From assembly GCA_025350905.1 (NCBI GenBank), contig JANXWY010000369.1, positions 1 through 39,221 on the forward strand: a stretch of 39,221 bases of DNA. Reading direction: 5' to 3'. Below the pieces are notes generated by a model that did not search any database, had not been told where the DNA came from, and saw nothing but the letters and a program-made list of their open reading frames with translations. This document shows, one piece after another, positions 1 to 39,221 of this stretch. The position numbers and the translations under genes were made by a program. Every line of letters begins with the position of its first letter. Position 1 is the stretch's first letter. This DNA is from Verrucomicrobiota bacterium. Lineage in GTDB: Bacteria; Verrucomicrobiota; Verrucomicrobiia; Limisphaerales; JADLHS01.

Positions 1-372
1 TCAGCCTGAATCGACGTGGCCACCATCAAACCCGACCAGCGGTTCCAATTTGGATTTCGCACGGCCTCCGCTGGAAATTCGTGAGCAAAACATTTCCCCG
101 CCGCGAGCCCGGACCGCATCCATCAATCGAACCTACGGTCAAACTCCGGCATCCCAAGCTTGGCGAGCCCGTCTCCCCCGTTTGTGGGATACCGCGACTT
201 CCGCAAATCTGGCTAAATCGCATTCGTCGTCACTCCGACAATTGGATGGGAAAGTCATTAATTGACCACCCAGCGCGCGTGAATTTCGAAGGCACGCGCC
301 ACGAGCTGGGGGCGATGTGAAGACCCGAACGAACGACAGACAAATCACCGGACACGAACTCAAAGCAAACTC
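1..372. other. Left-edge region without a recognisable gene
   Basis: No recognisable family is seen on either strand. Plus frame 2 is open from the left edge to a stop at 263-265, so it could be the tail of an upstream gene, but the translation is rich in Pro, Arg and Ser and resembles random GC-rich sequence. The last 100 bases are probably the leader of the secreted-protein gene starting at 373. No good -35/-10 pair and no strong ribosome binding site precede that ATG. Confidence 0.3.
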
Positions 373-3300
373 ATGAAACGAAACTCACTCCCTCACTCGC
401 TCCGTCGCGGTCTGCTCGCGGTGCCCGCGGCGGCCTTGATGCTCGGCGCCGCGCAAGCCGCACAGGTTGGCCTCAACTTCCAAGACAATTACGGCGGCGC
501 GGCCTATGCCCCGGTGGTTGCTGGGCCGGCTTTTGGATTGGATTTGGCTCAGTGGTTCAACGTCCCGTCCGTCCTCAATTCGGAAAACGGGGGCGGCATT
601 TCCTCCAGCGCTGTCGCGCCGCTGCCCGGCGGGGGCGCGATCAACGTGGCTTGGTCCTGCGTTAATACCTATAGCATTTACAATCCCCTCCCCACCACCG
701 GGGACGAACAAGTAATTTACGGCTATCTGGATGACTCGGGTTCCGGGTATTCCGTCACCCTGTCGGGATTGCGCGGGTTTGCCTCTGCCTATTCAATCTC
801 AACGATTGCCTCCACGGATAGCGGATCGGCCTTCGAAGATGCGGCCGTCACGACCGCCAGTGTGACGAACCTCCTGCAGTATCTTAACAACTACCAATCC
901 GTGGTGTTCAACACCGGCCTGGCCGGCACCAGCACCGTCAGTTCCGTGATCACAACCCTGGCGGGGAATGACTCGGTAACCATCAAGGGCCTGCCCCGGA
1001 ACGGTACCAGCCGCTCCTGCCTCGCGGGCATCCTGATTGAATACACGCCGAGCAATAACAATCCACCGCTGATCGAAGTCAACCCGCAGTCACCCACGGG
1101 CAACCTTTATCCGGGCGGCTCGTTCGCCTTGAAATCGCTGGCTTCCGGCACGCCAACCCTGCATTACCAATGGCGTAAGGGCGGCGCGGAAATTCCAGGC
1201 GCCAACTTTCCCGACTACACCAACACCAGCACGGTGGTGGGGGACACGGGCGGCTACGATGTCGTCGTCACCAACAATTATGGCGGTGCGACCAGCACCG
1301 TCGCCCAAGTTACCATTTTGAACGTCGTCACGCCGGTGATCACCAAGAGCCCGCTCTCCCAGTCTCTGTATCAGGGTTATCCCGCGGTCTTCGCGGTCGA
1401 GGCGACCGGCGGTCAACTGAGCTATCAATGGAAGTCTAACGGGGTCACGGTTTCCGGCGCCACCAACGCGAGTTTCACTCTGCCGAGTATCTCCACCAAT
1501 AACGCCGGCACGTACAGTGTTGCCGTCAGCAATCCGGTCGGACCCGTGGCCGCGGCCGCGGCCGCCCTCACGGTCAAGGTACCTACCCCCGGCAGCTATG
1601 AAGCTGTCGTAGCCGGCACCAAACCCGCGCTCTGGTTGCGCTACGGTGAAACGGGCCCGGTGTTACAGGACACCGCGGCCAACGCGGGCAGCTTGGGCGC
1701 GAATGGCACGGGCTTGTATAGCGGCAGCGTCGCGCAACTGGTCACCGGAGCCCTCGTGGGCAGTACTAACCGGGCGGCAACTTTGAGCGGCGGCAAAATA
1801 ACGGTGCCGTTCAATGCCGCCCTGAATCCCGCGGGGACGTTCACCGTCGATTGTTGGATCAATCCCAACGCAAGTGGCACCGGCCTGATCGTGCAGGAGA
1901 TGATCAACGGCGAAAACCCGAATAATACGAGCGACCGCTCCGGCTGGGCCTTACGCCAGAACAACACGGGTTTACGGTTCTATGTCGGTGCGGAATCCGG
2001 GGCCCCGTTTTATTACTACTACACCACCGCAAACGGCGTCATCACTTCCGGGGTATGGCAACACGTCGCCGTGGTTTATGACGATCTCGCTCCTAGCATC
2101 TACATCAATGGGGTTCTAGCCCCCGTCACTGTGACCCGGCAGGATAATGTGCCCATGACGCAGCCGGAAATTGATGCCATCCGCATCGTGCCCAACTTCG
2201 CCGCCCCGTTGATCATCGGGGATCGCGGCTACGGCGGGTGGACCTTTGCGGGTTCCGTGGATGAGGTGGCGCTTTATCCCTCCGCGCTGACGCCGACGCA
2301 ATTGCTGGCCCATTACCAAAACGGCACGAATGCGACGCCGACGCCCGCCTACGATACGCTCGTCAACAGCGAAGGTGCGGTTGAATATCTGAGACTCAAT
2401 GACCCCGTCAACCTTTCGCCCGCCGCCAACGCTGGCACCTGGGGTGCCGCTTGGACGGGTACCTATAATGACGCGGGTGGCGTCCTGGGCAGTCCCATGA
2501 TCGCCAAAGGTGCCGCCGGCCCCCGGCCGGCAAGTTACCCAGGTTTTGCCTCCGACAATGACTCGGTCACCATGACCAACGGCTTCGGCAGCTCTCCGGC
2601 GTTTGGTATCACCACGGACACCCTCACGGTGACCTGCTGGATCAAGCGCGAAGCGGTTTTCAGTACCGGCGATCTGAGCTGGCTCGCCTGGGTTGGGTCG
2701 GGCGGCATGCACCTGAACTTGACCACTTCGCCCACCCCCGGCGAGCTGCGTTATCACTGGGACGGCACCCAATGGGATTGGGGTTCGGGCCTGATTGTGC
2801 CCGCCGACGTCTGGACGTTTTGCGCGATGGTGTTGCAGCCAGACCAAGTCACTTTTTACATGTCCGACGGAAATAGCCTGCTCCAATCCGGTCGCGCGGC
2901 CATCCACACACCGCATTTATTGAGCACGCCGCCCGGCTTCGGCGGCGGCGGCGGGGGAAGCTCCGCTCGCAATTATATAGGACAAATTGATGAATCAACG
3001 TTCTATGATCGGGCCCTAACCCCGAGTGAAATCACGACGCTGTTCATGGTCGGCACCGGCGCTCCGCTCACGGTTGGCTTGGTGCCGGGCGGCACCATCG
3101 TTGATTCCAAACCGGTCGGCACGCCCAACCCTGGCGCGAATTATCTCACGACCTGGCAGGCTGTCAGCCCTGGTACGCCGGTAAGTCGCACGGGCGTCGA
3201 ACAGTTCATCGCGGCGACCAACAGCCAGATCAAAGTCCCGGCCAGTGCCGACTTTAATTCCACCGCCGGCACTTTCACGTTCTGGGTGCGCGTGCCCGTG

Positions 3301-3909
3301 GCTGGCCTGCCTGGCCCGGGCAACGAAGGGGCGATCCTCGTGGACCGCCGCACTGACCAGGGCATGGTGATCCTGCTCAATGATGCCGGCAATATCGCGG
3401 TTCAGTGGACGGGCGACACCAATACGTTAACCTCTGGTGCCAACCTGGTGGATGACACCTGGCATCTCGTCGCTGTCACCTACAATCAAGCCAATGGCGC
3501 TCCGGTTGAGATTCTGATCGATGGCGTTGCGTCCGGTTCGCAGGCTAATTCGTCCACCTGGTCCTGGCCGACGGCGCAGCCCGTCGAACTCGGGCGGTCC
3601 CACGATACTTATTGGAAACGCTATGACGGCCAGCTGGACGACTTCCGTATTTACAATCGCGTCCTGACTCAAGGAGAGATCGCGACCATCTATTCGGGCG
3701 ACGCATTGGTGGACAATGCGGCCCTCAAATTGCGTTTCAACTTTAGCACTGCGGGCTCCGGCAATTCGGTGACGTGGCCTTTTGGGACGCTACTCAGTTC
3801 GCCGGTACTGGGCCCGGCCGCCATTTGGACCCCCGTGCTGGGGGCCGAGGTACCGGTTTATCCCATCTTCCCAACGGGACCAGCGCAGTTCTTCCGCGCG
3901 ACACCGTAA
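373..3909 (+). CDS. Secreted Ig-like and LamG (concanavalin A-like) repeat protein
   Basis: This is a 1178-residue exported protein with a clear Sec signal peptide: basic start MKRN, hydrophobic core and a likely cut after AAQAA near residue 30. Two immunoglobulin-like domains follow at about 230-314 and 317-402, each with the YQW and GxYxVxVxN pattern. Three LamG-like domains lie at about 410-653, 655-896 and 940-1110, recognisable by FTVDCWI, GxWxHVAVVYD and GxxDEVxxYxxALT motifs. The C-terminus ends in PAQFFRATP, a tail style common in Verrucomicrobia exported proteins. Such domains usually bind carbohydrates or mediate adhesion; no catalytic domain is visible. An intrinsic terminator lies 20 bases after the stop, so the gene is probably a single transcription unit. 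The exact ligand cannot be told from sequence. Confidence 0.9.
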   Translation: MKRNSLPHSLRRGLLAVPAAALMLGAAQAAQVGLNFQDNYGGAAYAPVVAGPAFGLDLAQWFNVPSVLNSENGGGISSSAVAPLPGGGAINVAWSCVNTYSIYNPLPTTGDEQVIYGYLDDSGSGYSVTLSGLRGFASAYSISTIASTDSGSAFEDAAVTTASVTNLLQYLNNYQSVVFNTGLAGTSTVSSVITTLAGNDSVTIKGLPRNGTSRSCLAGILIEYTPSNNNPPLIEVNPQSPTGNLYPGGSFALKSLASGTPTLHYQWRKGGAEIPGANFPDYTNTSTVVGDTGGYDVVVTNNYGGATSTVAQVTILNVVTPVITKSPLSQSLYQGYPAVFAVEATGGQLSYQWKSNGVTVSGATNASFTLPSISTNNAGTYSVAVSNPVGPVAAAAAALTVKVPTPGSYEAVVAGTKPALWLRYGETGPVLQDTAANAGSLGANGTGLYSGSVAQLVTGALVGSTNRAATLSGGKITVPFNAALNPAGTFTVDCWINPNASGTGLIVQEMINGENPNNTSDRSGWALRQNNTGLRFYVGAESGAPFYYYYTTANGVITSGVWQHVAVVYDDLAPSIYINGVLAPVTVTRQDNVPMTQPEIDAIRIVPNFAAPLIIGDRGYGGWTFAGSVDEVALYPSALTPTQLLAHYQNGTNATPTPAYDTLVNSEGAVEYLRLNDPVNLSPAANAGTWGAAWTGTYNDAGGVLGSPMIAKGAAGPRPASYPGFASDNDSVTMTNGFGSSPAFGITTDTLTVTCWIKREAVFSTGDLSWLAWVGSGGMHLNLTTSPTPGELRYHWDGTQWDWGSGLIVPADVWTFCAMVLQPDQVTFYMSDGNSLLQSGRAAIHTPHLLSTPPGFGGGGGGSSARNYIGQIDESTFYDRALTPSEITTLFMVGTGAPLTVGLVPGGTIVDSKPVGTPNPGANYLTTWQAVSPGTPVSRTGVEQFIAATNSQIKVPASADFNSTAGTFTFWVRVPVAGLPGPGNEGAILVDRRTDQGMVILLNDAGNIAVQWTGDTNTLTSGANLVDDTWHLVAVTYNQANGAPVEILIDGVASGSQANSSTWSWPTAQPVELGRSHDTYWKRYDGQLDDFRIYNRVLTQGEIATIYSGDALVDNAALKLRFNFSTAGSGNSVTWPFGTLLSSPVLGPAAIWTPVLGAEVPVYPIFPTGPAQFFRATP

Positions 3910-3928
3910 GCTTGAAGTAGTTTCCGCC

Positions 3929-3960
3929 GCGGCCGGGAAGCAATTCCCGGCCGCTTTTTT
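3929..3960 (+). terminator. Strong rho-independent terminator
   Basis: A perfect 11-bp stem, GCGGCCGGGAA paired with TTCCCGGCCGC, encloses a GCAA tetraloop of GNRA type and is followed directly by six T residues. It starts 20 bases after the stop of the Ig/LamG gene and separates it from the sulfotransferase gene. It is the clearest intrinsic terminator in the window. Confidence 0.93.
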
Positions 3961-4051
3961 ATGTACGGATAAAGCGGATGGTTCCGACGGAGTCAATGCC
4001 CGTGCAGTTTGCCTTGCAGGCCGAAACCGTTTCCCCGATAAACTGCCGCCG

Positions 4052-5617
4052 ATGCAAAACGATCAGGCCAAATTGCAGCGCTCACCCCGTGATCTCGCCC
4101 GTTGGCAAAAGGCGCAGGAACAATTGCTCTCCGGACGACCCGGTCCGGCGCTTGCCGGTTATCGCGATCTCGTACGGCGGCATCCGGGCATCCCCGCGCT
4201 GTGGTTCGAATTGGGGAACGCCGCGTCCGGAGAATTGGATTTCACGCTGGCCAACCAGGCGTATCGGCAGGCGTTGGAGCTGTCCCCGCGCGACGCAGCC
4301 TTGCTCGGCATGATCGGCCACCAATACCAGAGCCTCCGACAATTGGATGATGCGCGGAGTTGTTACGAACGCGCGGTCACCGCTGCGCCGGACCAAGTCG
4401 ACGCGCGCATCAACCTGGCCGTGTGGTTCGAGAAAGAACGTCGCTTGGCGGAGGCGTGGGAATGTGTCGCGGCCTGCCAGGCGAAACATCCCCACGACGA
4501 TCAGGTGCGATATTTCCGGGCGTTCCTGCTGCATCGTCAGAAAAAAGATACGCAAGCGGAGACAGAACTGCGCGATTTGATCCGCGACGGCCCGCAGTAT
4601 CCCTACGTGAAATACGCCGCCCGTCACCTGCTCGGGGTCGTGCTGGACCAGCTGGGCCAATACGACGAGGCGATGCGCTGGCTGCTCGAAGCCAAGGCGC
4701 AGGTGCGGACCATCACCGACACCAAGTTGCTGGAGCAAAGTTATGACGAGAGCGATCGTCAGCGGCGCGCGCTGCTCGCGGACTTGACGCCCGCCATGAT
4801 TCGCCGCTGGCGGGAGGAAGCGCCCGCCACCAACGAGCGTTTTCAAATTGCGTTTCTCGGCGGCCACCCGCGCAGCGGCACCACTTTACTGGAACAGATT
4901 CTGGATGCGCACCCGGAAGTACTGGCGTTCGACGAACCGGTGGCGTTCGGTCAAGAGATCACCAATCGGATCAATTTGTCGCCGCTGCGAAGCGCCTCGG
5001 CCTTGACCACGCTGGACACGCTGCCGGTGGCCCAGCGGGCGGAGCTGCGTCAGCGCTATATCAAGAGTCTCCTGCGGGAGATACCCGGCGAACCGACCGC
5101 GCGGGTGTTGCTGGACAAAAACCCCTCGCCCACGATGTCGCTCAATATCTGGCTGCGGGTGTTTCCCGAATTGAAAGTCATCATTGCCCTTCGGGATCCG
5201 CGCGACGTGGTGATCAGTTGCTTTTTCCTGAACATCATGCTCAATGCCACCAATGCGAATTTCCTCAGTCTCGAACGCACGGCGAAACACTACGCCGATC
5301 TCATGGATGTCTGGCTGCGGATGCGGGAACTGGGCAGCTTCGATTGGATCGAGACCCGCTACGAGGATGTGGTGACGAATCTGGCGGAAGAAGGCCGCAA
5401 GGTCACGGAATTCCTCGGTCTAGCCTGGCATCCCGACCAATTGCATTACCCCGAGAGGGCGCGGCGGAAAGTGCTCTTCGCGCCGACCTACCACGACGTG
5501 ACGCATCCGGTTTACAAACGCGCCGTGGGGCGGTGGGAGCGTTACGCGGCAGCGCTGGAGCCGGTCCAGTCAAAGTTGGCGCCGTACTGCCGGGCCTTTG
5601 GTTATTCGGCGAGCTAG
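4052..5617 (+). CDS. TPR-repeat sulfotransferase
   Basis: This 521-residue protein joins an N-terminal tetratricopeptide region (about residues 10-235) to a C-terminal sulfotransferase domain of the Sulfotransfer_3 type (about 265-510). The PAPS 5'-phosphosulfate loop is seen as GGHPRSGTTLLEQ near residue 269. The 3'-phosphate binding motif is RDPRDVVIS, starting at Arg381. The enzyme should move a sulfuryl group from PAPS to an unknown acceptor, with the TPRs binding a protein or peptide partner. The frame is open upstream to 3782, but that part overlaps the previous gene and the terminator, so the ATG at 4052 (MQNDQAK) is chosen; it lacks a good Shine-Dalgarno. No signal peptide is seen, so it is probably cytoplasmic. 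Acceptor and pathway are unknown. Confidence 0.9.
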   Translation: MQNDQAKLQRSPRDLARWQKAQEQLLSGRPGPALAGYRDLVRRHPGIPALWFELGNAASGELDFTLANQAYRQALELSPRDAALLGMIGHQYQSLRQLDDARSCYERAVTAAPDQVDARINLAVWFEKERRLAEAWECVAACQAKHPHDDQVRYFRAFLLHRQKKDTQAETELRDLIRDGPQYPYVKYAARHLLGVVLDQLGQYDEAMRWLLEAKAQVRTITDTKLLEQSYDESDRQRRALLADLTPAMIRRWREEAPATNERFQIAFLGGHPRSGTTLLEQILDAHPEVLAFDEPVAFGQEITNRINLSPLRSASALTTLDTLPVAQRAELRQRYIKSLLREIPGEPTARVLLDKNPSPTMSLNIWLRVFPELKVIIALRDPRDVVISCFFLNIMLNATNANFLSLERTAKHYADLMDVWLRMRELGSFDWIETRYEDVVTNLAEEGRKVTEFLGLAWHPDQLHYPERARRKVLFAPTYHDVTHPVYKRAVGRWERYAAALEPVQSKLAPYCRAFGYSAS

Positions 5618-5907
5618 GCGCATGCGCAAGTTGGAGACGTCGGCGACGTTTCGAGATCACCGCCGGCCGTGACGGCCCCCCGTCCTCCAGCAACCCAATG
5701 ATGCTTCCGTCAGGCTTGAACCGGCGTCTACCTAAAATTGGGGGTAGCCATTCCATGAGGCCCGTGGTAACAACACGAGATAAGAATCTGATCCACCCGC
5801 TTGATTACCGAACGGCGCGCGAAAATTGACAAGCTGATCGATTACTGGAATGCTGCAGGCAAAGCATACAAAGTCGCCACCACAAGACAAGAACCCGAGA
5901 AATCATT
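5618..5907. other. Intergenic region with a coding-like minus-strand remnant
   Basis: There is no complete gene here. On the minus strand a frame opens at an ATG at 5756 and reads a protein-like stretch (MEWLPPILGRRRFKPDGS, then GLLEDGGPSRPAVISKRRRR) as far as about 5625, where it runs antisense into the sulfotransferase gene. The residue mix looks more like a real coding sequence than the usual shadow frames, so it may be the remnant of a gene or a dispersed short repeat. I do not recognise the family. A candidate promoter for the pseudopilin gene lies near the right end. Confidence 0.3.
5826..5854 (+). promoter_or_regulatory. Candidate sigma70-type promoter for the pseudopilin gene
   Basis: A perfect TTGACA at 5826-5831 is followed after 17 bases by AATGCT at 5849-5854, which matches only three of six -10 consensus positions. 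It lies 54 bases before the ATG at 5908. The spacing is ideal but the -10 is weak, so this is a candidate only. Confidence 0.35.
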
Positions 5908-6621
5908 ATGAAAAAAGAGCCATTGCCCCGGTCGACCGAATTGGCCCGCGCCTTTACGTTGATCGAGCTGCTTGTGGTCATCGCCATCATCGCGATTCTG
6001 GCGGCCATGCTGTTACCCGCGCTATCCAAGGCGAAGGAGCAAGCGCGACGCATTGCCTGCATCAACAATCTAAAGCAAGTTTCCCTGGCTTCGCATCTCT
6101 ACGCGGGTGATTTTCGTGATTATGTTCCGTTCCCTAATTGGGAATCCGGAGCAAACGGCGTAGCCGGTTGGTTGACCATGGCGCCCTACAACAGTAACGA
6201 CACGCAGACCAACCTCCAGAAGGGAGTGCTATGGCAGTACATCAAAGCCGCCCCGACTTTTCGCTGCCCGTCAGTGAACATCACCACCGCCAGCTTCAAG
6301 TTGCGGGAGAACAAGCTGAGTGATTACATCATGAACGGCGCGGCTTGCAATTTCTCCGATCCGCCGAACAATAAGTGGTACAAGTCCACGCAATTCAAGC
6401 CGGACGCGATCCTCTATTGGATGGGGCCGGACAGCGTCAACTATAACGACGGCTCCAATAGTCCGGACGAACCCATCTCACGTCTTCACAGTGACGGTTC
6501 CCCCTTTGGCATTGTGGACGGTCACGTGGAATTCATGAAATTCAAAGTGTATCGGGCTCTCCAACTTTATGAGTTCAACAGCAATCCGCAGCGGGGACGG
6601 TTTTACTGCACCCCACGCTGA
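5908..6621 (+). CDS. Type II secretion-like pseudopilin (prepilin N-terminal methylation domain)
   Basis: This 237-residue protein carries a short basic leader and a class III prepilin motif, [19 protein letters not shown], followed by CINNLKQ. This is the signature of the large pseudopilin-like families of Verrucomicrobia, Planctomycetes and Lentisphaerae. The residue before the cleavage site is Ala instead of the usual Gly. The C-terminal part contains [20 protein letters not shown], matching the H-x-DG style end of this family. After processing by a prepilin peptidase the hydrophobic helix would stay in the inner membrane or join a pseudopilus. No other type II secretion gene is in the window, so its partner machinery is elsewhere. 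The start ATG directly precedes the leader; only a weak GAG lies upstream. Confidence 0.9.
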
Positions 6622-6678
6622 TTGACCAATCGTCAGTCTGACGCACGAATCTTTCACCACCCCTTGGACCTGAATATT

Positions 6679-7077
6679 ATGAATAAAATCGCACGCTTAT
6701 TCGCCTTCTTCTTTGTCGTCACCTTGCTGGGCGCTGGGTGTGCCAAACATGATTCCAACCAGGCGGCTATCGAATTGGAAAAAGCCTTTCAACCAAATGC
6801 GGCAACTGCCACGCCCGCAACCGCGGGCACTCCAACGACCCCGCAAACAGAAGTGAATAAGAGTATAAACCAGGCCATCACAGCGATTCGTGCGAAGTCA
6901 TACGACGATGCGTTTTATACGTTGCGTTCCGTACAGACCGCACCAAACATCACGGTTGACCAGTACTCCGCGATCGAGGCAGCTCGGCTCGCTGTCGAAC
7001 GCGAAGTCGCAAACAAGGCAGCCGCGGGAGATCCCGTCGCATTAAAAGCGCTCCGCGCCATCCAGCAGTCCCACTGA
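6679..7077 (+). CDS. Small putative lipoprotein of unknown function
   Basis: This 132-residue protein begins with a lipoprotein signal, MNKIARLF, then a hydrophobic stretch ending TLLGAGC, so Cys21 is the likely lipidated residue. Gly at -3 is less usual than Leu but fits the general lipobox pattern. After a Thr/Pro/Ala-rich linker (about residues 40-60) comes a predicted helical region with KSYDDAFYTLRSVQ, reminiscent of a single TPR-like helix pair. The frame is open from 6622, but the ATG at 6679 is the one that gives a proper signal peptide. It follows the pseudopilin gene by 57 bases and may share its transcript. I do not recognise a named family. Confidence 0.75.
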   Translation: MNKIARLFAFFFVVTLLGAGCAKHDSNQAAIELEKAFQPNAATATPATAGTPTTPQTEVNKSINQAITAIRAKSYDDAFYTLRSVQTAPNITVDQYSAIEAARLAVEREVANKAAAGDPVALKALRAIQQSH

Positions 7078-7333
7078 ACGTGAGTTTGCCGCGCGAGCCA
7101 GCCGGGTTGGCGCGAGTTCCTTCGGCAGTCAGTACAATCACAACCGCTACCTCCGCTAACGCTTCTTGCCGCGCAAAGATTGACTCGGATGATCGGTTGA
7201 CGTTTACGCGGTTTGCAACCGGCCAGCCTCGACCACGGGTCAGCGACGGCTCATAAATCAAGCGGGCCGAACCCCACATTTGGGGGATTGCCAGACCCAC
7301 CCTTGAAACCAGATGCTGGGGCCGGTCAACTTT

Positions 7334-8359
7334 ATGAAAGCATTGGCAAAAACCAAACCTGAACCCGGCCTTCAGCTCGTGGACGTCCCGGAGCCAGCGA
7401 TCGGAATCAACGACGTCCTCATTCGGGTCCAGCGCACCGGTATCTGCGGCACGGACCTGCACATTTACAAGTGGGATGCCTGGGCCCAAAAAACGATCCC
7501 CGTGCCGATGGTGGTGGGACACGAATTCGTCGGCGAGATCGTCGCGGTCGGCGGCAACGTCAATGACTTCACCGTGGGCGATGTCGTCAGCGGCGAAGGT
7601 CACGTCGTGTGCGGACGCTGTCGCAACTGCATGGCGGGGCGCCGCCATCTCTGCGCGGATACGAAAGGTGTGGGCGTGAACCGGCCCGGGGCGTTCGCCG
7701 AATATCTGTCGCTGCCCATGACCAATGTCTGGCAACACTCACCGGGTGTGGATCGCGATGTGGCCTCGATTTTTGACCCGTTCGGCAACGCGGTCCATAC
7801 CGCGCTTTCCTTTCCGGTGCTGGGCGAAGATGTGTTGATCACCGGCGCGGGGCCCATCGGCATCATGGCCGCCGCCATTGTGAAACATGCGGGCGCGCGC
7901 TTCGTCGTCGTCACCGACGTGAATGATTATCGACTCGCGTTGGCCAAAAAAATGGGAGCGACCGTGGCGCTCAACGTCCGGACGGGCAACGTGCGCGACG
8001 TGCAAAAGCAACTGGGCATGAAGGAAGGCTTCGACGTCGGGCTGGAAATGTCGGGCAATCCGGTCGCGTTCCGGGACTTGATTGACAATATGTGCCACGG
8101 CGGCAAGATCGCGATGCTGGGCATTCCGGCGGAGCAAATGGCGATTGATTGGAACAAGGTCGTTTTCAACATGCTTACGATCAAAGGCATTTACGGCCGG
8201 GAAATGTATGAGACCTGGTATCAGATGAGCGTAATGCTGGAGAGCGGGCTGAACATCGCGCCCGTCATCACTCACCGCCTCCCCTACACCGAATACGAAA
8301 GCGGTTTCGCAGCAATGAAAAGCGGCGAGTGCGGCAAAGTAATTTTGAATTGGCGTTGA
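7334..8359 (+). CDS. tdh: L-threonine 3-dehydrogenase
   Basis: The enzyme oxidises L-threonine with NAD+ to 2-amino-3-ketobutyrate, which Kbl then cleaves with CoA to glycine and acetyl-CoA. The 341-residue length equals that of E. coli Tdh and the sequence matches it closely throughout. Zinc ligands fall at family positions: catalytic Cys38, His63 and Glu64, and structural Cys93, Cys96, Cys99 and Cys107. The nucleotide-binding [10 protein letters not shown] motif and the KGIYGREM segment are present. The ATG at 7334 is chosen over 7313 because MKALAKTK aligns with the E. coli start. The next gene begins 35 bases after the stop. The usual partner kbl is not adjacent but lies 3.9 kb downstream on the same strand. 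Confidence 0.97.
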
Positions 8360-8394
8360 GCCAGCAACTCGAGCGGATCCGCGAGAACGGCGCC

Positions 8395-9375
8395 ATGAAT
8401 TCCTCATCGTCCTCCATCCCCGAGCGAGCCGCGGCCGTGCTCTCGCTCATTGGCAACACGCCGCTCGTGCCGCTGCGCTTTGAACCGGAAGGCATCACTC
8501 TGCTCGCCAAATGCGAGTTCCTCAACCCGAGCGGCAACATCAAAGATCGTCTGGCCAAGACGGTCTTGGTGGAGGCGAAGGAACACGGGCGGCTGCGGAC
8601 GGATTCGATCATCTTGGAATGTAGCAGCGGCAATACCGGCATTGCGCTGGCGATGGTCGGCGCTGCCCTCGGTCATCGCGTGACTATCCTCATGTCGGCC
8701 AGCGCCAGCGAGGAGCGCCGGCGGTTGATCCGACAACTGGGCGCGGAACTGATTTTGTTCGACAGCGGCGGCATGTATCAGACTGGCATCCAAATGTCTC
8801 ACCAGCTGGCGGCAGAGGACCCGCGCTATTTTCTCCCGCGCCAGTTTGAGAACCCGTTGAACGTGACGGACCACGAACACGGCACCGGTCAGGAAATCCT
8901 GCGCCAGGTGGGCGGACCGATTGATGCCTTCGTGACGGGATTCGGCACGGGGGGCACGCTGGCCGGCTGCGGGAAAGCCATCAAGCACCGCTGGCCCAAC
9001 GCCCGGATCCTCGCCATGGAACCAGCCGAACAGGCGTTGCTGGCCGGTGAATGTCCCTGTTGCCATTTCATTGAGGGCGTGGCGGACGGATTCGTTCCCG
9101 CCCTGCTGCGCGATGCGCCGCTCGATGGCGAAGTCAAAGTGCGAAGCGCCGCGGCCATGGCCATGACCGTGCGGCTGCATCAGGAATTTGGTTTGCTGGT
9201 GGGCACCAGTTCCGGCGCCAACGTCGTCGCCGCACTGCAGACGGCCCGCGAACTGGGCCCGCACGCGACCGTCGTCACGCTGCTGTGCGATCGCGCCGAG
9301 CGCTACTTTAGCACACCGTTGTTTGCCCACGCGCTGCCCGCACCCCTGCTCGCCCCGAAGCCGGAGCCAATTTAA
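8395..9375 (+). CDS. Cysteine synthase-like PLP enzyme (CysK/CysM family)
   Basis: This 326-residue fold-type II PLP enzyme probably makes cysteine from O-acetylserine, or from a related activated serine, and sulfide. The PLP lysine is Lys50 in NPSGNIKDR, the substrate loop reads CSSGNTGIALA, the phosphate-binding glycine loop is GTGGTLAGCG, and the C-terminal TSSGAN and ERYFST motifs are present. There is no CBS domain. An unusual GECPCC segment sits just before the conserved EGVADGF motif. The open frame reaches back to 8329, overlapping tdh, but the ATG at 8395 gives the usual family N-terminus. It lies between tdh and a DUF3472 gene that starts 6 bases after its stop, so these three are probably one operon. 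Whether it is CysK, CysM or a cystathionine synthase cannot be decided here. Confidence 0.88.
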   Translation: MNSSSSSIPERAAAVLSLIGNTPLVPLRFEPEGITLLAKCEFLNPSGNIKDRLAKTVLVEAKEHGRLRTDSIILECSSGNTGIALAMVGAALGHRVTILMSASASEERRRLIRQLGAELILFDSGGMYQTGIQMSHQLAAEDPRYFLPRQFENPLNVTDHEHGTGQEILRQVGGPIDAFVTGFGTGGTLAGCGKAIKHRWPNARILAMEPAEQALLAGECPCCHFIEGVADGFVPALLRDAPLDGEVKVRSAAAMAMTVRLHQEFGLLVGTSSGANVVAALQTARELGPHATVVTLLCDRAERYFSTPLFAHALPAPLLAPKPEPI

Positions 9376-9381
9376 TAACCA

Positions 9382-10626
9382 ATGAAATACCAGTGGCTGC
9401 TTCCATTGATCCTGACGCTTTGCCTGTCCGCCCAGGCGGAACTGCGCGTGCCGGCGTTCACGGCTTATCTCAGCCCGAATCCCGAAGGCGCGGAGATTTC
9501 GGAGCGCTCGGGCATCACCGACTGGAAAGATCCAACGCTGAAGGTTGAGTGGTTTGGCGAGCTGCAGACGCCCGGAAAGCTCACCGCCGCGCTCGCGTTG
9601 CGTTTGCCGAAGGGCGAAAGCTCCGAACTCCGCTTCACCGTCGCCGGCCAGTCGCGCGCCGGCCGCGTTGTGGGCGCGGGCAACGATTTGGTTTCGCTGG
9701 ACTTTGGTTCGTTCACCATCGCGACGGCAGGTTATCAACGTTTCACGTTGGAATCACTCAACGCGGCCGGGCAATCCGCCGGCGACCTGGACGCGCTCAT
9801 TCTCGACGGCCCCGCCGCGCACGACGCGCACTTCAATCTGAAGGAACGCCGCAACGCCGCTTCCGTGCATCTGGTTTACCCGGTGCCACCCGGCACGAAC
9901 GTCCAAGCGTTCTATTGTGAAATGACCGGCGTGGAAGAACCGCTGTGGACGTACTACATGGCGTGTGGGTGGCACCGCGGCTATTTCGGGATGCAGATCA
10001 ACAGTCCGACGGAGCGGCGAATTATTTTCAGTGTCTGGGACAGCGGCAACGAGGCGGTGGAGCGCAACAAGGTCGGGGCAGCCGATCGCGTCTCGCTCGT
10101 AGCCAAGGGTGAAGGAGTTTATTCCGGGGACTTTGGCAATGAAGGCACGGGCGGCCACAGCCACTTGAAGTTTCCGTGGAAGACCGGCGAGAAACAGCGC
10201 TTCCTCGTTACCTCCAAACCAGTGGATGCGACTCATACGATCTATGCCGGCTACTATTTCCGACCGGACAAAAAGGAATGGATGCTGATCTCCAGTTGGA
10301 AAGCGCCCAAAGAAGGCGGCTATCTGCGCGGGCTTTATAGCTTCAGCGAAAACTTCGGCGGCAGCAACGGTCACCTCGTGCGCAAAGCGCTTTACGGGAA
10401 TCAATGGATTCAGACCGACGCCGGCCAATGGTTGGAACTCACCACCGCCAGCTTCAGTCACGACCCGACCGGCAAGGCCGACCGGCTCGATCGTTTCATG
10501 GGCGTGGAGAACGGCCAGTTTTTCCTGCGCCACGGCGGATTCGTGGAAGGCTTCACGAAGTACGGCGAGAAGTTTGCCCGTCCCGCCACCGGCCAGTCGC
10601 CCGCCGATCTGCCTCCAAATCCGTAA
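9382..10626 (+). CDS. Exported DUF3472 protein with DUF5077-like N-terminal domain
   Basis: This 414-residue protein has a Sec signal peptide (MKYQWLLPLILTLCLSAQA). An N-terminal beta-rich domain (about 25-155) resembles DUF5077, and the following DUF3472 domain (about 170-390) shows YYMACGWHRGYFGMQ, FSVWDSG, GGHSHLKFPWKTG and a late GSNGHLVRKALYGNQW segment. These families occur together in secreted Bacteroidetes, Planctomycetes and Verrucomicrobia proteins, often near glycoside hydrolases; a carbohydrate-binding role is a guess. It begins 6 bases after the cysteine synthase-like gene and is followed 119 bases later by an exported fucosidase, supporting a role in extracytoplasmic glycan handling. 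Confidence 0.82.
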   Translation: MKYQWLLPLILTLCLSAQAELRVPAFTAYLSPNPEGAEISERSGITDWKDPTLKVEWFGELQTPGKLTAALALRLPKGESSELRFTVAGQSRAGRVVGAGNDLVSLDFGSFTIATAGYQRFTLESLNAAGQSAGDLDALILDGPAAHDAHFNLKERRNAASVHLVYPVPPGTNVQAFYCEMTGVEEPLWTYYMACGWHRGYFGMQINSPTERRIIFSVWDSGNEAVERNKVGAADRVSLVAKGEGVYSGDFGNEGTGGHSHLKFPWKTGEKQRFLVTSKPVDATHTIYAGYYFRPDKKEWMLISSWKAPKEGGYLRGLYSFSENFGGSNGHLVRKALYGNQWIQTDAGQWLELTTASFSHDPTGKADRLDRFMGVENGQFFLRHGGFVEGFTKYGEKFARPATGQSPADLPPNP

Positions 10627-10745
10627 TTCAAAATGAACCAGACAAAATTAAAAACCCGCTTGCGGTGGGTGCTTGTTTCAAGCAACCCGACCAGCGAGCG
10701 GCAGGGATTGATTCGTCCCCAAATTCAACGTACTGATGCACCGAT

Positions 10746-12245
10746 ATGAGATCTCTACTTCCAATGCTTTGTATCAGCCTCGCCGGTTGGCTGACGACCG
10801 CTCGAGCGGCGGAGCCATCCCTCGTGACCCCGCCCAAACCGTATGGACCGGTGCCGACGGAACGGCAACTCCGCTGGCACGAAATGGAATTCTACGGCTT
10901 CCTGCATTTCACGGTAAACACCTTCACCGACAAGGAATGGGGATATGGCGACGAGAAGGAGGCGGTTTTTAACCCAACCGATTTCGACGCCGACCAAATC
11001 GTCAAGGCGGCCAAGGCGGCCGGAATGAAGGGCTTGATTCTGACCGCGAAGCATCATGACGGTTTCTGCCTTTGGCCGAGCCAATACACCGAGCACTCGG
11101 TCAAGAACAGTCCGTGGCGCAACGGGAAAGGCGATGTGGTCAAAGAGATTTCCCAGGCCTGCCGCCGGCACGGCCTTCGGTTCGGCGTTTATCTTTCCCC
11201 GTGGGATCGGAACCACGCCGACTACGCGCGTCCCGAATACCTCACATATTACCGCAACCAACTGCGCGAGTTGCTCACGAACTACGGCGACATCTTCACG
11301 GTTTGGTTCGACGGCGCGAATGGCGGCGACGGTTTCTACGGCGGCGCGAAGGAGAAGCGCAACATAGATAACACCACTTATTACGACTGGGAAAACACGC
11401 GCAAAATTGTCCGTGAATTGATGCCCCTGGCCGTCATGTTCAGCGATGCCGGACCGGACATGCGTTGGGTTGGCAACGAGCGCGGCATCGCCGGCGATCC
11501 GTGTTGGGCGACTCTCAACGCCGCCAACCGTTATCCGGGCGGCACCAGCGATGGGCTCAACTCCGGCGAACGTCCCGGCACCGATTGGATTCCCGCCGAG
11601 TGCGATGTCTCCATCCGGCCCGGCTGGTTTTATCACGCCAAGGAAGATACCCGCGTCAAGACCCCGGCGCAGTTACTCGACATTTATTATCAGTCCGTCG
11701 GCCGCGGTGCGGACCTCAACCTGAACCTCCCGCCGGATCGGCGCGGGCAGATTCACGAAAACGACATCGCTTCGCTGCGGGAATTCCGTCGCATCCTGGA
11801 CGCCACCTTCGCGAAGGACCTGGCCCGGGGCGCGAAACTCACCGCCAGCAACACGCGCGGCGGGGCCAAGCAATTTGCCCCGAAGAACCTGCTCGACCAC
11901 AAGCGCGACACTTACTGGTCAACCGACGACAACGTCACCACGCCCGAACTCGTGCTCGACCTCGGCAAGCCAACGACCTTCAATGTCATCAGCCTTCGGG
12001 AATATCTGCCGCTCGGCCAGCGCATCGAAGCCTTCGCGCTCGACCAATGGAAGGACGGAGGCTGGGTGGAGTTCGCCCAGGGCACGAGCATTGGCAATCG
12101 TCGCCTAGTGCGCGGCACGAGTGTCACCACGGAAAAGGTCCGGTTGCGGATCAACCAGGCGGCTGCCTGCCCTGCCCTTTCGGAAATCGGACTTTATGCC
12201 GAACCATCCTCGACACCGGTCACGGAGCCTCGGAGCCCAAAATGA
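10746..12245 (+). CDS. Exported alpha-L-fucosidase (GH29) with C-terminal discoidin-like domain
   Basis: This 499-residue enzyme should release alpha-linked L-fucose from glycans in the periplasm or outside the cell. It has a signal peptide (MRSLLPMLCISLAGWLTTARA), a GH29 barrel at about 30-345 with the motifs WHEMEFYGFLHFTVNTF, LTAKHHDGFCLWPS and FGVYLSPWDRN, and the catalytic nucleophile motif VWFDGANG, in which Asp189 is the expected nucleophile. A beta-sandwich of F5/8 type C (discoidin) style follows at about 359-487 and probably binds sugar. The overall style resembles the GH29 group acting on alpha-1,3/1,4 fucose, but that is not certain. It stands between a DUF3472 gene and kbl, 47 bases upstream of kbl. 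Confidence 0.93.
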   Translation: MRSLLPMLCISLAGWLTTARAAEPSLVTPPKPYGPVPTERQLRWHEMEFYGFLHFTVNTFTDKEWGYGDEKEAVFNPTDFDADQIVKAAKAAGMKGLILTAKHHDGFCLWPSQYTEHSVKNSPWRNGKGDVVKEISQACRRHGLRFGVYLSPWDRNHADYARPEYLTYYRNQLRELLTNYGDIFTVWFDGANGGDGFYGGAKEKRNIDNTTYYDWENTRKIVRELMPLAVMFSDAGPDMRWVGNERGIAGDPCWATLNAANRYPGGTSDGLNSGERPGTDWIPAECDVSIRPGWFYHAKEDTRVKTPAQLLDIYYQSVGRGADLNLNLPPDRRGQIHENDIASLREFRRILDATFAKDLARGAKLTASNTRGGAKQFAPKNLLDHKRDTYWSTDDNVTTPELVLDLGKPTTFNVISLREYLPLGQRIEAFALDQWKDGGWVEFAQGTSIGNRRLVRGTSVTTEKVRLRINQAAACPALSEIGLYAEPSSTPVTEPRSPK

Positions 12246-12292
12246 CCCGTAACCAAACGAGCGCGCGCAGTCATCACTAGCTTGGCAAACCC

Positions 12293-13489
12293 ATGACCAA
12301 CACATTTTCGCAACACCTCTCCGAACAACTGGCCACAATTCGCGCGGCCGGGACGTACAAGAGCGAGCGCGTCATCACGACGCCGCAAGGCACGATGATC
12401 CGCGTCGCTGACGGCCAGCCGGTGCTCAACCTGTGCGCGAACAACTACCTCGGCCTCGCCCAGCATCCGGCGGTGGCCGCGGCCGCCAAAGCGGCGCTCG
12501 ACCAGTGGGGCTACGGTTGCGCCAGCGTGCGTTTCATCTGCGGCACCCAGGGCGTTCACAAGCAACTGGAACAGAAGCTTAGTGAGTTCCTCGGCACGGA
12601 GGACACGATCCTCTACTCGTCGTGCTTCGACGCCAACGGCGGTTTGTTCGAAACACTGCTCGGTGCGGAAGACGCGATCATCAGCGATGAGTTGAATCAC
12701 GCCAGCATCATTGATGGCGTGCGGCTCTGCAAAGCGCAGCGCCTCCGCTATCTCAACAACAACATGGCCGACCTCGAGGCGAAGTTGCAGGAAGCCGACG
12801 CCAACCATGCACGCTTCAAAATGATCGCGACCGACGGTGTGTTCTCCATGGACGGCTATATCGCGAACTTGAAGGCGATCTGCGATCTCGCGGATAAATA
12901 CAACGCGCTCGTGATGGTGGATGACTCGCACGCCGTCGGGTTTCTGGGCCAGACGGGCCGCGGCACGCCCGAACATTGCGGTGTGATGGATCGCGTGGAC
13001 ATCCTCACCGGCACGCTCGGCAAAGCCCTGGGCGGGGCGAGCGGCGGCTACACGAGTGGCCGCCGAGAAATCATTGAACTCCTGCGCCAGCGCTCGCGGC
13101 CCTACTTGTTTTCCAACACGCTGGCCCCGGGCATCGCAGGCGCGACGCTGCGGGTTTTGGAGTTGCTGACCGAATCCACTGCTCTGCGTGACACGCTGGA
13201 AACGAACACCAGGTTTTTCCGCGACGGCATGGCGAAACTGGGTTTCACCATGCTGCCCGGGACCCACCCGATCTGCCCGGTGATGCTCGGCGACGCCGCG
13301 CTCGCGACGCGGTTCGCCGACGCGATGCTGGCGCAGGGCGTGTATGTGATCGGGTTCTCCTTTCCCGTCGTGCCGAAAGACAAGGCGCGCATCCGGACGC
13401 AGATTTCCGCCGCCCATTCGCGCGCCGATCTGGAATTTGCGCTCACCGCGTTTGGCCGGGTCAAGGCGAAGTTTGGCCTCTTATTCTAG
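12293..13489 (+). CDS. kbl: 2-amino-3-ketobutyrate CoA ligase (glycine C-acetyltransferase)
   Basis: This PLP enzyme splits 2-amino-3-ketobutyrate with CoA into glycine and acetyl-CoA, completing the threonine route begun by Tdh. It is 398 residues, the same length as E. coli Kbl, and the PLP lysine in GTLGKALGG is Lys244, the same position as in E. coli. Other alpha-oxoamine synthase motifs are [36 protein letters not shown] and VDDSHAVGF. No good Shine-Dalgarno precedes the ATG. Its last 9 bases overlap the end of the convergent oxidoreductase gene. It is separated from tdh by three genes, unlike the kbl-tdh operon of enterobacteria. Confidence 0.97.
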
Positions 13490-16309
13490 CGCATCCGCCA
13501 ACACTTCCGCCATGTGGCGGCCGCGGATGGAGGCCAGGTGATCAATCTGTTGCCGGCAACTCGCCCCCGAAGCCACCACGAAACTGCCGTAGGGCAGCCC
13601 GCGAATTTTCTCAATCAGCGGCTTCGCGATTTCCAGCGACAATTCGTATTTGGATTCCAGCAATCCAAACGCGCCCGCCATGCCGCAACAGCCGCTGTCG
13701 AGGTAAAGCACCTTGCGCCCCGGCAATCGCGCGGCCAGCCGGTGCATGTAGGCCGGATAGGTCAACGCCTTGGCGTGGCAATGCACATGGATGGCCACGG
13801 TCGTGGGGCGGGATTTGAAGACCAGTGCCGTGGGTTCGCGGCGCAACAACTCATCGAGGAATTGCTCGAACAAAAAGCAACGCGCCGCCACCCGGCCGGC
13901 GGTCGGCAATTTCATTTCGAGATAATCCTCGATAAACATGGAGAAGCAGGACGGCTCGAGAAAGAGGATCGGCAGATTGTCGCCTTCCTGATTGAGCAAC
14001 GCCAGGTTGAGCGCGCCGAGTCGGGCGGCTTCCCCCAGATTACCCTGACTGAAGGCCGGGCGCCCGCAGCATTTACGCCCCGACACCAGGGTGACTTCGT
14101 AACCCGCCAGCTCCAGGACCTTCAGGGCGGCGATTCCGACGTGCGGCTCGTGATAGCGCACAAAGGTGTCGTCCCACAGCAGGACGCGACCGCGCGGCGC
14201 GGCCGCGCTCGGCTTGCGCTGCGCGAACCATCGATCAAACCGCTGCTTGGCGTACTGCGGCAGCAGCCGTTCCGACGCAATTCCCGTGAGGCCCGCCAGC
14301 AAGCGACGAATGCGCCGCGACTCCAGCAGCTCATTCGCGATGCGGGGTATCCGGCAGCCCAACCGGCCCAGCACATCCACGGAACTGAACAGCCGTTCGC
14401 GCAACGTCAGACCATCCGGCCGGATCCGGGCCCACTGCAGTTCCGCTTTCAGCAGCGCCAGGTTCACATTGGAGGGACATTCGTTCGTGCAAGCTTTGCA
14501 CGAGAGACAATTGCTCAACGCGGCGGCCAGTTCCTCGGAACGCAATGGGTCAGCCCGCTCTAGGCCGCGCAATTCCAACGCCGCGCGAATCGCGTTGGCG
14601 CGCCCGCGCGTGGACATGAATTCCTCGCCGGTGGCGACGAACGTCGGGCACATCGTCGGCGCCGCTTTCCGGCACCCGCCGCAACCATTGCACTGTTCCA
14701 GGTTGGCCACGAACGAACCGTCCCGCGCCGCAAACGCGAGCACCGGCGTAAAGGGGAGCTCGAGCGCGGCCACCAGCCCGGGTCGCAGGTTCGTGTCCAG
14801 CTTGTAGCGCCCATCGTCAATCACCTTGCCCGGATTGAACAAATTGTGCGGGTCGAACGACTTCTTGATCTGCCGCATCAACAAGTGCAAGTGGTCGCCC
14901 ACCTGATCTTTTAGGAACTCGGTACGGGCGAGACCGACGCCATGTTCCGCGGAAAACGATCCACGGAATTGCTTGACCAATGCCGCGACCTCCTGCGTGA
15001 TCGATCGGAATTTTTTCAGATCCGTCGCCGATCGCAAATCGAGCACCGGCCGCACATGTAATAACCCCGACGCCGCATGACCGTAGAACGAAGCCTCCAA
15101 TCCCATGCCGCGAATCAGCGCCGAAAGTTCCGTGTAATACGCGGGCAAATCCTGCGGCCGCACCGCGGTGTCTTCGATGCACGTCACCGGCTTGGCGCGG
15201 CCCTGATAATTCAACAGCAAGGACAGGCCCGCCTTGCGCAGCGACCACACTTGATTAATCTGGGCCAGCGTTTGGAGAATTTTTTTGCGGGCGCCGATGG
15301 GTTTATCATTGATCGCTGCGAGCCGATCCACGACGTCGCCATAAAACTCCACGGCCAGGACCCCGGCCGTCGGGCGCGTATCCAGCTCCAGCAAATCCCG
15401 CGCGCCTTGGAATTCCCGCTGCCCGCGCGTCTGGTCCAGCAGCAGCCGGTCGAGAAATTCGACGGCCACGGGACTCAGCGCTTTGAACTCGATCGCCGCC
15501 TGCATGGCTTCGGGGATCGAGTCGAAAAAAATGAGGGCGAGCCCGATTTCGTCCGGCGTGGGCACGAGCTTGACGACCGCGGAAGTGATGGCGGCCAGCG
15601 TGCCCTCGCTCCCGGCGAGCACATGGATGAGGTTGGCCGGGGCTTGGGCCATGCGATCGAGGGCATAACCCGGCCAGCGCTTGAGTAATCCGGGGGGGAA
15701 CCGCTCGGCGATTTGCAGCGCATTGAGCATGGCGAGGTCTTCGAGCAACTCGCGTTGCCGCGGCAGAGTCTGGTGCGCGGGCCCCACCTTGAGCGCCCGC
15801 CCATCGCCCAGCACGATTTCCAGCTCGACGAGATGATCCGCCGTCGTGCCATACAAAGGCGTGTGAGCACCGGAGGAATTGTTTGCAATCATGCCGCCGA
15901 GCGTGGCCCGGGAACTTGTGGCCACGTCCGGCCCAAAGGCCAAACCAGCGGGGCGGAGATGATCGTTGAGCTGATCCAAAACCACCCCGGCGCCGACGCG
16001 CACGGTGCGTTGCTCGACATCCAAGTCCGTGATCAAACAGTTGAACCGCGAAAAATCCACCACCACCCCCTCGCCGATGGCGCCGCCGACCAGACTCGTG
16101 CCAGCGCCGCGCGGAATCACCGGCACCCCAGCCTGGGCGGCGGCTTGCACAATGGCCGCGGCTTGTTTCGCGTCGCGAGGAAAGGCGACCGCCAGCGGCT
16201 CGATCTGATAATGCGACGCGTCTGTGGCATAGAGTTGCCGCGTGAGATTGTCGAAGACGACCGGACAATTCGCGGCGGCGAGGGTGGCGTGTTGTTGGGT
16301 CGGCGTCAT
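13481..16309 (-). CDS. FAD-linked and Fe-S oxidoreductase (YdiJ/GlcD-GlcF fusion type)
   Basis: This 942-residue protein fuses an FAD dehydrogenase half to an iron-sulfur half. The FAD-binding PCMH domain lies at about 35-215 ([24 protein letters not shown]), and the FAD-oxidase C domain at about 250-510, ending with [13 protein letters not shown] and [10 protein letters not shown]. Two 4Fe-4S cysteine clusters follow: CNGCGGC near 540 and [12 protein letters not shown] near 601. Two CCG motifs, CCGRPAF near 746 and CCGMAGA near 873, mark the GlcF/LutA-like C-terminus. The family oxidises 2-hydroxy acids such as D-lactate, glycolate or D-2-hydroxyglutarate; the substrate here is not known. 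The internal ATG at 16309 (MTPTQQH) is preferred to 16354 because it better fits the family start. It is transcribed away from the ABC operon and converges with kbl. Confidence 0.93.
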
Positions 16310-16492
16310 GCAATGCTCGCGGCGGCAGATTACACCTGCGGCGAGGATTGACAACGGCGAAGCCGGCCCCCGCGGTCGTCAGGGAATCCACCGACGCGGG
16401 GCTTCGCGGTCGCGGGAGCGGGCGCAAACTTTTTTTGAACGTTTTGCCGGGAGATTGTCAAAATCGCCGAAGTGAACGATTGACCACCCGGG

Positions 16493-16521
16493 TTGAGGGA
16501 TCGGAAACAGCCGACGATAAA
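16493..16521 (+). promoter_or_regulatory. Candidate promoter for the Gld-type ABC operon
   Basis: TTGAGG at 16493-16498 and GATAAA at 16516-16521 are 17 bases apart, each matching four of six sigma70 consensus positions. The site lies 66 bases before the ATPase ATG, in the 278-base divergent region between the oxidoreductase and ABC operon. A run of seven T at about 16430-16436 lies upstream but has no convincing stem before it. Confidence 0.3.
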
Positions 16522-16587
16522 CATTTACAAACACGCCCGGGCCGGTTATTTCGCACGCTCGATTGGGTCGGATGTGAAACGCAAGCC

Positions 16588-17541
16588 ATGATCAAAGTTG
16601 ACAATTTGACGAAACTCTTCGGCGCCAAACGCGCCGTGGACGGCATTTCCTTTACCGTCGAACGGGGCGAGGTGTTGGGGTTTCTCGGCCCGAACGGTGC
16701 GGGCAAATCCACCACCATGCGCGTCATCACCGGTTTTATCCCGCCCACCAGCGGGTGCGTGAGCGTCGGCGGTTTTGACATGGTGGAGAAACCGATCGCC
16801 GGCAAGCGCCTCATCGGCTACCTGCCGGAAAACGCGCCCGCCTACACCGACATGACCGTGAGCGGCTTTCTGGGGTTTGCCGCGGAGATTCGCGGGTTGC
16901 GCGGCGAGGCAAAACGGAAAGCCGTCACCCGCGCCGTCGAAATGTGCTTTCTGCAATCCGTGCTGCATCAAAGCGTCGAAACGCTTTCCAAAGGCTACCG
17001 CCACCGGACCTGTTTCGCGCAATCCATCATCCACGATCCCGAAGTGCTCGTCCTCGACGAACCGACCGACGGGCTCGACCCGAACCAGAAGCATGAAATT
17101 CGCAGTTTGATTCGACGGATGGGTGAGAAGAAAGCAATCATTTTCTCGACCCATATCCTCGAGGAAGTGGACGCCGTTTGCTCGCGCGCCATTATCATTG
17201 ATCGCGGCCGGATCGTCGCGAACGGCACCCCGCAGGAGCTGCGGCAGCGATCGGACTGGGCGGGCGCGGTGACCTTGCGGGTCAGCGGCCTGACGGCGGA
17301 GGCCGTGAAAGAAAAGCTGAGCCAGTTGCGCACCGCCAAGAAGGTCCAGGCGGAAACTCACGGGACGCGAATTACGGCGACGGTCTTCCCCCGGACCCCG
17401 GGCGACCAGGATTTGACTCGCGAGGTGCTGGAAGCGACCCGCAGTTGGCAGGTCGAGGAACTGCATACGGAAGCCGGCCGACTGGACGAAGTGTTTCGCA
17501 GCATCACCCTGCCGGACACCGCGAAGGGGGAAGCGCAATGA
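16588..17541 (+). CDS. ABC transporter ATP-binding protein, GldA-like
   Basis: This 317-residue ATPase is the motor subunit of a Gld-type ABC transporter. It has Walker A GPNGAGKST (residues 34-42), the signature LSKGYRHR typical of the GldA/ABC-2 group, Walker B VLVLDEPTDGLDP, and a late switch histidine in IIFSTHILEE. A C-terminal extension of about 90 residues follows the ATPase core. The open frame begins at 16348, but MIKVDNLTKLFG at 16588 matches the normal family start; no ribosome binding site is evident. Its stop overlaps an ATG (ATGA at 17538-17541) that opens a short ORF leading to the permease gene. Gld names come from Flavobacterium gliding, but homologues are widespread in non-gliding bacteria, so no motility claim is made. 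Confidence 0.93.
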   Translation: MIKVDNLTKLFGAKRAVDGISFTVERGEVLGFLGPNGAGKSTTMRVITGFIPPTSGCVSVGGFDMVEKPIAGKRLIGYLPENAPAYTDMTVSGFLGFAAEIRGLRGEAKRKAVTRAVEMCFLQSVLHQSVETLSKGYRHRTCFAQSIIHDPEVLVLDEPTDGLDPNQKHEIRSLIRRMGEKKAIIFSTHILEEVDAVCSRAIIIDRGRIVANGTPQELRQRSDWAGAVTLRVSGLTAEAVKEKLSQLRTAKKVQAETHGTRITATVFPRTPGDQDLTREVLEATRSWQVEELHTEAGRLDEVFRSITLPDTAKGEAQ

Positions 17542-17738
17542 TTACTTCAACCGTGAAAAATTTAATCGAAGCTCACCCTCACCCTAACCCTCTCCCCCAG
17601 GGAGAGGGAACAGCCACGCACGGCTCCCGAATTTCCAACGACGCCCGCCTCGCCCGTAACCTGACGAAAATTCTCCCTCTCCTGGGGGAGAGGGCCGGGG
17701 TGAGGGCGGATATGAACACAAATTTCGCTTTCGCATGA
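17538..17738 (+). CDS. 66-codon ORF bridging ATPase and permease genes, mostly repeat-derived
   Basis: The ORF starts at an ATG overlapping the ATPase stop (ATGA, 17538-17541) and ends at a TGA overlapping the permease start (ATGA, 17735-17738). Most of it is the translated inverted repeat, giving HPHPNPLPQGEG, a string often seen in spurious predictions from this repeat type. It may never make a useful protein, but it would let ribosomes pass from the ATPase to the permease without leaving the mRNA. Removing exactly the 131-bp repeat would place this ATG in frame with the permease Met at 17735. It may therefore mark the original permease start. Confidence 0.25.
   Translation: MITSTVKNLIEAHPHPNPLPQGEGTATHGSRISNDARLARNLTKILPLLGERAGVRADMNTNFAFA
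17576..17706. repeat. 131-bp inverted-repeat, MITE/REP-like element inside the ABC operon
   Basis: The left arm begins CCCTCACCCTAACCCTCTCC and the right arm, read on the opposite strand, begins CCCTCACCCCGGCCCTCTCC; the arms match imperfectly over about 36 bases. Each arm also holds a small internal palindrome of CCCTCTCCC-GGGAGAGGG type. No transposase is encoded and no clear target duplication is visible. Such CCCTCACCC/CCCTCTCCC repeats are dispersed in many bacterial genomes. It lies between the ATPase and permease genes and could fold into a long hairpin in the operon mRNA. Confidence 0.85.
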
Positions 17739-18481
17739 ACACTTGGGCCAACATCAAAACCATCGCGAAGCGCGAACTCGGCGCGTATTTCTCCTCGCCA
17801 CTGGCATTTGTCTTCATTGTCATTTTTCTGCTGCTGTGCGGATTTTTCACGTTCATGGTCGGCGGATTTTTTGAGCGGGGCGAGGCCTCGCTGACCCGGT
17901 CTTTCTTTGACTGGCATCCCTGGTTCTATCTGTTCCTCGTGCCCGCGGTGGGGATGCGCTTGTGGGCCGAAGAACGGCGGGTGGGAACGCTGGAACTGTT
18001 GCTGACCATGCCCATCACCACCTGGCAGGCGATCGTGGGGAAGTTTCTGGCGTCCTGGCTGTTTCTCGGGTTGGCGCTGGTGCTCACCTTCCCCATCGTC
18101 ATGACCGTGAATTACCTCGGCAGTCCGGACAATGGCGTCATCCTTTCCGGGTACATCGGCAGCTGGCTCATGGCGGGGGCGTATCTTGCCGTCAGTTGCA
18201 TCACTTCCGCCATGACCCGCACCCAGGTGGTGAGTTTCATTGTGTCGGTGGTGGTTTGCCTGTTCCTGATCCTCGCGGGGTTCCCACCGGTGGTCCGTTT
18301 TCTGGAAGGCTGGGCCAGCCCCTGGCTGGTGGATGTGGTCACTTCATTCAGCGTCATCACGCATTTCGAAGGTTTTCAAAAAGGCGTGCTGGATTCGCGG
18401 GATGTGGTGTTTTTCCTCTCGCTCATTGGCTTTTCGCTATTCTCGACCAGTGTGATTCTGCGCGGGCATCGCGCGGGCTAA
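17735..18481 (+). CDS. ABC-2 type permease, GldF-like
   Basis: This 248-residue integral membrane protein has six likely helices at about 22-44, 61-78, 100-126, 138-159, 164-182 and 222-242. The loop RLWAEERRVGTLELLLTMPI after helix 2 is the conserved ABC-2 permease segment that contacts the ATPase. It should form the membrane channel with the GldA-like ATPase and work with the GldG-like protein 12 bases downstream. The start ATG overlaps the stop of the repeat-derived ORF; no Shine-Dalgarno is visible, so translation may depend on coupling. The transported substrate is unknown. Confidence 0.92.
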   Translation: MNTWANIKTIAKRELGAYFSSPLAFVFIVIFLLLCGFFTFMVGGFFERGEASLTRSFFDWHPWFYLFLVPAVGMRLWAEERRVGTLELLLTMPITTWQAIVGKFLASWLFLGLALVLTFPIVMTVNYLGSPDNGVILSGYIGSWLMAGAYLAVSCITSAMTRTQVVSFIVSVVVCLFLILAGFPPVVRFLEGWASPWLVDVVTSFSVITHFEGFQKGVLDSRDVVFFLSLIGFSLFSTSVILRGHRAG

Positions 18482-18493
18482 AAAGAAATTGCG

Positions 18494-20413
18494 ATGCAAA
18501 AAAAATCTCTCGAAACCTTTCTCTACTCCATCGGCGGAGTCGTCGCGATGGCACTGATTCTCATCGCCGTGAACGTCATCTTGGGCGGCATGCGCCAACG
18601 CGCCGACTTGACCAAAGAAAAGGCGTACACCCTGTCGGACGGCACACGCGCGATCCTCGCCCGGTTGGACACGCCGGTGAAAATCCGGTTTTATTGCTCG
18701 CAAAGCGCCAGCGCCTCGCCGGAAACCGTGTTCCTCAAGGGCTACGCCCGGAAGGTCGAAGATTTGCTCACCGAATACAAGCAGGCCGGCAAAGGTAAGA
18801 TTCTCCTCGAGAAGTATGACCCGCAGCCCGACTCGGACGCCGAAGATTCGGCCCGGCTCGACGGGGTGCAAGGCCTGCCGTTGCAAAGCGGCGACAAGTT
18901 TTACCTCGGCCTGGCGGTCAGCCAACTCGATGCGAAGGAGGCCATTCCCTTCCTCCAGCCCACGCGCGAACGATTGCTGGAATACGATTTGTCCCGCGCC
19001 ATCACGCGGGTCCAGGCCACGGACAAACCCGTGGTGGGCGTCATGAGCTCCCTGCCCGTGTTTGGAATGCCGTCGAACCCGATGATGATGCAGATGGGCC
19101 AGCGCGGGCAGCCCGCGTGGGCGCTGATCACGGAGTTGCAAAATGACTTCTCGGTCAAGCGCGTGGACATGAACACCGACAAGATTGACGCTGAGATCAA
19201 GGTTTTGATTGTGATTCATCCCAAGGACATCACCGAGGCGACGCAGTTTGCGATTGATCAATTCGTCTTGCGCGGCGGCAAGCTGGTGGCGTTTCTGGAT
19301 GCCAATTCCCTGATGGAAAGTCGCGGCCAGCAAAATCCGATGATGAGCCAGATGGGCGGCGGCGGTTCGACGCTCGACAAATTGCTCAAGGCCTGGGGCA
19401 TCAATTTTGAAAACACCAAAGTGGTGGCGGATATGAATTTTCGCATGGAAGTCGGCGGCGGCAATGGGCAACCGACGCAACGCCCCACCTGGCTGTCGAT
19501 CACGCCGGAGGGCATCGACACCAACGATGTCGTCACCAGTCAGATTGACAACATTTGGTATTTTGCCGGCGGCGCTTTCTCCGGCACGCCGGCCGCCGGG
19601 CTTAAAGAAACGGTGCTGCTGCGCAGCACCACCGATTCGCAACTGGTGGATGGCATGATGGCCAACCTCTCGCCCGAAAGTGCGCTCAAGGGCTTTAAAT
19701 CGTCCGGCACGGAGTACGCCCTCGCCATCCGCTTGTCGGGCAAATTCAAGACCGCCTTTCCGGATGGCAAACCCGCGGATAAGAAACCCGACGCCAAGAA
19801 GCCCGAGGACGCCAAGCCCGAGGCCACGAAGCCAGACGATGCGCTTAAGGAAGGCAAAACGGATTCCACCGTCATTCTGGTCGGGGATGCGGACATGATT
19901 CACGACAGTTTCTCGGTGCAAGATACCCAAACGCCCTTTGGCAACATGCGTCGGCCGTTGAATGGCAATCTCAATTTTGCCCAGAACACCGTTGAGCAAT
20001 TAGCGGGCGACAATAACCTGATCGGGGTCCGGAGTCGCGCGACCATGAACCGGCCGTTCACGCGGGTGAAGAAGATGGAGGCGCAAGCGGATGCCCGCTT
20101 CCGCGGCAAAGTGCAGGAGCTGGAAGCCAGCCTCGCCGAAACCCAGCAGCGCTTGAATGAATTGCAGTCGAACAAGGACAAGAATCAGCGCTTCATCCTC
20201 TCCCCGGAACAACAGGCCGAACTGGAAAAGTTCCGCAAAAAGGAATCAGAGGCGCGGGCGGTGTTGAAAAAGACGCAGAAGGATTTACGGCGCGAAGTGG
20301 ATCAACTCGAGACCCGGGTAAAATGGTGGAACATCTTCGCCATGCCCCTGGCCGTGACGGTCTGTGGCATCCTGCTGGCGGTCTATAAACGCAAACTCAC
20401 GGCGGCCAAATGA
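18494..20413 (+). CDS. GldG-like ABC auxiliary membrane protein
   Basis: This 639-residue protein has an N-terminal transmembrane helix (about 10-32) followed by the typical segment RADLTKEKAYTLSDGT, a large extracytoplasmic domain of the ABC_transp_aux (GldG) family, and a C-terminal helix at about 612-632. Between these are a Lys/Pro/Asp/Glu-rich linker at about 420-458 and a long coiled coil at about 530-605. Met/Gly/Gln-rich loops (MMMQMGQRGQ; MMSQMGGGG) interrupt the core domain. It begins 12 bases after the permease, and its last four bases overlap the start of the DUF4340 gene (ATGA). With these partners it probably forms one transporter complex; its biochemical role is not established. 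Confidence 0.92.
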   Translation: MQKKSLETFLYSIGGVVAMALILIAVNVILGGMRQRADLTKEKAYTLSDGTRAILARLDTPVKIRFYCSQSASASPETVFLKGYARKVEDLLTEYKQAGKGKILLEKYDPQPDSDAEDSARLDGVQGLPLQSGDKFYLGLAVSQLDAKEAIPFLQPTRERLLEYDLSRAITRVQATDKPVVGVMSSLPVFGMPSNPMMMQMGQRGQPAWALITELQNDFSVKRVDMNTDKIDAEIKVLIVIHPKDITEATQFAIDQFVLRGGKLVAFLDANSLMESRGQQNPMMSQMGGGGSTLDKLLKAWGINFENTKVVADMNFRMEVGGGNGQPTQRPTWLSITPEGIDTNDVVTSQIDNIWYFAGGAFSGTPAAGLKETVLLRSTTDSQLVDGMMANLSPESALKGFKSSGTEYALAIRLSGKFKTAFPDGKPADKKPDAKKPEDAKPEATKPDDALKEGKTDSTVILVGDADMIHDSFSVQDTQTPFGNMRRPLNGNLNFAQNTVEQLAGDNNLIGVRSRATMNRPFTRVKKMEAQADARFRGKVQELEASLAETQQRLNELQSNKDKNQRFILSPEQQAELEKFRKKESEARAVLKKTQKDLRREVDQLETRVKWWNIFAMPLAVTVCGILLAVYKRKLTAAK

Positions 20414-21600
20414 ATCGGAAACAATTTTTTATCCTGCTGGCATTGGGCCTCCTCTTCGGGGCGTGGGGCTTGAATCGACTGCGGCAGCAAAGCTCCTCGT
20501 GGACCGGCGGCGGCGCGGCCATCGGCCAAAAGTTACTGCCCGCATTCGAGGTCAACGACGTGGCGCAGATTGCGATCCAGCACGGCACGAACGAATTGAC
20601 CCTCGCCAAGCAGAACGATCTTTGGCGCGTGGTTCAGCGCGGCAATTATCCCGCGAACTTCACCGAAATCAGTGGCCTGCTACTCAAGCTGAAAGACCTG
20701 AAAGTCGTCCAGACCGAAATCGTGGGCCCCTCGCAATTGCCGCGACTCGAACTCGCCCCGAGCGGCACGAATTTGCCGACGCGCGTGGAGTTCCGCGATG
20801 CGACCGGCAAGGCGATCAAGACCTTGGTGCTCGGCAAGAAGCATCTCCAGAGCGGGGGCCAACGGTCGCCCATGGAGGAGGGAGGGGGCGACGGCGGCTT
20901 TCCCGATGGCCGCTATGTGATGACGGGCGGCGCTTCCGATCGCGTCGCGTTAATTTCGGATCCACTGGCGAACTTGGAACCCAGTTCGTCACCCTGGCTC
21001 AACAAGGATTTTTTCAAAGTGGAAAAAGCGCGGACGATTGCGGTGACTTTTCCCGCGGCCACGAATTCGTGGAAACTCGTGCGAGACACGGAAGGGGGGC
21101 CTTTGAAATTTGCCGAGCCCCAGGGCGGCGAAGAACTCGACGCGAGTAAAGCCAGTGGCGTCGGCAACCCATTTTCCTCCCCGAGTTTTGAAGACATCGT
21201 GGTGGGCGCGCCGCTCGAAGCGACCGGGCTCAATAACCCCACCATCGTAGCCATCGAGACTTTCGACGGCTTCAACTACACGATCAAGGTCGGGGCCAAG
21301 ACGAATGAGAATTACACCCTCACCCTGACCGTAGCCGCAGCCTTGCCCAAGGAACGGACGGCAGGGAAAGAGGAAAAGCCGGAGGACAAGACCAAGCTCG
21401 ACAAGGAATTTGCCGACCAGCAGAAAAAGCTCGAGGAAAAACTGGCGGCGGAAAAGGTATTTGAACCGTGGACCTATTTGGTCTCGGGGTGGACGGTGGA
21501 TTCGGTGTTGAAGGAACGGGCCCAATTGCTGGTGGAGAAAAAGGAAGCCGCCAAGCCGGAAGCCAAACCTGACGACGCTCCCCCGATCGAGGCTAAGTAA
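20410..21600 (+). CDS. DUF4340 protein, Gld-type transporter partner
   Basis: This 396-residue protein has an N-terminal membrane anchor (about residues 5-21), then a beta-rich extracytoplasmic region with DUF4340 features: IAIQHGTNELTLAKQNDLWRV, repeated later by a second related unit with VEKARTIAVTFPAATNSWKLVRD. The C-terminal third contains a charged Lys/Glu-rich coiled coil and a short tail rich in Lys, Ala and Pro. Its ATG overlaps the GldG-like stop by four bases, showing translational coupling. DUF4340 genes typically end Gld-type ABC operons outside Bacteroidetes. Molecular function is unknown. Confidence 0.88.
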   Translation: MNRKQFFILLALGLLFGAWGLNRLRQQSSSWTGGGAAIGQKLLPAFEVNDVAQIAIQHGTNELTLAKQNDLWRVVQRGNYPANFTEISGLLLKLKDLKVVQTEIVGPSQLPRLELAPSGTNLPTRVEFRDATGKAIKTLVLGKKHLQSGGQRSPMEEGGGDGGFPDGRYVMTGGASDRVALISDPLANLEPSSSPWLNKDFFKVEKARTIAVTFPAATNSWKLVRDTEGGPLKFAEPQGGEELDASKASGVGNPFSSPSFEDIVVGAPLEATGLNNPTIVAIETFDGFNYTIKVGAKTNENYTLTLTVAAALPKERTAGKEEKPEDKTKLDKEFADQQKKLEEKLAAEKVFEPWTYLVSGWTVDSVLKERAQLLVEKKEAAKPEAKPDDAPPIEAK

Positions 21601-21712
21601 TCGATTTGCGCCACCGTTCCGGGTTGCTCGCCCTTCACCGCAATGCGTCGCCTCTCGGCGCACGAAATCCGCTTGCGCGAAGACCCCCAGTTGCCAATCC
21701 TCTGCGCCGTTT

Positions 21713-22888
21713 ATGAACTATAAAATCTCGCAACGCGCCGCGTCCCTCGCCCCTTCCCTGACGCTCGCCATTGATTCCAAGGCCAAGCAGATGAAGGCCG
21801 ACGGGTTGGACGTGGTCGGCTTCGGCGCCGGCGAACCCGACTTCGACACGCCGCAACACATCAAGGATGCCTGCGCCAAAGCCCTCGCCGATGGATTCAC
21901 CAAGTACACGCCGGCCGCCGGCATCCCGGAGCTGCGCCAGGCCATAGCGGATAAGCATAAACGCGAGAACGGTTTGGCCTACCAGCCTTCGCAAATCATC
22001 GTTTCCTGCGGCGGCAAACATTCCTGCTACAACGTCATCCTGGCGACATGCCAGGCCGGCGACGAGGTGATCATCCCCGCGCCGTATTGGCTGAGTTATC
22101 CGGAGATGGTGAAATTGGCGGGCGCGAAACCGGTCATCATCGAAACATCGGACCGGACCGAATTCAAAGTCACCCCCGCCCAACTTCGCGCCGCCATCAC
22201 ACCCAACACCCGCCTGTTTGTGCTCAACTCTCCGAGCAATCCGACCGGCAGCGTTTATACCCCGGACGAAATCAAAGCGCTCGGCGACGTCTGCGTGGAG
22301 AAGGGCGTGCTCATCATGAGTGACGAAATCTACGAGCACCTGCTCTACGATGGCGCGCAGCACCGGAGCGTGGCGAGCTTCTCGCCCGCGCATCTTGAGC
22401 ACACCATCATCGTCCACGGTTTTGCCAAGGCCTGGAGCATGACGGGTTGGCGCCTGGGCTGGTGCGCCGCGCCCGCCCCGATCGCCAAGGCGATTGAGGC
22501 GGTCCAAAGCCACAGCACCAGCAATCCCACATCGTTTGCCCAGAAGGGCGCGGTCGCGGCGCTCACCGGTCCGCAAGATCATCTTCCGAAGTGGCTCGCG
22601 GAATTTTCCAAACGCCGCACCTACGCGTTCCACCAGCTCAACGCCACGCCCGGCCTCACCTGCGTGAATGCCAAAGGCGCGTTCTATCTCTTTCCCAACA
22701 TCTCTCAGACCGGACTCAAGTCCGCGGACTTTTGCGCCCGGTTGCTGGAGCAGGAAAAGGTCGCCGCCGTTCCCGGCATCGCCTTTGGCGCGGACGATTA
22801 CATCCGTCTCAGCTACGCGACGAGCCTGGCCAATATCGAAAAGGGGCTGGCCCGCATCAAAAACTTTTGCCAGCAGTTGAAGAAATGA
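21713..22888 (+). CDS. Aspartate aminotransferase-type class I PLP aminotransferase
   Basis: This 391-residue fold-type I aminotransferase should exchange amino groups between aspartate (or a related amino acid) and 2-oxoglutarate. The PLP lysine is Lys239 in GFAKAWSMTGWRLGW. Other motifs are GAGEPDFDTPQHIK, YTPAAGIPELRQAI, NSPSNPTGSVY and MSDEIYEHLLYDG, which place it in the AspC group close to the Thermus/Bacillus type. It follows the ABC operon after 112 bases with no visible terminator, but the functions are unrelated. The C-terminus ends 27 bases from the convergent small ORF. Broader specificity, for example towards prephenate, cannot be excluded. Confidence 0.93.
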   Translation: MNYKISQRAASLAPSLTLAIDSKAKQMKADGLDVVGFGAGEPDFDTPQHIKDACAKALADGFTKYTPAAGIPELRQAIADKHKRENGLAYQPSQIIVSCGGKHSCYNVILATCQAGDEVIIPAPYWLSYPEMVKLAGAKPVIIETSDRTEFKVTPAQLRAAITPNTRLFVLNSPSNPTGSVYTPDEIKALGDVCVEKGVLIMSDEIYEHLLYDGAQHRSVASFSPAHLEHTIIVHGFAKAWSMTGWRLGWCAAPAPIAKAIEAVQSHSTSNPTSFAQKGAVAALTGPQDHLPKWLAEFSKRRTYAFHQLNATPGLTCVNAKGAFYLFPNISQTGLKSADFCARLLEQEKVAAVPGIAFGADDYIRLSYATSLANIEKGLARIKNFCQQLKK

Positions 22889-22915
22889 AGGCCGGCTCGG
22901 GTCGGTGTCGGTCGA

Positions 22916-23125
22916 TTAAAGCTTTTCGGTCGGCGTAAAGGGCAGGCCGCGTTCGCCGTTGAACAGTTGACGCAGCCGCTTGTCGCTGGAACTGCTGGCG
23001 CGGCGGATTTCACCGCCGGCCACGCGCTCGCTCAATGCACGGCGAGTTCGCCTGCCTTTCAGCCAATCTTCGTAACTGATCAAGCCCTCAATCGGAATCG
23101 AGGGGGTTTTTGACTTTGAGTTCAT
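22916..23125 (-). CDS. Small basic protein overlapping the nucleotidyltransferase gene
   Basis: This 69-residue ORF starts at an ATG (MNSKSKTPSIPIEGL) inside the 3' end of the nucleotidyltransferase gene, overlapping it by 38 bases in another frame. It is rich in Arg and Lys (GRRTRRALSER; DKRLRQLF) and its codon use is coding-like. I do not recognise a family. It may be a separate small partner protein. Alternatively it may be the C-terminus of the nucleotidyltransferase, cut off by a frameshift at the A5C5 run within the overlap. Upstream starts at 23188 or 23164 are possible. Confidence 0.55.
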   Translation of the reverse strand: MNSKSKTPSIPIEGLISYEDWLKGRRTRRALSERVAGGEIRRASSSSDKRLRQLFNGERGLPFTPTEKL

Positions 23126-23711
23126 TGGCAACTTCGCGCACGAGAGTTTGGCATTCTTCAACATTACGATACTCAGGCAGACTTGCAACTCGAAGCAATT
23201 CTTCCCAATTCATTGGCACATCACCGCTCAGGGCCACCCCGGCGAGTTCCCGCGCGCACGCGCGCGCGGTGGCATTAGGCCTGGGATAAGTGGACACCAG
23301 CACCCGCTCCACGAGCAGGTCTTCCGGCTTCATCACCAGCACCAGCCCATACGGGCCTTGAATTTGGCGATAGGGGGTGCGGGCAAAACTTTCGGCCGGT
23401 CCCAGCAAATCAAAATACATGCCCGCCACTTTCCAATTCCGTGGACCACCTTCAGCCCCCAATTGCCCCATGACTTGCTGGCGATCACGAATCGGAAGCG
23501 TCGCACCCGTGACATGACACATGTCGAGGTCGCCCGAGGCGTAGGCCCCTTCGGTCAGGAGCTCGATGGCGGAACCTCCGACGACTACCAGGTCGACGCC
23601 GCGTTCGGACCAGAGGGAAGTGCACAACGAAGCCAGCTTCAGACTTTTCAAACTGGGATCGCTTTCGGCAGCGATGTCCGCCACCGCCTGCTTGATCAAT
23701 CCGGCTTCCAT
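23088..23711 (-). CDS. Nucleotidyltransferase-fold protein (DUF6036/AbiEii-like)
   Basis: This 207-residue protein has the minimal nucleotidyltransferase signature: VVVGGSAIELLTEG followed by SGDLDM, so GGS (45-47) and the metal-binding pair Asp61 and Asp63 are in place. A later KPEDLLVERV motif (about residue 128 onward) is typical of AbiEii/DUF6036-like proteins. Members include toxins or antitoxins and tRNA- or protein-modifying enzymes, but many are uncharacterised. It begins 45 bases after the YkgJ-like gene, probably on the same transcript as tsaD, and overlaps a small downstream ORF. An AAAAACCCCC run near its 3' end (23102-23111) may be a frameshift site. Confidence 0.75.
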   Translation of the reverse strand: MEAGLIKQAVADIAAESDPSLKSLKLASLCTSLWSERGVDLVVVGGSAIELLTEGAYASGDLDMCHVTGATLPIRDRQQVMGQLGAEGGPRNWKVAGMYFDLLGPAESFARTPYRQIQGPYGLVLVMKPEDLLVERVLVSTYPRPNATARACARELAGVALSGDVPMNWEELLRVASLPEYRNVEECQTLVREVANELKVKNPLDSD

Positions 23712-23756
23712 TCGCGCAGAGTATGCCGCCGATCAGCCGAAATCAAACTGGGAATC

Positions 23757-24275
23757 TCAGGTCCGAAAATTTCGCTCCAATGTTTCCACGAGTTTGGCCA
23801 CCGCCATCATCAGTTCGCCGCGCCGTTCGACTTCGGCTTCACCGGCGGCCAGGTCAATCGGCTGGGCGGCCACGGCGGCGTAACGTTGGTTGAGCGGTTT
23901 GGTTTCCTCCACATTGCCGAGTTCGCGGATGAGCTTCAAGACCGCCTCCGCACTCCGCCGCGCTGCGGCGATGGTCTTCAATGCGGCACCGGTCGTGAGG
24001 TCGCCCGCAGTGACTCGCTTGAGTAGTCCGCACTCGAAGGTGCGGCATTGCGTAGGGCGGTTGGAGTAAATGCAGCAGAGCTTGCCGTCGAAGCACGAGC
24101 ACGGCTGGCTGAAGGCGTTTTTGCGTCCTTTGCGGAATAAGCTGACGTCGAGCTGGGCAAGTAACCTGGCATCGTCCCCGCGTTGCAATTCCACATCGCC
24201 GAACAACACTCCGTTGCAGCAGAGGCCGCAGGCGGGACAAAGCTGCGCTACCGGTTCGGAGGCTTTTGTTTTCAC
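23757..24275 (-). CDS. YkgJ-family cysteine cluster protein
   Basis: This 172-residue protein has the zinc- or iron-chelating cysteine pattern of the YkgJ/UPF0153 family: Cys13, Cys16, Cys19 and Cys20 in CPACGLCC, then Cys59, Cys61, Cys67 and Cys68, and finally RPTQCRTFEC with Cys77 and Cys82. The C-terminal half is helical and without known motifs. Function in the family is poorly defined; metal binding is predicted from the cysteines. The start overlaps the end of tsaD by four bases (ATGA), so the two are translationally coupled. Confidence 0.88.
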   Translation of the reverse strand: MKTKASEPVAQLCPACGLCCNGVLFGDVELQRGDDARLLAQLDVSLFRKGRKNAFSQPCSCFDGKLCCIYSNRPTQCRTFECGLLKRVTAGDLTTGAALKTIAAARRSAEAVLKLIRELGNVEETKPLNQRYAAVAAQPIDLAAGEAEVERRGELMMAVAKLVETLERNFRT

Positions 24276-25297
24276 GCTAATTGCCAGCCCGGCATAATGT
24301 CGGCATCAAATCCATCGCCGGCGGCGCCCGCCAAGAGTTTCCGCTCGGCGAGAATGCCAATCATCGCCGCGTTGTCCGTGCAAAGACTTTTCTCCGCCAG
24401 GCGCAAGGAAAGCCCGGAGCGGCCGCAGACTCTCGTGAGTTCATCCCGCAACGCACGATTACACGTCACGCCGCCGGAAGCCGTGACCCAGCGCACGCCT
24501 AAGCGCTTCGCGGCGCGGATTGTTTTCGTCACTAAGACCTCCACGATGGCGGCTTGGACGCTGGCGCCGAAATCGCCAAGGACTTGGGCGTCGTCGAGCA
24601 GACGCGGATGGTCGCGGAGAAAATACCGGACGGAAGTTTTCAAGCCGCTGAAGCTGAAGTCGTCATTCGGATCGTTCAGCAGCGGACGCGGGAAGTTGAA
24701 CGCCTTCGGATTCCCCTGCCCGGCCAGCCGGTCAATTTCCGCGCCAGCGGGATACGCGAGGCCCATCAACTTGCCAGTCTTGTCGAAACACTCGCCGGCC
24801 GCATCGTCAATCGTCCCACCCAGCACCCGATGTTTCAATTCGGCAGCCACGTGAACCAGCATCGTGTGGCCGCCGCTGACGATTAAGGAAACGTTCGGTT
24901 GAAATTCATCAAAGCGCGCCTGTGCCGGGCTGCCCGAAATCCAGGGCGAGTACAAATGCGCCTCGTGATGATGAATGCCCACGAACGGCTTGCGCCGGAC
25001 GAACGCGATGGCCTGCGCCGCCTTGAAACCCACCATCAGCGCGCTCGCCAGTCCTGGACCTTGCGTGGCCGCGACCGCATCGAGTTCCGCCACTTCAACG
25101 CCGGCGTCGCGCAACGCCGCCTGCGTCACCGGAATCAGATTGCGCAAATGTTCGCGCGCCGCGAGTTCGGGCACCACCCCGCCATACGCGGCATGAAGTT
25201 CGATTTGAGAAGAAACCACATTGGACCGAATCCGGCCCGCGCGCACGACCGCCACGCTGGTTTCGTCACAGGAGGTTTCAATCGCCAGCAGCGTCAT
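24272..25297 (-). CDS. tsaD: tRNA N6-adenosine threonylcarbamoyltransferase TsaD
   Basis: TsaD transfers the threonylcarbamoyl group to A37 of tRNAs that read ANN codons, in complex with TsaB and TsaE. The 341-residue length fits the bacterial family. The start motif LAIETSCDETSVAVV, the metal-binding HHEAH (His110 and His114), ASGGVTCNRALRD and CTDNAAMIG are all present. The ATG at 25297 is chosen because MTLLAIETSC is the standard N-terminus; the upstream alternative at 25330 adds 11 unrelated residues. It lies 63 bases after the protease gene and overlaps the YkgJ-like gene by four bases. Neither tsaB nor tsaE is in the window. Confidence 0.97.
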   Translation of the reverse strand: MTLLAIETSCDETSVAVVRAGRIRSNVVSSQIELHAAYGGVVPELAAREHLRNLIPVTQAALRDAGVEVAELDAVAATQGPGLASALMVGFKAAQAIAFVRRKPFVGIHHHEAHLYSPWISGSPAQARFDEFQPNVSLIVSGGHTMLVHVAAELKHRVLGGTIDDAAGECFDKTGKLMGLAYPAGAEIDRLAGQGNPKAFNFPRPLLNDPNDDFSFSGLKTSVRYFLRDHPRLLDDAQVLGDFGASVQAAIVEVLVTKTIRAAKRLGVRWVTASGGVTCNRALRDELTRVCGRSGLSLRLAEKSLCTDNAAMIGILAERKLLAGAAGDGFDADIMPGWQLA

Positions 25298-25360
25298 TCG
25301 CGGTCGCCGGCCAAATGGCGCGCCAGCCAAGCCCGGAGCGACTCCATCGCCACACCGGAA

Positions 25361-26710
25361 TCAATTCGCATTGGCAACCTTACCGTGGCGGGCGGCTGGG
25401 GCATCCACTTCTGGCGCGCGCTCGGCGAAAAGGATGATGGCCCGCAGGACATCCATGGCACGATCCAGTTGCGGGTCGCGGGCGTTCAGGATGTGGTCCC
25501 GATCCTTTTCCTCGGCCGACTCGACGCCGCCCGGCGTGACCCGCAGGCGGGCGAAGGTTTCCTCCTCATCCGTCATCGGCACGGGGATGTCCGGCAGAAT
25601 GCCATGTTCGTGAATGACCTTGTGGCTGGGGGTGTAGTATTTCGAGGTGGTCAAACGGAGGGCGGTGCCGCCTTCCAGCGGGATGATTTCCTGGACCGAG
25701 CCCTTGCCGAAGGTTTTCTCGCCGATGATGATGGCCTTGCATTTGCCGAGGGCCGCACAATCCTGCAAACAACCGGCGACAATCTCGGAGGCGCTCGCGC
25801 TGCCCAGATTGACCAGCACCGCCACCGGCAGGTCGCGAAATTCACCGCTGCGCCCGGTGACATTGCGGATGGTGCTCTTGGCCGGGTTACGGCCTTCGGT
25901 GCTGACGACCAGTTGGCCGCGCGGCAGAAACTTTTCGCACACCTCGACCGCCTGATCCAGCAACCCACCGGGATTGCCGCGCAAATCCAGAACCAACGCC
26001 TGCATCCCGTGCGCCTTGAGCTTTTTCAACGCCGCATCGAGTTCCACGCTGGTGCGCTCGCCAAATTGCGTCAGCCGCACATAGCCAATCTTGCTATCCC
26101 CCAACGGAAAATCCTGCTTGCCGTTCACGTCCTTGACCATGCTCACCTTGATGACGGCCCGGGTAAGCTTGTAATCTTTTTTCTCCCCGGATGTGGGCCG
26201 TTCAATCGTCAAGGTCACGTCCGTGTCCGGGTCGCCCCGCAATCGCTTCACGGCGTCCTCCACGGACATCTTCTCCGCGCTGGCTCCGTCAATCTTGATG
26301 ATGCGGTCGCCGGATAAAATCCCCGCCCGAAAGCCCGGCGTGTCCTCGATGGGGGCCACGACGGTGACAAAACCATCGCGCAATTGAATGACAATGCCAA
26401 GGCCGCCGAACTGTCCTTGCGTATCGCTTTGCAGTTCCTTATATTTCTCCGGTTCGAGAAACTCGCTGTGCGGGTCGAGCGTGCCGATCATGCCTTTGAG
26501 GGCGCCAAAGACCAGGTCTTGATAAGTGAGGTTCGTCCCTTCCACGTAGTCCTTGCGGACCTTTTCCATCACGTAGGAAAACAACTCCAAGTTGGGATAT
26601 GGTGAATCTTTCTCCGCCGCGACGGATGTGGCAAAATAAACCCGCGCTCCGAGCGCAAGATTAAGGGCGAGCACCAGGATCGTCAGACCATATATCAATC
26701 GTCGTTTCAT
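25361..26710 (-). CDS. Carboxyl-terminal processing serine protease (S41, CtpA type)
   Basis: This 449-residue protease has an N-terminal membrane anchor or signal (MKRRLIYGLTILVLALNL), a PDZ domain at about 95-180 (GLGIVIQLRDG; IEDTPGFRAGILSGDRI) and an S41 catalytic domain. The catalytic serine is in GSASASEI and the lysine in EKTFGKGSVQ; LDLRGNPGGLL is the conserved strand before them. It should cut C-terminal tails of envelope proteins in the periplasm. The ATG at 26710 is used; a GTG at 26722 would add four residues. A 254-base space separates it from ispD upstream, so it may have its own promoter. TsaD follows after 63 bases. Confidence 0.95.
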   Translation of the reverse strand: MKRRLIYGLTILVLALNLALGARVYFATSVAAEKDSPYPNLELFSYVMEKVRKDYVEGTNLTYQDLVFGALKGMIGTLDPHSEFLEPEKYKELQSDTQGQFGGLGIVIQLRDGFVTVVAPIEDTPGFRAGILSGDRIIKIDGASAEKMSVEDAVKRLRGDPDTDVTLTIERPTSGEKKDYKLTRAVIKVSMVKDVNGKQDFPLGDSKIGYVRLTQFGERTSVELDAALKKLKAHGMQALVLDLRGNPGGLLDQAVEVCEKFLPRGQLVVSTEGRNPAKSTIRNVTGRSGEFRDLPVAVLVNLGSASASEIVAGCLQDCAALGKCKAIIIGEKTFGKGSVQEIIPLEGGTALRLTTSKYYTPSHKVIHEHGILPDIPVPMTDEEETFARLRVTPGGVESAEEKDRDHILNARDPQLDRAMDVLRAIILFAERAPEVDAPAARHGKVANAN

Positions 26711-26964
26711 AGCAGTGTCCACCGTCAGTGGTCATCATAGAAGCACCGAACCCGGTTGGCAAGTTGCGCTGCGCCTGAAACGAAAAAGCTGAGCCCAACC
26801 CGGCCCGCCACCGCGGCTCTGATTGCGAGGGTTCGGAACGCCATGGGCACGTCACAACTGACCGGGGAGCCCGGTGGCGGCCGCCTAAAGCCGTGGTTGC
26901 GGGAAGATGTGTCGACCTGCGCCCCCGAAACCGTCAACAGGTTTGGCGCACCCTGAACCGGCTC

Positions 26965-27645
26965 TTACCGGCCCGCCAACAGCAAGGCCACATAGGGTAA
27001 ATCGGCCGGCACCGTCACTTTGGGGTTCGGTGCGGCCCCCGCGACCAAGCGCACGGGTTGGTCTATCAGCTCGCACGCGGCGGTATCGTCAGTTAGGTGC
27101 AATCCGCGGCGACGCACCTCCGACAGCGCGCGGCGGATGACTTCCACGCGAAACGTCTGCGGCGTCTGCACCGCCCACAACTTTGCGCGATCGAGGTGCC
27201 GGGCGATGGTTTGGCCGTTGTCCGATTCTTTCATCGTATCGGTGACCGCCCGCGCCGCGACCGCGGCCCCCGTTTCGCGCGCCGCTTCGAGCGTGGCCGC
27301 GATCAGTTCCTGGCTCGAGCACGGCCGCGCGCCATCCTGAATCGCCACGAGACTTGACTTCGCCGAAAGCGCCGCCAACCCATTCCAGACCGAATCCTGG
27401 CGCTCGGCTCCGCCCACGACGAAGCCATGCGGCTTGTGAAGGTTGAACTCCCGGGCCAATTCCGCGAAGACCGCTTGCATCCCGTCCCGCACCACGAGAA
27501 TAATCTCATCAATACCCGGGGCATCGTGGAAGCGCTGCCAGGTGTGAGCCACGACTGGCCGACCGGCAACTTCGAGGAAAAGTTTATCCACCCCCGGTCC
27601 CATGCGCGTGCCGTGGCCGGCGGCGACGATAATGGCGCTGTTCAT
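26965..27645 (-). CDS. ispD: 2-C-methyl-D-erythritol 4-phosphate cytidylyltransferase
   Basis: IspD couples CTP with methylerythritol phosphate to give CDP-methylerythritol in the MEP isoprenoid pathway. The 226-residue length is normal. Visible motifs are AAGHGTRMG and DKLFLEVAGRPVV in the CTP-binding start, IQDGARP (HDGARP in most members), VTDTMKE, AVQTPQTFR and TDDTAACE. The final IKIT block of the family reads PKVTVPADL here. The ATG at 27645 (MNSAIIVAAG) is chosen over 27693. The gene is divergent from transaldolase, with 125 bases between. No other MEP gene is in the window. Confidence 0.93.
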   Translation of the reverse strand: MNSAIIVAAGHGTRMGPGVDKLFLEVAGRPVVAHTWQRFHDAPGIDEIILVVRDGMQAVFAELAREFNLHKPHGFVVGGAERQDSVWNGLAALSAKSSLVAIQDGARPCSSQELIAATLEAARETGAAVAARAVTDTMKESDNGQTIARHLDRAKLWAVQTPQTFRVEVIRRALSEVRRRGLHLTDDTAACELIDQPVRLVAGAAPNPKVTVPADLPYVALLLAGR

Positions 27646-27770
27646 GGGGCGGAGTCTAAAGTCTCGCGCCGAAAGTCCAAAGGCCAAAACCATCGCCCTT
27701 CACGATTCCAAGGGAAGGCGGGGCCAACTGAACAGATGACAAATGCGGCGAAACCATCTACTCTCCGGAC

Positions 27771-28733
27771 ATGAGCACGACCACGCAACTGGACCAACTC
27801 AAGCAGATCACGACCGTGGTCGCCGACACCGGCGATTTTGCCACGCTGAAGCAGTATGCGCCGCAAGACGCCACCACCAATCCTTCGCTCATTCTCAAAG
27901 CCGCGCAGATGCCGGAATACCAGTGGCTCGTGGACAAGGCCATCGCCGACGGACGCACCGCCGGCGCCACCGGCCAGACATTATTGGGCCGGGTGCTCGA
28001 TGACTTGCTGATCTTGTTCGGCGTGGAGATTTTGAAAATCGTGCCGGGCCGCGTCTCCACCGAAACGGATGCGAATCTTTCCTTTGACGCGGAGGCCCTG
28101 GTGAAGAAGGGCCGGCACTTCATAGCGCTCTACCAAAAGCAAGGCATCGGGCGGGAACGCATCCTCATCAAGATCGCCAGCACGTGGGAAGGGATTCGCG
28201 CCTGTGAAATTCTTCAACGCGAAGGCATCAACTGCAATCTGACCCTCCTCTTCTCGCTGACTCAGGCCGTCGCGTGCGCCGAAGCCAAGGCGAAGCTCAT
28301 CTCGCCATTTGTGGGCCGCATCCTCGACTGGTACAAGAAATCCACCGGCAAGGATTATGCCCCCGCCGAAGATCCCGGGGTGGTGTCGGTGAAAGAGATT
28401 TACTCCTACTACAAGACGTTCGGCCACGCGACCGAAGTCATGGGCGCGAGCTTCCGCAACGTGGGCGAAATCCAGGAACTCGCTGGTTGCGATTTACTGA
28501 CCATCAGTCCGCCGTTGCTCGGAGAATTAAAGAACAGCACCGCGACCTTGGAACGCAAACTAAGTCCCGCCCTGGCCAAGGAAAGCCGGATCGAGAAGCT
28601 CGTGCTAGACGAAAAAAAATTCCGTTGGCTGATGAACGAAAATTCCATGGCCACGGAGAAAACCGCCGAAGGCATCCGCCAATTCAATGCCGATGCGTTG
28701 AAGCTGGAAAAGTTCGTCGCCGCGAAACTTTAG
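27771..28733 (+). CDS. tal: Transaldolase
   Basis: Transaldolase moves a three-carbon unit between sedoheptulose 7-phosphate and glyceraldehyde 3-phosphate in the pentose phosphate pathway. The 320-residue length and sequence agree with the TalB subgroup (E. coli TalB has 317). The Schiff-base lysine is Lys134 in [42 protein letters not shown] and MGASFRN motifs are present. No Shine-Dalgarno is visible before the ATG. The stop lies only 10 bases from the end of the convergent hydrolase gene. Confidence 0.97.
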
Positions 28734-28743
28734 GCGCGGACCA

Positions 28744-29580
28744 TCAGTTGCCGCCCCTCGCGCGCTCGCCTCGTTCGACCCAGAACGACCGGACGTCCCG
28801 CCACCATTCCGGGGCTTGCTCGGTCACCTCGTTGTGACCCGCATCCGGCACGACCTGCAATGTCTTCGGCCCAAGGTACGAATCGTAAAGCCGCCGTCCG
28901 AAGCGGGGCGCAATTATTTCATCCCGTTCCGCGAGGACTATTTTCAGCGGGCCTCGATAGTCCGCCAGCCAGGCCGCCGGCTGGAAACGATCCCAGAGAA
29001 TCCACCGGGCCGGAAGTAATGGCATCTGACTTTGCGCCACCGAGCCGAGGTCATCGTACGGAGTAAACATCAAGAGGCCGGCGATTCGCTTCGGATGGAT
29101 TTTGGCGAGATGAGCCACCACGCCCGCCCCAATGGATTCACTCACGAGATAAACCGGCAAATTGGTTGGCAAGGTACCGAAAGCTTCTTCGGCGGCGGCC
29201 AGAAAGCTCTCCATGTTTGGGTCGCCCGTTCGCGCTCCGTAACCAGGATACTCCAGGACATACACGTCCAAACCCCCAGCTGCGTGAATCGGTTTAGCAA
29301 TATAACCGCGGTCAAGCGCGTAGCCCGCGTTGCCATGTACCAGCAGCACCCGCCCAATCGGCGAATCCTGGGCGGGAATCTGCCATCCGATGGTTTGTCC
29401 CACCATCGCTTTCCATGGCTCAAAGCCCCCGGCCTTGGCGGTTTCGTCCGCCTGGGCCGGAGTCAGCTTGGTTGGAAAATACAGCAACCGCCGCTGAAAC
29501 AAAGCCGCCAGCAGCACGATCCCGAAGTAAGTCACGGGCAGGATAAAAAGCATTCGCTGCATTGATCGCTGTTTGGACAC
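28744..29580 (-). CDS. Membrane-anchored alpha/beta hydrolase
   Basis: This 278-residue serine hydrolase has an N-terminal transmembrane anchor (about 10-28) and then an alpha/beta hydrolase fold. The oxyanion motif is LLVHGNAG (about 79-86). The nucleophile elbow is SESIG, with Ser149 as nucleophile and Ser147 where most members have Gly. Asp220 (ERDEIIAP) and His249 (DAGHNEV) complete the triad. It belongs to the group related to Bem46/ABHD13-like hydrolases of unknown substrate. Met7 could also be the start. It is divergent from the methyltransferase gene upstream (209 bases between). Confidence 0.87.
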   Translation of the reverse strand: MSKQRSMQRMLFILPVTYFGIVLLAALFQRRLLYFPTKLTPAQADETAKAGGFEPWKAMVGQTIGWQIPAQDSPIGRVLLVHGNAGYALDRGYIAKPIHAAGGLDVYVLEYPGYGARTGDPNMESFLAAAEEAFGTLPTNLPVYLVSESIGAGVVAHLAKIHPKRIAGLLMFTPYDDLGSVAQSQMPLLPARWILWDRFQPAAWLADYRGPLKIVLAERDEIIAPRFGRRLYDSYLGPKTLQVVPDAGHNEVTEQAPEWWRDVRSFWVERGERARGGN

Positions 29581-29789
29581 TGGTTTCGACCGAGGTGTTG
29601 GATAACCCGTGAACTAATCTGTTCCCACCACGCGTCCTGGGCCCCGTGGGATTGCGGGCTAACTTGCCCAATCGTTGACGGACTGACAAGCGCGCGAAAC
29701 GCGAAATTCCATTTTAATCCGTCCTCGACCGAATCAATTTGAACAGAATGATTCTCGCGTTGTGTCCGGGAAGTGCTTAAAATCAGCCA

Positions 29790-30530
29790 GTGAAGATAAG
29801 TGACCATCTTGAAGCTTCGGGCAACTGGGTTTTCCGGTGGCGCAGCTATCTGCCGCTGTTGCTGATCGGGCTGTCGCTTGCTTCCTTGCGGGAAGCCAAA
29901 TATCCACGCGACCACAGTGTTGCGGAATTGATGTGGAAGAGCCTTGCGGTCGGAGTCGGTTTTCTTGGCGTAGGCATTCGCGCCTTTGCCGTCGGCTGCG
30001 CGGCCCCACGCACCTCGGGCCGAAACACCCGGGAGCAAGTTGCGGACACATTGAACACTTCCGGCCTGTATTCAATTGTTCGCCACCCACTCTACCTCGG
30101 CAATACGCTCATGTGGTTAAGCGTCGCGCTGTTCGCGGAAGCGTGGGCCTTGGCGATCATTATTCTGCTGGTCAGCGCACTTTATCATGAGCGCATTATT
30201 TTTGCGGAAGAAGCTTTTTTGGAACGCAAGTTTGGCGACAGCTTTCGCGACTGGGCCGCGCGCACGCCGGCGGTCTGGCCTAAATTTTCGGCCTGGCAAT
30301 CACCCAACCTGCGCTTCGAATGGCGGCACGCCTTGCAACGAGAATACTTGGGGTTGTTCGGCTTGATTACGACTTTCTGTGTTGTGGATGTGGTCGCGCA
30401 CTGGTTTTGTTTTCGCAAACTCGACCTCGACCCGCCGTGGCTGGGCATGTGGCTGATTGGTCTCGGAATGTTTGCCGTCGTGCGGTTCCTGCGGAAACGA
30501 ACTCGCTTGCTTTATGTCACCGGGCGATAA
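29790..30530 (+). CDS. Membrane methyltransferase of the ICMT/PEMT type
   Basis: This 246-residue membrane protein carries the isoprenylcysteine carboxyl methyltransferase / phospholipid methyltransferase signature: SGLYSIVRHPLYLGN (RHPLYLGN at 98-105) and later the acidic HERIIFAEEAFLERKFG and YxxW-like WAARTPAVWP segment. These motifs bind S-adenosylmethionine at the membrane face. Four to five transmembrane helices are likely, and a C-terminal extension (about 180-246) adds two more than in the minimal family. The start is a GTG. The substrate is unknown; phospholipids, isoprenoid cysteines or other membrane amphiphiles are all possible for the family. Confidence 0.82.
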   Translation: MKISDHLEASGNWVFRWRSYLPLLLIGLSLASLREAKYPRDHSVAELMWKSLAVGVGFLGVGIRAFAVGCAAPRTSGRNTREQVADTLNTSGLYSIVRHPLYLGNTLMWLSVALFAEAWALAIIILLVSALYHERIIFAEEAFLERKFGDSFRDWAARTPAVWPKFSAWQSPNLRFEWRHALQREYLGLFGLITTFCVVDVVAHWFCFRKLDLDPPWLGMWLIGLGMFAVVRFLRKRTRLLYVTGR

Positions 30531-30717
30531 CCTCTTCAACCGCTCCAAGCCGGATTTGACCGGCGCTCGTCCAACGGCGAGGCCGCGTGGCGCCGCCAAG
30601 CGGCAGCCGGACCAGAATTGCGAATGAGCGCTCAACCGGGCAGGATCACAAACCTAGTCAGCCGACAACAAGTGGCAAACACATGTTCAAACCATTTACG
30701 GTGCGCATTTCTCCATT

Positions 30718-32241
30718 GTGGCTGAGCCCATTTCATCGCCGGCCCGCTGGTTTTTGAGTCGCCGTGAATCGGCGACCTTCTCGACCGTTTTTCTGATTCT
30801 CCTGGCGTTCGGTTTTAATTTGGAACTGCGCACGGCGTTGCGCCGGGTACCCATGACGGATTTAGGCGTTTACGTCTGCGGGGCCGGGGCAGTTCGCGAC
30901 GGGCAGGATCTTTATCGGATCGTAGATTGGCGCGACTGGCATTACAACTACCCGCCCGCCATGGCCATCTTGATGCGGCCGCTCGCCCATCCGGTACCCG
31001 TGCCGCCGCCCGTCCTGCCCGCAGGCATCGCGCGTACGGCGAAAAATACTCCCTGGGGATATTTGATTGATGCCCCCGGAAATTATTACGGGTTGAAGCC
31101 AGACAATCTGCGTTTCTTCCTGATCGTGGCGGCGTGGTACGTTATCAGCGTGGGCCTCACCTTCCTCTCCGCGCACACCCTCGCGTGTGCGGTGGAGCGT
31201 CGCCGCTGGCAGGAGCCGCCGCCGTCGGAAATCAAACCACGACAGCGTTGGTGGGCGTTGCGCGTAATTCCCATTTTGATTTGCATCACCTCGATTGGCA
31301 CGGACTTTTCGCGCGGCCAGGTTGATCTGGTGATGCTCGCCGCCATTTCGCTGGCCATCTACTTTGCCTCCCGGAAAAGCGGTTTGCTGGCAGGCATTTT
31401 TCTCTCCGTGCCGGCTTGTATCAAAGTGTTTCCGGCACTCATCCTGTGGTATCCCGTATGGCGGCGGCACTTGCGCATGATCTTCGGGATGGGGGTCGGA
31501 CTGACGTTGCTGCTGGCGGTGCTGCCCGTGGTAGTCCTCGGACCCAAGCGCACCGTGGAATACTATCAAACGTTTATCACGGTACTTGTAAAACCCGGCC
31601 TCGGCGCCGGCGCGGATGCCTCGCGCGCGCAGGAATTGACCAACATGGGCGCCACGGACAATCAATCCCTGCTCGCTACGATTCATCGCTGGAGTTATCC
31701 GCCTGACCAGCGCCCGCTGAACGCCACGCCCGCCGAACGTCTCTCCAGTCAAGTCGTCGGTGGCTTGCTGTTGCTCGGGTGGAGTTTTATTGCCGGCTGG
31801 CGGCGCACGGATTCACCACGTCAACTCGCCCTCCTGCTCGGGACGCTCATGGGAATAACCCTCGTGCTCAGCCCGGTCGCGCACAATTATTACTTCCTCC
31901 TCCTGATGCCGCTAATTACGGGCTTGGTCGATGAAGCGCTGGCGCTTCGCGGGCACGGGGCGCGCGATTGGACGATCATCACCAGCCTGAGTGCCTTCAT
32001 GGTGATCGACATACTCGCGCGGCTACCGGGCATTGGACGTTGGCTGCGCGAACTGGGTCTGCCGTTGCTGACCATGGTGGGATTGATCTGCCTCGGAGGG
32101 CTCATCATTTATCGGAGCCATCGCACCCGTGACGACGGCGACCAAAGCCCCTTGGACGTAGCCCATGCAATCCCGATCATCCTCCCCGCCGCAATCCTTA
32201 GCCCCACCCCCTCGCGCATAAACCCGCTCTCGTCCCTTTGA
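30718..32241 (+). CDS. GT87-family (DUF2029) membrane glycosyltransferase
   Basis: This 507-residue polytopic protein has the GT-C fold pattern of family GT87: an early loop with TDLGVYVCGAGAVRDGQDLY (Asp48 is the likely catalytic base), the following YNYPPAMAIL segment, and SRGQVDLVMLA with a later KVFPALILWYPVWRR. About ten transmembrane helices are expected. Known members are polyprenyl-phosphate-sugar-dependent mannosyl- or arabinosyltransferases. The start is a GTG at 30718 with no obvious Shine-Dalgarno. It converges with the GT2 gene; the 259 bases between them hold no recognised feature. Confidence 0.85.
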   Translation: MAEPISSPARWFLSRRESATFSTVFLILLAFGFNLELRTALRRVPMTDLGVYVCGAGAVRDGQDLYRIVDWRDWHYNYPPAMAILMRPLAHPVPVPPPVLPAGIARTAKNTPWGYLIDAPGNYYGLKPDNLRFFLIVAAWYVISVGLTFLSAHTLACAVERRRWQEPPPSEIKPRQRWWALRVIPILICITSIGTDFSRGQVDLVMLAAISLAIYFASRKSGLLAGIFLSVPACIKVFPALILWYPVWRRHLRMIFGMGVGLTLLLAVLPVVVLGPKRTVEYYQTFITVLVKPGLGAGADASRAQELTNMGATDNQSLLATIHRWSYPPDQRPLNATPAERLSSQVVGGLLLLGWSFIAGWRRTDSPRQLALLLGTLMGITLVLSPVAHNYYFLLLMPLITGLVDEALALRGHGARDWTIITSLSAFMVIDILARLPGIGRWLRELGLPLLTMVGLICLGGLIIYRSHRTRDDGDQSPLDVAHAIPIILPAAILSPTPSRINPLSSL

Positions 32242-32500
32242 GACCCGGTCTGCTTCGAAGCGGATTTAGAAACCTATCCGGCGATTGTTGCAGCGGGACC
32301 GACTCGCAACTTTCGACTGCTTAGGTTCGCGGGACTCGGTCACCCAGGGTGAATCGGTTGCGTCGGATACGGCACGCCATTCTCTTGGCGCCAACACCTC
32401 CGACGACGCTGCATCTCTCACCTTGAGTTAATCTGCATTCTTCCCGACTCGCCGGTCAGCTGATAATACATTTTTGCTGCCCGGCCGCACTCGATCATCA

Positions 32501-33520
32501 TCACGAAAGGCCAGGTTTTTCCGCGGCTGGCGGCGGGATTTCATCCGTGGTACGCAGCACAGAATCCACGAGGAAAATTGGCCGAGCGCGGGTCTGTTCG
32601 TAAATCCGTCCCAAATATTCGCCCAAGATACCGAGCACCACCAATTGCGCCCCGCCGAAGAAGGCGACCGCACAGAGCAGACTCGCCCAACCTTGCGGCG
32701 TGCGGTGGACGAAAAACCTGGAGGCCAAGGCATAGATTCCAAAAACCAGACTCATGGTAATCGCCATGAGACCCACCGGGAGGGCAATTCGCAGCGGCTT
32801 GCCACTGGAAGATAGAATGCCCTCAACGGCCAGCGCGGCCAGTTTGCTGAACGGGTACTTGGTCTCCCCGGCAAACCGCGCTTCGCGATCATAGAGAATG
32901 GGCTCCTGCCGGAATCCCACCCAACTCACCATGCCGCGAATGAATCGCTGGCGTTCGGGCATGGCCACGATCAAATCTCGCACGCGCCGGCTGATCAGGC
33001 GAAAATCGCCCGTATCCAGGGGAATGTGGTTGTCGGCCAGCCGTTGAAGCAGCCGGTAGTAAATGGCGCAGAAAATCCGCTTCAGGACGGCATCCCCACG
33101 ACGACTCCGCCGCTGCGCATAAACCACATCCACGCCGCCATCCATTTGCCGGAGCATCTCGGGCAGTAACTCGGGGGGGTCCTGCAAATCTGCGTCCATG
33201 ATCAGGATTCGTTCTCCGCGGGTGAAGTGCAAGCCAGCGGACAGGGCCGCTTGGTGTCCATGATTGCGCGAGAGATTGACCGCCACGAGCTGTGGGTCCT
33301 GTGTCGTCAGCTGGCGTAATTTGGACCACGTGTCGTCCCGTGAACCATCATTCACGATGATGATTTCGTACGGCCGGCCGACGGACTGGCAGACGGCGAC
33401 CACTCGGCGATGGGTTTCGTTGATCACCTCACTTTCGTTGAAGCAAGGAAGCACCACCGACAGCCACGGCGACGGCACCGGACGGGAACTAGGGTGGAGG
33501 GCACTGGTTTCAGGGTTCAT
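32501..33520 (-). CDS. Polyprenyl-phosphate sugar synthase-like GT2 glycosyltransferase (GtrB/DPM type)
   Basis: This 339-residue GT2 enzyme should transfer a sugar from a nucleotide donor to polyprenyl phosphate at the inner membrane face. The GT-A domain shows SVVLPCFNES, IIIVNDGS and MDADLQDPPE, with the metal motif Asp109-Ala110-Asp111. Two C-terminal transmembrane helices lie around residues 234-260 and 270-295, followed by GEYLGRIYEQTR, typical of the GtrB/DPM1/ArnC-like group. The ATG at 33520 is chosen over 33553. It lies 159 bases after the GT39 gene on the same strand, and could supply that enzyme with its lipid-linked sugar. Confidence 0.93.
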   Translation of the reverse strand: MNPETSALHPSSRPVPSPWLSVVLPCFNESEVINETHRRVVAVCQSVGRPYEIIIVNDGSRDDTWSKLRQLTTQDPQLVAVNLSRNHGHQAALSAGLHFTRGERILIMDADLQDPPELLPEMLRQMDGGVDVVYAQRRSRRGDAVLKRIFCAIYYRLLQRLADNHIPLDTGDFRLISRRVRDLIVAMPERQRFIRGMVSWVGFRQEPILYDREARFAGETKYPFSKLAALAVEGILSSSGKPLRIALPVGLMAITMSLVFGIYALASRFFVHRTPQGWASLLCAVAFFGGAQLVVLGILGEYLGRIYEQTRARPIFLVDSVLRTTDEIPPPAAEKPGLS

Positions 33521-33679
33521 AATGATTTTGACCACAAGTCCGGGTTGTTGCAATTCATTGACGCGGCAGGGGCGCGCCGGAGCCCGTGGCAGTCTCCTGA
33601 AGGTGGCGCTCGGCAGGCGATGCCAAGCCGCGCCGCCATCGGTCAGCCGCAGGTGCTTGCGCTTGGCGGAGGGGTGTCT

Positions 33680-35356
33680 TCACGGTTGACTTGGTGCCGC
33701 TCCCGCGCTTCGGAGGTTGCGACGGTAAAGTCGAAAAAGTTCCTTACGGCTATGGACGCTTTCCCAGATTGGAATCCACGGCGGTCCAATTAGTTCACGT
33801 CCCTCCGGGGCTAGCACGTCGGTCTGCGTCACCAACCAATCGCATTTGGCATCCGGTTGCACTTCAAGCCGCGTGGTCCTCAGGCCGCCATAATATTCGA
33901 ACATCCCGCGCTGCGGTTCCCCGACCCCGCGGCTCATCACGCAACCACGAATCCCCTCGGTCTGGCGCCGCACGGTGGCGAGATGTTGATAGGACATGTC
34001 GGATTCGGCAAGCGGCAGCAACAACGTCATGCACAACAAATAGCCGAGGGTAGTGCCGGCGCACCAGTTTAGCGGTACCGTTCGGTTGTCTTCCCGCGGC
34101 TGACGCCACATCCACCACACCCACCCCGCGGTGGCCGCGAAGGCAACGAGAAACGGACCGAGCTGAAACACGGGCTGGAACTCTGGTACTAGTTTGTGAA
34201 AGCGGACCCACGCTCCTGCATTCGCGCCGACGAACGGGAAGAACCAGGCAGTCCATAACGCAATCACCATCAACCCGAACCCCACGGCACTGCCGGCGTA
34301 CCACTTGGCAGTCCACTGCGGCGTTACCCGCAATACGCCAGCGGCACCCAGCAGGCAGGCGGGTACGAGCATCGGCAAGGCGTAGAGCGGTCGGCTGTTC
34401 CGCGAAACGCTTAACACCGCCAGCATGACAGCCATGGAAAGCAGTCCGAGTTGCGCGCCGGGTTGCCGCCCGACCTCGCGGCGATCTTTCCATAATGCCA
34501 GGCAAGCAAAGGGAAAGGCCGGCCAGGTGAATCCGGGCAGAGCGAGAAGGAAATTGTAGCGAGCGTTGTTCATGCCGATTTGATTTGGCCGACCGACCCG
34601 CTCCGCGCCCAGAAATCGTCCCAGGTTGTTATCCAGAAACCACTGATTGAACAATTCCGGCGATCGCTGATACAACGCGAGCGGCCAGATCAGGGCCCAT
34701 GGCAACAGCGCCAGCCCGGCGACTCCCAAGCTCAAGCAATAGGGCCGGGTCCGCCAGTTAGCAAAACACACCGGAAGTAATAATACCGTCAATCCGATAA
34801 AGCCCGGCCCAATCAACCCCTTGGACAAAAAAGCAATGCCCATTCCGGTGCCGAGTAGCATCCCGCCAACGATCGCGCGCCGAAGGCTCAGGGCAATGCC
34901 AGCGAATGCCACGGCGAAACCCGAAACCAGTGAAACGTCGGGAATCAACATGTGCGACAAATGCATGAAGCCCATGCAGCCCATGAACAATACCGGTGCG
35001 AACCAACCGCGGCCAGGGCCAAGGAGCTCGCGGGCGCCAATGCCAAGCGAAATCAGCGAGATAATTTGGAACAGAACAACGGCCAGGCGGTAAGCCGTCT
35101 CCTTTCCCAGCAGTCCCCCGAGCAGCTTCCCGCCCATCGCGGCCGTGATGTACATCACCGGCGGTTTCTGCATGAATGGCTCCCCTCCCAAATGTGGCAC
35201 CACCCAATCGCCCGTCTCCGCCATGTATTGCACCACCCCAAAAGTGTACGCTTCATCCGCTTTCCACGGAGTGCGAGTCACCGTCCCGGGCAGCAACCAC
35301 GCCGCCACCAGCAGGGAAAAAAGAATGCGATTCGTTGCGGCGGAAAAGGAACCCAT
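33680..35356 (-). CDS. ArnT-like GT39 membrane glycosyltransferase
   Basis: This 558-residue polytopic protein has the GT39/PMT family hallmarks: the first periplasmic loop with KADEAY (Asp34-Glu35 as catalytic acidic pair) and GGEPFMQKPPVMYIT, which matches the NGxxYFxKPPLLYW pattern of ArnT-like enzymes. Around ten to twelve transmembrane helices follow, then a soluble C-terminal part. It should use a polyprenyl-phosphate sugar to glycosylate a lipid or protein on the outer face of the inner membrane. It is followed on the same strand by a GT2 of the kind that makes such donors. The acceptor is unknown. Confidence 0.9.
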   Translation of the reverse strand: MGSFSAATNRILFSLLVAAWLLPGTVTRTPWKADEAYTFGVVQYMAETGDWVVPHLGGEPFMQKPPVMYITAAMGGKLLGGLLGKETAYRLAVVLFQIISLISLGIGARELLGPGRGWFAPVLFMGCMGFMHLSHMLIPDVSLVSGFAVAFAGIALSLRRAIVGGMLLGTGMGIAFLSKGLIGPGFIGLTVLLLPVCFANWRTRPYCLSLGVAGLALLPWALIWPLALYQRSPELFNQWFLDNNLGRFLGAERVGRPNQIGMNNARYNFLLALPGFTWPAFPFACLALWKDRREVGRQPGAQLGLLSMAVMLAVLSVSRNSRPLYALPMLVPACLLGAAGVLRVTPQWTAKWYAGSAVGFGLMVIALWTAWFFPFVGANAGAWVRFHKLVPEFQPVFQLGPFLVAFAATAGWVWWMWRQPREDNRTVPLNWCAGTTLGYLLCMTLLLPLAESDMSYQHLATVRRQTEGIRGCVMSRGVGEPQRGMFEYYGGLRTTRLEVQPDAKCDWLVTQTDVLAPEGRELIGPPWIPIWESVHSRKELFRLYRRNLRSAGAAPSQP

Positions 35357-35521
35357 GTCCGCCTAGAATATCCGCGCCTTCCAGAGGGTGCCGAGGCCAA
35401 AACGCAAATTGCCGACATCAAAACCGGGTAGCCCTTGCCGGGATTGCTCAGACCAGAATCTCAACCTGGAAAGCGAGGGTCGCGTTGTTGCTCGTCCTGA
35501 CCGGGACAATCGGAAATTAGT

Positions 35522-35680
35522 CAGCCCCAAGGTGGCTGGTTGATCATCCGAATGGAAAACCCGTCCTGAAGGGACGGCGGAAGCTCGCCATGCGTTCCAT
35601 CGTCGCTCCGCGACGTAAATTCTACTACGACCTAAACCAGACACTTCGTGTCTGGCTAATTTCCGTCGCCGCTTCGCGGC
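35522..35680. repeat. Multi-hairpin intergenic repeat between aspS and GT39
   Basis: At least four short perfect hairpins follow each other: CCGTCC/GGACGG at 35561-35577, CGTCGC/GCGACG at 35601-35615, CCAGACAC/GTGTCTGG at 35637-35655 and GCCGC/GCGGC at 35668-35680. The last three have three-base loops. A fifth weak one, CAGCC/GGCTG, lies at 35522-35538. The rightmost hairpin sits five bases after the aspS stop in its reading direction. No U-tract follows, so these are not standard terminators. The arrangement resembles REP/MITE-type intergenic repeats of Verrucomicrobia; a genome copy count would confirm. The whole 35357-35684 interval has no other gene. Confidence 0.6.
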
Positions 35681-35684
35681 ATGG

Positions 35685-37505
35685 TCACGCCTCCGGCGCG
35701 GACGCGGGCGGCGGTTGCTTCACCTTTAACTCGAGGTGCAGGTCGCGGAGCTGCTTTGGCTCAATGGCGCTGGGTGAATCGGTCATCAGGCACGTGCCTT
35801 TCGCGGTCTTGGGGAAAGCGATCACATCACGGATGCTCGGGGTGCCACAGAGAATGGCCATCATCCGGTCAAACCCCAGCGCGATGCCGCCGTGCGGCGG
35901 GGCCCCATAGCGAAAGGCTTCGAGCATGTAGCCGAACCGGGCTTGCACCACGTCCGGGGGCAAAGCGAGCAACTCCTCAAAAATGGTTTTCTGCACGGCC
36001 GGTTGATGAATCCGAATCGAGCCGCCGCCGAGCTCCACGCCGTTGACCACGATGTCATAATGCTGGCCGCGAACTTTCTTCGGATCGGTCTTGAGCAGCG
36101 GGATATCCTCGGTGACCGGCGCCGTGAAGGGGTGATGACTCGAATACCAGCGATTCTGTTCGCGGTCGAAGCCGAGCAAAGGAAACTCAATCACCCAAAG
36201 AAAATTGAATTGGTCGCCGGGCAAGGTCAGCTTCCCCTGCCCTTTCAGCACGTCCGCGCAATAGAGACGGATCTTCCCCAGGATTTCGCATGCGGTCAGC
36301 CATTGATCGGCGGCGAACAGAATCAAATCGCCCTCTTCGATCTTGAGCTTGGCGATGAGCGCCTGCTTTTCGGTGGCGTTGAAAAACTTCACGATCGGCG
36401 ATTTCCATTCGCCGTTTTCGACTTTGATGTACGCCAGTCCTTTCGCGCCGAAGCTCTTGGCGTATTCGGTCATCGTCTCCAGCTGGCCCTGCGTTGCGCC
36501 AGCCAGGCCTTTGGCGTTGAGCGCCTTCACCACGCCCCCGTTGGCAATCGCGCCGCTGAATACTTTGAAGGTGCTGGCCCGGAAGTCATCGGTGAAGTCC
36601 ACCAACTCCATGGCAAAGCGCGTGTCCGGCTTGTCAATGCCGTAGCGGTTCAACGCTTCCTCAAAGCTGATGCGTTTGAAAGGTGTGGGCACTTCCAGGT
36701 TGAGGGCAATTTTCCAGACGCGTTGCAGCAAGCCCTCGATGAGGGCGTAGATGTCTTCGCGATCAATGAAGCTCATCTCCAAGTCGAGCTGGGTGAATTC
36801 CAATTGGCGGTCGGCGCGTTGATCTTCATCCCGGAAGCAGCGAGCGAGCTGATAATAGCGTTCAACGCCGGCCACCATCAGCATCTGCTTGAATTGCTGC
36901 GGCGACTGGGGCAGTGCGTACACCGTCCCGGGTTCGCGGCGGTTCGGCACGAGGAACTCGCGCGCGCCTTCCGGAGTGGACTTGAACAGGATGGGCGTTT
37001 CGACCTCAAGGAAACCTTGCTCCTCCATGTAACTGCGCGTCGTGTTGGCGACTTTGGAACGCAGGCGAAGGTTGCGGGCCATCTCCGGCCGGCGCAAATC
37101 GAGGTAGCGATACTTCAGCCGCAACTCCTCATTCACCTTGCTCGCAACTTCCGGATCGTCCACGGGAAACGGCAGCACCTCGGCCAGGTTCAAGACCTCA
37201 AACGACTGTGCCATCACCTCGACTTCGCCGGTGGGAATCTTGACGTTGTTCGTGCCTTCAGGACGTTGGCGGACTTTGCCCGTGATGCTGACGACACATT
37301 CACTGCGCAGGGTCGCCGCCTGCTCGAACCGTTCCTTCGCCCAATCCGACGGATCGAATACGGTCTGGGTTCTGCCTTCACGGTCGCGGATATCGATGAA
37401 GATGAGGCCGCCAAGGTCGCGCCGGGAATGGACCCAGCCGGACAAGGTGACGATTTGGTTGACATGCGCCCGGCGCAGTTCGTTGCAATGATGTGTGCGT
37501 TTCAT
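35685..37505 (-). CDS. aspS: Aspartyl-tRNA synthetase, bacterial type
   Basis: AspRS attaches aspartate to its tRNA, and possibly also to tRNA-Asn in organisms that use the indirect route. The 606-residue length fits the bacterial type with the inserted GAD domain. The N-terminal anticodon-binding OB fold (VTLSGWVHSRRDLGGLIFIDIRDREG) is clear, as are class II motif 2 (RCFRDEDQRADRQLEFTQLD) and motif 3 (GIALGFDRMMAIL, then SIRDVIAFPKT). The ATG at 37505 gives the standard start. It is divergent from the PEP-CTERM gene. Discriminating or non-discriminating behaviour cannot be told by eye. Confidence 0.97.
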   Translation of the reverse strand: MKRTHHCNELRRAHVNQIVTLSGWVHSRRDLGGLIFIDIRDREGRTQTVFDPSDWAKERFEQAATLRSECVVSITGKVRQRPEGTNNVKIPTGEVEVMAQSFEVLNLAEVLPFPVDDPEVASKVNEELRLKYRYLDLRRPEMARNLRLRSKVANTTRSYMEEQGFLEVETPILFKSTPEGAREFLVPNRREPGTVYALPQSPQQFKQMLMVAGVERYYQLARCFRDEDQRADRQLEFTQLDLEMSFIDREDIYALIEGLLQRVWKIALNLEVPTPFKRISFEEALNRYGIDKPDTRFAMELVDFTDDFRASTFKVFSGAIANGGVVKALNAKGLAGATQGQLETMTEYAKSFGAKGLAYIKVENGEWKSPIVKFFNATEKQALIAKLKIEEGDLILFAADQWLTACEILGKIRLYCADVLKGQGKLTLPGDQFNFLWVIEFPLLGFDREQNRWYSSHHPFTAPVTEDIPLLKTDPKKVRGQHYDIVVNGVELGGGSIRIHQPAVQKTIFEELLALPPDVVQARFGYMLEAFRYGAPPHGGIALGFDRMMAILCGTPSIRDVIAFPKTAKGTCLMTDSPSAIEPKQLRDLHLELKVKQPPPASAPEA

Positions 37506-37710
37506 TAAAAAATACAGCTCACGGAATTCGGACGTTGGAATTCAGCTACCAACGTGAACGGGAATGGTGGCGGTGAATCGCACTGAATTCAAAACCTTTT
37601 TCAACGGGTTGATCACCTCAACTTCGCGAGCTGTCTCCACGCCGCCATCGGCTGCGAATTGGGGCGCTGGGCGCTCTGGCTGAGCAGTATGATGACTGTA
37701 GACATTCGCC

Positions 37711-37739
37711 TTGACACGTCCAACGCCGAGAGCAATGGT
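37711..37739 (+). promoter_or_regulatory. Candidate promoter for the PEP-CTERM gene
   Basis: A perfect TTGACA at 37711-37716 is followed after 17 bases by AATGGT at 37734-37739, 27 bases before the ATG at 37766. The arrangement is the same as at 5826-5854, before the pseudopilin gene. The -10 matches only three of six consensus positions, so confidence is low. AGGAGG near 37741-37746 is too far from the ATG to be a usual Shine-Dalgarno. Confidence 0.35.
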
Positions 37740-37765
37740 CAGGAGGACAGCAAACCAAGAGCATC

Positions 37766-38329
37766 ATGAACAAAATACTCCTAGCAATCGCTGTGGCCGC
37801 CGGGTGCGTTAGTAGTTTCGCTCAAGGCAAAATCAACATTCTGAACGATGCGAATCACTTGGTTTATTTTGGAGGGATGAGCTACGGTCTCGTTGACTCC
37901 ACCTCGAATTTCAGAATTGATCTGTACGGCTCTCCCGGGACTAGTGGAGGCAGCTTGTTTTTACTCACCTCGTTGCCGATGAACGATCGGATTCCTGGAA
38001 TATTTGGGCCGCTCAACTGGAACTCACCTTTCCCTGGCGGTGTAGCATCAACGTTTCAATTGCGCCTATTCAACCCTGCGTGGGGAGCATACATTGCAGA
38101 CTCGAGTGTCTTCACAATGCAGCCGGGTGGTTCAATCGCTTACAACAGTCTATTCAATCCAGCGGGCACGACCATGTCCACCTGGGCTATCGGAACACAA
38201 CCGGTTCCTGGTGGTTTTGGTGCCATTGGCATCTTTCTCATTCCAGAACCGTCCAATTTGGCTTTGGCGAGCTTTGGGGCGGCTTCGCTGCTGTTCTTCC
38301 GTCGTGGCAATTCATCTCCTCGTGGATAA
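37766..38329 (+). CDS. PEP-CTERM sorting domain protein
   Basis: This 187-residue exported protein has an N-terminal signal peptide (MNKILLAIAVAAGCVSSFAQ) and a C-terminal PEP-CTERM signal: IPEP (Pro160-Glu161-Pro162), a hydrophobic stretch LALASFGAASLLFF, and the basic tail RRGN. Such proteins are sorted by exosortase, usually in species making extracellular polysaccharide. The middle part is a beta-rich, Gly/Ser/Asn-rich region without a known domain. No exosortase gene is in the window. Its DNA looks less GC-rich than the neighbours, consistent with a fast-evolving accessory surface gene. It reads away from aspS. Confidence 0.9.
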   Translation: MNKILLAIAVAAGCVSSFAQGKINILNDANHLVYFGGMSYGLVDSTSNFRIDLYGSPGTSGGSLFLLTSLPMNDRIPGIFGPLNWNSPFPGGVASTFQLRLFNPAWGAYIADSSVFTMQPGGSIAYNSLFNPAGTTMSTWAIGTQPVPGGFGAIGIFLIPEPSNLALASFGAASLLFFRRGNSSPRG

Positions 38330-38665
38330 CAGTGCCGACTTCTGTTGTTGTCGACGATTCACCCCGATTCCCCGCCACCGCTGCACGGTCGCGCTGAATG
38401 AAACACCTCCGCAACACCCATTCAACGCACGATGGCTTAATCGGCGCACAGTCTGGATGGGGTCAAGCTCGAAAAAGAATCATCATGCCCGACCATCGGC
38501 AGTTGGACCAAGAGGAGTCATGCAAAGGCTTGGTTCTGACCACTAATAATACGCTTTCATTTTCTCGTGCTGGCGGCACTGAAGCGCGAGGAGGTCAGCC
38601 CGGAGCAATGACCTCGCCGCGCCGATCACCAAATCACAAGGCCAGGACGGCCACGGTGATCTGCG
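38330..38665. other. Region without a recognisable gene after the PEP-CTERM gene
   Basis: A 91-codon plus-strand frame (from about 38398) exists but has no family resemblance, no signal and a composition like chance. No terminator with a T run is seen after the PEP-CTERM stop. The interval lies next to a deletion scar at 38666-38901 and may be part of the same decayed region. Confidence 0.35.
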
Positions 38666-38770
38666 CTAACTGATCACTTGATGAATCACTTCGCCGTAAA
38701 CATCCGTGAGGCGAATGTCCCGACCGCTGAAGCGATACGTGAGTTTCGTGTGGTCCAGTCCCAGGAGATG
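38666..38770 (-). pseudogene. C-terminal fragment of a DUF1501 gene
   Basis: Read on the minus strand, the codons from 38770 to the TAG at 38666 give [11 protein letters not shown], then [16 protein letters not shown] and VIHQVIS. This is the typical C-terminal end of DUF1501 (sulfatase-like, Planctomycetes/Verrucomicrobia) proteins. Full members exceed 400 residues, so only about 34 codons remain. The fragment is fused, in a different reading frame, to the first part of a sulfurtransferase gene. Confidence 0.72.
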
Positions 38771-38901
38771 GCACCGGGGATGTGGCCGCCTTCATACGCT
38801 TTGGTATCGACGTCGACTTCCACGATACGAACGGAAGGGTCTGCAAGGTGTTGAGCGACCCATTCGGTGGAGACCAGGGTTTCCGGATGCGCGTAGTCCA
38901 T
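38686..38901 (-). pseudogene. Truncated thiosulfate sulfurtransferase (rhodanese) N-terminus
   Basis: The frame starts at an ATG overlapping the amidohydrolase stop (TAATG) and gives about 51 residues of a clear rhodanese-type N-terminus: [35 protein letters not shown] and WDWTT. It then leaves the family and reads unrelated residues to a stop at 38686. Complete two-domain sulfurtransferases are about 280 residues and carry a catalytic cysteine, missing here. The loss starts where the DUF1501 tail begins, so a deletion or recombination probably joined the two genes. The original role was likely sulfur transfer from thiosulfate. Confidence 0.8.
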
Positions 38902-39221
38902 TACTTTTTCTTTTGTACCGATTGTGCCACTTTCAGGCCATATTCCCGGGCTTTGGCGAGAATAGCGGGTTGGTCGAGGGTGAGGATGTGGCGGTCGCGG
39001 ACCACTTCGCGGCCATTTACGATGACGTCGGTGACGTTCGAGCCCTTGAGAGCGTAGACCAGTTGGGAGTAGACGTCGAACATCGGCGTGGCGTTGGGGG
39101 CGTCGAGATCGAGCGCGATGAGGTCGGCGCGTTTGCCGGTTTCGAGAGAGCCGATTTCCTTTTCCAGACCGAGCACGCGGGCACCGCCCATGGTGGCCAT
39201 TTCGAAGGCCTGGGTGGCGGG
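38901..39221 (-). CDS. Amidohydrolase C-terminus (SAH/MTA deaminase-like), partial
   Basis: The gene continues beyond the right edge; 106 C-terminal residues are in the window. [36 protein letters not shown] and the late [21 protein letters not shown] are typical of the MtaD/SsnA-type amidohydrolases that deaminate S-adenosylhomocysteine, methylthioadenosine or related compounds. The catalytic metal-binding residues lie outside the window, so the substrate is not certain. The TAA stop shares its last A with the ATG of the truncated sulfurtransferase, showing an old translational coupling. No sign of decay is seen in the part available. Confidence 0.85.

Follow-up and report, generated by a model that had tools for sequence, protein, structure and literature searches.

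A dispersed palindromic repeat spanned by a bridging open reading frame between the ATPase and permease genes of an ABC transporter operon in Verrucomicrobiota

REPINs have a centre of variable sequence between two inverted repeats and show length clustering. Their mobilisation is ascribed to RAYT (PMC3116915). Palindromic repeats of another kind, the GTAG/CGTC REPs, include the intragenic REPs of Opitutus terrae, a member of the Verrucomicrobia (PMC3733652), and the Rickettsia palindromic elements (RPEs) are described as palindromes of about 150 bp that occur in frame inside unrelated protein genes (PMC10969869). The mycobacterial MIRUs (Supply et al. 1997) are mobile repeats that insert at start codons and carry an ORF coupled at -4 nt (PMC12548453). 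As to coupling itself, reporter work in E. coli and Haloferax indicated that reinitiation needs an overlap or a very short gap, distances of about 20-38 nt nearly abolishing it (PMC10666635). In the literature searched, mostly outside subscription journals, palindromic repeats that bridge coupled genes were not found described for Verrucomicrobiota, and the available part of PMC4255298 contains nothing on repeat-bridged coupled genes.

The window, i.e. the whole stretch of 39,221 nucleotides of a Verrucomicrobiota genome (G000) that was analysed, contains an operon in which genes for an ABC transporter ATPase and an ABC-2 permease are followed by a GldG-like gene and a DUF4340 gene (Table 1). 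The permease remains under strong constraint, as its comparison with the G004 orthologue indicates (dN/dS 0.016). A preliminary description had placed a 131-bp inverted repeat between the ATPase and permease genes, as well as a 66-codon ORF running from the ATPase stop to the permease start through an ATGA at either end; both are indeed present. This bridge ORF is stop-free over positions 17538-17735 and closes with TGA at 17736-17738, giving a gap of -4 at both ends, and its peptide had no match in a Pfam search. Two inverted pairs were distinguished in the repeat, namely arms of 26 nt that are 88% complementary (17576-17601/17681-17706) and a second pair at 17595-17609/17674-17688, and the arm motif, for which 0.01 occurrences would be expected in the window, is present there twice. 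Conservation beyond the arms was judged on 64 element ends, ungapped, and AAATTT occurs at 17558-17563 and 17720-17725, near the edges of the probable full element. The RNA here folds better than shuffles (z -4.76), and no Rfam family reached its gathering score within the window.

Table 1. Features of the ABC transporter locus in the window, and copies of the repeat in frame inside genes at other loci of G000
Feature	Position	Strand	Basis and remarks
ABC transporter ATPase (upstream gene)	16588..17541	+	PF00005, E 1.4e-25; stop TGA 17539-17541
SD-like GAAGGGGG	17523..17530	+	sequence; now 5' of the bridge ORF; counterpart in insert-free relatives precedes the permease start
ATGA junction 1, overlap of ATPase stop and bridge-ORF start	17538..17541	+	sequence, relatives; ancestral permease-start position
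Bridge ORF through the repeat, 66 codons + stop	17538..17738	+	ORF calling; no Pfam match
Probable full element	17557..17725		weak conservation about 19-20 nt past the arms; outer boundaries inferred
Two-armed palindromic repeat, 131 bp from arm to arm	17576..17706		inverted-repeat detection
Left arm, can itself form a hairpin, CCCTCTCC..GGAGAGGG	17576..17609		sequence
Right arm, can itself form a hairpin	17674..17706		sequence
ATGA junction 2, overlap of bridge-ORF stop and permease start	17735..17738	+	sequence
ABC-2 permease	17735..18481	+	Pfam; start conserved among relatives; dN/dS 0.016 vs G004
ABC_transp_aux (GldG-like) gene, same operon	18494..20413	+	PF09822, E 5.2e-57
DUF4340 gene, 4-nt overlap with preceding gene	20410..21600	+	PF14238, E 1.7e-13
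Repeat in frame in NuoF-like gene	L005:1400-1549		Pfam; ORF also with NuoE-type domain
Repeat in frame in hybrid histidine kinase	L006:1501-1631		Pfam
Repeat in frame in PurL-like gene	L019:1505-1632		Pfam
Repeat in frame in ValRS-like gene	L027:1504-1648		Pfam; class I tRNA synthetase, ValRS by eye
Repeat in frame in FtsX/MacB permease	L413:1541-1691		Pfam; MacB match below curated cut-off
Repeat in frame in UvrA-like gene	L418:1078-1216		Pfam

The window element belongs to a dispersed family. It has 108 matches in its own genome, and a related repeat copy has matches in all 12 family genomes, its own included. At least 34 distinct two-armed copies were recovered from the loci fetched in G000. 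Both arms of the repeat family are hairpin-capable, and the element lengths cluster at 149-151 (10/34 copies) and 188-193 (13/34), while the centres are on average barely more alike than shuffles (0.63 versus 0.59), one pair reaching 0.92. The family thus shares with REPINs the two inverted repeats around a length-clustered centre, and with MITEs the terminal inverted repeats. The other trait of REPIN/RAYT systems, a RAYT gene with copies of the repeat beside it, was not recovered, as none of 16 Y1_Tnp loci of this assembly (about 95% complete) carries an arm of the present repeat in the up to 1.5 kb examined on either side. Inverted repeats around Y1_Tnp genes were looked at in five (L085-L089) of the 16 loci examined, and in L085 and L087-L089 the Y1_Tnp gene is flanked on either side by inverted repeats of its own, different from the present ones, as RAYT genes are. 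Compared with the GTAG/CGTC REPs, the elements are likewise palindromic, frequently paired, found at transcribed positions and present inside genes, including uvrA, which corresponds here to the UvrA-like gene of L418 (PMC3733652). They differ in that no GTAG or CGTC tag was established in the repeat; the string CCCTCACCC is absent from the main text of PMC3733652, and the available part of that source does not mention junction bridge ORFs for these REPs. Target-site duplications were sought by comparing the flanks in L012 and L018 with relatives, which gave no clean empty site, and the edges of the PurL and ValRS element sites are blurred when set against element-free relatives.

Several copies lie inside protein-coding genes. 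When a copy was required to have Pfam domains before and after it, or a domain spanning it, six copies in G000 qualified as intragenic (Table 1); L013 and L024, with Pfam domains only after the element, were not counted, and at least 100 open codons flank the element on both sides in 8 of the 34 copies. Orthologous element-free sites were found for PurL in G004 and on contig C120 of G001, and for ValRS in G007. All readable stretches (PurL, nine; ValRS, seven distinct) keep the frame, several of them with other inserts; in the ValRS comparison, no stretch could be read in L402, while L398 and L406 represent one gene. As copies stand in frame inside PurL-, ValRS-, UvrA- and NuoF-like genes, the repeat elements are probably translated, which suggests that ribosomes pass through the repeat, provided that the host genes work as their intact frames suggest. 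Such in-frame copies in six unrelated protein genes recall the RPEs, with which the elements were compared by description only. The RPEs are described as coding for a conserved peptide, whereas frame and centre vary here, and the available part of the source does not mention junction bridging for RPEs (PMC10969869). Indeed, the copies are read in different frames, yielding peptides of the RPHPGPLP, LTPALSP and SPSPRPSP types, and their openness is at the level of composition. Elements that are stop-poor by design were considered and rejected, since 55 of 144 frames are open in 24 copies, against 57.7 after shuffling; the centres alone have 86 open frames against 82.6 in shuffles. The G001 bin contains two PurL genes (L384 on contig C118 and L394 on C120), and the one with the repeat is 97% identical to that of the window's genome, so that it possibly represents contamination or a paralogue.

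Most copies lie between genes, and the bridge ORF of the window was examined at these other junctions as well. Among the 34 copies in G000, 24 are situated between codirectional called genes, seven within a called gene, two between convergent genes and one at an edge. A replication set, with a plan fixed beforehand, comprised 20 regions of G011, G001 and G010 chosen for listed repeat matches and provided 31 copies (19 codirectional, seven within a gene, one convergent, three divergent and one at an edge). The codirectional setting is in itself unremarkable, because 187 of the 240 adjacent called gene pairs in the replication regions are codirectional anyway. Gene starts were taken from a simple codon-score caller trained on the window genes. 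A junction was tested if the upstream stop lay at most 150 nt and the called downstream start at most 350 nt from the element, and it was counted as bridged if an ORF through the element ended at a gap of -8 to +6 from the next start, a range that follows PMC10666635 as far as that source was available. These distance limits excluded 11 of the 24 codirectional copies in G000, among them L417 and both L012 copies, although these look bridged by eye, and eight of the 19 in the replication set. Six cases (L002, L417, L419, L012, L025 and L416) had been seen by eye before the procedure existed, and because the thresholds were set with knowledge of cases in G000, only the replication counts as a clean test. 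In G000, seven of 13 junctions were bridged, the window included, where dinucleotide shuffles give an expectation of 0.87 (p = 2e-6), and six of 12 without the window (p = 1.5e-5). The replication gave five of 11, with 0.77 expected (p = 2.5e-4). In a frame-slide control, which keeps the real element sequence and slides the frame on either side, the expectations were 2.33 for G000 (p = 0.001; p = 0.005 for the six of 12 without the window) and 1.22 for the replication (p = 0.0014). Both sets combined without the window amount to 11 of 23 bridged junctions, compared with 1.46 expected from shuffling (p = 7e-9) and 3.41 from sliding (p = 1.5e-5). At the window junction alone, a shuffled or frame-slid spacer would bridge with a probability of 0.07-0.12, so its bridge is not striking by itself and becomes so once the other repeat copies are added.

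The bridged junctions vary in how the bridge ORF begins. Relative to the end of the upstream stop, it starts at -4 in L001, L002 and L419, and the other four of the seven G000 bridges start off the upstream stop (L025, ATG at +3; L416, GTG at +3; L014, TTG at +4; L013, TTG at +42). The five replication bridges comprise 74-81 codons, all start at -4, and end at -1, -1, -4, -4 and +5, the last one before a TTG. If an ATG or GTG on the upstream stop is required, the counts are three of 13 in G000 and five of 11 in the replication. In addition, upstream stops beside the repeat read ATGA or GTGA in 22 of 30 cases, compared with 124 of 325 called genes (Fisher p = 5e-5). In the window, the left flank shows no clear resemblance to the downstream start (p = 0.43), and four of the 12 bridged junctions gave uncorrected p values of 0.02-0.04. 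At L012:783-1685 (minus strand), an ORF of 301 codons, running through two copies, connects an FBP aldolase gene, from a GTGA, to KduI with a 3-nt gap; about 930 nt are missing there in G004.

Relatives of the window's genome disclose what preceded the insert. Orthologous permeases with 68-98% identity occur in nine family relatives (G003 and G008 gave distant permease matches only), the G004 permease being 98% identical to that of the window. Six of these nine (G004, G002, G005, G001, G011 and G010) have no insert; their ATPase stop and permease start overlap by 4 nt at the residue aligned to the present Met, or one codon earlier in G010 and G011, and an SD-like AGGAG(G) lies ahead of the permease start. 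The remaining three have spacers of 91 nt (G009) and 45 nt (G006 and G007). The alignments indicate that 197 bp, and not the 131 bp of the repeat alone, were added at the ancestral overlap, and that no 22-residue extension was lost. In the preliminary description, the permease was thought to have begun formerly at 17538 with 22 more residues, the 131-bp repeat having shifted its start. The arithmetic behind this history works, as 66 nt in frame, i.e. 22 residues, separate the two ATGs once the 131 nt of 17576-17706 are left out, and N-terminally extended ATGA permeases do exist in other families of the order. An ancestral in-frame extension was nevertheless rejected, since all six insert-free family relatives overlap directly, either at the present Met or one codon upstream of that residue, which is the outcome that the preliminary description itself had named as contradicting its proposal, and such a history is hardly credible. 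Its idea of a repeat insertion with possible coupling through the repeat stands, in contrast to an excision that restores the old state and to a moved permease start. Extended permeases, which it had suggested looking for, are absent from the window's family. They came from a survey of 276 ABC-junction loci, of which 228 were classified after removal of 45 duplicates and of three loci without an ATPase match (L242, L252 and L356). At 137 of the 228 junctions the two genes overlap (-4 or -1) close to the present Met, 19 have an overlap with an extended N-terminus, 16 a spacer that leaves a start codon on the ATPase stop, and 55 a spacer without such a start; L278, a script miscall that is really an extended overlap, was removed from the spacer count to give the 16 and brings the extended overlaps to 20. 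Ten permeases are clearly extended in frame from the ATPase stop, nine in family f19 (L130, L135, L145, L147, L149, L159, L164, L168 and L171) and one in f44 (L143).

The 193-nt spacer of the window, if untranslated, would be expected to uncouple the permease, because coupling is nearly lost over gaps of about 20-38 nt in the reporter work as far as available (PMC10666635). The reading that we favour as probable, from comparative sequence evidence, is that a REP/MITE-like repeat was retained, or inserted, at a site where a bridge ORF free of stops preserves termination-reinitiation. A dispersed palindromic repeat of this type would have entered a tightly coupled junction at which ATPase stop and permease start overlapped in an NTGA. 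The ATPase gene kept this NTGA together with the ancestral SD-like site, and the permease start now lies 197 nt further on, again in an ATGA. As the insert is open from the first ATGA and closes in the second, a path for reinitiating ribosomes is possible. Ribosomes finishing the ATPase could start anew at 17538, read the 66 codons across the hairpin, terminate at 17736-17738 and begin the permease by a second reinitiation, so that a stop-free bridge with an ATGA at both ends would restore the -4 spacing twice. Translation may accordingly pass through the bridge, and the excess of bridges may reflect selection for coupled junctions or insertion into them. Alternatively, the bridge ORF may be a coincidence in a GC-rich repeat with few stops, the permease being translated from the shared mRNA by independent SD-less initiation. 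Any ORF that arrives in that frame at an ATGA start is closed by it, the single-junction probability of bridging is 0.07-0.12, the element copies are as open as their own shuffles, and 12 of the 24 tested junction copies fail to rejoin. We regard this coincidence as rather unlikely in view of the excess over both shuffles and frame slides, which was replicated, and of the position of the ancestral SD-like site, which now precedes the bridge ORF, a crude check finding no such site before the permease start at 17735.

Still less probable is that the ORF is kept for transcription, a translated spacer shielding the mRNA from Rho-dependent polarity and holding the hairpin open. The strong predicted hairpin would fit, as would those five of the 24 junction copies, all among the 12 that do not rejoin, that run in frame into the next gene, where the spacer would likewise be translated. 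Polarity alone, however, would not require the ORF to end within -8 to +6 nt of the next start, which is the feature in excess and is seen at 12 of the 24 junctions with the window included, and the in-frame runs are not in excess in the replication (two of 11, 1.21 expected). Returning to termination-reinitiation through a stop-free bridge, a wider form of it may be advanced tentatively, at somewhat less than even confidence: a mobile palindromic repeat would, family-wide, be directed to NTGA junctions or survive there, form translated bridges in many operons as an independent palindromic counterpart of MIRUs, and lengthen essential enzymes in frame.

The likeness to MIRUs concerns architecture, the window having been set against them by description and not by sequence. 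As in MIRUs, a repeat at a gene junction has an ORF that meets the adjacent gene at -4 nt and may be coupled to it, and MIRU insertion is described as affecting expression little in the available part of the source (PMC12548453). In contrast to MIRUs, the element here is palindromic, with hairpin arms, a variable centre and several reading frames, occurs also in frame inside genes, and belongs to Verrucomicrobiota; moreover, the copies use different frames, whereas a MIRU carries one ORF of its own. The best reading may be that the window element works like a mycobacterial MIRU but is a REP/MITE-like palindrome. This suggests how a long hairpin-forming insert could sit in a coupled operon without cutting it, namely by becoming a relay ORF, and it allows a test of whether operon coupling restricts the places in which mobile repeats can live. 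Natural bridge ORFs for measuring termination-reinitiation are available between GntR and an ABC ATPase, Band_7 and a P-type ATPase, AMP-binding and Lnt, an HAD-type gene (probably KdpB) and KdpC, and others.

Other spacers at the ATPase/permease junction gave a weak excess of bridging. Among the 16 spacers that have a start codon on the ATPase stop, eight lead exactly to the start of the permease, with 3.3 expected (p = 0.007). Without the window, this holds for seven of 15 (p = 0.023) and, for spacers of at least 20 nt, for five of 12 (p = 0.056); the later, pre-noted data alone gave two of five (p = 0.31). The most telling case among these spacers is the G009 junction (L034:2245-2335), where a different palindromic repeat, with 75 matches in the G009 genome and none in the window's genome, is spanned by an ATGA-to-ATGA bridge of 32 codons. 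The gene-proximal spacer ends of G009 and the window look similar, with ATGATTA on the left and TTTC..TTTCG before ATGAAC on the right, although closer relatives have no spacer.
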